From: an uncultured Acetatifactor sp.
GTDB taxonomy: Bacteria; Bacillota; Clostridia; Lachnospirales; Lachnospiraceae
NCBI GenBank assembly: GCA_944384205.1
Contig: CALWSL010000023.1
Coordinates: forward strand, 1 to 43,958
DNA length: 43,958 nucleotides
Direction of reading: 5' to 3'
Made by a program: the position numbers and the translations under genes. The notes under the pieces were generated by a model. The model was not told where the DNA came from, made no database searches, and worked only from the letters and a program-made list of their open reading frames with translations. Below, piece by piece: positions 1 through 43,958 of the stretch (within the stretch, counting starts at the first letter, position 1; each line of letters opens with the position of its first letter).

Positions 1-2
1 TA

Positions 3-89
3 TTCCGGGTTCATGATTTCCTTGAAAAAGGCGTCATACAAAAGCTTCACGCCCCGCACGCCCGTGCAGAAATCTAAAGAAACGCTGAT
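3..89 (-). pseudogene. N-terminal fragment of a PD-(D/E)XK nuclease family (Rpn/PDDEXK_2-like) transposase, cut by the window edge
   Basis: Reading leftward from an in-frame stop (complement of 90-92), the frame gives a peptide with the stretch DFCTGVRGVKLLYDAFFKE followed by IMNPE, and it runs off the left edge of the window. From memory this matches the first residues of the abundant Lachnospiraceae PD-(D/E)XK transposase-like (Rpn-type) proteins. No ATG precedes it: the stop lies about ten codons upstream, so the true start has been lost at the junction with the neighbouring IS relic. I assign the family by recall of a short segment only. The catalytic core would lie outside the window. 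Confidence 0.4.
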
Positions 90-135
90 TTAATCAAGCA
101 AATTCCCTTTATTTTTGATATAATTAGGGTATCAA

Positions 136-555
136 ATGAAAGGTGCTGATACCATGAAACAACAGACATTTAGTGACATTGAATATTCTAACAGAAAAAG
201 AAAAACCAAACGCAAAGAATTTCTGGCAGCAATGGATGAAATCATCCCGTGGAAATATTGGGTGGATATGATTCGTCCCTACTATCCTTCTGGGAAATGT
301 GGTCGTCCGCCAAGAGATATTGAAGTTATGCTTCGCATGTACCTTATGCAGAATTGGTTTAATCTGTCGGATGCCGGCATAGAAGATGAAATATACGATA
401 GCTATGCCATGCGTTCGTTTATGCAAATAGATTTTCTTACAGAACAGGTACCGGATGCAACTCTTATTGCAGCACCAAAATACACAAAAAAATTTCTGAC
501 CGAAAATAGTGTGGATATTGAAAATTCCACGAAAAGTAGTATGATAGTAATATAA
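136..555 (+). pseudogene. IS5-type transposase, internally deleted remnant
   Basis: The first about 100 residues are a typical N-terminal domain of IS5-family (DDE) transposases: QTFSDIEYSNRKRKTKRKEF, an EIIPW segment, the PPRDIEVMLRMYLMQNW helix and NLSDAGIEDEIYDSYAMRSF. In intact members the motif around PDAT is followed by about 50 residues before a second VDATLIAAP motif that leads into the catalytic core. Here PDAT runs straight into LIAAP, so the two DAT motifs have been merged and the segment between them is missing. After KYTKK the protein bears no resemblance to the family and stops at 139 residues; the DDE catalytic residues are absent. It cannot be an active transposase. An alternative start is the ATG at 154. 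Confidence 0.75.
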
Positions 556-599
556 TTGTGAATTATACGGGTTACAATATATAGTGGAGTGTTTTGACG

Positions 600-1125
600 A
601 TGAAAAACCTGTTTGAACGCACCAGCTCCAACTGGGTGCGATATAGTGAATATGAATGGAAAGCGGCAGAGGACGGCACACTGTTCCTCACACCGACAAA
701 AACGGCACAGCCGAATATCTATGACCCGCTGAGCGAATATCAGCGGATTGTCTTGGATGCCCTCAATATCGGACGCATGGAATCGCAGAAAAAGACACCA
801 CAGGAGATACAAAAGGCAATTCAACAGTTTGCAGTGAAATACGGTCTGCTTGGTCTTATGACAGCTCTGCCCACCACACCGTGCTCTGCTTGACAAGCCG
901 ACGATTGTATGGGATTTCCACTCCCTTATGCCTGGGGTGCAGATGATGTTCAGCTTCATGCTGACCGACATGGAAAAGCCTATCCGTATCGGCAAGCATT
1001 GTTTGCAGACCTTTGTGGCAAGCAGACCAAGTGCGATCTTCCGCAGCCCGCAGTGTAAGAATAAATATAATGTGTATAAAACCCGCGGCAAAAATAAGGA
1101 TAAGGACGGTGGCGGAAATGCCTGA
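600..1125 (+). pseudogene. Frameshifted and internally deleted protein with a C-terminal zinc-ribbon-like motif (DUF6076-like)
   Basis: The 5' part (ATG at 600, GGAG about ten bases upstream) encodes MKNLFERTSSNWVRYSEYEW through GLLGLMTALPTTP and then hits a stop near 893. A different frame continues from about 880 as LDKPTIVWDFHSLM, then MMFSFMLTDMEKPIRI, and a C-terminal pattern KHC...SPQCKNKYNVYK. That is the end of the same uncharacterised Firmicutes family as I remember it (DUF6076-type; not checked). A middle segment of the family appears missing, and the frame changes across the junction. In the relatives I recall, the zinc motif starts CKHC; here the first cysteine is glycine. The 3' end overlaps the start of the next gene by eight bases, a coupling arrangement that outlived the break. 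Confidence 0.55.
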
Positions 1126-2458
1126 GAGCCAAAACATTGAATGGAAAAGCAAATGGAAAGACGAATATCTGGAATGGATTTGCGGTTATGCCAACGCACA
1201 GGGCGGCAAAATCTATAATGGCTGTGATGATGACGGCAATGTAATTGGGTTGCCCAATGCCCGCAAGCTTCTTGAAGACGTACCCAACAAGATCAGAGAT
1301 GCTATGGGCATTATTGTCAGAGTAAACCTTTACGAAGAAAACGGAAAAGAATACATTGAAATTGATGTTCCTTCATATCCGATAGGCATTTCCTGCAAGG
1401 GTGTCTATTATTATCGAAGCGGTAGCACACGGCAGATTTTGACCGGTCCCGCATTGGAAGCCTTTTTGATGCGTAAGCGTGGTGCTACTTGGGATAACCT
1501 TCCTCTGCCTGCATTTTCTTTAAACGATATTGACGATTCCATCGTAGAGCGCTTTAAACAGTGGGCTGCTAAAAAGGGGCGAATTGACAAAAGCGTTTTA
1601 GACGAGCCGAAGGATGTGCTTATGGAAAAGCTGCATCTGATAAATGGCTCATATCTGACCAATGCGGCAATGCTTCTGTTCTCAAAAGACCCGGAGAAAT
1701 GGCAGATCGGCGCATACGTTAAAATCGGCTTCTTTGAAACCGACGCCGATCTGTTGTATCAAGACGAGGTACACGGCTCTATTTTGGAACAGATTGATAA
1801 AATCGTAGAGCTTGTATATCTGAAGTACATGAAGGCGAAAATCTCCTACGATGGTATGCAACGCATTGAGCGATATTTTGTACCGGAAGCAGCTTTGCGT
1901 GAAGCTCTGTTAAACGCACTGTGCCACAAACAGTATCAGTCCGGTGTTCCGATTCAGATAAGCGTATATGAGGATAGGATGTATATCGCTAACTGTGGTT
2001 GCCTGCCCGAAAACTGGACATTGGAGAACCTGATGCGTAAACACGCTTCCAGTCCTTACAATCCCAATATTGCCCATGTGTTCTATTTGGCAGGCTTCAT
2101 CGAAAGTTGGGGACGTGGAATTGAGAAAATCTGCTCCGCTTGTGAGAAAGATGGTGTTCCGCAGCCCGTTTATACAATCAATCCCGGCGACATTATGATT
2201 GAGTTTACCGCACCGGAGGATAGAGTTATCCGTTTTGGGAAGGTGACTGATCGGGTGATTGATAAGGTGACTGATGAAGAACGTGCCTTACTGTCGCTTC
2301 TTACAGAGGATCCCGGCTATACGATGCCACAACTTTCTGCGAGAATGGGAATCAGCAGAAAAACGGTGGCACAGAGAATAAAACAGCTCAAAGAAAAGGG
2401 AATCATTGAGCGTATCGGCTCCGATAGAAAAGGCTATTGGAAGATCAACAGCAAATGA
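1118..2458 (+). CDS. Schlafen AlbA_2 / HATPase_c_4-like / winged-helix ATP-binding protein
   Basis: This 446-residue cytoplasmic protein belongs to the 'ATP-binding protein / putative transcriptional regulator' family (COG2865 type). Residues about 1-120 form the AlbA_2 domain (IEWKSKWKDEYLEWICGYAN, then QGGKIYNGCDDDG). Residues about 240-380 carry the GHKL-like region (VPEAALREALLNALCHKQYQ, ESWGRGIEKI). The C-terminus (about 390-446) is a winged helix (TMPQLSARMGISRKTVAQRI) ending in GSDRKGYWKI. The start at 1118 follows a GGCGG element and removes a non-homologous upstream extension. Between ATPase and winged helix lies a short repeat, KVTDRVIDKVTDEE. The gene overlaps the broken gene upstream by eight bases. 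Target and effector are unknown; a role in transcription control is inferred from the domain order. Confidence 0.8.
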   Translation: MPESQNIEWKSKWKDEYLEWICGYANAQGGKIYNGCDDDGNVIGLPNARKLLEDVPNKIRDAMGIIVRVNLYEENGKEYIEIDVPSYPIGISCKGVYYYRSGSTRQILTGPALEAFLMRKRGATWDNLPLPAFSLNDIDDSIVERFKQWAAKKGRIDKSVLDEPKDVLMEKLHLINGSYLTNAAMLLFSKDPEKWQIGAYVKIGFFETDADLLYQDEVHGSILEQIDKIVELVYLKYMKAKISYDGMQRIERYFVPEAALREALLNALCHKQYQSGVPIQISVYEDRMYIANCGCLPENWTLENLMRKHASSPYNPNIAHVFYLAGFIESWGRGIEKICSACEKDGVPQPVYTINPGDIMIEFTAPEDRVIRFGKVTDRVIDKVTDEERALLSLLTEDPGYTMPQLSARMGISRKTVAQRIKQLKEKGIIERIGSDRKGYWKINSK

Positions 2459-2656
2459 TAGATGTAAAAAAGTAGCGTTTGAAACCAAAAGGTGTTATTT
2501 GCTATCAAAAGCTATTAAGTGCGCTCCAAAAAGTGTTGATTGCTCTGAAAAGAGTTGCGATTGCTCAAAAACAGTTCTTTGGCATACATTATCAGTCACC
2601 CAAGGTGACTGATAGGGTGACTGTAAAGGTGACTGATCGTCCGACAAAAAGATAAT
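2459..2656. repeat. Relic with 21-base micro-repeats and a second copy of a VTDRVT linker
   Basis: No gene with a credible start is seen. From about 2481 an open frame without a start codon runs to a TAA near 2655. It first shows about four degenerate 21-base units (cores such as AAAAGTGTTGATTGCTC and AAAAGAGTTGCGATTGCTC) giving heptads like KVLIALK and RVAIAQK. It then reads SPKVTDRVTVKVTDRPTKR, which resembles the linker inside the preceding AlbA_2 protein (KVTDRVIDKVTD). This is probably the tail of a second, lost AlbA_2-type gene or a duplicated linker. Confidence 0.4.
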
Positions 2657-2895
2657 GGGGCTGTCGGGAAATAGATAGTCCAAAGCAGGAGGCAGTCGGA
2701 TAGACTGTCCCAGAAATAACCCTGTGAGAGTGAAACATGGGTATGATGGAAATCATACTTTCGGAACATCACCTCTCCGGTTATATGCTATATATGTTAA
2801 TCCTTATGGATTATGAAGATAAAAAGCAAAAAACAATCTAATAAATTTAGTTTTGTTTTTTGCTTTTTTAAGTTGTTGACATTTGGACAGTCCCC
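2657..2895. mobile_element. Possible MITE or IS remnant with GGGG-CTGTC-like ends
   Basis: The left boundary reads GGGGCTGTCGGGAAAT. The right boundary, read on the minus strand, is GGGGACTGTCCAAATG. With small gaps these ends match as imperfect inverted repeats of a style common in Firmicutes insertion sequences. The 239-base interior has no open frame of note but holds hairpins, including GTATGAT/ATCATAC near 2750 and the long perfect repeat annotated separately. No target-site duplication was recognised, so the call is tentative. Confidence 0.35.
2821..2868. terminator. Perfect 16-bp inverted repeat, bidirectional terminator-like
   Basis: The arms AAAAAGCAAAAAACAA (2821-2836) and TTGTTTTTTGCTTTTT (2853-2868) are exact complements, with a further CTAA/TTAG pairing inside the loop. 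The T-rich 3' arm on both strands would suit termination of the plus-strand AlbA_2 transcript and of the minus-strand lipoprotein transcript. It is AT-rich, hence weaker than a classic terminator. Confidence 0.55.
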
Positions 2896-2917
2896 TGATC
2901 GCAGTTTAGTTTTTTAT

Positions 2918-3514
2918 TTAATTGACAAATAAATAAATTTTTGTCTCGGCTGTCTCTCCATCAGGATAAGATATAACATCTACTTGCACCAACTCTTCAT
3001 TCGGTATTTCTAATTCCATATAAGATGAATTTGACCAATATATTAATTCATCTGCTACAAAAACTGATGTATTTTTTCCTTCTCTATATGGAATCGCAAA
3101 CCTATCACCTTCTTCAACAATATACGCTTGCTCCGGTCCTGTTGTAACTGGCTCAATGATCTTTTGTGTTCCTGTCGTTTCATTCCAAACAACCAAACAT
3201 ACTTCATCATTGCCTTCCTGCTTAGCCCAGGTTTCAAAGTCTACCATTTCAGTCTTCGGTTCTTCAGAGGTTGTTTCTTCTACAGGTTCTTCTGTTACTA
3301 CTTCTTCTGTAGGTTCTACTTCAACTTCTGTTTCTGCTTCAGGCTGCTGCACTTCTTCTGTAGGTTCTACTGTTTCTTCTACCGTTTCCGCAATTTCAGA
3401 CGATTGCACTGCTGTTTTCTCTGCATCCGGCGAAGAACATGCCGCCAGCATCGCCATCAGGCATACGCTCATTACTCCCGCTGATACAAATTTCCTGATT
3501 AATTTTCGTTTCAT
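2918..3514 (-). CDS. Secreted lipoprotein with an acidic Thr/Glu/Pro-rich linker
   Basis: The 198-residue product starts with a lipoprotein signal: MKRKLIRKF, a hydrophobic stretch, then LAAC at about residue 26 followed by SSPDAE. Residues about 40-87 are a low-complexity linker dominated by E, T, V and P (repeats such as VEPTEEV and EEPVEE), which would hold the C-terminal domain away from the membrane. The C-terminal about 110 residues (MVDFETWAKQEGNDEVCLVV to the end) form a small domain, probably beta-rich; the family is not recognised. A GAGGAGG ribosome binding site lies nine bases before the ATG. It is divergent from the XRE regulator at 3858, about 340 bases away, which may control it (inference). 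A terminator-like repeat lies about 50 bases downstream. Confidence 0.8.
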   Translation of the reverse strand: MKRKLIRKFVSAGVMSVCLMAMLAACSSPDAEKTAVQSSEIAETVEETVEPTEEVQQPEAETEVEVEPTEEVVTEEPVEETTSEEPKTEMVDFETWAKQEGNDEVCLVVWNETTGTQKIIEPVTTGPEQAYIVEEGDRFAIPYREGKNTSVFVADELIYWSNSSYMELEIPNEELVQVDVISYPDGETAETKIYLFVN

Positions 3515-3857
3515 TTCAAATCCTCCTCATTTTGACTATTATATTTTTTATCTCTGACTGAGATTCTCTGTTGCCGTTGTTTCCTATAAATACCTATAAT
3601 TATATAAAATATATAGATATAGCCATTTAGAAGAAGTAAGCGAAAAGAGAAAACACCCAAGACGAGCTTCCGCAATATCGGCAACATGGGAAACATTGGC
3701 AACATCCGTTTCCTTACGGTAATCATTATAAGGCGGGAAATTTCGCCGTTCAACCCTGGACAACTTCCTAGACAAAAAACTTGCATTTTTTCCCTTGCCA
3801 TTCGATTATAGATACTATAAAATATAATCATTATTTTACACCATGGAGGAAGCTTAC
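3515..3857. other. Divergent intergenic region with candidate operator repeats
   Basis: 343 bases separate the lipoprotein from the XRE regulator. Visible structure: a short inverted repeat ATCTC/GAGAT near 3555-3570; several AT-rich -10-like boxes on both strands at 3585-3615; a direct repeat GGCAACAT at 3680-3687 and 3698-3705; and a near-palindrome, GGCGGGAAATTTCGCC, at 3732-3747. The last two lie where an operator for the regulator or for the lipoprotein could be. The open frames in this region lack ribosome binding sites and family resemblance, so none is called. Confidence 0.4.
3795..3823 (+). promoter_or_regulatory. Sigma-A type promoter of the XRE regulator gene
   Basis: TTGCCA at 3795-3800 and TAAAAT at 3818-3823 with a 17-base spacer. 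The predicted start lies about 25 bases upstream of the GGAGGAA ribosome binding site at 3845-3851. Confidence 0.5.
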
Positions 3858-5294
3858 ATGTCTGTATTTTCAGAACATCTGAATGCTTTGATACAAAAGA
3901 AAAGCCTTACTCTTTCTTATTTAGAAAAAGAAAGCGGTTTATCCATAGCTTTAATTTCAAAAATCAAGACGGGAAAACGCTTGCCTGAGTCTGAAGAAAA
4001 AGCGATAAAATTATTACGGGCTCTTCATTGTTCTGCTGAAAAAGAGAAAGAATTATTAAAAGAATATCGTATTGAAAGGATTGGGCGGGAAAAATATTTA
4101 TATATGGAGGAAATTCGTAAAATGCTGAATTCTCTTTCTCACTATTCTTCACCCATCAATATTTACGGAACCACAGAATTTAAGTTTGAAAAAAATCAAA
4201 TTGTTTCGGGGGAAAACAACATCAAAACATTAATCCATTATTTGCTGGAAACAGAAACTTCAAATAACTGTGCTGTTTTGAAAATACTTCTTCAGCCGAA
4301 ATTCTCTTTCCTCGAAGATTGTTTAGTACTCGCTGTATCCAATAAAAATATGTCAAATCTCCATCTGGAGCATATTATCTCTTTGCGCGAATTAAACGAT
4401 TATCTGTCTAATTGTGAAAATCTTAAGCTTGCCAATAGCTGTTTACGTCTGGCTTCCATATACAAAAGTCACTATCAGGCATTTTATTCCTACAAGGCAG
4501 AACTGCCGACTGATTTTTTTCCGTATTGCGTTCTGACCTCGCAATATGGTTTGTTAATTAGCGCTGATTATCAGAATGCTCTGCTGATTTGGGAAACTGC
4601 AACTCTCAACGTTCTCAACCGGATGTTTGATAGCATAAAACAAGGATGCCGCCCTTTTATTCATACAACGGATGGCGTGAATGGTTTTCTGCAGGCTTAT
4701 GCAGAAAATCTTCAAAATTCTGATACAAGTGATGATTATACTGTCGGCATTTCCTGTGTCCCCTGCATCATGACGTCAATATCACCTGAACTGGCCATGA
4801 GGCGTATCAATCCTGAATTAAAGAAAAACAGCTATGTTATGAATTTTTTAAAATTTTACTTTACAAACCAGCGCGCTGCAAAAGATATTACCATTTTCTC
4901 CATGGATGGCTTGAAACTTTTTATGCAGACAGGACTTTGCTATGAACTTCCCGAAGGATGCTGCGACGCCTTTTCAATCGAGGAAAGAATAGCAATTATG
5001 GATTCCTTTATGCAAAAGGCAGAAACAGGACAGCTCATTCCCATTTTAGTCAGAGACGAGCAGTTAAAGCTGTCTCCTGAGCTGGTTATCACGGTTTATA
5101 ATTTCAGGAATCCTATCTTTATGTGGCACCTGCCTGAGATTCCATTCAGTTCCTGTTATATTCAGGAAGCCGGAATCCAAAACAGTATTATGGATTTCCT
5201 GATTTACATCCAGAATGCGGAAGATATTACCTACTCCCGCCAAGAAAGCTTAGCCATCCTGAAAGAGTACATGAATAACCATTTTCAATATTGA
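3858..5294 (+). CDS. Large XRE-type helix-turn-helix regulator with an uncharacterised C-terminal domain
   Basis: The start is set at the ATG at 3858, seven bases after GGAGGAA, rather than at the earlier ATG at 3843, which overlaps that ribosome binding site. The product is 478 residues. Residues about 3-58 are a Cro/CI-type helix-turn-helix (LNALIQKKSLTLSYLEKESG, then SIALISKIKTGKRLPESEEK). The following about 420 residues have no transmembrane segments and no motif I recognise; they are moderately rich in aromatic residues and cysteine and may sense a ligand. Such long XRE proteins in Clostridia are generally local regulators of a neighbouring gene. The natural candidate target is the divergent lipoprotein at 2918-3514, but this is inference from position only. 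Confidence 0.75.
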   Translation: MSVFSEHLNALIQKKSLTLSYLEKESGLSIALISKIKTGKRLPESEEKAIKLLRALHCSAEKEKELLKEYRIERIGREKYLYMEEIRKMLNSLSHYSSPINIYGTTEFKFEKNQIVSGENNIKTLIHYLLETETSNNCAVLKILLQPKFSFLEDCLVLAVSNKNMSNLHLEHIISLRELNDYLSNCENLKLANSCLRLASIYKSHYQAFYSYKAELPTDFFPYCVLTSQYGLLISADYQNALLIWETATLNVLNRMFDSIKQGCRPFIHTTDGVNGFLQAYAENLQNSDTSDDYTVGISCVPCIMTSISPELAMRRINPELKKNSYVMNFLKFYFTNQRAAKDITIFSMDGLKLFMQTGLCYELPEGCCDAFSIEERIAIMDSFMQKAETGQLIPILVRDEQLKLSPELVITVYNFRNPIFMWHLPEIPFSSCYIQEAGIQNSIMDFLIYIQNAEDITYSRQESLAILKEYMNNHFQY

Positions 5295-5319
5295 CAATAG
5301 GAAAGCAAACCATTATAGT
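5291..5319 (+). promoter_or_regulatory. Promoter of the thiT leader
   Basis: A consensus TTGACA at 5291-5296, exactly 17 bases, then TATAGT at 5314-5319. It overlaps the last bases of the XRE gene and puts the transcript start about 10 bases before the TPP riboswitch. Confidence 0.75.
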
Positions 5320-5335
5320 AGTTTCTGAACCAAAT

Positions 5336-5424
5336 AACGCTAGGGGAGCACATCGCTGAGATTGAATCAGAAAGATTCTGACCCTCACTACTTGAACCGG
5401 ATAATACCGGCGGAAGGAAGCAAT
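5336..5424 (+). promoter_or_regulatory. TPP riboswitch (THI element)
   Basis: The conserved blocks of the thiamine pyrophosphate aptamer occur in order: AGGGGAGC at 5342, the CTGAGA core at 5356-5361, a variable stem, ACCCTC around 5381, then GAACCGGATAATACCGGCG and GGAAGGA near 5420. Binding of TPP would switch off expression of the thiT gene that follows. The CTGAGA and GATAATACC motifs with conserved spacing make the identification firm. The boundaries are good to a few bases. Confidence 0.93.
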
Positions 5425-5471
5425 ATCATTGGAGTTTACGAACGGTATTCCGATGGTAATCCGATGTAGTC

Positions 5472-5502
5472 CCTCCTTGCGCAAACAAAGGAGGATTTTT
5501 TT
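5472..5502 (+). promoter_or_regulatory. Riboswitch expression platform: hairpin that hides the thiT ribosome binding site
   Basis: CCTCCTT (5472-5478) pairs with AAGGAGG (5488-5494), which is itself the Shine-Dalgarno sequence eight bases before the thiT ATG. Seven T residues follow (5496-5502), so the same hairpin could act as an intrinsic terminator. Either way it is the likely off-state of the TPP switch. Confidence 0.7.
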
Positions 5503-6045
5503 ATGTCAAAAACAAAGCAACTCGTATTTTCTGCCATGGCTATCGCTCTGGCAACCGTAATCGCCACAGTCATCAAACTGCCCAGTCTGCCAAACGGCGG
5601 CTCTGTCACACTGTTCAGTATGCTGATTGTCTGCATGGTAGGCTACTGGTATGGTCCCGTTACCGGTATTATCGCTGCTGTTGCATACGGTATTCTGCAA
5701 TTTATCACAGGTCCTTACGTGGTACACCCCGCACAGGTGCTGTTGGATTATCCCCTGGCATTCGGCGCCCTGGGATTGTCCGGTTTCTTCTACAAGAAGA
5801 AAAACGGTCTGATTCTCGGATATCTTACAGGCGTATTCGGAAGATTTGTATTCCACATGATATCGGGACTGATTTTTTATACGACCTATGTGGATTCCTT
5901 TCAGGAAAATGCTGCTGCCATCTGGGCATCCACCCTGTACAACTTAAGCTATATTCTGCCGGAAGCGATTCTGACCTTAATTCTGCTGGCGCTTCCCCCT
6001 GTGCGCAGTATGTTTGGCAAATTGAAGGTTATGGCGACAGAATAA
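5503..6045 (+). CDS. thiT: Energy-coupled (ECF) thiamine transporter S component ThiT
   Basis: The 180-residue integral membrane protein has about six hydrophobic segments, the usual ThiT length and topology. Family features visible are the N-terminal LVFSAMAIALATVIATVIKL, the loop KLPSLPNGGSVTLFSMLIV, GYWYGPVTGIIAAVAYGILQ, and FITGPYVVHPAQVLLDYPLA, which lines the thiamine site in the known structure. It binds thiamine and works with the shared EcfA/EcfA'/EcfT module, not encoded in this window. The upstream TPP riboswitch confirms the substrate. It is a single-gene transcription unit, closed by a terminator at 6078. Confidence 0.95.
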   Translation: MSKTKQLVFSAMAIALATVIATVIKLPSLPNGGSVTLFSMLIVCMVGYWYGPVTGIIAAVAYGILQFITGPYVVHPAQVLLDYPLAFGALGLSGFFYKKKNGLILGYLTGVFGRFVFHMISGLIFYTTYVDSFQENAAAIWASTLYNLSYILPEAILTLILLALPPVRSMFGKLKVMATE

Positions 6046-6077
6046 TAACCACGACATAACAGCAAAGTCATCTCTTA

Positions 6078-6107
6078 GGAGCGCTGCTGCAAAGCGGCGC
6101 TCTTTTA
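6078..6107 (+). terminator. Rho-independent terminator of thiT
   Basis: GAGCGCTGCT and AGCGGCGCTC form a strong GC-rich stem with a short loop, followed by TTTTAT. It overlaps the last codon of the convergent kdgK gene. Confidence 0.85.
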
Positions 6108-7136
6108 TCTCTGCACACGTCCGGAACCGTCACCGCCGGCAAGTTTCTCCACTTCCGCCACAGTTACGCGGTTGTAATCTCCTTCAACAGAATGCTTGAG
6201 TGCGGATGCTGCAACGGCAAACTCGATGGCATCCTGAGAAGACTTTCCGTTCAGCAGGGAGTAAATCAGTCCGCCGCCGAAGGAATCACCGCCGCCTACA
6301 CGGTCTACAATATGGAGATGATAGGATTTGGAAAAGCAGTAATTCTCACCGTCATACAACATGCCTGCCCAGTCGTTATCACTGGCAGAGATGGAGGTAC
6401 GCAGCGTGATTGCCACCTTTTCAAAGCCGAAGGTATCTGCCAGTTGTTTTGCAACAGATTTGTAACCTTCATGATTCAGCTTTCCGCCGTAAATATCAGT
6501 CCCCTCTGCCTCAATGCCGAATATGTCCTTTGCATCCTCTTCATTGGAAATACAAACATCTACATACTGACACAAACCGGTCATAGCCTGGCGGGCTTCT
6601 GCCCGCGTCCACAATTTACCGCGGTAATTCAAATCACAGGAAATTTTTACACCTTTTGCCTTTGCCGTCTGGCAAGCCTGACGGCAGATTTCTACAACAT
6701 TCGGACCCAGTGCCGGCGTAATACCCGTAAAATGGAACCAGTCAGCGCCTTCAAAAATGGTATCCCAGTCAAAATCCTCCGGCTGTGCTTCCTGAATTGC
6801 GGAATGCGCCCGGTCATAAATACATACACTTCCTCTCTGAGAGGCGCCCTTTTCCAAAAAGTAAATACCTACCCTGTCGCCGCCGCGGACAATATGGGAA
6901 GTGTCCACACCAAAATATCTCAGAGAATCCACTGCTGCCTGACCGATAGCATGACCGGGCAGTTTAGTCACATATACACTGTCCATGCCATAATTTGCCA
7001 GCGACACTGCCACGTTTGCCTCTCCGCCGCCGAAGGTTGCCTGCATCTGGTCATTCTGGAAAAAACGATAATATCCGTTCGGTGCCAGACGAAGCATAAT
7101 TTCTCCGAAAGTTACAATCCTTGGGTTTTTAACCAT
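6105..7136 (-). CDS. kdgK: 2-keto-3-deoxygluconate kinase (PfkB/ribokinase family)
   Basis: This cytoplasmic enzyme phosphorylates 2-keto-3-deoxygluconate (KDG) with ATP to KDPG. The 343-residue length is normal. The PfkB signatures are seen: the N-terminal FGEIMLRLAPNGYYRFFQ and FGGGEANVAVSLANYG substrate-binding region, and the C-terminal DRVGGGDSFGGGL, with the catalytic base Asp about 284 in the anion-hole motif. It is the last gene of the uxaC-uxuA-uxuB-kdgA-kdgK operon; its ATG overlaps the end of kdgA by eight bases, so the two are translationally coupled. The adjoining KDPG aldolase fixes the substrate more firmly than the sequence alone. Confidence 0.93.
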   Translation of the reverse strand: MVKNPRIVTFGEIMLRLAPNGYYRFFQNDQMQATFGGGEANVAVSLANYGMDSVYVTKLPGHAIGQAAVDSLRYFGVDTSHIVRGGDRVGIYFLEKGASQRGSVCIYDRAHSAIQEAQPEDFDWDTIFEGADWFHFTGITPALGPNVVEICRQACQTAKAKGVKISCDLNYRGKLWTRAEARQAMTGLCQYVDVCISNEEDAKDIFGIEAEGTDIYGGKLNHEGYKSVAKQLADTFGFEKVAITLRTSISASDNDWAGMLYDGENYCFSKSYHLHIVDRVGGGDSFGGGLIYSLLNGKSSQDAIEFAVAASALKHSVEGDYNRVTVAEVEKLAGGDGSGRVQR

Positions 7137-7773
7137 GTTTACGTACCTCCTTTACAATTTCAACCGACTGCTTACACAGGTCTGTAATTTCGTCCCATTT
7201 CTGATTGTCAATCAGGTCTGCAGTAACCATGTAAGAACCGCCGCAGGCACAGATGACAGGACAGGAAAGGTATTCCTTTAAATTCTTTAAAGAAATGCCG
7301 CCCGTCGGCATTACCTTAAACATCGGAAACGGTGCGCTCATTGCCTTAATTTTGGCAAGTCCGCCGGACTGCTCCGCAGGGAAGAATTTCACCACCTCAA
7401 GACCATATTTCAGCGCCGCATGATAATCCGTGGGGGTAGTACATCCGGGATAGACCGCCATTTTTTTCTCCTGACAATACGCTACCAGTTCACCGTCAAA
7501 GCCGGGAGACACAATAAACTGTGCGCCTGCCGCTATCGCTTTGTCCACATGATCCTTTGTCAGCACCGTACCGGCTCCCACCAGCATCTCGGGACATGCC
7601 TCACGCATCAGACGAATGGCTTCGTCCGCACCTGCCGCACGAAAGGTAACCTCTGCCACCGGTACCCCGCCTGCGCACAACGCTTTTGCCAAAGGCGCGG
7701 CATCCCTCTGCGGATGATTCAATTTAATCACCGGCACAACGCCGATTTCAGAAATTTTTTTATTTATATTCAT
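7129..7773 (-). CDS. kdgA: KDPG (2-keto-3-deoxy-6-phosphogluconate) aldolase
   Basis: This class I aldolase splits KDPG into pyruvate and glyceraldehyde-3-phosphate. Visible motifs: VPVIKLN at the N-terminus, AEVTFR with the catalytic Glu (about 41), GAGTVLT, GAQFIVSPGF, the Schiff-base Lys (about 129) in EVVKFFPAE, and the phosphate-binding PTGGI. The ATG at 7773 (MNINKKISEIG) is chosen because an AAGGTGA ribosome binding site lies just upstream and the resulting 214 residues match the family; an earlier in-frame GTG would add a Lys/Val repeat of no known role. The 78-base gap to uxuB is the only sizeable spacer in the operon. Confidence 0.93.
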   Translation of the reverse strand: MNINKKISEIGVVPVIKLNHPQRDAAPLAKALCAGGVPVAEVTFRAAGADEAIRLMREACPEMLVGAGTVLTKDHVDKAIAAGAQFIVSPGFDGELVAYCQEKKMAVYPGCTTPTDYHAALKYGLEVVKFFPAEQSGGLAKIKAMSAPFPMFKVMPTGGISLKNLKEYLSCPVICACGGSYMVTADLIDNQKWDEITDLCKQSVEIVKEVRKHG

Positions 7774-7851
7774 CTTTTTCACCTTTACCTTCACTTTCAG
7801 AAAAACATTTCCCTTCACTTCCCGGAGAATGCCTTAGAAACTCTTTTCGCG

Positions 7852-8703
7852 CTATACACCGGAGTAAGCGGAAAATCCACCGTCAATCGGAAGCACTACC
7901 CCGGTGATAAAGCCCGCTGCCTGCTCATTTACCAAAAATAACAGTCCGCCCTCCAGCTCCTCGCTCTCACCAAACCTCCCCATCGGGGTTGCCGCAAGAA
8001 TCTTGCCGGTACGTGCTGTCGGGGTGCCGTCCTCATTCCACAGAAGCTTCGCATTCTGCTTTGTCGAGAAAAAACCGGGCGCAATGGCATTTACCCGAAT
8101 CCCCACCTTGGAGAAATGAACCGCAAGCCACTGTGTAAAATTGGAGATTGCCGCTTTTGCACCGGAGTACGCGGGTATCTTTGTCAAAGGCGTATAGGCG
8201 TTCATGGACGAGATATTGAGAATGCTGCAGCCCTTACGCCCGACCATCTGACGGGCAAATGCCTGTGTGGGAATCAGCGTACCGAGGAAATTCAAATTAA
8301 ACACAAATCCAACCCCTGCGGCATCCAGATCAAAAAAGCTCTTGGTATCTGCATCGATATCGCCCGGCTCAAAATATTCTTTATCGGTGGTGGCTTTCGG
8401 ATTGTTGCCGCCCGCACCGTTCACCAGAATATCACAGGGACCAAAGTCCGCTTCCACCTTTTCTGCCACTGCATAGCAGGTATCTTTCTCCAGCACATTG
8501 CACGCATAAGCCTTCGCAGTGCCGCCCTCTTCCACAATTTCCGCTGCGAAAGCTGCTGCCGCCTCTTCGTTTAAGTCAAGCAGCGCCACTTTCGCACCTG
8601 CACGCGCCAGCACCTTTGCAAAACAGCTGCACAGTACGCCGCCTGCACCCGTTACCACTGCAACCTTACCGGTAAGGTCAGTGTCCAATACATTTTTCTT
8701 CAT
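7852..8703 (-). CDS. uxuB: D-mannonate oxidoreductase, SDR type (fructuronate reductase)
   Basis: This short-chain dehydrogenase interconverts fructuronate and mannonate with NAD(P)H. Seen in the sequence: the Rossmann GKVAVVTGAGGVLCSCFAKV near the start, the NGAGGNNP segment, ISSMNAYTPLTKIPAYSGAKAA with the Ser/Tyr/Lys catalytic set (YSGAK), and a C-terminal GFITGVVLPIDGGFSAYSGV. This is the Bacillus YjmF/UxuB-type SDR, not the E. coli long-chain UxuB. The ATG at 8703 sits seven bases after AAGGAGG; upstream in-frame starts overlap that site. The gene starts 11 bases after the end of uxuA. The function follows from context plus family; other sugar-acid SDRs look similar. Confidence 0.88.
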   Translation of the reverse strand: MKKNVLDTDLTGKVAVVTGAGGVLCSCFAKVLARAGAKVALLDLNEEAAAAFAAEIVEEGGTAKAYACNVLEKDTCYAVAEKVEADFGPCDILVNGAGGNNPKATTDKEYFEPGDIDADTKSFFDLDAAGVGFVFNLNFLGTLIPTQAFARQMVGRKGCSILNISSMNAYTPLTKIPAYSGAKAAISNFTQWLAVHFSKVGIRVNAIAPGFFSTKQNAKLLWNEDGTPTARTGKILAATPMGRFGESEELEGGLLFLVNEQAAGFITGVVLPIDGGFSAYSGV

Positions 8704-8714
8704 CGTCATCCTCC

Positions 8715-9770
8715 TTACTTCCGAGCCGCCTTCTCGCACGCCTCAAACAGTCCGTTTATATAGGTAGCTCCCAGCGCGCGGTCATACAGACCATAGCCGG
8801 GTTTCCCTGTTTCCCCCCAGATCATACGACCATGATCGGGACGTACATAACCGTCATATCCGTTGTCAACCAGCGCCTTTACAATTTCATAAATATCAAG
8901 GGAACCGCAGGCGGACAAATGCGCACGCTCCTCAAAGGAACCGTCCTCCATAATCTTCACATTGCGGATGTGTATAAAAGCAATCCGATTCTTTTCTGCA
9001 TATTTTCTCACCATGGCGGGAATATCGTTGCTCTTTGCACAGCCAAGGCTTCCGGTACACAGACACAGACAGTTTGCGGGACTGTCCGCTAATTTTAAAA
9101 ATCGGTCAAGGTTCGCTTCATTGGTAATGATGCGGGGCAACCCAAAAATAGGGTATGGCGGGTCATCGGGATGAATTGCCATTTTGACGCCGCACTCCTC
9201 AGCCACAGGAATTACCTTTTGAAGAAATCTCTCCAGATTCTTCCACAAACCTTCCTCTCCCAGTTCATCATAGGCGCCGATTAATTCCCGTACCTCCTCC
9301 TGGGTGTAGCTGGAATCCCAGCCGGGGAGATGAATGTCATCCTTCAAAGGATCCAGCCCTTTCATCTGCTCCCAGTACATCACCAGACTGGTGGAACCGT
9401 CGGGAGCTTTCTTGTCAAGCTGGGTACGGGTCCAGTCAAAGACAGGCATAAAATTATAGGTGATACATTTAATACCGTACTTGGCACAGCGGCGGATATT
9501 TTCACAGTAAACGTCCAATAATTTCTCCGCATTCCCCCTGCCCAGCTTGATATCCTCATGCACGGGAATGGATTCCACCACATCGAATATCAGACCATGG
9601 GCTTCGCACTGCGCCTTTAATTTTGCCAGGCTCTCCTCTGCCCAGACCTCACCGGGTTTTACGTCATACACCGCCGAAACAATGGAACGCATACCGGGAA
9701 TCTGGGAAATATATTCCAGTGTCACGGGATCGCTGTCACCATACCAGCGAAAGGACATTTTCATCTTCAT
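8715..9770 (-). CDS. uxuA: Mannonate dehydratase
   Basis: It dehydrates D-mannonate to 2-keto-3-deoxygluconate with a divalent metal. The 351-residue protein is a TIM-barrel of the xylose-isomerase-like fold, with family hallmarks [20 protein letters not shown] at the start, [30 protein letters not shown] (metal-binding His/Asp), LCTGSLG, FIHIRNV and [12 protein letters not shown]. The start is supported by GGAGG six bases before the ATG. It begins one base after the stop of uxaC, so translation is likely coupled. Confidence 0.96.
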
Positions 9771-9771
9771 T

Positions 9772-11178
9772 TTATTCCTCCAATCTGAAATATCTCATTG
9801 CATTATAGTAGCAGATATCCTGCACCAACCCTCCTGCCGTTTCCATGTCGGCGGGATATTCACCGTTTTCTATGAAAGAACCAATCAGGTCGCACAAAAT
9901 ACGGCGGAAATACTCATGGCGGGTATAGCTCAAGAAGCTGCGGGAGTCCGTAAGCATTCCCACAAAATTTCCCAACAGACTTAAGTTTGCAAGGCTGATA
10001 AGCTGTTCTCTCATCCCCTGCTTATTATCATGAAACCACCATGCGCTTCCGTGCTGAAGCTTTCCGGCAATCTCCGGTCCCTGAAAGGAACCGATCAAGG
10101 TATCAAGAAAGGCATTGTCTGCACTGTCCAGACTGTAAAGGATGGTACGCGGAAGGGTGTTTTCTTTATATAAAGCGTCTAACAGTCCCGCCAGCTTTGC
10201 AGAACCGTTGTCGGGACCAATACAGTCAAATCCGGTATCGGGACCCAGCTTATCAAACATTGCCGTATTCGGATTTCTCATACAATTATAATGAAGCTGC
10301 ATGACCCATCCAAGACGATAATACTGAGCTGCACAGAATAGCAGAAGTGACGTTTTCAGGATTTCAGTCTCCTCCACAGATACCGGCTCACCAGCCAGAC
10401 CTTTCTTAACAATGGCATCAGCCTCCTTCCGTTCTCCCCTCCGGTAAATCATGCGGTCCAGTCCATGGTCGCTTGCTTTGCAGCCATGGGCGGCAAAATA
10501 TTCCATACGGTTTTTCAAAGCAGCTTCCAGCGTGTCAATTCCTTCTATCCGGATGCCGGACACCTCGGAAAGCGCTTCCATATATTCCTTCCAGCCTGCC
10601 TTTTCAATATTCAGCGCCTTATCGGGACGGAAGGACGGCGCAACCACCGTCTTCATTGTCTCATCCGCCAAAAGCTTCTCATGCCATTCCAGAGAATCCA
10701 CAGGGTCATCCGTTGTGCCGATAAACGCCACGTTACTCCCTGCAATCAGTCCCCGCGCACTCATATCCGGTTTTTTTAGCTTCTCCAACGTTAAATTCCA
10801 TACCTCCTGCGCCGTATTGCCATTCAGGATTCCTTCATATCCGAAATATTTTTTCAGTTCCAGATGGCACCAGTGATACATGGGATTTCCGATTGCGCGG
10901 GGTAAGCATTCTGCAAACCGCTGAAACTTGTCCCTGTCGGAAGCTTCCCCCGTAATGTATCTTTCCTCCACTCCGTTGGAGCGCATGATACGCCATTTGT
11001 AGTGGTCCCCTGAAAGCCACACCTGCGAGATATTCTCGAAACGTTTATCCTCATAAATATCCCTGGGGCTTACATGACAATGGTAATCCACAATCGGCAT
11101 GGATGCCGCGTACTCATGATACAATACCTGCGCCGTATCTGTGCTGAGAAGAAAATCCCTGTCCATAAATGCTTTCAA
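9772..11178 (-). CDS. uxaC: Glucuronate (uronate) isomerase
   Basis: First gene of the catabolic operon; it isomerises glucuronate to fructuronate (and galacturonate to tagaturonate). 468 residues, the usual length, in the amidohydrolase-like TIM-barrel family: [12 protein letters not shown] carries the metal-binding HxH, and [29 protein letters not shown] and [20 protein letters not shown] are family blocks. The start is TTG (complement of 11176-11178), giving [12 protein letters not shown] as in relatives, with GGAAGG eight bases upstream; an ATG four codons later has a poorer spacing. It is divergently transcribed from the beta-glucuronidase gene. Confidence 0.95.
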
Positions 11179-11252
11179 ACCCTCTACCTTCCCTTTCTAT
11201 AATATAATGTTGTATAAATATTTCAGTTTTAATATTTCATTTTTCTATCTCA

Positions 11253-11281
11253 AGTATACCATTTCCGTCTCACAATGATAA
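11253..11281 (-). promoter_or_regulatory. Candidate promoter of the uxaC operon
   Basis: On the minus strand TTATCA (11276-11281), 17 bases, then TATACT (11253-11258). It would give a leader of roughly 70 bases before uxaC. The -35 box is only four of six. Confidence 0.45.
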
Positions 11282-11302
11282 TTACATAATTTGTCCTATA
11301 CA

Positions 11303-11331
11303 TTGCAAAAACTGCCGTCACACTCTATAAT
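11303..11331 (+). promoter_or_regulatory. Promoter of the beta-glucuronidase gene
   Basis: TTGCAA (11303-11308), a 17-base spacer and a perfect TATAAT (11326-11331). The -35 boxes of this and the divergent candidate are only 21 bases apart (11282-11302), so one regulator bound between them could control both units. No catabolite-repression (cre) site was recognised. Confidence 0.65.
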
Positions 11332-11408
11332 ATATCAAAAAAAACAGGGTGAATAAATACCGATAATTCAGAAATAAATAAAATAAACAACAAATAGGAG
11401 GAATACCT

Positions 11409-13631
11409 TTGAGAAGAATCGTAAACTTTAACACAAAATGGGCTTTTACGAAGGAAGCCGCAGAAGTTCCTTCCTCCATGCCGACGAAATGGAACCTTGT
11501 CAACCTTCCCCATTCCTGGAACGCCATCGACGGTCAGGACGGCGGAAACGATTATTACCGCGGAACCTGCTATTATGCAAAAACTTTGGAAAAAGCAGAG
11601 CTTCCCGAAGCAGACCAATACTATCTGGAGCTGCACGGCGCCAATTCCTCTGCGGACGTCTATGTAAACGGAAAGCATCTGGCTCACCACGACGGCGGTT
11701 ACTCCACCTGGAGAGTAAATATCACCGATGTGCTTGTGGATTACAATCTGTTTGTCATAACAGTGGATAATGCGGAAAACACCTCTGTCTACCCACAGAT
11801 GGCGGATTTTACCTTTTACGGCGGTTTATACCGCGATGTGAACATTATCTGTGTCAGCGAGTCCCACTTTGATCTGGATTACTTCGGCGGTCCCGGTCTT
11901 AAGGTTACGCCTGAAATTTCCGGCAATGTGGCAAAGGTGGAAATCGAATGCTATCTGACAGGCTTAAAGCCGGGACAGTCCCTGCACTATATCATACGTG
12001 ACAAAGAGGGAAACGTGACGGCAGAAACCAAATCCTCCAGCACCAAAGCAACTCTTGAAATCCCAAATGTACATCTATGGCATGGGCGCAGAGACCCCTA
12101 TTTATATACTGCAGAAATCACTCTGATGAACGGCGAAGCCATACTTGATAATATATCCTCCCGTTTCGGATGCCGAAGCTTTCAGATTGACCCCGACAGA
12201 GGCTTTCTCCTAAACGGTGAGGAATATCCTCTGCGCGGCGTTTCCCGCCACCAGGACCGCTGGGGGGTCGGAAACGCCCTGCTTCCTGAGCATCACAGAG
12301 AGGATATGGATTTGATTTGTGAAATGGGCGCAACCACTATTCGTCTCGCACATTATCAACATGATCAGTATTTCTATGATTTGTGTGACGAGGGCGGTAT
12401 GGTGGTGTGGGCGGAAATTCCTTATATCTCCAAGCATATGACTGGAGGACGTGAGAATACCATTTCCCAGATGAAGGAACTGATTATTCAGAACTATAAT
12501 CATCCTTCCATTGTAGTGTGGGGATTGTCCAACGAAATTACCATGTCCGGCGAAGAGGATGCCGACCTGATTGAGAATCACCGCATTCTCAATAATCTTG
12601 CTCATGAGCTGGACAAAACCCGCCTGACGGTCATCGCCTGTCTTTCCATGTGTCATATTGACAGCGAATATGTTCACATTCCCGATGCGGTTTCCTATAA
12701 CCACTACTTTGGCTGGTACGGTGGAGACACCTCCATGAACGGTCCCTGGTTTGACAGCTTCCATGAGAAGTATCCTGATACTCCCATCGGATGCAGCGAG
12801 TATGGCTGTGAGGCGTTAAACTGGCACACCTCTACCCCCATGCAGGGCGACTATACCGAGGAATATCAGGCGTACTACCATGAAGAACTGATTAAGCAGC
12901 TTTTCTCCCGCAAGTATCTGTGGGCAACCCATGTGTGGAATATGTTTGATTTCGGCGCCGATGCCCGGAATGAGGGCGGCGAAAACGGTCAGAACCACAA
13001 GGGGCTTGTAACCTTTGACCGTAAATACAAAAAGGATTCCTTCTATGCTTACAAGGCATGGCTTTCCGACGAGCCCTTCGTCCACATCTGCGGCAAGCGA
13101 TATGTGGACAGAGTGGAAGATACCACCAAAATCACCGTGTACTCCAACCAGCCGGAGGTGGAACTGTTTGCAAACGGCGTAAGCCTTGGAAAGAAAGCTG
13201 CTCCTGACCATTTCTTTTACTTTGAGGTTCCGAATGCAGGGGAAACTGTTTTAGAGGCAGTCGCAGGCGAGTTGAGAGATAACAGCCGCATCCGCAAGGT
13301 GGAGTTATTTAACGAGGCATATCGTTTGAAGGAAAAAGGCGCCGTTTTAAACTGGTTCGATATTACTGCACCTGAAGGATACTTTTCTTTAAATGACAAA
13401 ATGAGCGACATTATGGCATCGCCTGAGGGCAAGAGGGTTATAGATAGCATGATGAAGAACCTTGGCGAGAGCAAGCCCGCCGGAATGGAAATGAACGAAG
13501 GCATGATGAAGATGATGGGGGGATTTACTGTTTTGCGTCTTACTAACCTGATGGGAACTGCGGGGGTGAAAATGACCAAGGAAGAACTGCTTGATTTGAA
13601 TGCGGAATTGAATAAAATTCAGAAACCGTAA
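11409..13631 (+). CDS. uidA: Beta-glucuronidase, glycoside hydrolase family 2, with a C-terminal extension
   Basis: No signal peptide, so probably cytoplasmic. The start is TTG with AGGAGG seven bases upstream. Residues about 1-145 are the GH2 sugar-binding domain (NLPHSWN, YYRGTCYY, VYVNGKH), then an immunoglobulin-like domain, then the TIM barrel. The acid/base is Glu376 in WGLSNE and the nucleophile Glu464 in CSEYG. The NHK motif at about 529-531 (GQNHKGLVTFDRK) matches the N-x-K signature that contacts the glucuronate carboxylate in true beta-glucuronidases and separates them from beta-galactosidases. The region around 340-355 is short, as in 'no-loop' enzymes. After about residue 640 comes an extra about 100-residue domain rich in Met and Lys, of unknown role. 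The divergent glucuronate operon supports the specificity. Confidence 0.9.
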   Translation: MRRIVNFNTKWAFTKEAAEVPSSMPTKWNLVNLPHSWNAIDGQDGGNDYYRGTCYYAKTLEKAELPEADQYYLELHGANSSADVYVNGKHLAHHDGGYSTWRVNITDVLVDYNLFVITVDNAENTSVYPQMADFTFYGGLYRDVNIICVSESHFDLDYFGGPGLKVTPEISGNVAKVEIECYLTGLKPGQSLHYIIRDKEGNVTAETKSSSTKATLEIPNVHLWHGRRDPYLYTAEITLMNGEAILDNISSRFGCRSFQIDPDRGFLLNGEEYPLRGVSRHQDRWGVGNALLPEHHREDMDLICEMGATTIRLAHYQHDQYFYDLCDEGGMVVWAEIPYISKHMTGGRENTISQMKELIIQNYNHPSIVVWGLSNEITMSGEEDADLIENHRILNNLAHELDKTRLTVIACLSMCHIDSEYVHIPDAVSYNHYFGWYGGDTSMNGPWFDSFHEKYPDTPIGCSEYGCEALNWHTSTPMQGDYTEEYQAYYHEELIKQLFSRKYLWATHVWNMFDFGADARNEGGENGQNHKGLVTFDRKYKKDSFYAYKAWLSDEPFVHICGKRYVDRVEDTTKITVYSNQPEVELFANGVSLGKKAAPDHFFYFEVPNAGETVLEAVAGELRDNSRIRKVELFNEAYRLKEKGAVLNWFDITAPEGYFSLNDKMSDIMASPEGKRVIDSMMKNLGESKPAGMEMNEGMMKMMGGFTVLRLTNLMGTAGVKMTKEELLDLNAELNKIQKP

Positions 13632-13710
13632 CGCAAAGTTACTTTTCTACTTGACAAATGATACTTCTATTGATACTCTTATAATTGATATTAGGCAAAT
13701 TGCTTGATCC

Positions 13711-13749
13711 ACGCTTGTTAGGGAAAATTTCTCTAACAGGCGTTTTTTT
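13711..13749 (+). terminator. Intrinsic terminator or attenuator in front of the hisD-like gene
   Basis: ACGCTTGTTAGGG and CTCTAACAGGCGT form a stem with two mismatches, followed by TTTTTTT. A possible promoter (TTGACA at 13651-13656, 17 bases, TACTCT at 13674-13679; a TATAAT also at 13680) lies upstream of the hairpin. The hairpin may therefore sit inside the leader of the next gene and act as an attenuator, as well as ending the uidA transcript. No known riboswitch or T-box sequence was recognised in the short leader. Confidence 0.65.
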
Positions 13750-13776
13750 CTGCAAATTAAAAAGGAGGGAATAACA

Positions 13777-15063
13777 ATGGTTACAATCAGCAAATTTCAG
13801 TTTGATAACCCCAGATATGTCAATCTTCTCAATCGAAGAAGCAGCATTCCTGAGGAGGTCGAAGCTACCGTCAAAGATGTATTGAAAAATGTAAAAGAAA
13901 AGGGGGACGAAGCATTATACTCCTATATGAAAGAATTTGATAATGTTGATATAAATAAAATCGGATTATTCGTGTCAGAAGAAGAATTTGCCAATGCCAA
14001 AGAAAAAGTATCTGAAGAATTCAAAGAAGCAGTAAAAAAAGCTTGCGATAACCTTTTTCGATTTCACAAAAGACAATTACCGGTAGGTTTTTCGGAAGAA
14101 TATGAAGATGGCGCTGTGCTTGAACGAAAATATACCCCTATTAATAGTGTTGCCATTACTGTTCCGGGAAATATGGCGCCCCTCGTTTCTACACTGTGCA
14201 TGAACTTAATTCCTGCAATCGTTGCCGGCGTTCCAAACATATATATACTGACCAAACCCAGAGTGGATGGAACTATAGATGAACATTTATTATATGTAGC
14301 AGACTACCTGAATGTAAAAAATTATTATAAGCTCTCAGGTTCCCAGGGATTAGCGGCTGTCGCTTATGGAACTGAAACGGTCAAAAAAGTTGATGCTATA
14401 ACAGGTCCCGGAAACAACTATACTCAAATGGCTAAAAAATTATTGTTTGGCGAAGTAAAAATTGATTCTATTGCAGGTCCTTCAGAAATTGCCATTATTG
14501 CGGATGAGGATGCAAACCCTACTTTTATTGCCGCCGATATGATGTCCCAGGCAGAACACGGAACAGGCTTTGAAGCCAGCACTACATTTTGCCTGTCTGA
14601 AGCGCAGGCGCAAAAGATTAAAAATGAAATAATCCGCTTATGCGAGGAAAATAATCTTATAGATGCAACAAAAAGAACTTTTGAAAATTATGGCGATATT
14701 TTTATCGTTGATTCTATTCAGGAAGCTGTAGATGCAGTAAATGAAATAGCGCCCGAACATGCAGAATTACTCTTAAATGATTACGAAGCCGTACTTCCCA
14801 AATTAACCAATGCCGGTGCAGTATTTGTCGGTGAATACAGTACCGAACCGGTAGGCGATTATTTCTGTGGAACAAACCACATTCTTCCAACATGCGGTAC
14901 GGCTAAATTTTCTTCCGGCATGTCTGTGGGAGAATTCATGAGAGGATACAGCGTTATTAAATATCCGGAAGCAGCATTAAAAAATAATGCTGACTATATC
15001 ATTCGACTTGCTGAATCAGAGGGAATGAAAGCGCATGCCCTGGCAGTAAAAGTAAGAAAGTAA
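13777..15063 (+). CDS. Divergent histidinol-dehydrogenase-family enzyme
   Basis: 428 residues, HisD fold throughout. All the zinc and catalytic positions known from E. coli HisD appear kept: Gln and His in SQAEHGTG, the Glu-His pair in APEHAELL, Asp in EPVGDYFCGTNHILPT, and the C-terminal His in EGMKAHALAV. IAGPSEIAIIADE is also conserved. It departs from classical HisD at the nucleotide/substrate loop: the usual YVPGG motif is replaced by ITVPGNMAPLVSTLCMN, and the QAEHD motif reads QAEHG. No other his gene is in the window, and the gene is monocistronic with AGGAGGG six bases upstream. HisD homologues outside his operons include sulfopropanediol dehydrogenases (HpsN), so another alcohol substrate is quite possible. 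I leave the gene symbol empty for that reason. Confidence 0.8.
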   Translation: MVTISKFQFDNPRYVNLLNRRSSIPEEVEATVKDVLKNVKEKGDEALYSYMKEFDNVDINKIGLFVSEEEFANAKEKVSEEFKEAVKKACDNLFRFHKRQLPVGFSEEYEDGAVLERKYTPINSVAITVPGNMAPLVSTLCMNLIPAIVAGVPNIYILTKPRVDGTIDEHLLYVADYLNVKNYYKLSGSQGLAAVAYGTETVKKVDAITGPGNNYTQMAKKLLFGEVKIDSIAGPSEIAIIADEDANPTFIAADMMSQAEHGTGFEASTTFCLSEAQAQKIKNEIIRLCEENNLIDATKRTFENYGDIFIVDSIQEAVDAVNEIAPEHAELLLNDYEAVLPKLTNAGAVFVGEYSTEPVGDYFCGTNHILPTCGTAKFSSGMSVGEFMRGYSVIKYPEAALKNNADYIIRLAESEGMKAHALAVKVRK

Positions 15064-15067
15064 TTTT

Positions 15068-15100
15068 TTAAGCACTGGTTTTTGAAAGACCAGTGCTTAA
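15068..15100. terminator. Perfect 12-bp hairpin after the hisD-like gene
   Basis: TTAAGCACTGGT and ACCAGTGCTTAA are exact complements with a nine-base loop. The T-run on the plus strand precedes rather than follows the stem, so it is terminator-like but not classical. It lies between convergent genes. The remaining bases to 15174 show no feature. Confidence 0.5.
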
Positions 15101-15174
15101 ACTTATCACACTTGTAATGCTTTTCTCCCATATCCTCTGTTCTGATAATGCTTGTCTATCAAAAATCATCAAAT

Positions 15175-18100
15175 TCACCTGCATTTCTTATCTTCCTTTT
15201 CCAAATAAAAAGAATACAGCACCTTTTCACTCACAGGCATATCCATTAATTTGGTAAGCGCCTCCTGATAATAATCAAGCTGCGTATCATACCGGTTCCA
15301 CAATTCCTCCATGGATGCAATCACATCCGTCTTGTAATCCAAAAGCACCAGCTTTCCATCCTCTATAAAAAAGACGTCAATAATACCCTGAATCAACACC
15401 TTTTCTTCGGAAGGGAAATCCCGGGAAAGCCTTTCTGCGCTGATACCATACACAAAGGGCTGCTCCCTGTAAAGCTCTCCTCTCTTCTCCGCCGCCCACA
15501 TCCGATAGGCCATGGGGGAAGTCAGGAATTGCACAATTTTCTGCTCCCTGACTGCCGCAAAATATTCCTCAGACAGCCGTAAAGACGCCACCTCCTGAAG
15601 CAGAAATTCATGCAGGAAATCCTTCATTTTTTTCTTATCAAGCCCCTGCACATATGCTTCATAGCTCTCCGGGAAGTCAGAAAACTGTCCGGCAAGCACA
15701 AATTCAAAATCCAGCAGCTCCATCACTCTGTGGAAAGCATTACCGCGGACGGTTCCGCTGACCGCCTTTTCCTCCTTTTTAAAGGCTGGAATATAAGGCT
15801 GTATCTCCTCTTCCTCGAAAAGATGGTACGCCGCTTCATCCTTTTCCTCCATAGCGGCGATTTTTAACTCCGAAACTGTTGTTTTGGTATAAAGCTTTTC
15901 CAGATTGCTGTAAGGATAGCGGTAGGCAAATTTTTCCTGCAGCTTTGCCAGCGCATCCAAATCTGCAAGTTTTCCTGCACATTCCAGCTTCTGCTGCCCG
16001 GTATACATCTGCACCTGCTCCATCACCTGTCTGCCCAGCAACGCATCCGCCTCTATCACAGACACCTGTACTCTTGCCTTTGGCAGAACCGGCAGCAGAA
16101 AATCTAAATAGCTTCCCGCCTCGATAAAATCCATGTAGGATAACTGCGGCGTCTGCATTTCCGTACTGTTTTCCCATTTCTCCGCTGCTTTCTCCAATGT
16201 AGCAGTCATAATCAGCTTTTCCTTCGCACGGGTCAACGCCACATATAGTACCCGCAATTCCTCTGACAGATTATCCTCCCGCATCTTGCGGGCAAGCACA
16301 GTGCGCCGCAGGGTTTTATTGCGGATTCGTCTGAGGGGATTCACATAATCCGTCGCCAGTCCCATATCCATATCCACCACAAGGGACTGATTCACGTCCT
16401 GCATATTGAAACGCTTGGAAAGACCTGCAACAAAGGTAACGGGAAATTCCAGACCCTTGCTTTTGTGAATGCTCATGATGCGCACTACGTCCGCATTTTC
16501 ATCCAATACATCCGCCTCACCGTAATCCACATCGTATTTTTCCAACTGCTCTATATAACGGATAAAGTGGAACAGTCCGAAATAACTGGTCTTTTCAAAA
16601 TCAGATGCCTTCGTAAAAAGCATCTCCACATTCGCCTTCCGCTTGCTGCCGCCGGGCAGTGCCGTCACATAATTCAGGTAATCAAAATCCTCTGTCACAT
16701 GTTGCAACAACTCACGGATAGACATATAAGTGGTGTAGTCACGATAACGGTTGATTTGCGCAAGGAAGGTTTCTGTTTTGCGCCGCAGCGCCTCTTCCTC
16801 CGCATTTCCAGTCACATTACCGTTCTCTGCATCACCGCCAGCCGCGAAGCTGCACAATGCCTCATAAAGCGAGCATCCTCTTTGCTGACCACGTATCAGC
16901 GCAATCTCCGGTTCGGAAAATCCTCCGAAAATGGATTTCATCACGCCAAACAACGGAATATCCTGTCTCGGATTATCCAGAACGCGCAGAAGCTGCAACA
17001 GCTCCTGTACCTCTGTCGCCGCAAAGTATCCCGTCTTGGAAGTGATATAGGCAGGAATGCCCTGCTCTTCCAAAACCTTTTTAAACACCTCATCCCAACC
17101 GCTGTTGGTGCGAAGAAGAATCACCATATCCCCATAGCGGACACTTCTAAGTTCCCCTGTAGCTTTCTCCGTCACCTGATAACCAGCGCGGAGCTGCTTT
17201 ATCTTCTGGGCGATGGCAAGCGCCTCCGCCTCCTTTGCATCCAAACCTGTCTCCGGTTCCGGCTTTTCTATCAAAAGCATCTCGCTGACACAGTCCGCGT
17301 TTTCAAGATAGGACGCCCCCGCATACAGCGCCGCCGCTTCATCATAGGCAATGCCGCCCACTTCCCTGCTCATAATACAGGAAAAAATATCATTGACCGC
17401 ATCCACAACCTCGCCTCTGCTTCGAAAATTTTTAGAAAGGTCTATTCTTCTCAAATCCCCATCCTGTAACTGATAATGCTCATATTTCTCCAGGAAAAGC
17501 TCCGGTCTTGCAAGGCGGAACTTGTAAATACTCTGCTTCACATCCCCTACCATGAAGCGGTTAAAGCGCCCGTCCTCTTCCCCTGACACCGCTTTTAACA
17601 AATACTCCTGCACTAAGTTGCTGTCCTGATATTCGTCAATCAGAATTTCATGAAAATACTGTCTGTATTCCCGCGCCACCTCGCTGGGAGTTATCTCCCC
17701 ATCCTTTTTGGTGAGCAGAATGTCCAGCGCGTAATGCTCCATATCGGAAAAATCAATCAGCTTCTTTTCCTGTTTTTTCTCCTGCATCCTTCGGTTAAAT
17801 TCCATTACCAAATCTATCAGGGTACTGACGGGCAGACGGCATTCCTTTGCCTGCTCCACTGAAAGCTCCAGAGGCGTCAGGAAAAATTTCCCGGTAATGC
17901 CCTGAATGGCGTCCTTCACTTCACTGCGCAATCTCTTGACCTGCTCCCGCTTCTGCAGGGAAACACTGTCATCCTTTTTGGAAGGCAATCGTCCAAACGC
18001 TACCGCAGGAATCCTCGCTGCATATTCCTCCAGTGTATCACAGGCTGCCAGCTTTTGAAACTGCTCCAGCTCCTGTTCCACCAGCGCGCCATACATATAG

Positions 18101-18831
18101 GGACCGTCGGGGCTCTCACAAATTTCCTTCGCCAGCGTAAGCTTTTCCACACACCCTTCCAGCATCTGTGCCACATGGTTTGTAAGATACCTGCCGTAAT
18201 CACTGTCCGCCAGATCTGTCACATTCTCAGCAGAATAATCCTCTTTTCGCTGTAACAGCCATTCCTCGGGCCACGGGAAACTTGCCGCATAACGGGACAG
18301 GTCAAGAATATACTTTTCCAGTACCTTCTCCCGACCTCCGGGGCAAAAATACTCCACACAATCCCGAAACTCCTGCTCACCGCCCGCATAGGCGTCCTCC
18401 AGCATTTCCTGCAATACGTCCTGCTGCAGCAGCTTGATTTCTCCCTCGTCCGCTACGCGGAAAGCAGGGTCTAAACCGATTTCATTAAAATGATTGCGAA
18501 TCAGGAACAGACTAAAGCTGTCTATGGTGGTAATCAGCGCATTATGCAATAGCGTTGACTGCTTCTGGATATGCTCGGACTCCGGGTTCTGCGCCAGTCT
18601 GTCGGCAATGCCGCCTGCAATTCGCTCCCGCATCTCTGCCGCCGCCGCATTGGTAAAGGTCACGATAAGCAGCCTGTCGATGTCCACGGGATGTTCTTCA
18701 TCGCATATCATTCTGATAATACGCTCCACCAGTACCGCCGTCTTACCGCTACCCGCCGCCGCAGACACTAAAATATTGCAGTTATGAAGTTCAATCACCT
18801 GCTGCTGCTGGGGTGTAAAATAAATTGCCAT
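15175..18831 (-). CDS. addA: ATP-dependent helicase/nuclease subunit A (AddA)
   Basis: Large subunit of the AddAB helicase-nuclease that resects double-strand breaks for RecA loading. The start at 18831 (MAIYFTPQQQQVIELHN) has GGAGG five bases upstream and gives 1,218 residues, normal for AddA. Motifs in order: Walker A SAAAGSGKTAVLVERI (about 20-36), FTNAAAAEMRERI, the DEAD-like IDEYQDSN (about 395), VGDVKQSIYKFR, RIMSIHKSKGLEFPVTFV, LRVLYVALTRAKEKL, and the C-terminal nuclease motif LLDYKTD, with the metal-binding Asp and Lys. It follows addB after a 65-base spacer holding a CACAAATTTGTG palindrome. Last gene of the exoA-addB-addA cluster. Confidence 0.96.
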   Translation of the reverse strand: MAIYFTPQQQQVIELHNCNILVSAAAGSGKTAVLVERIIRMICDEEHPVDIDRLLIVTFTNAAAAEMRERIAGGIADRLAQNPESEHIQKQSTLLHNALITTIDSFSLFLIRNHFNEIGLDPAFRVADEGEIKLLQQDVLQEMLEDAYAGGEQEFRDCVEYFCPGGREKVLEKYILDLSRYAASFPWPEEWLLQRKEDYSAENVTDLADSDYGRYLTNHVAQMLEGCVEKLTLAKEICESPDGPYMYGALVEQELEQFQKLAACDTLEEYAARIPAVAFGRLPSKKDDSVSLQKREQVKRLRSEVKDAIQGITGKFFLTPLELSVEQAKECRLPVSTLIDLVMEFNRRMQEKKQEKKLIDFSDMEHYALDILLTKKDGEITPSEVAREYRQYFHEILIDEYQDSNLVQEYLLKAVSGEEDGRFNRFMVGDVKQSIYKFRLARPELFLEKYEHYQLQDGDLRRIDLSKNFRSRGEVVDAVNDIFSCIMSREVGGIAYDEAAALYAGASYLENADCVSEMLLIEKPEPETGLDAKEAEALAIAQKIKQLRAGYQVTEKATGELRSVRYGDMVILLRTNSGWDEVFKKVLEEQGIPAYITSKTGYFAATEVQELLQLLRVLDNPRQDIPLFGVMKSIFGGFSEPEIALIRGQQRGCSLYEALCSFAAGGDAENGNVTGNAEEEALRRKTETFLAQINRYRDYTTYMSIRELLQHVTEDFDYLNYVTALPGGSKRKANVEMLFTKASDFEKTSYFGLFHFIRYIEQLEKYDVDYGEADVLDENADVVRIMSIHKSKGLEFPVTFVAGLSKRFNMQDVNQSLVVDMDMGLATDYVNPLRRIRNKTLRRTVLARKMREDNLSEELRVLYVALTRAKEKLIMTATLEKAAEKWENSTEMQTPQLSYMDFIEAGSYLDFLLPVLPKARVQVSVIEADALLGRQVMEQVQMYTGQQKLECAGKLADLDALAKLQEKFAYRYPYSNLEKLYTKTTVSELKIAAMEEKDEAAYHLFEEEEIQPYIPAFKKEEKAVSGTVRGNAFHRVMELLDFEFVLAGQFSDFPESYEAYVQGLDKKKMKDFLHEFLLQEVASLRLSEEYFAAVREQKIVQFLTSPMAYRMWAAEKRGELYREQPFVYGISAERLSRDFPSEEKVLIQGIIDVFFIEDGKLVLLDYKTDVIASMEELWNRYDTQLDYYQEALTKLMDMPVSEKVLYSFYLEKEDKKCR

Positions 18832-18874
18832 ACTATCCTCCATGTTGTCAATAACCCGCAAATTTGGGCGTCCG

Positions 18875-18886
18875 CACAAATTTGTG
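18875..18886. repeat. CACAAATTTGTG palindrome between addB and addA
   Basis: A perfect 12-base palindrome in the 65-base addB-addA spacer, preceded by a partial echo (GCAAATTTGGGCG). It could be a small hairpin in the mRNA or a protein-binding site. Nothing further can be said from sequence. Confidence 0.35.
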
Positions 18887-18896
18887 TGTGAAAAAT

Positions 18897-21800
18897 TTAT
18901 TTTTCACACTGCTCCTCCTGCATCCGCCTGAAAATCTCCACCCTGTCCAAATCCTCCAGACTGCGCTTCTCATAACCGGGTATACCGCTATCAAAGCCGC
19001 ACACTTTACGGTAAGCGCAATAGGTACAGGCATCGTTCTGCCCCTTTTCATATGGATTCAGAGTAATCTTTCCGTCCAAAATCTCCCGTCCGATTTCCTT
19101 TACCTTATGGTTTACATAATCGGATACAATGCGCAGCTCCTCCCTACTCATCACGGAAGAACGCGCAGAAAAGCTGCCGTCCTTTTTCTTCTCCACCGGA
19201 ATGACATCGGATTTATCCTGCATATAACGATCCAGCCGCTCCACAATATCCGGTTCGCTGTTCACCACGCCGTGCATACGCAGTTTTTGCTGAATCTGCT
19301 GATTGATTTCCTCGTCGGAAAGCTCCACGGGGGATTCCACCGTAGGGTCCTCAATATGATAATAAAGCAGCGCCGCCGGAACCACCTCTTTGTCAGGATG
19401 CTTTTTTTCTTCCATCTCCATCGCCGCATTCATGTAAACCACCAACTGTAGCTGCAAGCCGTAGTAAAGCGCCGCCAGATCAAACCGCTTCTCTCCCGAT
19501 TTAAAATCAATGATTTTCACATAAACCTTGTCCTCTGTCTCCGCGGTGTCCACCCGGTCAATCCTTCCCCTAAGGTGCATCCGCTCCTGTGCAGATAAAG
19601 CCACGTTCACACTTTCCAAGTCCTCCGCAAAACGGAAGGATACCTCATAATTTTCCGGCTGGAACACACCCTTTTTAAGCTGACTCTGCAAGGTAAGCAC
19701 CGTGCGGGTCAGAATTCTTCCCATGCGGGTAATGGCATAAGCATTCCGCGCATTGCTGTAGAGAATCGTGTCTCCGTAGGATGCTGCATACGCCTCCAGC
19801 GCCTCTTTTACCGCGTTTTCTCCAAACTCTGCCGGAAAATCGAACCAGGTATACTCACTTTCTGCAAGTTTTCCTGCAAATAATTCCAACACAGCATGAT
19901 ACACATTTCCCATGTCCACTGCCTCAAAGCCGAATTCTTCCCGCTCCTTCAGGGTCAGACCGTACTGCAGAAAATGACGGTAGGCACACGCCGCAAAGGT
20001 TTCCAGTCTGGTCACACTGTTTTCCAGATGCCTGCCGTACAGCGCTCTCGCCACTGCCTTGGACAAGCCTGTGTCCTGATAACGCTTAAATGCCGCTTGG
20101 GTCAGGAAAGTACGTTTCTCGTCGCTTCCATATGCCTCGTAAATCGTAAAAAATTCCGTCTCCTTTTCCTGAGGCAGCGCCCCTTCTGCATACTCTCTAA
20201 GCTGTCCCGCCAAATAACGTATTCCTTCTCCCGGTGTCACAATCTGCTCTATGGCATTCCGGTTCTGCGGGTACTGCACGGTAATTGCCGGAAACATTTT
20301 CCGCACTGTATCAATCAAATAGGCAGGACGGACACTTCTTCCCGCTTTGTTCATTTTGGAATAGGATAAGTACAATTTTTCTGACGGTTTTGTCATATTC
20401 AGATACAGATACAATCTCTGAATATACATCTGTTGTCTGGGCGTGGGCGCCAGCTCCAGCTCCGACTCCTGCAAAAATTCCCTGTCCATATCGGAAATAA
20501 TACCGCCCTTGGACGCACTTTTCGGAATGTTGCCATCGTTCACACCAAGGAAAAACAGCACCTTCACCTGTTTTAAACGGGTTCGCTCCATATCTCCCAC
20601 AACGATGCGGTCTACATTCTGAGGGATAGTTCCCACCTCAATTTCACCGAAGCCCGCTTCCAGAATATCGGAAAATTCCTGCAAGGATACCATTTCCTCA
20701 CCGAGAAGTCCGTATATCTGATTCAGCAAATCCATGACCAGACGGTAAATTTGCGCATATTCTCTGGCTCTGGTAAGGTCGCCCTGCTCTTCAAAACCCT
20801 TCTCATACTCCGTCAGCTTCTTCTGCACTTCGTTCTGCACCAAAAAGTCATAGAGATGATTGACATAATCCTTTGCGGCTTCTCTCTTTCCCATATGTAA
20901 GACTTCCACCTGCCCCATCACCTGTTCCCTGATGGCATTCAGCTTTTGCAGAGGCTCCTCGCTCTCCTGCATTGCCGCAGTCTTATGAGTAAATAATCTG
21001 CTCCATTTCCGATAGCCGCGCACCCCCGTCTGAATCACATAATTTTCCAGCTCGTCGATATCCTCTCTGGGGATGCCTGCCATGCCGCTGCGCAGATAAT
21101 GAAACACCGCTTCATAGGAAAAATCCTTTAAGTACAACTCCAATGCACTCTTGATATATTCAATCATGGGATTCAGCACAATCCCTCTGGTACGGTCAAT
21201 AAAACAGGGAATCCTTAACTGTCCAAATTCCGCCTCCACATAGGGCGCATACTCCTCCAGGTTTCCCGTAATCACCGCAATATCCCGGTACGCCAGACCT
21301 TCCTCCCGAATCAGGGCATGAATGGCAAGCCCTGTCTGGTGCACTTCCTCCGCAGGCGTAACCGCCTCGAAAATCTGTATTTCGTTCTGCTCTTCGGAAT
21401 AAGGCTCCTGCGTATAGCGAAACAGTCCCTGCTCTAAATGATTGATGGCAGGAGCATTCGCAAACCGATGCTTAGAGTTAGAAATTATATCACACCCTTT
21501 CGCCAATGCTGTTTCCCATGCTTTCATCCTGCCTTCGGTTGTTTTACTGTCAATTATTTTGTTGTCAGTCATCTGACTGCGGGCACCTGTCCCTCCCTCT
21601 CCACAGGGCAGCACAAAAATATCTCTGCCCCGCTCTACGCCGACCTCCTTCGCCAGCCTTGTCAAATCCGCCACTGTTTTTTTGCTCAGATGGAATAATT
21701 TCTGCTCTCCGTCAAGCACATAAGGATTTTCCCCCACGCCTAATGTCACCGTTACAATAACCTCAGAACTAATACGCATTAACTCCTGAATCAGTCTGTT

Positions 21801-22433
21801 CTGTATGGGGGTAAATCCGGTAAATCCATCAAACACTACCACGCTGCCTTGAAGAATTTTAGACTTCTCCAAGGAACGGCGCAGCACATCCAGCGTTTCC
21901 TCCGTAGTGATAAAGTTTCCATGAATATATTCGGTAAAACCCTTGTATAATGTCTCCAAATCCTTTAGTTTCTGCACCAGCGCACCGCGTTTTTTTGCAA
22001 AAGTAATCAGCTTCGCCACATCCTCCGTGCCGATTCCGTACTGCATAAATTCCGATATCGCACTTTTTACTTCATGGATATATCCCTGCCTGTGCAAAAG
22101 GCTTCCCAGCGTGGGCAGCTCCTCCTTCAAGTCGGCAGCTACCTTCTGCAATACCAGACTTTTTCCCGTATCATCCAGCACCGGCACGTCCTTACTTCCC
22201 ACCTCTTCCAGAATGCGGTGGCTGAGACGCCCGAAGCTTAACACATCAATATTCATGATGCCGCCCCGCTCATGAAGGGTCACAAGGTCTTTCTGGGTCT
22301 GCATCGTGAACTGATCCGGCACTACAATAAGAAAATTTTGCTTCGGGTTCTCCATGGAACGCCTGATAATCTCCTCATAAAGTTGTCTGCTCTTGCCCGC
22401 GCCTGACGGACCGAAATAAAAACGTAAACTCAT
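18897..22433 (-). CDS. addB: ATP-dependent helicase/nuclease subunit B (AddB)
   Basis: 1,178 residues, the normal AddB length. The N-terminus shows FYFGPSGAGKSRQLYEEI, the Walker A-like motif typical of AddB, and FLIVVPDQFTMQTQ. The C-terminal third holds the nuclease domain (IIDFKSGEKRFDLAALYYG). Cysteines in FAACAYRHFL and in the late NDACTYCAYRKVCGFD form the four-Cys iron-sulfur staple of AddB. With AddA it recognises Chi-like sites and degrades DNA ends. It starts 13 bases after the exoA stop, which supports a shared transcript. An AGGAG element precedes the ATG. Confidence 0.96.
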   Translation of the reverse strand: MSLRFYFGPSGAGKSRQLYEEIIRRSMENPKQNFLIVVPDQFTMQTQKDLVTLHERGGIMNIDVLSFGRLSHRILEEVGSKDVPVLDDTGKSLVLQKVAADLKEELPTLGSLLHRQGYIHEVKSAISEFMQYGIGTEDVAKLITFAKKRGALVQKLKDLETLYKGFTEYIHGNFITTEETLDVLRRSLEKSKILQGSVVVFDGFTGFTPIQNRLIQELMRISSEVIVTVTLGVGENPYVLDGEQKLFHLSKKTVADLTRLAKEVGVERGRDIFVLPCGEGGTGARSQMTDNKIIDSKTTEGRMKAWETALAKGCDIISNSKHRFANAPAINHLEQGLFRYTQEPYSEEQNEIQIFEAVTPAEEVHQTGLAIHALIREEGLAYRDIAVITGNLEEYAPYVEAEFGQLRIPCFIDRTRGIVLNPMIEYIKSALELYLKDFSYEAVFHYLRSGMAGIPREDIDELENYVIQTGVRGYRKWSRLFTHKTAAMQESEEPLQKLNAIREQVMGQVEVLHMGKREAAKDYVNHLYDFLVQNEVQKKLTEYEKGFEEQGDLTRAREYAQIYRLVMDLLNQIYGLLGEEMVSLQEFSDILEAGFGEIEVGTIPQNVDRIVVGDMERTRLKQVKVLFFLGVNDGNIPKSASKGGIISDMDREFLQESELELAPTPRQQMYIQRLYLYLNMTKPSEKLYLSYSKMNKAGRSVRPAYLIDTVRKMFPAITVQYPQNRNAIEQIVTPGEGIRYLAGQLREYAEGALPQEKETEFFTIYEAYGSDEKRTFLTQAAFKRYQDTGLSKAVARALYGRHLENSVTRLETFAACAYRHFLQYGLTLKEREEFGFEAVDMGNVYHAVLELFAGKLAESEYTWFDFPAEFGENAVKEALEAYAASYGDTILYSNARNAYAITRMGRILTRTVLTLQSQLKKGVFQPENYEVSFRFAEDLESVNVALSAQERMHLRGRIDRVDTAETEDKVYVKIIDFKSGEKRFDLAALYYGLQLQLVVYMNAAMEMEEKKHPDKEVVPAALLYYHIEDPTVESPVELSDEEINQQIQQKLRMHGVVNSEPDIVERLDRYMQDKSDVIPVEKKKDGSFSARSSVMSREELRIVSDYVNHKVKEIGREILDGKITLNPYEKGQNDACTYCAYRKVCGFDSGIPGYEKRSLEDLDRVEIFRRMQEEQCEK

Positions 22434-22446
22434 GCTCCTGTTTCCT

Positions 22447-23199
22447 CTATGCCAAGTCCAACTCCACGGGACAATGGTCGGAACCTAACACCTGCGTATG
22501 AATCCTGGCATCCTGTAATCTGTCCTTTAAGGCTTCCGATACTACAAAATAGTCAATACGCCACCCCGCATTCTTTGCTCTCGCCTGAAACATATAAGAC
22601 CACCAGGAATACACGCCCTCCAAATCAGGATAAAAATAACGGAAGGTGTCAATAAATCCACTTTCCAAAACCTTGCTAAAACAGCCTCTTTCCTCATCGG
22701 TGAAGCCTGCATTTTTATGGTTTGTTTTGGGGTTCTTCAAGTCAATTTCCTTGTGCGCCACGTTTAAGTCACCGCAGAAAATCACGCTCTTTTTCTCTTC
22801 CAGCCCCTTCACATAGGCAAGAAAAGCGGCTTCCCATTCCATACGATAGTCAAGCCTTGTCAACTCTCTCTGGGAATTGGGAGTATAGACTGTCACCACA
22901 TAGAAATCCTCAAATTCTGCCGTGATAACCCTGCCTTCATGGTCGTGCTCCTCTATACCGATTCCATAGGTCACGCTGACAGGCTCCTTTTTCGTGAAAA
23001 GCGCTGTGCCGGAATAACCCTTTTTCTCCGCATAATTCCAGTACTGATAGTAACCGGGCAGCTCCAAATCATGCTGTCCCTCCTGCAATTTCGTCTCCTG
23101 TAAGCAGAATACATCCGCGTCCGTCTCGTTAAAAAAATCTAAAAAGCCTTTTTGCAGGCAGGCTCTTAAACCGTTTACATTCCATGATATTAATTTCAT
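22447..23199 (-). CDS. exoA: Exodeoxyribonuclease III / AP endonuclease
   Basis: A 250-residue class II AP endonuclease of the Xth/ExoA family, which cuts abasic sites in base excision repair. Motifs: [13 protein letters not shown] at the N-terminus with the metal-binding Asn, LQETKLQ (Glu ligand), [28 protein letters not shown] (Asp/Asn catalytic pair), GRRIDY-like [11 protein letters not shown] and the C-terminal [12 protein letters not shown] with the catalytic Asp-His. The ATG at 23199 begins the canonical [12 protein letters not shown]; another ATG three codons upstream lies too near the AGAGG site. It leads the exoA-addB-addA repair group. Confidence 0.95.
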
Positions 23200-23238
23200 C
23201 TGATTCATCCTCTACAATTCAAATTAGAAAACTTATCG

Positions 23239-24675
23239 CTACTTCTCATCCTTAACTTTCCAAAATCCTCCCCTATCCGCTCCAATACGCTCTATTACTC
23301 CTTGCGCTTTTAACTTTTGTATATGATATTTCACACCATCCACAGTAATTCCGACCATTTCTGCCAGTTCCCTCTTTGATATGTTCCCATTCTGTTTTAT
23401 GGCTTCAAGAATTTTTTCTGACGTTTTCCGGGTAGTTTTCCGGGTAGTTTCCGGGTAGTTTTCAGGTAGTTTCCGGGTAGCTTCTGAATCACTTTCGCAT
23501 TCGCTCTTACCCTTAACATCATAATTAAGATTTTTTAACACCAGGAAAAAGGCATCATAATCCGAAGAAAACTCTGGCTCCATCTTCTCGCTGTACCGTG
23601 GTTGTTTACGATAATCCCCCAATATTTTCTTAAAGCCACTGCCTCTTCGGTCCATATATTTTAAGCGGTTAAAAATATCTGCAATTACCGGATTACGTCT
23701 TCTCGAAGGCACATTCATCAAATCACGTTCCTGTACCCTTGTACCATCAAACATTCCACCAGGAGAATATATCTCAATCCTGTCGTCAAACATATCAACA
23801 TGTACTTCACTGCCAACTTCCAAATAATTGCGATGTATCAGCGCATTGACTATGGCTTCCAAAACAGCTCTCTCCGGATAATCGGGCATCTCTACTCTTC
23901 CGTCAGCCACCTTTTTCCATGCCTTTTTAGAATTGTTTGTGATGAAATCTGTAGTATCCTGTAACAAATTAATCAGTCCGCCTGAAAATTCTTTATCATC
24001 TACAGCATCTACAATCCCCGGCGCTTTATCCAAACCATTCCATCTGGTACAAAAAACTCTGGAATGTCTGATGGGTGACTCATCTGCAAGCAATGCACCT
24101 GCATTAGTCAAATTCCCGTCTTCATCAACAATCCCAAAAGATTCATAATCTGCCTCTTCAAAATCATTGCCTGTCCTCTGTTTATAAGCCGACTTAAGTT
24201 TTGTAAATGCCATATTTTCAAACTTATACTTTGATTTCAAACTGTCATAAGAAGAACCGCTGCCTTTTAACACGAGTTCTTTTTGCTTTGCTCTATCTGC
24301 CGGAACACTTTCATTACCGACGCGATGAAACGCTATTTTCTCTCCACCATCAACATAATAATATGGTGTTTCATCACCCGAATACACCGTTAAAAGAATC
24401 AGCTTCTTTCCCTCTTCTGTCATATGGAAATTCAATCTAAAATTGGGAATCGGATCAAGTCTTGTCTTAATCTGCTCACTGATAACTTCAGCATCATGCT
24501 CTGCATTCCTCAATCCAACAATTTCATTGTCATCGGTAACGCCAAAAATCAACACTCCGCCGATACCGTTAGCAAAGGCGCTGATACTCTTGCACCAGCT
24601 TTTAGGTCTTTTTTCTTCCAGCATCTGCTTTTTATCATATTCGGTTGTTTCTCCGATTAGGGATGTTAAATCCAA
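23239..24675 (-). CDS. Second AlbA_2 / HATPase_c_4-like / winged-helix ATP-binding protein, with a repeat linker
   Basis: Same family and domain order as the gene at 1118-2458. The AlbA_2 domain (ETTEYDKKQMLEEKRPKSWC, FANGIGGVLIFGVTDDNEIV) is followed by the ATPase-like core (YPERAVLEAIVNALIHRNYL, DRIEIYSPGGMFDG, RRGSGFKKI) and a winged helix (ISKRELAEMVGITVDGVKYH) ending GADRGGFWKVKD. The preferred start is a TTG (complement of 24673-24675), eight bases after TGGAGG, giving 478 residues; an ATG at 24714 would have no ribosome binding site. Between ATPase and winged helix is a linker of repeated Thr-Arg-Lys units (ETTRKTTRKTSEK) encoded by near-identical 11-12 base repeats at about 23430-23490. 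It is on the same strand as exoA, 39 bases apart. Confidence 0.82.
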   Translation of the reverse strand: MDLTSLIGETTEYDKKQMLEEKRPKSWCKSISAFANGIGGVLIFGVTDDNEIVGLRNAEHDAEVISEQIKTRLDPIPNFRLNFHMTEEGKKLILLTVYSGDETPYYYVDGGEKIAFHRVGNESVPADRAKQKELVLKGSGSSYDSLKSKYKFENMAFTKLKSAYKQRTGNDFEEADYESFGIVDEDGNLTNAGALLADESPIRHSRVFCTRWNGLDKAPGIVDAVDDKEFSGGLINLLQDTTDFITNNSKKAWKKVADGRVEMPDYPERAVLEAIVNALIHRNYLEVGSEVHVDMFDDRIEIYSPGGMFDGTRVQERDLMNVPSRRRNPVIADIFNRLKYMDRRGSGFKKILGDYRKQPRYSEKMEPEFSSDYDAFFLVLKNLNYDVKGKSECESDSEATRKLPENYPETTRKTTRKTSEKILEAIKQNGNISKRELAEMVGITVDGVKYHIQKLKAQGVIERIGADRGGFWKVKDEK

Positions 24676-24719
24676 GGATATCACCTCCAGGAAAACATGA
24701 TTGACAACGGACATGCTAC

Positions 24720-24757
24720 TACTGTTCAGTATAGAAAATATGAAATGTTCTTGTCAA
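24720..24757 (-). promoter_or_regulatory. Promoter of the AlbA_2 gene with an overlapping palindromic operator
   Basis: On the minus strand TTGACA (24752-24757), 18 bases, TATACT (24728-24733). The 12-base inverted repeat TACTGTTCAGTA (24720-24731) overlaps the -10 box and predicted start, a position typical of a repressor site. Autoregulation by the winged helix of the encoded protein is a reasonable guess. Confidence 0.65.
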
Positions 24758-24764
24758 CACAATT

Positions 24765-26396
24765 TCAATATACCCTCTCCATCTCCACCACCCTCGTAGC
24801 AATTTTCTCCTGAAAACGCACGTCATGATCCACCACCAGCATAGTGGGCTGATAGCGCAGAATCAGATTCTCAATCTGCATCCTGGAAAAAACATCCACA
24901 TAGTTTAACGGCTCATCCCAGATATACAGATTTGCCCGTTTCAGCAGTCCTGCGGCAATGAGAACCTTCTTTTTCTGTCCCTCGGAAAAGTCCTCCATCC
25001 GTTTGGTAAACTGCACCCTGTCAAAATCAAGCTGCCGCAAAATCGCCTTAAAAAGACTCTCATCCAGTTCTCTTTCCCTGCAAAAATCCGTCAGTTTTCC
25101 CGACAACTGGGAAGTGTCCTGATGAATATAGGAAATGATAAGTCCGCCGGCAACGGTAAGCTCTCCCGATTCCTGCACATTCCTTCCCCACGCTTCAGGT
25201 ATCCACACATCCTTGTTTTGTTGTCCTGCACAACGCGCCAGAATCGCCTTGATAAAGCTGGACTTGCCGCAGCCATTTTCGCCCTTTAGAAACACCCGCT
25301 CGCCCTGCCTTAGTTCAAAGTCAAACTCACGCAAGACCTCATGGAAACCGCCGGACTTTTTGCATTCTACAGAACTTATCTCTTTTTCAGAACCGTTCCC
25401 GCCGTCCGCCCCTCCGGCAGCATAAGCCATCCCATACTTTTTAGCAGATACCAGCAATTCCTTGTGATGCTGCATAGGCATAAGCTTCAAATCCACAGGA
25501 TTTTCGATATCCTTCAGCAGTCCCTCCTTCTCGGAAATCTCCCTTTCCATCCGCTTTTCCATCTGCTTCACACGGCTCTGCATTTTCTTTGTCTTGGCGC
25601 CGATATAAGCACGAGTTCCCATAAATCTGTCGTGCTCCTTCACAGGGTCGAAGCCAATCTTGGTCTTTTCATTTTTATCCGCCCATGCGCCGACCTGCTC
25701 CGCAGCCTTATGGAGCTTTCCGATTTCCTTTTTGTGCTTTTCATTCTCTGCCCGATGAAAAGCGTCCGTCTTCTCCTTATTCTCCCACCAGGAGCTGAAA
25801 TTCCCCTTCTGTACCTCAATGGTCTCCCGGTTCAGCACAAGCACATGGTCAATGCAGGCATCCAGCAAATCTCTGTCGTGGGACACCAGAATAAATCCCT
25901 TTTTTTCCTGCAGATACTCCTTCACACACTCTCTGGAATGCGCATCCAGATGGTTAGTAGGTTCGTCAATCAATAAAAAATAATTGTCCCTGGAAAACAG
26001 TATCGCCAGCATGACCTTGGTGCGCTCCCCATGGCTCAGCGTAACAAACGGTCTGTAAAGCACCTCTGACGACACTTTTAATTTATCCATCTCACAAAGC
26101 ACCCGCCAGCTTTCACAGCCGGGTGACAGCTCCTCCAGAAAATCCGCACAGCAGAGCTGCATCCATGCCTCGCTGATTTTATAAGGAAAGTAGTCAAACA
26201 TGGCGGATGTCTGAATGTTTCCCTGATATTCATATTTTCCCAGTAAAAGATTTAAAAAAGTAGTTTTTCCCTTGCCGTTTCTGCCGATGAAGCCCAGCTT
26301 CCAATCTGTGTCAATCGTAAATGATATGTTTTCAAAAATATTGTCAATGCTTCCCTCATAACCAAAGGTTACATTCGTCACCTGAATCTGCGCCAT
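24765..26396 (-). CDS. ABC-F family ATPase, Lsa-like (possible ribosome-protection antibiotic resistance)
   Basis: A 543-residue protein with two ABC domains and no membrane segment. First domain: GRNGKGKTT Walker A, LSHGERTKV signature, LLIDEPTNHLD Walker B, VSHDRD. Second domain: GENGCGKSS, FSEGQKKKV, then YIWDEPLNYVD, the Walker B form I recall from the Lsa/Vml branch, and VDHDVR. The inter-domain linker (about 190-330), the segment that reaches the peptidyl-transferase centre in resistance ABC-Fs, is long, charged and coiled-coil-like, followed by a Gly-rich stretch (AAGGADGGNG). ABC-Fs of this branch dislodge lincosamides, pleuromutilins and streptogramin A, but many relatives are untested. 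The start at 26396 follows AGGAGG by five bases. Confidence 0.85.
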   Translation of the reverse strand: MAQIQVTNVTFGYEGSIDNIFENISFTIDTDWKLGFIGRNGKGKTTFLNLLLGKYEYQGNIQTSAMFDYFPYKISEAWMQLCCADFLEELSPGCESWRVLCEMDKLKVSSEVLYRPFVTLSHGERTKVMLAILFSRDNYFLLIDEPTNHLDAHSRECVKEYLQEKKGFILVSHDRDLLDACIDHVLVLNRETIEVQKGNFSSWWENKEKTDAFHRAENEKHKKEIGKLHKAAEQVGAWADKNEKTKIGFDPVKEHDRFMGTRAYIGAKTKKMQSRVKQMEKRMEREISEKEGLLKDIENPVDLKLMPMQHHKELLVSAKKYGMAYAAGGADGGNGSEKEISSVECKKSGGFHEVLREFDFELRQGERVFLKGENGCGKSSFIKAILARCAGQQNKDVWIPEAWGRNVQESGELTVAGGLIISYIHQDTSQLSGKLTDFCRERELDESLFKAILRQLDFDRVQFTKRMEDFSEGQKKKVLIAAGLLKRANLYIWDEPLNYVDVFSRMQIENLILRYQPTMLVVDHDVRFQEKIATRVVEMERVY

Positions 26397-26412
26397 AAAA
26401 ACCTCCTGTCTG

Positions 26413-26430
26413 CCGCGGCGCCCCCCGCGC
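26413..26430 (-). promoter_or_regulatory. GC-rich hairpin immediately upstream of the ABC-F ribosome binding site
   Basis: CGCGG and CCGCG arms flank a G-rich loop in an otherwise very AT-rich leader. It lies a few bases before the AGGAGG site of the ABC-F gene. Antibiotic-resistance ABC-F genes are often controlled by ribosome-dependent attenuation, so this may be a regulatory hairpin, but no leader peptide was found. Confidence 0.35.
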
Positions 26431-26494
26431 ACAAAAAAAGAATCATCTGTTTATATTTATCCTTTTTATTTTTTTACTCTATCTTTTCATAATG

Positions 26495-26503
26495 TGTTAT
26501 AAT
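26495..26503 (+). promoter_or_regulatory. Extended -10 promoter of the DUF3592 gene
   Basis: TGTTATAAT contains the TGn extension plus a perfect TATAAT (26498-26503). No good -35 box is seen, as is common for extended -10 promoters. The AAAGGAG site follows about 20 bases downstream. Confidence 0.5.
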
Positions 26504-26538
26504 AAACTGTCTGTTTTTATTATAAAGGAGTTTTACGA

Positions 26539-27252
26539 ATGAAAAAAGAAAACTTTATTACTATCTTCTTTTCCATATTTGCAATCATCGGTATCGGACT
26601 GTTACTTGGCGGCGGTTTTTGGCTATTCCGCGGAATCAGCTTCCGGGAATCTGCTGCGGAGGTTACTGCCAAAATCGTTGACATTGAAACCTACAGGGAC
26701 TACGATGGTGAACTCCACCACAGAGTTTATGTGGACTACAGCCTGAATGGTGTCACCTATAGAGACATGCCGCTTAACGAATATAGCAGCGATATGTATG
26801 TGGGAAAAGAGATTATACTGTTCTGCAATCCTGACAATCCCGGTCAAACGATGTCAAGCTTAGGTATTTATCTCGGCAGCGGTATTTTGCTGCTGATAGG
26901 ATTTATTTTTGCCCTTGTAGGACTGATTCCCCTTATCCTTTTAGCGAGAAAACAGCTTCGTCAGAAAAAACTTTTAACCAATGGACAAATTCTTTATGCT
27001 ACGGTAGATGAGATTATTCTGAACCCCCATTATACAGTGAATGGCCGGCATCCCTATGTTATCTACTGCAGCTATAAGGACGACTATCGTGATATTATTT
27101 ATCGGTTTAAAAGCAACAGCATCTGGACTGACCCAGGCGAGGTTTTCCCTCCCGGAAGCTACATTGAGGTGCGTGTAGACCCGAAAGATTACAGCAGCTA
27201 CTATGTGAATGCGGAGCAGGCAATTTCCCAAAAAATTGTGGATTACACCTGA
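26539..27252 (+). CDS. DUF3592-type membrane protein
   Basis: 237 residues with two hydrophobic segments: about 8-30 (FFSIFAIIGIGLLLGGGFWL) and about 108-135 (YLGSGILLLIGFIFALVGLI). Each is followed by a small beta-rich domain of about 75-100 residues (AEVTAKIVDIETYRDYDGEL ... and GQILYATVDEIILNP ...). The pattern of an extracytoplasmic loop with YVDYSLNGVTYRD and EIILFCNPDNPGQT resembles DUF3592 proteins of Firmicutes, whose role is unknown. An AAAGGAG site precedes the ATG. Divergent from the ABC-F gene. Possibly co-transcribed with the HAD gene 40 bases downstream. Confidence 0.75.
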   Translation: MKKENFITIFFSIFAIIGIGLLLGGGFWLFRGISFRESAAEVTAKIVDIETYRDYDGELHHRVYVDYSLNGVTYRDMPLNEYSSDMYVGKEIILFCNPDNPGQTMSSLGIYLGSGILLLIGFIFALVGLIPLILLARKQLRQKKLLTNGQILYATVDEIILNPHYTVNGRHPYVIYCSYKDDYRDIIYRFKSNSIWTDPGEVFPPGSYIEVRVDPKDYSSYYVNAEQAISQKIVDYT

Positions 27253-27292
27253 TAATGCTATCAAAATACCTTAAACTGCGGAGGCTTTTACA

Positions 27293-28099
27293 ATGAATTT
27301 CAATCATGCCTTAAAACAAAAAAAATTATTTCTCTTCGATATCGACGGCACCATCGCTGTGGGCGATACCCTTTATGACGGCAGCGCCGAACTGCTTCAA
27401 TATATCGAAAGCATCGGCGGCAAAGCCTATTACATCACCAACAATTCCACCAAAAGCGGACAGGATTATGTCAAAAAATTCCGTACCGCCTTTGGACTGG
27501 AAACCACCGAGGATTTGTTTATCACCTCGGGATATCTGACAATCCGCTTCTTAAAGAAGCACTTTGCGGACAAAAAGATTTTTGTCTTAGGAACTTCTTC
27601 CTTTGTGTCGGAGCTTCGCAAAAACGGACTCAATATAACGGAGACCGCTGAGGAAGGTATCGGATGTGTGGTAGCTGCCTATGACAACGAATTAAATTAC
27701 AACAAACTGACCGAAGCCTGCAAAGTGCTTCTGACCACGGATGTACCGTTCTATGCCACCAATCCCGACTTAAGGTGCCCTACCTGCTTCGGTTTCATCC
27801 CTGACTGCGGCGCCATCTGCAATATGCTCACGGAAACCACGGACAAAACGCCTGTATATCTGGGAAAGCCAAGCAAAAAAGTGGTGGAATTATGTCTGTC
27901 TCTATCAGGCTTTACAAAGGAGGAAACCCTGGTTGTGGGGGACCGCCTCTACACCGATATCGCCTGCGGCATCAATGGCGGTGTGGACACCTGCGTCGTA
28001 TTCACAGGAGAAGCCACACCGGAGGATATCAAGGATACCCCCTATCCGCCCACCTATGCCTTTGCCAATGTCAGAGAATTGCTGCAGCAGTTTCAATAA
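27293..28099 (+). CDS. HAD-superfamily IIA phosphatase (NagD / p-nitrophenylphosphatase-like)
   Basis: A 268-residue cytoplasmic hydrolase. HAD motifs: FLFDIDGTIAVGDTLYDG (nucleophile Asp and acid Asp), motif II YYITNNSTKSG, motif III Lys in YLGKPSKKVVELCL, and motif IV VVGDRLYTDIACGINGG. The type IIA cap is inferred from the spacing between motifs II and III (about 130 residues). NagD-like enzymes dephosphorylate sugar phosphates or nucleotides, often as metabolite repair; the substrate here is not evident. GGAGG lies eight bases before the ATG. It is convergent with tyrS, with 11 bases between stops and no clear terminator in that gap. Confidence 0.88.
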   Translation: MNFNHALKQKKLFLFDIDGTIAVGDTLYDGSAELLQYIESIGGKAYYITNNSTKSGQDYVKKFRTAFGLETTEDLFITSGYLTIRFLKKHFADKKIFVLGTSSFVSELRKNGLNITETAEEGIGCVVAAYDNELNYNKLTEACKVLLTTDVPFYATNPDLRCPTCFGFIPDCGAICNMLTETTDKTPVYLGKPSKKVVELCLSLSGFTKEETLVVGDRLYTDIACGINGGVDTCVVFTGEATPEDIKDTPYPPTYAFANVRELLQQFQ

Positions 28100-28110
28100 T
28101 TGCTTCCCAC

Positions 28111-29352
28111 TTATACCAGCACCAGCTTTACAAATTTCTTTTTCCCAATGCGGAGTACGTCGCCGGTCCGGATAGGTTCTTCCATACTTGTCACTATCTC
28201 GCCGTTTTTGCGTACGCCGCCCTGATTTACCAGCCTTCTCAGCTCACTTCCACTGCTCACCAGTCCACTCTGCACAAACGGATACAAGCAGTCAAACAGA
28301 TTCTTCTGTTCCATCACAATTTGGATACTGTCTATCTCTTTCGGGATTTCTTTTCTGGTGAAAGCTTCCTCAAAGAATTTTTCCGCAGCTACCGTCTCCT
28401 CCTGACTGTGGTACAACCAGGTAACAGTACGTGCCAGCAGCAGCTTGATATCCTTTGGGTTGTGTCCGTCCGCCAGTTTTTCTTTAATAATGTCCAATTC
28501 CTCCGGTAAAATATCTGTAGTCAGTTCAAAATATTTTATAATCAGCGCATCCGGTATCTGCATCACCTTTTGAAACATAACCTTCGCATCCTCATGAATG
28601 CCGATGTAATTGCCGAGACTTTTACTCATTTTCTCTACGCCGTCAATCCCTTCCAGAAGCGGCAGAAACAACGCTGCCTGTGGTTCCATTCCCACATCCT
28701 TTTGGAGACTTCTGCCCATAAGGATATTAAAGGTCTGGTCCGTACCGCCCAGCTCCAAATCCGCGTTCAGCTCCACAGAATCGTAAGCCTGCATTAACGG
28801 GTAAAAAAATTCGTGCAGTCCGATAGGAATATTATTGTGAAAACGGTTCTCAAAATCATCTCGCTCCAGCATTCTTGCCACCGTAATCGTGGAAGCCAGC
28901 TTCAACACCTCGTCAAGCTGCAACTGTTCCAACCATTCCCCATTGTATCTCACCTGTGTTTTCTCTCTGTCTAAAATGTGAAAAATCTGTTCCTGATAGG
29001 TCTGGGCATTTATCAAAACCTCCTGTTCCGACATGGCTTTCCGCCCTTTCGATTTCCCTGTGGGGTCGCCGATTTTCGCCGTGAAATCGCCGATAACAAT
29101 CACTATGGTATGCCCTAAGTCCTGCATCTGCTTTAATTTGCGCAAAGCTACCGCGTGTCCTAAATGAATGTCCGGCGCACTGGGGTCCATGCCGAATTTT
29201 ACGGTCAGCGGCGTACCTGTCAGAATACTCTTTTCAATTTTTGCCTCCAGTTCCTCCTCGCCTACCAGATTGGCTGCGCCCTGTTTGATGACGCGCATCT
29301 GGTGTCTTACCTGCTCTTTGAGTGTCATTTCCTTTGTTTCGTTGGTTGTCAT
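28111..29352 (-). CDS. tyrS: Tyrosyl-tRNA synthetase
   Basis: 413 residues, class I aminoacyl-tRNA synthetase. The ATP-binding HIGH-type motif is PDIHLGHAVAL (about 55) and the KMSKS loop is VEKMSKSLGN. Tyrosine-binding elements are VKFGMDPSAPD and the QAYDSVELNADLELGGTDQ block. The C-terminal S4 RNA-binding domain (SSGSELRRLVNQGGVRKNGE) ends the protein. Its length and the spacing of motifs place it in the TyrRZ-type (bacterial subfamily 2). The ATG at 29352 follows AGGAAG. Expression is controlled by the T-box leader upstream, whose specifier codon is UAC (Tyr). Confidence 0.96.
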   Translation of the reverse strand: MTTNETKEMTLKEQVRHQMRVIKQGAANLVGEEELEAKIEKSILTGTPLTVKFGMDPSAPDIHLGHAVALRKLKQMQDLGHTIVIVIGDFTAKIGDPTGKSKGRKAMSEQEVLINAQTYQEQIFHILDREKTQVRYNGEWLEQLQLDEVLKLASTITVARMLERDDFENRFHNNIPIGLHEFFYPLMQAYDSVELNADLELGGTDQTFNILMGRSLQKDVGMEPQAALFLPLLEGIDGVEKMSKSLGNYIGIHEDAKVMFQKVMQIPDALIIKYFELTTDILPEELDIIKEKLADGHNPKDIKLLLARTVTWLYHSQEETVAAEKFFEEAFTRKEIPKEIDSIQIVMEQKNLFDCLYPFVQSGLVSSGSELRRLVNQGGVRKNGEIVTSMEEPIRTGDVLRIGKKKFVKLVLV

Positions 29353-29488
29353 TTTGTTTTCTTCCTTTCCGAAGCTTGTAAGCCTCCTGTGCATTTTTAT
29401 TTCTGTTCCAGTGCGATTAAGACAACCAATGAAAATCTCATAAGACTACCAGCGCGAATGAGCAGACTCGAAATGCTTCGCATTCGCG

Positions 29489-29522
29489 CAAAAAACTCCC
29501 GTCCTTCAAAAGGACGAGAGTC
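29489..29522 (-). terminator. T-box terminator stem
   Basis: On the minus strand CTCTCGTCCT and AGGACGGGAG form a strong stem with a TTTGA-type loop followed by TTTTTT. It lies directly after the T-box sequence. Uncharged tRNA-Tyr would favour the competing antiterminator. Confidence 0.88.
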
Positions 29523-29800
29523 TAATCATCTCGCGATACCACCTAATGTTTATAAACAGCTCACGCTGTTTACCTCTTCGAGTACGACCATGCGGCTTAT
29601 ACTCTAGCACGTTAACGGATGCAGGAACCGTCGCAGCCTACTATCCACAAATTTCGCAGAATTCGGTGCGAAGCTCAAAGATGTATTCACACAAAGCTTC
29701 CCATGCGCTTCTCATCAGCCAGCCACTTTCTGTATGTTTCCCTCTGTGCTACTTCTTCTTATCATTGCTTTTCTTAATCAAATCACTTGAATATGAAATT
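29490..29800 (-). promoter_or_regulatory. T-box riboswitch (tRNA-Tyr responsive) for tyrS
   Basis: The conserved T-box, read on the minus strand as AGGTGGTATCGCGAG, occupies about 29531-29545. About 140 bases upstream, stem I carries GAATACATC, whose UAC (complement of 29683-29685) is the Tyr specifier codon in the expected position. The leader runs from a transcription start near 29800 to the terminator at 29489-29522. Between terminator and tyrS lies a further inverted repeat, GCGCGAATG / CATTCGCGC (29453-29489), which is not part of the standard T-box. Confidence 0.92.
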
Positions 29801-29806
29801 GAAATC

Positions 29807-29836
29807 ATTATAAGCGCCTCGCAAAGCATTTGTCAA
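29807..29836 (-). promoter_or_regulatory. Promoter of the tyrS T-box leader
   Basis: Consensus TTGACA (29831-29836) and TATAAT (29807-29812) on the minus strand, 18 bases apart. It lies just downstream of the stop of the neighbouring lipoprotein gene; no terminator separates the two. Confidence 0.8.
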
Positions 29837-29858
29837 GTAAAATTTTCTTTAAAAATCA

Positions 29859-32114
29859 TTACATTTCATCCAGATATAGCTGCACTCTGTTTTGCAAAAT
29901 ATCACATACCTCCTGCGCAGATTTTTCACCTGAAAAATACGCCGGGGTCTCTTCTGCTATAATATCAGAAATGCCATCCATATTTTCCGCCGCCGGCTGC
30001 GCGTTCACCAGAAGCTTCCTCACCTTCTCCATGCTTTCTTCACTGAGCGGCTCCTGTATATAATCATATCCGCAATAGCTTGCAAACAATGAGTCTCCGT
30101 GGGAATCCGTTTCCTGCATTTTTTCCGCATAGACAAACATTTTCTCAATGGCATCCGAATATACCGGAAAACCGCCGGAAGCGTTTACCGATTCACAGGC
30201 TTGTTCAGCAAGCTTATCCTGCATTTTTTCTGAAAGCAAATACGCAATAAAAGCAATCCCGCCCTCCGGATAATCACAGGATAAGTTAATGGAGATAGTA
30301 TCGCCTAATAAAACATTTCCACATTCATCCGCCTCCACAGGAAAACCGATATATGCTTCCTTTCCTTGAAACAGCGCTTCCATGATTTGCGGAATGGATA
30401 AATTCGTAACTGTCACCTGTGTTGCCAGAACCTCGCCTTCCGCAATCCGCACACCTACATTTTCCCAGCTCTCCGTATCACCATACTCCTTCGCAAACTT
30501 CAAAATGGAAACGGCTTCCTCGCTGTTCAGGCAGCTTTTTCCCTTCTCCCAATCTATCAGTTTTCCACCCGGACCTGCATATACTGTCAAACTATTAAAA
30601 AGCGCCTCACCTTCATAACAACCTATCGCCGCTTTCTTTCCTCCCATAATAGCATACTGCATCATTTCCTCAGGTGTCCAGCTTTCCTTATTTCCAACAA
30701 TATCTGAGGAAGTTACCAATGTATTCACACTAAAACAGTAAGGAATTGCATAACTCGCGCCATTCACTTCACCCACAGCGCTAACATTTTCAAACATCAG
30801 ATTCTTTTGCTCCGTAAAATCCTCTGTCAGGTTTCTCAATAACCCTTTCTGCGCAGCATTTGTCACATCTATCACCGCAGAAGTCAACAGTGCCGGTCCG
30901 CTTCCACTGCTGACCTCGGTCTGTATTCTGGTCCGAAAATCACTAAAGCTCTCGCCCTCCTCAGGCTTTCGCAGCACAATATAATACTCCTCGCTCTGTT
31001 TATTAAAATCCACCACTGCTTCCTGCAAAAAAGAGCTTACATAAGTCGTTGCCAACTCCAACTCCGCTTTATCCTGCCTGCTCTTATCCTCCACCATTTC
31101 CAAAAGTACATATTCCCCGTCCACTGCTGCCATCATAAGCAACGTACCATCCTCTTTGACAGTTGCTCCGCACACCCGTTCAACGGAATACCCCTGTTCA
31201 GAAAAAGACAGGCAGCTATCAATCTGCCCGTTCTGCAGGGAAAATTGCCAGATTCCCTCAGTACCGCACAGATATCCTTCCGTCGCACTGCTAAAGGCAA
31301 CTTTATCTGTATGATACATGGAAACATTCTCTGACGAAAAAACAGGTTCTCTTTCTGTTGTCAGCCAAATACAGAATTGCCCTGTAAGAGCACTGCCGCA
31401 CAGATAGGTTTTTCCTTCTGTTGCAGTATTTTCCGCAATCTGCCAGATATCCCCTGTGTTTTTCCACTCCTTTGGCTCGGAAAATGATTCGTCAAAATAT
31501 TGCACTCCTGCGCTTGTAACAAAATAAGTGTTTTTTCGCTCATCCACATAACAGCTTTCCATACTTGCCCGAAACTCTTCCGTAAAATATTCGCCCGGAA
31601 TCTGTTCCGTGGTGTAACCGTCCTCTTCTTTCCATTCCGCCATGTAATAATTCCAATTCCCATCAGCATCTATGCCTTGAAGTAATATATCTATACTTCC
31701 ATCCTGCCGAAGCGTTGCCGCCACATCATAACAATATTCATTCTCTGACCATTCATCCCTTAAAACAGGGATATTTTCCCATGCCGTATAAGGTGCTTCC
31801 AGCTTCTGTATACAGGTACCCAGTGCCTCTAACCCTTCTCCACGCAATGTTACAATACGGTATATGGTATCACCTGCTATCCCTAAAGTGCGTTCCAACG
31901 GACTGCTCGTCGCTTCCGGTATCATACCCGCCAACGCTGCATCCGCATCCGGCAGCTTTGTTTCCTTTAACGTCCATCTGATTTCCTGTTCCGCACTTGT
32001 TTCCTGCTCTGAAATGCTTTGCATACTGTCTTTATTTCCTTCCATGACCTGCTCTCCACAGGCGCAAAGCAACAACACAAGCATTATAATAACTGCGGTT
32101 AATCTTTTTCGCAT
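29859..32114 (-). CDS. Solute-binding-like lipoprotein with a large N-terminal extension
   Basis: 751 residues. A lipoprotein signal (MRKRLTAVIIMLVLLLCACG, Cys about 19) anchors it outside the membrane. Residues about 45-345 form an N-terminal region with repeated short beta-rich blocks (YLCGSALTGQFCIWLTTERE, EGYLCGTEGIWQFSLQNGQI), which looks like a degenerate beta-propeller. Residues about 350-751 match family-1 extracellular solute-binding proteins (ABC-type sugar binding), ending with the family tail EETPAYFSGEKSAQEVCDIL. No ABC permease or ATPase is adjacent, so it is an orphan binding protein, perhaps a sensor or part of a distant transporter. A GGAGAG site precedes the ATG. Domain boundaries are by eye. 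Confidence 0.72.
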   Translation of the reverse strand: MRKRLTAVIIMLVLLLCACGEQVMEGNKDSMQSISEQETSAEQEIRWTLKETKLPDADAALAGMIPEATSSPLERTLGIAGDTIYRIVTLRGEGLEALGTCIQKLEAPYTAWENIPVLRDEWSENEYCYDVAATLRQDGSIDILLQGIDADGNWNYYMAEWKEEDGYTTEQIPGEYFTEEFRASMESCYVDERKNTYFVTSAGVQYFDESFSEPKEWKNTGDIWQIAENTATEGKTYLCGSALTGQFCIWLTTEREPVFSSENVSMYHTDKVAFSSATEGYLCGTEGIWQFSLQNGQIDSCLSFSEQGYSVERVCGATVKEDGTLLMMAAVDGEYVLLEMVEDKSRQDKAELELATTYVSSFLQEAVVDFNKQSEEYYIVLRKPEEGESFSDFRTRIQTEVSSGSGPALLTSAVIDVTNAAQKGLLRNLTEDFTEQKNLMFENVSAVGEVNGASYAIPYCFSVNTLVTSSDIVGNKESWTPEEMMQYAIMGGKKAAIGCYEGEALFNSLTVYAGPGGKLIDWEKGKSCLNSEEAVSILKFAKEYGDTESWENVGVRIAEGEVLATQVTVTNLSIPQIMEALFQGKEAYIGFPVEADECGNVLLGDTISINLSCDYPEGGIAFIAYLLSEKMQDKLAEQACESVNASGGFPVYSDAIEKMFVYAEKMQETDSHGDSLFASYCGYDYIQEPLSEESMEKVRKLLVNAQPAAENMDGISDIIAEETPAYFSGEKSAQEVCDILQNRVQLYLDEM

Positions 32115-32152
32115 CCTATTCTCTCCATATAACCTATCGTACTCTGATATAT

Positions 32153-32227
32153 AACAGGAAGGCGTCTCATAGTATAGACACCTTCCTATGTTAAACTAAG
32201 TCAGCAGCCACCAGTTCAACTAGTGGT
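32153..32227. repeat. Two hairpins in the intergenic region between the two large genes
   Basis: The first (32153-32192) pairs AACAGGAAGG-GTCT with AGAC-CCTTCCT-GTT around a short loop. The second (32207-32227) pairs CCAC-AGT with ACT-GTGG. Neither is followed by a T-run on the minus strand. They may end the transcript of the 32,245-35,166 gene or shape the leader of the lipoprotein gene. Confidence 0.4.
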
Positions 32228-32244
32228 TACTTCTGGTTTCCCCT

Positions 32245-35166
32245 TTATAACATCCGATAAATACAACTCCTGCCTATCACATATGTCACACCATTGTTTT
32301 CCACAACCGCATAGGCATCCTTGGGTACCGGCTTTTTCTGCACTATTTTACCATTCTGAAAACCATACAGCATATCATCCACTGTCCAAAGAATTCCGTC
32401 TTTGTCCAATACAGCGCCGTACTGTCCCCTTGTACCTGCAATTCTGCCTCCGGTCAAATTTCCGCCGTCAGTCACATCAAAAACATAAATTCTTCGCAGG
32501 CTGTCGTCCGTCATAAGAAAAGCTTCCTTTGAAACCGCAGGAGCCAGCAGCAGGCTTCGCGCAATATCTATGGTTCCCTCAATAGCAGTCCTGCCGTCGG
32601 GCGCCATATAATAGGATTTTATTGGTTTTTCCACAATTTCCCGCAACATGCCGTCATAGCTTAGCTGTGCCGGTCTGTATACAATCTGAGGCGAACACTC
32701 TCCGGCAGGCAGCTTTTTCAGCTCTTCCATGCTGTCATAAGGGTTGTCTAAAGAAACCGCATACGCCTTATCTCCCCTTTTATAAAACCATGAGAAGAAG
32801 GGATGATACTCTGTCAGATTCAAACCGGAAAAGGGTTCTCCGGGTACCGTTTTCTTTAATTCCGAATAGTCCACTGCCACCAGCAAATGTCCCGCCTTGT
32901 CCACCGCCAGTGCCGAGGGAATAAAATGAATATCATAGAAGGGGATTGTGCTGCCCTTCTTTCTGTCATACTTATAAATCCTCTTTCGGGACTTGTCGCA
33001 CCAGTAGAGGTTGCCATCCCCGTCAAAGGTTACTCCCTGTGCAAAAAGATTCCCTTCCGCAAGCACTTCATAACCCGCTTCCCGGCGAACCTCCTTTGTC
33101 CCTTTCTCGCCTCCGCTGATAAACAGACGGGCATACTCCGGTGATTTTCCATAAAAGCCTGTGGTCTCATCCTGCAAGGTAAGGGTAAAAATATACTGCA
33201 TCTGCGCCTTATTATGCACGTTCAAAAGCTGAATGTCCTTACAGTCCCAAAGCTTGATTCCGGTCTCATAGGGTCTGTCCACCGCTACCACACGGAACAT
33301 ATAAAGGTTGGCAAACGTTATATTTTCGCAGGAAACCAGCTCCAAAGGAAGGCACTCCATTCCCTCCGCCTTTTCCTCCTCCGTCTGCATTGCATAGAAG
33401 CACCAGTTTTTCACATGATGTAACTTCATTTCGTTTCTTACATGATGTTCCAATGAAATCGCATACATTTTGCCGCGGGTTTCCGTATTGGTTATGGCAA
33501 TCCCCGCCTCTGCATAGGGGCTGGCACTCCAGACGTCCTTAAATACACCGCCTCCGCCATTGGTAATCCAAAGACTGGAATACTGATAGTCCCAGATACG
33601 GTCAGGGTCATAATCCGCTGTTCTGCTGGGGTTATACAGGTAGCCATAAGCGTTTCTGCCATCGCGGAACATCAGACCGTGCCCGCCTACAAACTTCACA
33701 TCATTCATATAGGAGGTCTCATCCGCCATCCATTTCACACCTGCCGCCCTGGGATTCTTGCCGGCGGTATCAATACCGATACCGTTTATGTAAGCAAAGC
33801 CGCCCTTTGCCGTCTCCAAAATCGCTTTCGGCGTACCGAAGCCTGCATATGCAGGGGTGTCATCCGCAATCACAATCTGGGTGGTAATCGGACTCAGTCC
33901 ATACAGATAACAATCCTTTTTCATAAAAAGCGTATCTGTAATCCTGTAAATTCCCTGTGGAAAGTACAGAATCTTTTCCTGATTCAAGGCTTTCTGCAAT
34001 GCCTCAGTATCATCTGTTACCCCATCACCCTTTGCACCATATTCTGCAACCGATACCCATGTTTCCATAGGCGGAATGGCAGGGATATCACTTTCCGGCA
34101 TGGACGGAAGCTGTGTCAGGGAATTTATTTTCCTGATTTCCCTGTGCTCCGCCTCCCTGTTATCATCCATCATATAGCCATAGCCGTAATCCTCTACCTC
34201 ATAAATTGCGGACGGTGCAAAAACGGTCTCTCCGCTTTCCACTCTCTTTATCAAAATCGGAACATTTTCGCAATACAACCGCCTGATATTGGTCTGCTGG
34301 ATAATGCTCTCTGCCTGATAGCAGGTAATCGCTTCCTCGCCGATATTGCGGAACATACAATCCTCAAGGTAAAGCTTTTCCCAGCTTCCCGGAAAATACA
34401 AATCAAATGCCTTGGGCGTATTGGAAATCTGAAGTCTGAATCCCGTAAAACCAGTGGTTGCACTTAAAATTGCCGCCTTTTTCTGCCCGTTAAATACGGA
34501 ATCCAACAACGCAAAAGGCCAACCCGGTGAACACATACGGCAAACAATCCCATAGGCTCCGCCCTCAAAAGTAAGTCCCTCCATCTCGTTTCCCACATCA
34601 AACAGACCTGCCAGACCGTCACCCAAATCAAAGTGACAGTGATTGACAAAGCAATGCTGTGCAAAATGCGCCCTGATACAGATAGCTCCGGGATTGTTTT
34701 CCTCTATCCTGAAATCAATATTGCTGATTGCGCTGTAAAAAGTAGCGGCACTCGCATCTCTGGGGTTTTCCTTTTTGGTGTCCGTTTCTCCGATGAACCA
34801 AAACAAATACTTTGCACCGGGATAGCCGCCAAGAAAAGTATTTTTTATCCCTAAGTCTTCCACAGCCTGTTTTCCCTCATAGCCCTTCGTACCTGCCGGA
34901 AGAACAAAGACCGGACGTTTTTTTCCGTAACCAATCAAACGCACTGACGGTGGGATTTTCACGGTCTCCTTCATTCGGTATTCCCCTTCGGGAATATAAA
35001 GAATTCCGTAGCGCTGCTCTGCAATCAGCCTGTCTATCGCCCCCTGCAATACACCGCTGACATCCTCTTTTGCCCCCGCAAGCTCAGGAAATTCCTCTTC
35101 CGTGAAAAAAATTCCCATCGGGTCTGCAAACTTTTTCTGATAAATAGATTCTTTCCCATACCACAT
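32245..35166 (-). CDS. Cytoplasmic tandem beta-helix protein (pectate-lyase-3/GH55-like) with a C-terminal beta-propeller-like domain
   Basis: 973 residues from the ATG at 35166 (AAAGGA upstream); a GTG three codons earlier is too close to that site. No signal peptide is seen. The first beta-helix (about 25-365) includes GILYIPEGEYRMKETVKIPP and SVRLIGYGKKRPVF. The second (about 380-690) starts with the classic VSVAEYGAKGDGVTDDTEAL, then ILYFPQGIYRITDTLFMKKD. Two consecutive beta-helices are the architecture of GH55 glucanases, but catalytic residues cannot be assigned by eye. From about 725 the sequence becomes NHL/SMP-30-like (GVTFDGDGNLYWCDKSRKRI, GAVLDKDGILWTVDD), suggesting a fused beta-propeller. 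Function is probably carbohydrate-related; the cytoplasmic location is odd for a glycan-degrading enzyme. Confidence 0.65.
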   Translation of the reverse strand: MWYGKESIYQKKFADPMGIFFTEEEFPELAGAKEDVSGVLQGAIDRLIAEQRYGILYIPEGEYRMKETVKIPPSVRLIGYGKKRPVFVLPAGTKGYEGKQAVEDLGIKNTFLGGYPGAKYLFWFIGETDTKKENPRDASAATFYSAISNIDFRIEENNPGAICIRAHFAQHCFVNHCHFDLGDGLAGLFDVGNEMEGLTFEGGAYGIVCRMCSPGWPFALLDSVFNGQKKAAILSATTGFTGFRLQISNTPKAFDLYFPGSWEKLYLEDCMFRNIGEEAITCYQAESIIQQTNIRRLYCENVPILIKRVESGETVFAPSAIYEVEDYGYGYMMDDNREAEHREIRKINSLTQLPSMPESDIPAIPPMETWVSVAEYGAKGDGVTDDTEALQKALNQEKILYFPQGIYRITDTLFMKKDCYLYGLSPITTQIVIADDTPAYAGFGTPKAILETAKGGFAYINGIGIDTAGKNPRAAGVKWMADETSYMNDVKFVGGHGLMFRDGRNAYGYLYNPSRTADYDPDRIWDYQYSSLWITNGGGGVFKDVWSASPYAEAGIAITNTETRGKMYAISLEHHVRNEMKLHHVKNWCFYAMQTEEEKAEGMECLPLELVSCENITFANLYMFRVVAVDRPYETGIKLWDCKDIQLLNVHNKAQMQYIFTLTLQDETTGFYGKSPEYARLFISGGEKGTKEVRREAGYEVLAEGNLFAQGVTFDGDGNLYWCDKSRKRIYKYDRKKGSTIPFYDIHFIPSALAVDKAGHLLVAVDYSELKKTVPGEPFSGLNLTEYHPFFSWFYKRGDKAYAVSLDNPYDSMEELKKLPAGECSPQIVYRPAQLSYDGMLREIVEKPIKSYYMAPDGRTAIEGTIDIARSLLLAPAVSKEAFLMTDDSLRRIYVFDVTDGGNLTGGRIAGTRGQYGAVLDKDGILWTVDDMLYGFQNGKIVQKKPVPKDAYAVVENNGVTYVIGRSCIYRML

Positions 35167-35240
35167 AGATATCACGTTCCTTTTCTGACTATAATTGATG
35201 TTTCAATTATATCATGCAGGGCGGGAATTTGCATCCTGTT

Positions 35241-35408
35241 TCAGCTTTCAACCAGGAGAGTATTATTATCTTTTATTTTTTCCTTTACAATTTCAAGAAT
35301 ATCTTTCTTATATGCTCCTCTCAAATTTAAATTTTCAAACCAATATTCCCTTACGAAATTTTGCGTAGAATCAATGATTGCTTTGCAATCCATTACGATA
35401 ACATCCAT
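35241..35408 (-). CDS. Small hypothetical protein coupled to the broken DUF5680 gene
   Basis: A 55-residue frame, MDVIVMDCKAIIDSTQNFVR through KEKIKDNNTLLVES. Its ATG overlaps the stop codon of the upstream frame as TAATG, a typical translational-coupling arrangement. The composition is plausible for a real small soluble protein, but I recognise no family and there is no independent ribosome binding site. It could be a genuine small partner or chance. Confidence 0.35.
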   Translation of the reverse strand: MDVIVMDCKAIIDSTQNFVREYWFENLNLRGAYKKDILEIVKEKIKDNNTLLVES

Positions 35409-36052
35409 TAACGAATAATGCCTCCATGAAAATAACACTCGTAAATTTTTTCATTCCTGCAAAATATTTCTTCATATCCTTGAAACCAAATGAATTCACC
35501 ATCTACTTTGCAGTGATAATGATAGTCACCTTTTGTATAAATCTCCGGTCCGCGAAATGGTAATTCTGCCGGTACAGCCCTGAGTACCTCTTTCAAAAAA
35601 TCACCGCTAAAGTTCTCGCCAATTACCCGTCCTGCATAATTCATACTCCAAACGGGATTTTCATGAAGCCATACCGCTTCCTCACCTGCAAAACATTCTC
35701 CACCCAAATAAGAGTCGTAATATGTATAACCACTATTATTCTCATAACAAAAATCATGAGAATTTGTCCGGGAAGATTTTGTCTGATTTTCTGCTGCCGC
35801 ATAGGTATTCCTTTTTGCCTGAAGAAGAAAAGCTGCTATTTTGTTTCTATCAATATTACCATTAGGAAAAAAAGAAATATTGCATTCATCATTTTCTTTT
35901 ACCATACGATCAATGGTTACAACCATAAAGTTCACTCAGCAAAATCAATCCATTGAGTTCTGGTACTGCTTGTCCATTTTCCCATTTACTAATTGTTTGT
36001 TCTTCTGTCAAGTAAGGACTAAAAAAAATTTTAATTTTTTTTGATTTCTGCA
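35408..36052 (-). pseudogene. XRE HTH-DUF5680 gene, frameshifted and lacking part of the HTH
   Basis: The main frame (from about 35935) encodes VTIDRMVKENDECNISFFPN and a C-terminal domain with VWSMNYAGRVIGENFSGDFL, EVLRAVPAELPFRGPEIYTK, GEFIWFQGYEEIF and YECYFHGG, matching what I remember of DUF5680. In another frame just upstream (35910-36052) lies LTEEQTISKWENGQAVPELN GLILLSELYG, an XRE helix-turn-helix. The two join if one T is removed from GGTTGTAACC (complement of 35915-35924), restoring LYGVTIDRMVKEND, the usual linker. About ten residues between TEEQ and TISKWENG, where helix 2 and part of helix 3 belong, are also missing. Hence a broken regulator. The nearby recombinase remnant suggests the damage came with an integration or excision. 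Confidence 0.65.
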
Positions 36053-36064
36053 CAAGTCCGTATA

Positions 36065-36712
36065 TCAACCGCACTTGTGCATAGTTTCCAAGTCAAAGAA
36101 ACCGCTATCAAAACTCCAACATATTTCTATTCTATTATCGGAATATACATTCACTTTGTCAATCAGCTTCTCTTTTATTTCTTCCGTAAGTTCCATCTGA
36201 TCAACATAGCAGTTCAACTGACTGATATTCTTTTCTATCTGTTGGTTACTCTCCTGCTGTATTTCCTGTCTGCTCTGAAGTTCATATAGCCTCTGCTCCA
36301 GCCTTGCAGTTTCTTCATCGTATTTCTTCTTTTCCACAAGGAAGTCCTCTCTTGATAGCTTTCCATCCGTGTATTGCTCATAGAGTGGCATCCATGTCTT
36401 TTTCATTGTAGCTATGGTCTTGATTAAAGTTGCAATCTCCGCACCCTCAGAGTAGGGAATGGTTTTATTCCTTGCATTTTTAGATAACTCTGCTTCTTTC
36501 ACAAGCAACTGTATCTGTTGCTTCAATGCTGTCAACACAACCTTATCGGTTTCCTCAACTCTTATAACAGCACTTCGGCATCTACACTCTTTTACCAAGT
36601 ACCTCTGATTACACCTAAGTATGCCCTTATCGCCTTGCATTTTTCTACCACAATAACCACAGTGATAAATATTCCTGCCAGACTTACCACTTACCCTAGT
36701 ACTGCATCCACG
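36065..36712 (-). pseudogene. C-terminal remnant of a large serine recombinase
   Basis: The open frame begins after an in-frame stop (36713-36715) with no start codon: GKSGRNIYHCGYCGRKMQGD, then RCNQRYLVKECRCR, the zinc beta-ribbon of large serine recombinases, then a long charged coiled-coil (KTWMPLYEQYTDGKLSREDF, EETARLEQRLYELQSRQEIQ) and a family-like end (VDQMELTEEIKEKLIDKVNV). The N-terminal catalytic resolvase domain with the nucleophilic serine is missing, and the fragment abuts the stop of the HAD-glycosyltransferase gene within seven bases. It is an inactive scar of an integrative element. A GCACAAGT/ACTTGTGC inverted repeat sits at its end (36051-36081). Confidence 0.75.
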
Positions 36713-36721
36713 TTACATAAA

Positions 36722-37996
36722 TTAAACATATCTTTCAAAAACTTTTTTAAGATTTATATCTTTGTCAATCAAGAGATACAAATTATTTGCATCAACAAAT
36801 GTAAACTCTCCTATTGCTTTTTCTAATACTCTGGAAAACAATGCAACTTCCGTTTCCTTATATTTTTTCATAAAATACTCTAGATTTGTTATTAACTGAC
36901 TTCTCTCATCTTTGCCCCGATAATGTTTTTGATGATAATTTATTGCCTCAGGTGCCATAACAAATCTATATCCCTCCCTATATAATTGATATAGAAATTC
37001 GTTATCTTCTCCTCCCCAGCCGATAAAATTAGTATCAAACTCTTTATCTATTATAGCTGCTCTTTCCATAGCTACATTTCCTGTTGTGCCGATAGCCCAT
37101 CCAAAAACAAATCCCTCTAGATTCTCTCCATATTTTTCAAATACTTCAGAATAATTATCCACTGTCTCTGTAAATACAAGTTTATATAAATATTTCTCGA
37201 AATTTTCTCGCGATGTACATTTCAATAATTCCACTTTATTATCCATAAGCTCTTCTTTTGAGATTTTAGTTAATAGTAATTCTACATCCGCTTTCTTCAT
37301 TTTCATTTTAGAATCCCACTTTGTAAACACCTCATATTTACTACCTATCGAAATACTATGTTCTTTTTTTTGTAGCCTTTTATAATGCATCTCTAAATAT
37401 GTACTTTTAGGTATCCGGTCATCATCATTAAAAACTACGATTTCTCCTCTTATATATTGGATTCCCAAATTCTTAGCTTTTGCTCTTCCCTTATTTTTCT
37501 GATATAAGTATTGGATGTCCATTACTTTACTATATTTATCTACAACCTGTTTTGTTGCATCACTACTACCATCATCAATAATAATAATTTCAAAGCTTCG
37601 AAATGTCTGAAACTCAAATCCTTTAAGAGTCAAATCTAAATAAAACGCTTTATTATATGTAGGTATGATATAACTCTTCTTTTTTCCATACGCAATAATT
37701 TTCAGACTGTTATCCTTACAAAATAAATGGTCCAATTGTTTTAAAACTTTTTTTTCAATGCTCCTAATTACCTGTATTTCTTGTAGAAAAGGATCATATA
37801 CAGCTGCACCATTATTTATTACAATTGGATAATTGGCAAATGGTATAAATTTTTTTATTTGTTCATATCCTCTTCCAGTCGCCATTGAAAATAAATTACC
37901 TTTTTTTCTCCATCGTAATATAGCTAATTTATTTTTTAATGATATCTTATTTTTATTAAGCAAAGTCCCATCTAAATCACTTACTATTATTTTCAT
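36722..37996 (-). CDS. Fusion of a truncated HAD phosphatase domain with a family-2 glycosyltransferase
   Basis: 424 residues. Residues 1-105 are the N-terminus of a Cof-type HAD protein: IIVSDLDGTLLNKNKISLKN (motif I, Asp7/Asp9), SMATGRGYEQIKKF (motif II) and YPIVINNGAAVYDP. The cap and motifs III and IV are absent, so phosphatase activity is unlikely. At about 108 the chain switches to a GT-A glycosyltransferase: SYIIPTYNKAFYLDLTLKGF, IIIIDDGSSDATKQVV, NKGRAKAKNLGIQY, the metal-binding DDD at 191-193, and a galactosyltransferase-like C-terminal region with GWGGEDNEFLYQLYREGYRF. The fusion is in one uninterrupted frame. Its ATG overlaps the stop of the preceding HAD gene (TAATG). AT-rich codon use matches the cassette. 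It may be a recent deletion fusion or a functional two-domain protein. Confidence 0.75.
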   Translation of the reverse strand: MKIIVSDLDGTLLNKNKISLKNKLAILRWRKKGNLFSMATGRGYEQIKKFIPFANYPIVINNGAAVYDPFLQEIQVIRSIEKKVLKQLDHLFCKDNSLKIIAYGKKKSYIIPTYNKAFYLDLTLKGFEFQTFRSFEIIIIDDGSSDATKQVVDKYSKVMDIQYLYQKNKGRAKAKNLGIQYIRGEIVVFNDDDRIPKSTYLEMHYKRLQKKEHSISIGSKYEVFTKWDSKMKMKKADVELLLTKISKEELMDNKVELLKCTSRENFEKYLYKLVFTETVDNYSEVFEKYGENLEGFVFGWAIGTTGNVAMERAAIIDKEFDTNFIGWGGEDNEFLYQLYREGYRFVMAPEAINYHQKHYRGKDERSQLITNLEYFMKKYKETEVALFSRVLEKAIGEFTFVDANNLYLLIDKDINLKKVFERYV

Positions 37997-38685
37997 TACA
38001 TTTCCAAATATAAAATAGCGTCTATCAGTTTGGTTATTCTATTGCATTCAAATATGCCATCCAACGCATCTACACTATCATACAAAATTGCCTCAATCCC
38101 GACAGCATTAGCTCCAACTATATCACTATAATATGTATCACCTACAAAAAGTACCTCTGCACTGTCAAATCCAGATATTTCTAAGAAATAGTCAAAAATT
38201 TTAGTGTCCGGCTTTTCAACACCTACTATCCCTGAATCCACAATAAAATCAAAATAATGTAATATGTCTAAGTCTTTCAGCACTTGTCTTAGATGTCCAT
38301 CCCAATTTGACATAATACCTATTGACAAATTATACTCTTTTAACTTGTCCAGCAATTCAATTGCCCCTTCTTCAATAGTATACTTGATTGGAAGCAATGA
38401 GTTAACGGCATGCTCTATTAAATCCTGCCGAGTTAAAGTACAAATTCCTCCTTCCCTTAGACCGATTCTATAGTATTCCTCCCAAAACTTCTTCTGATTA
38501 ACATCTTGGTCTTTATAATTTTTCTGCCAAAATATTTCACTAGCTTTGCTGGCTAAACTCCAGTTAAATTTTTCAAAATTATATTTCAAATTTTTAATAC
38601 AAACCTTTTCAAAAAGCCTATTTTTAGAACACCCATACATATTAAAAATTGTATGACATCCATCTAAAACCACTATTTTTTTCAT
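37996..38685 (-). CDS. HAD-superfamily (type IA) phosphatase with an unusual motif I
   Basis: 229 residues. Motif I is VVLDGCHTIFN: the nucleophile Asp8 is present but the usual second Asp (DxD) is replaced by Cys, a pattern resembling DLFHTL-type HAD proteins. Motif II is SIGIMSNWDGHLRQVL, motif III Lys in GVEKPDTKIFDYFL, and motif IV FVGDTYYSDIVGANAVGI. An alpha-helical cap lies at about 20-90. Phosphoglycolate phosphatase-like or a dedicated biosynthetic phosphatase is possible. Its ATG overlaps the stop of the upstream queC-like fragment (ATGA), and its own stop overlaps the start of the HAD-glycosyltransferase, so the three are read as one unit. Confidence 0.8.
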   Translation of the reverse strand: MKKIVVLDGCHTIFNMYGCSKNRLFEKVCIKNLKYNFEKFNWSLASKASEIFWQKNYKDQDVNQKKFWEEYYRIGLREGGICTLTRQDLIEHAVNSLLPIKYTIEEGAIELLDKLKEYNLSIGIMSNWDGHLRQVLKDLDILHYFDFIVDSGIVGVEKPDTKIFDYFLEISGFDSAEVLFVGDTYYSDIVGANAVGIEAILYDSVDALDGIFECNRITKLIDAILYLEM

Positions 38686-39175
38686 ACTTTTTTTGCCTTT
38701 TCCATAGCCAACAGAAATTCTCTTCTTCGTCCTACCGAATCATGTTTCCCGGTTCTAGCCTGCATCCTTTTTATATACTCCGGAATTCGTTCCCACGTAA
38801 TCGGATCTTCTTCATATTCTTCAATAATCCCATTATTATACATTCCAACCCAACGTCTCAAACAGCTAGAACAACGACCACACTGATACTTATTTCCTGT
38901 GAAACAAGAATAGGACATTTTTAACCATTCTTTGTTATGTCCTTGATTAATATACCATTCTATCATTTCTGTCTTTGTCATATTCCAAAAAGGACTCTTT
39001 ACATGTATTGGTCTTTCCTTTAATTTAGACAAAAACATACTCATTGCATCAAAAATCTCTGGTGTTTTATCATGATTATAATCACCATCTACTGCTGCCA
39101 TCCATATATTGCCTCCATAATTTGATGCTAACATCGCAAGATATCAAAACTCTCTTCGGTTTTTAAAAAATACAT
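38682..39175 (-). pseudogene. queD'-queC' scar: QueD-like start joined to the C-terminal part of a QueC-like 7-cyano-7-deazaguanine synthase
   Basis: The 3' part (150 codons from 39134) carries GDYNHDKTPEIFDAMS, VKSPFWNMTKTEMIEWYINQ and the zinc site CFTGNKYQCGRCSSC (Cys77, 85, 88, 91), as in QueC; the N-terminal PP-loop (SGGxDS) needed for ATP use is absent. Upstream, a good GGAGG site precedes an ATG at 39175 reading MYFLKTEESFDILRC and then a stop. That start strongly resembles QueD (6-carboxytetrahydropterin synthase), whose next residues would be AAHF. A one-base change near 39136 would put both parts in one frame. I infer that a deletion removed most of queD, anything between, and the front of queC. 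The QueC-like part is well supported; the QueD identity rests on about 11 residues. Confidence 0.6.
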
Positions 39176-39228
39176 TATCTATTCCTCCTCTACTTGTTTA
39201 TTGATAATACATTAACACAAAAATCATT

Positions 39229-39945
39229 ACCACCCGTAAAACGGGTGGTTTGCTCCGGGCTATAAGCCCGTGTTACCGGCCAGCGCCTAAAGACGCTGGC
39301 TTTCACTTTACGTTCAAGCCACTACGCCCTTGACTCGTCGCCGCCCTTCAAAGGGCGTCCGTACTACCGGCTACCCCTTGAAGGGGTCCTCGTACTCCTT
39401 CACACTGAGTTTATCCTGCATGATATCGTACTTCTCCTGGTCTTGTATATACTTTTTTATGGTTGCCTCGTTGAGTCCTACCGTACTTACATAGTATCCT
39501 TCTGACCAGAAATGTCTGTTCCCAAATTTATACTTTAAGTTTGCGTGCTTATCGAAAATCATAAGTGCACTTTTTCCCTTTAAGTATCCCATGAACTGTG
39601 ACACACTGTATTTCGGCGGTATGCTTACTAACATATGGATGTGGTCGGGCATAAGATGCCCTTCTATAATCTCTACTCCTTTGTATGCACAGAGCTGTTT
39701 CAAAATATCTCTAATGCTTTCTTTGTATTGATTATAAATTATTTTTCGTCTATACTTTGGAGTGAAGACGATATGGTACTTACACATCCACTTTGTATGT
39801 GCTAAATCGTTGGTCTTGTTGGCCATTTTAATCACCTTTCCTTTCTATAGTAGTGGCTTGGACACCTCTATTATACGGCGGAAAGGTGATTGTGCTATAA
39901 GCACTTGCCCACCACCCGCATAGCAGGTGGTTTATTGTTTCGCAC
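39229..39945 (-). mobile_element. IS200/IS605-family insertion sequence (tnpA only)
   Basis: The element encloses the TnpA gene at 39371-39826. Terminal subterminal hairpins are visible at both ends: ACCACCCG-TAAAA-CGGGTGGT at 39231-39252 and ACCACC...GGTGGT at 39916-39935. Between the right-hand hairpin and tnpA lie more hairpins (GGGCT/AGCCC, CCAGCG/CGCTGG, CGCCCTTTGAAGGGCG). As expected for this family there are no terminal inverted repeats or target duplications, so outer limits are approximate. It is inserted between the queD-queC scar and the terminator of the nitrilase-exporter genes. Confidence 0.8.
39371..39826 (-). CDS. tnpA: IS200-type Y1 transposase TnpA
   Basis: 151 residues from the ATG at 39826 (AAAGGTGAT upstream; an in-frame GTG three codons earlier overlaps that site). 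It is a single-strand HUH/Y1 transposase. KWMCKYHIVFTPKYRRK opens the protein; the HUH pair is His62/His64 in LMPDHIHMLVSIPP; the catalytic tyrosine is Tyr126 in NEATIKKYIQDQEKYD. FWSEGYYVSTVG is a conserved block. Length and motifs are complete, so it may be active. No tnpB is present, as in IS200 proper. Confidence 0.93.
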   Translation of the reverse strand: MANKTNDLAHTKWMCKYHIVFTPKYRRKIIYNQYKESIRDILKQLCAYKGVEIIEGHLMPDHIHMLVSIPPKYSVSQFMGYLKGKSALMIFDKHANLKYKFGNRHFWSEGYYVSTVGLNEATIKKYIQDQEKYDIMQDKLSVKEYEDPFKG

Positions 39946-40000
39946 ATCTCCATTTCTCCGTTGGGAGAAACTCCGATGCACTCAACAGGCTAAAGCCCAT

Positions 40001-40042
40001 AAAAAAATGCATTTCAACGAACTATAGTTCATTGAAATGCAT
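40001..40042 (-). terminator. Strong terminator of the exporter-nitrilase operon
   Basis: On the minus strand ATGCATTTCAA-GAAC, a four-base loop, and the complementary arm form an almost perfect stem, followed by TTTTTTT. It lies about 30 bases after the nitrilase stop and a few tens of bases before the IS200 end. Confidence 0.88.
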
Positions 40043-40074
40043 ACAATCATTCCTATTATTCTGCTTATCAAATA

Positions 40075-40782
40075 TTAATCTGAAAGTTTGACAAATCTAT
40101 CCGGCAATCTATCTCTTAAATACATATACTTCTTTTCGAAGCTCTTTTCCAAATCTACATTTACAATAATACATCCATACGAATTTCTGCTCTCACCTAT
40201 AACTCTGCCATCTGGTGCAATCGCATATGCAATTGGAATTGTTCCATTATAATGAGAACAGCCAAACACATACACCTCATTTTCAATTGCACGAGCTCTA
40301 GCTAACGCAAGCCACTGCTCATACTGTAAATCATTATACATTCCGGTACCAATTAAATTTACTAAACAGCATGGATTCTCCAGACTCATCACTCTCGCAA
40401 CCTCTGGAAAATGAATTTCATAACATATAGGAATTCCAATAATGCCATACTTACTTTCAATACAATAAATACTACTTCCAGCAGCCCTACCCTTAGCCTT
40501 TTCTGCTTGTGACAAAATATTTTTTTGATACTCTCCAATAATCTTACCGTTATCTATAATAACCGCTTTTTGGCAAGACGCACTTTCGGTCCTTAATACT
40601 AATCCTGAGATGATAAATTTATTAAATGTTTGACTTATTTCAACTGCATAATCTAAATCCCCCTCCGACAAAAAACCTTCAGGAAAAATATATATGTCTG
40701 CTTCTTGTATTGTTAACATTTTTTTAATTTCTGACATTGCATCATCTTTATTCGGTACTACTAATGCTATTTTCAGGTTCAT
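40075..40782 (-). CDS. Carbon-nitrogen hydrolase (nitrilase/amidase superfamily)
   Basis: 235 residues from the ATG at 40782 with GAGAGGG upstream; an earlier in-frame start would overlap the permease gene. The catalytic triad of the superfamily is seen: Glu35 in YIFPEGFLS, Lys87 in GEYQKNILS, Cys120 in GIIGIPICYEIHFPEVAR. Such enzymes hydrolyse or transfer amide bonds (omega-amidase, carbamoylase, beta-ureidopropionase types). The protein is short of the usual 260-280 residues but the core is complete. It is the last gene before the terminator and follows the two exporter permeases by 26 bases. The location suggests a role in making, tailoring or disarming the exported compound. Confidence 0.82.
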   Translation of the reverse strand: MNLKIALVVPNKDDAMSEIKKMLTIQEADIYIFPEGFLSEGDLDYAVEISQTFNKFIISGLVLRTESASCQKAVIIDNGKIIGEYQKNILSQAEKAKGRAAGSSIYCIESKYGIIGIPICYEIHFPEVARVMSLENPCCLVNLIGTGMYNDLQYEQWLALARARAIENEVYVFGCSHYNGTIPIAYAIAPDGRVIGESRNSYGCIIVNVDLEKSFEKKYMYLRDRLPDRFVKLSD

Positions 40783-40808
40783 ATACTTTTCCCTCTCCCG
40801 TTTATATG

Positions 40809-41606
40809 TCATGAGCCACACGGACTACTATAATTCTTTAATCCAAAGGCAAAAAATTTTTTTGCTCCCATCACCATGACCATTGCAACAAATGGTGTTG
40901 CATAAGTGTAACACATATATTTATCTAAGTCAAATAGCAAAGTAGCTGAAAAAAAGGAAGTATATGCATATGGTACTACAAAAATTAAAAACTTCTGAAG
41001 AAACGGATGAAATATCGTAATAGGATACCGGACCAATTGACGAAGGCTATCTATCATAACTGTAGCATTGGTAACTTCCGTAAACCAGAACGATAATGTT
41101 TCCATAAAAACAGTTATTGAAAAAATAATAAATGCGCCTGAAATCACGCATATAACAAGCCAGATAACTTTCCAACATCCTACATAAATATTTGTATTAA
41201 TAAACCCAAATATCAAATAAATAATGCCACAGATAGTCAATATAAAACCGTGTATATTAGTACCATCCACTACTAGCAAAAAGAGCGTATTGGCAGGTTT
41301 AGTCAAATAACCATCTAGACTTCCAGAGTGTACGTGTTTACTTATTGACCAAACATTATGTAAAAAAAATTCTTCTATCCCCATAGGTAATAAATAACAG
41401 CCCAACAAAATTAAACATTCTCCAAAATCAAATCCTCCCAAAGTATCTACATTATTATATACAATTATTGTGCAAAACAGAGACGAAATTTGTATAATAA
41501 GATGTGCAAATACTCCAACAGCAAAATCTAACTTATATGAGGTACTTTCACGCATATTTTTATATAACATTCCACTATACAATAATATATACTTTTTAAC
41601 CGCCAT
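40809..41606 (-). CDS. ABC-2 type transporter permease (PF06182/COG3694-like)
   Basis: 265 residues with about six hydrophobic segments (for example GVFAHLIIQISSLFCTIIVY, VIWLVICVISGAFIIFSITV, PFVAMVMVMGAKKFFAFGL). The segments VHSGSLDGYLTKPANTLFLL and RQLVRYPITIFHPFLQKFLI match the ABC-2 permease family found in pairs with COG4587 permeases and COG4586 ATPases. It forms half of the membrane channel. Its ATG overlaps the stop of the upstream permease by 11 bases. Exported substrate unknown. Confidence 0.85.
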   Translation of the reverse strand: MAVKKYILLYSGMLYKNMRESTSYKLDFAVGVFAHLIIQISSLFCTIIVYNNVDTLGGFDFGECLILLGCYLLPMGIEEFFLHNVWSISKHVHSGSLDGYLTKPANTLFLLVVDGTNIHGFILTICGIIYLIFGFINTNIYVGCWKVIWLVICVISGAFIIFSITVFMETLSFWFTEVTNATVMIDSLRQLVRYPITIFHPFLQKFLIFVVPYAYTSFFSATLLFDLDKYMCYTYATPFVAMVMVMGAKKFFAFGLKNYSSPCGS

Positions 41607-42405
41607 TTATTGTTATACTCCTTATCGCCTTTCTATATATCAACTCATCCAAGTATAGTAACATAACCACCCAAATGAACTGAATCATCAATTGCATTTT
41701 TCTCTCTTCTACAGAATATTTCTCTAGAAATATCATTACTGGTGTATAAACCATTTTTTCAAAAGGCATATAGGAAAATAACTTTTGTATCTTTTGTGGG
41801 AAAAATGAAATTGGAATTAATGCACCAGACAAAAGATCAACTATAGCTTTTTTAGCATTATATATCCCCCAAAAATTCATTGTAAAAAAAGTAAGATATC
41901 CCGCTAATATACTAATACTAAACATTATCATATAACTAAAGCAACTACTTAATCCAAAGAATAAGTAAACATTAATATTCGACGGAAGTTCAAAACCGTC
42001 CGAACTTACTGTCCAAAAAATAATCATAAAAAAAGCCAATACAATATTAATCAAACTATCTCCCATGTTTTCAAAAAAACGTGCTCGCATAAAATGTATT
42101 GGTCTTGCAAGCTCGTACACAATATCCCCTTGTCTGATTTTTTTTGAAATCATTCGTTCTGGTGCATTTCTAAAAGAAAAAATTACAACAAGACTCTGAC
42201 TTACCATTAAATAAGTAAACATGTCTCTTTTATCTAATCCATTAATAGTTACTTTTTGCATATACACTTGCGACCAAATCGCAATTTGAATTGCTATTTG
42301 AAGTAATGACCCAATTATCCCTGAAATAAACGAGAATTTATATTTTGTAGACATCTTTAACTGTATCTCAAATATCCCTACATACTTATGTATTGATTTC
42401 CACAT
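41596..42405 (-). CDS. ABC-2 type transporter permease (COG4587-like)
   Basis: 269 residues, about six transmembrane helices (SGIIGSLLQIAIQIAIWSQV, INIVLAFFMIIFWTVSS, YMIMFSISILAGYLTFFTMN and others). Family features are MISKKIRQGDIVYELARPIH between helices and LLSGALIPISFFPQKIQKLF after the central helices. It starts within the last 28 bases of the ATPase gene (42378-42405) and overlaps the next permease by 11 bases, so all three are translated as a unit and should form one exporter. Confidence 0.88.
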   Translation of the reverse strand: MWKSIHKYVGIFEIQLKMSTKYKFSFISGIIGSLLQIAIQIAIWSQVYMQKVTINGLDKRDMFTYLMVSQSLVVIFSFRNAPERMISKKIRQGDIVYELARPIHFMRARFFENMGDSLINIVLAFFMIIFWTVSSDGFELPSNINVYLFFGLSSCFSYMIMFSISILAGYLTFFTMNFWGIYNAKKAIVDLLSGALIPISFFPQKIQKLFSYMPFEKMVYTPVMIFLEKYSVEERKMQLMIQFIWVVMLLYLDELIYRKAIRSITINGG

Positions 42406-43373
42406 TGCTTGTATACCTCTTCTATTATATCCTCAATAGATGTTTCATCAATCTTAATATCTTTTACTACATATTGCGACGTAACCCAGTCAATCATTTG
42501 TTTAATCGGAGTATTTACCGGCATTCTAATAACGAGTTTATCATTTGTATAATTTACTGTAACTTTATGCTTCCACTCCCTTAAATCTAAATATTTATTT
42601 ATATCTTCCTTTAATGAAAAAGTTAAGACTCTTTCATTTTGGTATTGCCTCCTCAGTTGTTCAATAGTTCCATCATATATCATATCGCCATTAGCAATTA
42701 CAATAACTCTTGTTGCAAGCTGCTCTATATCACTCATATCATGTGTCGTTAAAACAATTGTACTTTTTCTTTCTTTGTTAACTTCGCAAATAAACTCCCT
42801 AATTTTTTTTTTAGAAGTAATATCTAATCCAATCGTTGGCTCATCTAAGTAGACAATTGACGGATTATGCAAAAAAGCCGCAGCCAAATCGCATCGCATT
42901 CGCTGTCCCAAGGACAACTGCCTTATAGGGCGTTCAATAAAACTTTCCATGTCTAATAATTCCATAAAATATGAAAGATTTTTTTTGTATGTCAAATCAT
43001 CAATTTCGTATATTTTTTTTAGTAGCAAAAAGGAATCTTTGACTGGCAAATCCCACCACAATTGTGTCCGATGTCCAAAAACTACTCCTATATTCTTTGC
43101 ATTTTGCTGACGCTTTTGATATGGAATAACGCCACATACTTTGACCTCTCCTCTTGTTGGAGTTAATATCCCAGTCATCATTTTTATCGTTGTGGACTTA
43201 CCAGCACCATTGGGACCTAAAAAGCCTACAATTTCACCTTCTGCAATTTCAAAGCTTAAATTTTTAACAGCCTTAACCTTCTTTCTATTTTTCTTTATAA
43301 GGTTTTCTAAAATTCCTTTTACTCCCATTTCTTTTGATTCATTAACATAAAAATCTTTTTGTAAATTTTTCAC
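42378..43373 (-). CDS. ABC exporter ATPase (COG4586-like)
   Basis: 331 residues. Walker A GFLGPNGAGKSTTIKMMTGI (about 50-70), Q-loop VFGHRTQLWWDLPVKDSFLL (this QLWWDLP signature is typical of COG4586), signature LSLGQRMRCDLAAAF, Walker B IVYLDEPTIGLD, and H-loop LTTHDMSD. The C-terminal about 90 residues after the ABC core are the usual extension. The start is a GTG (complement of 43371-43373) that overlaps the TAG of the truncated upstream gene (TAGTG), without a clear ribosome binding site of its own, so translation probably depends on coupling. Related loci export various small molecules; the substrate is unknown. Confidence 0.9.
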   Translation of the reverse strand: MKNLQKDFYVNESKEMGVKGILENLIKKNRKKVKAVKNLSFEIAEGEIVGFLGPNGAGKSTTIKMMTGILTPTRGEVKVCGVIPYQKRQQNAKNIGVVFGHRTQLWWDLPVKDSFLLLKKIYEIDDLTYKKNLSYFMELLDMESFIERPIRQLSLGQRMRCDLAAAFLHNPSIVYLDEPTIGLDITSKKKIREFICEVNKERKSTIVLTTHDMSDIEQLATRVIVIANGDMIYDGTIEQLRRQYQNERVLTFSLKEDINKYLDLREWKHKVTVNYTNDKLVIRMPVNTPIKQMIDWVTSQYVVKDIKIDETSIEDIIEEVYKQCGNQYISM

Positions 43374-43486
43374 TACTTATTCGTTTTCTTTCTGGACTTT
43401 TTCACTTTCTTTTTATAGTTGATGGCTTCGTCAATGTACTTGCTGTCAAGCTCGCTCATAGCATCGGAAAACTTTTTCGCGTTCAT
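43373..43486 (-). pseudogene. Truncated partner gene of the ECF-like sigma factor (38 codons)
   Basis: The frame MNAKKFSDAMSELDSKYIDE AINYKKKVKKSRKKTNK ends with TAG. As I recall, full-length relatives in Firmicutes continue after YKKK.. into a membrane anchor (WLKWGA-type) and a DUF4179-like outer domain, and act next to the sigma gene as anti-sigma-like proteins. Here the anchor and outer domain are gone, replaced by a Lys-rich tail and then the ABC transporter. The ATG overlaps the sigma stop (ATGA). Confidence 0.6.
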
Positions 43487-43958
43487 ACAAATACCTCTCT
43501 TTCAATCAAATATTGCTTCATCTTTTCGCGGATACGGGTCAGCCGGACGGAGATGTTTTTCTCCGAAAGCCCCATAAACTCGGCTATGTCCTTGTAGCTA
43601 TCGGCAAACCAATAGCGGCGCATGAAGATAACGCGGTTTTCGAGGGTCAGCGTGTCCAAAAATTCCTCAATGATACGGGCTAACTCTCTGGCTTCAATTT
43701 CATCTTCAACGGTTTTCTGGTCTGCGATACAGCCCTCGATTTCCTCTAAGGCAATCGTATAGTGTCCACTTCGTTTGGCTGCTTCCTTTCTCCAATAGAT
43801 TTTGAGTGAAATGTTCCGAACGATTTTCACAATGTAGGACAACAGCGGGTTGGGGCGTACCGGGGGAATAACGTTCCATGCTCCTAAGTAAGCGTCATTG
43901 ACACATTCCTCCGCGTCCTGCCTGTTGTTCACGATGTTATACGAGAGGTTGTGGCAGA
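43483..43958 (-). CDS. ECF-like RNA polymerase sigma factor, 5' end beyond the window
   Basis: At least 158 residues, running off the right edge: the frame is open back to 43958 with CHNLSYNIVNNRQDAEECVN. Region 2: DAEECVNDAYLGAWNVIPPV, LLSYIVKIVRNISLKIYWRK. Region 4: DTLTLENRVIFMRRYWFADS, then the helix-turn-helix YKDIAEFMGLSEKNISVRLT, ending REKMKQYLIEREVFV. This is a sigma-70 family factor of the short type found with DUF4179-like partners in Lachnospiraceae. It is complete at its 3' end. Its GC content is higher than that of the cassette that follows, marking an edge. Confidence 0.88.
   Translation of the reverse strand, partial: CHNLSYNIVNNRQDAEECVNDAYLGAWNVIPPVRPNPLLSYIVKIVRNISLKIYWRKEAAKRSGHYTIALEEIEGCIADQKTVEDEIEARELARIIEEFLDTLTLENRVIFMRRYWFADSYKDIAEFMGLSEKNISVRLTRIREKMKQYLIEREVFV

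Follow-up and report, generated by a model that had tools for sequence, protein, structure and literature searches.

The 43,958-nucleotide stretch analysed here (the window) is an entire contig. Its segment from about 43403 to 36705, with genes on the minus strand, is probably a horizontally acquired, AT-rich block in decay that comprises two transcription units. Unit A would consist of an ABC ATPase, two permeases, a nitrilase-superfamily gene and a terminator, with reading frames that are open and look intact. It would most likely export a small polar molecule, and its nitrilase-superfamily enzyme may hydrolyze an amide or a nitrile, not necessarily that of the exported molecule. Unit B appears to be what is left of a 7-deazaguanine operon of queD-...-queC layout; a HAD gene and then a HAD'-GT2 joint come after it. 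A deletion would have taken everything from queD codon 11 to the point where the last ~150 queC codons begin, and no 7-deazaguanine could then be made by the known route.

Composition and edges of the block

The block lies between a truncated sigma-partner gene and a serine recombinase tail. A preliminary description had counted seven genes on one strand. All of them are indeed on the minus strand, but an IS200/IS605 tnpA had been missed, so the content is seven genes plus a transposase. The AT-richness it reported is clear: genes inside the block have a GC content of 0.26 to 0.35 (GC3, 0.21 to 0.28), compared with a GC content of 0.455 in positions 1 to 32244 of the window.

The left edge is a sharp step in composition, with GC 0.46 and GC3 0.60 in the sigma region. 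This region (43404..43958, minus strand, GC 0.461) holds a sigma factor gene and the first ~28 codons of a partner gene. The sigma gene lacks its 5' end because the contig stops there. A mere contig end is ruled out for the partner gene, which is broken at 43404 as the preliminary description had it: the DNA match to a homologous locus (L121) ends at that position, and the L121 partner frame runs on (398 aa). A search for the rest of the partner gene elsewhere in the window gave only matches with E values of 0.87 or higher.

At the other side is the C-terminal remnant of a large serine recombinase (36065..36712, minus strand; GC 0.40, GC3 0.45), recognized earlier and matching the integrase family PHROG 95 (E=4.1e-16, profile positions 375 to 562 of 651). 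A Zn_ribbon_recom match (3.9e-4) is under the cut-off, and a plasmid search with the remnant gave no match. Beyond this tail, a DUF5680 gene (GC 0.35) and positions 35176-35407 (GC 0.32) are AT-rich again, before GC rises to 0.47. The right edge is therefore less certain than the left. The genomes and loci searched yielded no other copy of the entire block.

The exporter, the nitrilase and the terminator

The ABC-2 exporter trio named in the preliminary description is present on the minus strand as an ATPase (42378..43373; PF00005, 8.8e-29; TIGR01188, 1.4e-61, under its cut-off) followed in order by two ABC2_membrane_6 permeases, permease 1 (41596..42405; PF06182, 1.3e-21) and permease 2 (40809..41606; PF06182, 1e-42). 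The GTG start of the ATPase aligns with an inner Val, Phe or Leu of the four homologues shown, and the protein may thus be short of a few N-terminal codons.

The next gene encodes a nitrilase-superfamily C-N hydrolase (40075..40782, minus strand; PF00795, 6.8e-22), in agreement with the earlier assignment. Residues E35, K87 and C120, which we take to be the Glu-Lys-Cys catalytic triad of the family, are invariant in the window protein and three homologues (48-52% identity). Relatives at an E value of 1e-3 or lower occur in 25 of 99 related genomes, including the block's own genome and G047. The gene probably starts at ATG 40782 rather than at 40821. Because the homologues begin at 40782, a 26-base gap separates permease 2 from the nitrilase, and a start-stop overlap there is ruled out. 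Such overlaps had been called nearly universal in the block. They hold at four junctions (ABC/permease 1, permease 1/permease 2, queC/HAD and HAD/HAD-GT2), but not at this one or between the nitrilase and queC, which lie about 0.9 kb apart with a terminator and an insertion sequence in between.

The predicted intrinsic terminator (40007..40042, minus strand) directly follows the nitrilase. Its hairpin has a 16-bp stem and a T run, has a z score of -6.4 and was matched by none of 200 shuffles. It sits outside the IS200/IS605-family element (about 39218..39945, minus strand, with ends taken from the best plasmid alignment). The element has both a Y1 transposase, encoded by tnpA (39371-39835; PF01797, 1.3e-41), and subterminal hairpins, and it is present as a single copy in the genome assembly. 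Of the copies in 102 plasmid records, the 20 listed are about 71-73% identical to it in DNA, and the element is an ordinary member carrying tnpA alone. If the strong terminator works as predicted, the block would fall into two units, divided by this terminator and the insertion.

The queD'/queC' joint and the HAD genes

Unit B opens with the start of a queD gene (39128..39175, minus strand; MYFLKTEESFD) that has a GAGGAGG box upstream and is joined out of frame to queC. The peptide matches QueD at 9 of 11 residues in three loci (L083, L084 and L085) and at 8 of 11 in L086, and no other of the window's 4128 start codons scores as high (runner-up, 6 of 11). The queC part (38682..39134, minus strand; PF06508, 1.6e-10, profile positions 129 to 206 of 210) comprises about 150 codons from the 3' end. 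It lacks the PP-loop half and retains the C-terminal cysteine cluster. The fragment earlier called QueC-like is therefore a QueC C terminus; the queD start at 39175 and the scar had been overlooked. We infer that the fragment is a deletion scar in which queD' is joined to queC'. The queD start also backs the earlier guess of an ancestor with queD...queC.

What is left of the two genes is 11 codons of queD and the C-terminal ~150 residues of QueC. No QueD (PF01242) match was found in the genome. Two other PF06508 matches there (25.6 and 24.5 bits) pass the 22-bit cut-off, but they span just 45 and 71 N-terminal profile positions and lie in longer frames. For QueE, the ten proteins scanned gave no radical SAM match, and there is no room for the gene between queD' and queC'. 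Since the genome gave neither a QueD match nor, outside this piece, a convincing QueC, the known 7-deazaguanine route appears to be dead here. A preQ1 riboswitch was looked for ahead of queD' and not found; the sole riboregulators in the window that attain Rfam's scores are a T-box and a TPP riboswitch at other positions.

The queC piece is 42-45% identical to three actinobacterial cluster QueCs and 23-35% identical to canonical QueCs. In a tree it groups with 16 actinobacterial rows (support 95/91), although the window row is long-branched with odd composition and the 16 rows came from searches seeded with the same piece. No second Bacillota copy of this type was found in 99 relatives (E≤1e-3) or in the overlapping sets of 397 family and 398 phylum genomes (E≤1e-8). 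Apart from the block's own genome, QueC matches in these sets came from six genomes (23-35% identity). Three have an LSSGGVDS-type QueC plus QueD (G070, G089 and G150), one has an SGGLDS type with adjoining frames that by eye are QueD- and QueE-like (G788), one has an LLSGGLDS type (G551), and one has an SGGMDS-type relative without QueD (G006). Viral contigs gave pattern matches and no relative, and annotated phages gave 19 QueC records, with those listed being 24-33% identical.

The piece matches QatC at 7e-6 (25.2 bits, against a cut-off of 280), and we found no match to Qat or another QueC-bearing defence system together with partner genes. PADLOC gave the piece partial matches only (QueC, 3.9e-10; QatC, 7.7e-6) and the other five proteins no defence match. 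Its ATPase models also matched the ABC protein (best, mad3, 9e-30), a defence reading that we set aside as generic ATPase similarity. Partner genes of a dpd DNA-modification island were not recognized among the Pfam matches of the ten proteins scanned.

The HAD hydrolase (37996..38685, minus strand; PF13419, 3.6e-18) has the odd motif I reported for it. The motif reads D-G-C-H-T, so the second Asp of DxD is replaced. This Asp has a role in HAD phosphatases. The last open frame (36722..37996, minus strand) carries the first ~104 codons of a Cof-type HAD and, continuing in the same frame, an almost complete GT2 glycosyltransferase (PF08282, profile positions 1 to 112 of 255; PF00535 from residue 108), and the GT2 part resembles the chondroitin synthase 2z86 (1.1e-30). 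Among other family genomes, with at most four candidates scored per genome, the GT2 matches listed start at query residues 57-109 and none at the HAD start. Viral contigs searched for HAD and HAD-GT2 gave pattern matches and no relative. The frame described as a HAD-GT2 fusion is single and open, but it too looks like a scar. The block illustrates that what looks like a gene fusion in raw sequence may be a deletion scar. With the queD'/queC' scar, the insertion and the truncated flanking genes, this joint bears out the earlier view of the block as degraded.

One pathway or two units, and likeness to known systems

The preliminary description proposed one small-molecule cassette with dedicated export. 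We regard this reading as rather unlikely. It would have the block make a glycosylated 7-deazaguanine compound, with the nitrilase acting on its nitrile, the HADs and GT2 tailoring it, the trio exporting it, and queDE lost later. All genes share strand, composition and boundaries, and the queD start and queC tail indicate a former queD...queC arrangement. However, the predicted terminator separates the halves, and the halves were together in none of the loci opened. The three nitrilase neighbourhoods, around the strongest relatives, contain no trio permease and no QueC homologue, and their genomes (G047, G361 and G379) have no QueC match; two of the three (L028 and L081) do have ABC transporter genes of other types adjoining the nitrilase, divergently. 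No nitrilase, QueC, HAD or GT2 homologue lies in the 28 exporter loci (19 in genomes, with 1.5-kb flanks, and 9 on plasmids). The 16 actinobacterial QueC loci (L025-L027 on plasmids and L032-L044 in genomes), some of them cut by contig ends, have no permease or nitrilase, although 12 have HAD homologues. The preliminary description had held that halves never found together would be unrelated neighbours. By that rule these counts weigh against one cassette, but no further Bacillota queC of this kind turned up in the genomes searched, so the block as a whole offered no true relative to apply the rule to. An intact queD/queE/queC version with the trio and nitrilase, sought by neighbourhood, was not found, nor was literature joining a 7-cyano-7-deazaguanine synthase, a nitrilase and a glycosyltransferase in one gene cluster. 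Literature on 7-deazaguanine gene clusters in Lachnospiraceae yielded one paper, on micronutrients. A more specific version seems distinctly improbable: that an undescribed kind of Bacillota natural-product cluster, based on 7-deazaguanine and equipped with a dedicated ABC-2 exporter, a cyano-converting nitrilase, HAD/GT2 tailoring and an actinobacterial-type QueC, has left its ruin here, with intact copies in unsampled Lachnospiraceae-like bacteria.

It is very unlikely that the block is a streamlined, working cassette in which the QueC piece and HAD'-GT2 are functional new proteins. The piece keeps its C-terminal cysteines, and re-initiation is conceivable since the queC ATG at 39134 lies one base before the queD' stop; the HAD'-GT2 frame is also unbroken. 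Against this stand the missing PP-loop half behind an out-of-frame queD joint, the HAD half cut to less than half of its profile, and the GT2 matches that begin inside the frame. Hardly credible is a misjoin of foreign sequence in assembly or binning: the contig ends inside the sigma gene and composition jumps at the left joint, yet scars of this kind occur both within the block and at its edges, and the stated completeness and contamination of the genome are 100% and 1.58%. The decaying two-unit segment remains our preferred reading. Weighing against it are the two further PF06508 matches, the ABC transporters beside the nitrilase, the trio in natural-product gene sets, the glycosyltransferases annotated near it, the uncertain right edge and the lack of another copy of the block among the genomes and loci searched; the strand and low GC3 common to both units fit a single source and might reflect a single pathway. 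As a ruin, the block shows that this genome once held queD together with a QueC of the kind found in actinobacterial clusters. An ancestral Bacillota cluster may survive intact, although the genomes searched contained none; an intact relative, if found, would extend 7-deazapurine product clusters beyond actinobacteria.

The trio has the same gene order in six annotated plasmid loci, and among the relatives' matches that were listed, identity to permease 2 is just 17-27%. On two Streptomyces plasmids the trio lies within biosynthetic gene sets, which weakly favours a single pathway. Glycosyltransferases are annotated near the trio in two of the six loci, and none matches the window GT2 (E≤1e-3). 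A literature search linking roseoflavin, an ABC-2 exporter and Streptomyces found nothing.

Unit B can be likened by gene content to the huimycin and toyocamycin 7-deazapurine clusters. According to the excerpted text of PMC7439116, both have QueC, QueD and QueE, and huimycin also a glycosyltransferase, so that 7-deazaguanine genes with a glycosyltransferase can yield such a compound, a precedent for the one-cassette reading. Those clusters are whole, whereas the window has 11 codons of queD, no queE and a partial queC. The actinobacterial loci L025-L027 have the order queD, queE, at least one other gene, queC; unlike the window, they carry an isomerase-like barrel, a ribulose-phosphate epimerase, a nucleotidyltransferase and kinases. 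A Lachnospira eligens plasmid operon (L083) has the order queD-queE-folE-queC-queF. Its QueC falls in the other tree group, with an identity of about 29% across 55% of the window piece, but queD likewise precedes queC, and its QueD N terminus is among those closest to the window peptide.

Layout and edges of the AT-rich block

Gene calls and Pfam placed seven genes on the minus strand (43373-36722): an ABC ATPase, two ABC2_membrane_6 permeases, a nitrilase-superfamily protein, the C terminus of a QueC, a HAD protein, and a frame that runs from half a HAD into a GT2 domain. All seven were in the preliminary description, which overlooked an IS200/IS605 transposase (39371-39835; Pfam E=1.3e-41). 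The IS200/IS605 element extends over about 39945-39218 in the best plasmid alignment, has a GC content of 0.435, and was detected as a single copy in the assembly. Outside the element, a terminator with a 16-bp stem (40042-40007) lies 3' of the nitrilase gene. Because the terminator and the element follow the nitrilase gene, the block is two units: the exporter trio (ATPase and permeases) plus nitrilase, and queD'/queC' plus HAD plus HAD'-GT2, the primes marking partial genes.

The block is as AT-rich as had been described, its genes having a GC of 0.26-0.35 and a third-position GC (GC3) of 0.21-0.28, versus a GC of 0.455 across window positions 1-32244. At the left edge there is a sharp step to the sigma region (GC 0.46, GC3 0.60). 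The DNA match to a sigma locus of the same genus, L121, ends at 43404, within the gene downstream of the sigma factor. In L121 this gene runs on past the matching point, and the partner gene in the window is indeed broken at 43404 relative to L121, the decapitation noted earlier. The sigma gene's own missing 5' end is the contig end, since the window is the entire contig. At 43373-43410, the broken partner gene stops at a TAG that shares bases with the GTG start codon of the ABC ATPase, so exporter translation could be coupled to that of the sigma operon.

At the right end, what remains of the reported serine recombinase, one of the large type, is its C-terminal part (PHROG 95, profile 375-562 of 651; GC 0.40, GC3 0.45). 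Low GC returns past this remnant (0.35 in the DUF5680 region, 0.32 at 35176-35407). The truncated recombinase gene therefore marks the right edge better than base composition does. Just upstream of the DUF5680 gene (35408-36060, minus strand; PF18931, 6.3e-38), an XRE-type helix-turn-helix part was read by eye in a different frame and without a start; the two look like another pseudogene adjoining the block. Elsewhere in the window, a T-box leader (29507-29774, minus strand) and a TPP riboswitch (5332-5435, plus strand) scored above the Rfam gathering score.

Partial genes of the second unit

An ATG at 39175, after a GAGGAGG box, encodes MYFLKTEESFD, and a stop follows four codons further on. 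This peptide is identical at 9 of 11 positions to the QueD N termini of L083 (the Lachnospira eligens plasmid que operon), L084, and L085, and at 8 of 11 to that of L086. No other of the window's 4128 start codons, both strands counted, gives a 9/11 QueD match; the runner-up has 6/11. QueC sequence (YLAMLASN...) resumes in another frame, at about residue 80-85 of full-length QueC. queD is upstream of queC in the Lachnospira plasmid and in all three actinobacterial plasmid clusters opened, and the simplest reading is that one deletion made the queD'/queC' joint. A profile search with PF01242 gave no match in the genome. PF06508 matched the queC' piece and, over short N-terminal stretches, two further proteins (25.6 and 24.5 bits; 22-bit cut-off) that are presumably other PP-loop proteins. 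The second unit cannot provide 7-deazaguanine via the known QueD-QueE-QueC route.

With the QueC piece as the query, plasmid tblastn returned 12 records, seven actinobacterial (44-46% identity), three from Halorubrum and two from Lachnospira (about 29-31%), and a phage search returned 19 (24-33% among those listed). Scanning genome contigs added 13 more actinobacterial loci, with patterns derived from the window piece aligned with three actinobacterial sequences and hence biased to actinobacterial QueC. A 28-row tree (26 rows distinct) groups the window piece with the 16 actinobacterial rows (support 95/91); the program flagged long branches and an unusual composition for the window row. No further QueC of the window type was found among 99 relatives, 397 family genomes, and 398 phylum genomes; other QueC matches in these sets, from six genomes besides its own, had 23-35% identity and canonical SGG-type N termini.

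In HAD'-GT2, the HAD half aligns to positions 1-112 of a 255-position profile, and the GT2 domain, which is similar to chondroitin synthase 2z86 (1.1e-30), begins at residue 108. With up to four candidates scored per genome and the window's own match excluded, none of the family-genome matches listed spanned the HAD start and GT2; they began at query residues 57-109. Motif I of the upstream HAD is D-G-C-H-T, correctly called odd before, a change that may abolish phosphatase action.

Gene neighborhoods elsewhere

The preliminary description had read the genes as one cassette. The closest nitrilase relatives (48-52% identity; genomes G047, G361, and G379) had no homologues of the trio permeases, QueC, HAD, or GT2 in any of their three 20-kb neighborhoods. 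Across genomes of the window's taxonomic family, this nitrilase-superfamily family occurs in three different contexts (L028, 9566-10264; L081, 9573-10298; L082, 9569-10273). At L028 and L081, the nitrilase gene lies next to divergently oriented genes for other kinds of ABC transporter (ATPase match, 9e-13 and 1e-20).

Permease 2 had a match in 40 of 99 relatives, its own genome counted. Homologues of nitrilase, QueC, HAD, and GT2 were absent from the 1.5-kb flanks of the 19 exporter loci retrieved besides its own, and at E<=1e-3 from all nine plasmid loci opened, which were drawn from overlapping sets of 17 and 10 records; at L133, one of these nine, the ATPase matched but permeases were missing. 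Annotated glycosyltransferases lie near the trio in two of six annotated plasmid loci. None of the 16 actinobacterial QueC loci, some cut by contig ends, contained the permeases or nitrilase. HAD homologues, several of them weak, occurred in 12 of these 16, which is weak support for a queC-HAD link because HADs are common. The halves were thus together in 0/3 nitrilase, 0/28 exporter, and 0/16 QueC loci, which argues against one cassette. We conclude that the block is a real, decaying and probably imported segment; a single cassette is a less probable, unproven reading.

Likely function and known systems

In the first unit, reading frames are open and the nitrilase retains the expected catalytic residues; this unit probably works as an exporter plus amidase. 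Similar trios are found in two Streptomyces plasmids, in one beside rosB and in the other within a set with a sedoheptulose-7-phosphate cyclase, an aminotransferase, and a glycosyltransferase. In Rhizobium, the trio adjoins siderophore uptake genes. Because these contexts differ, biosynthetic versus siderophore uptake, the exporter substrate cannot be named. In the rosB-bearing plasmid, from Streptomyces camelliae (L132, 8116-11593), the ABC-2 trio is immediately 3' of rosB and may therefore export roseoflavin.

The literature consulted covered huimycin (PMC7439116) and GATOR-GC (PMC11888242). A search combining 7-cyano-7-deazaguanine synthase, nitrilase, glycosyltransferase, and gene cluster found nothing. 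The actinobacterial plasmid clusters (L025, 11506-23408; L026, 6738-23666; L027, 11760-23734) contain queD, queE, queC, an isomerase-like barrel, ribulose-phosphate epimerase, HAD, nucleotidyltransferase, and kinases, and two of them also carry a nucleoside 2-deoxyribosyltransferase. They look like a 7-deazaguanine pathway that activates a sugar or nucleotide.
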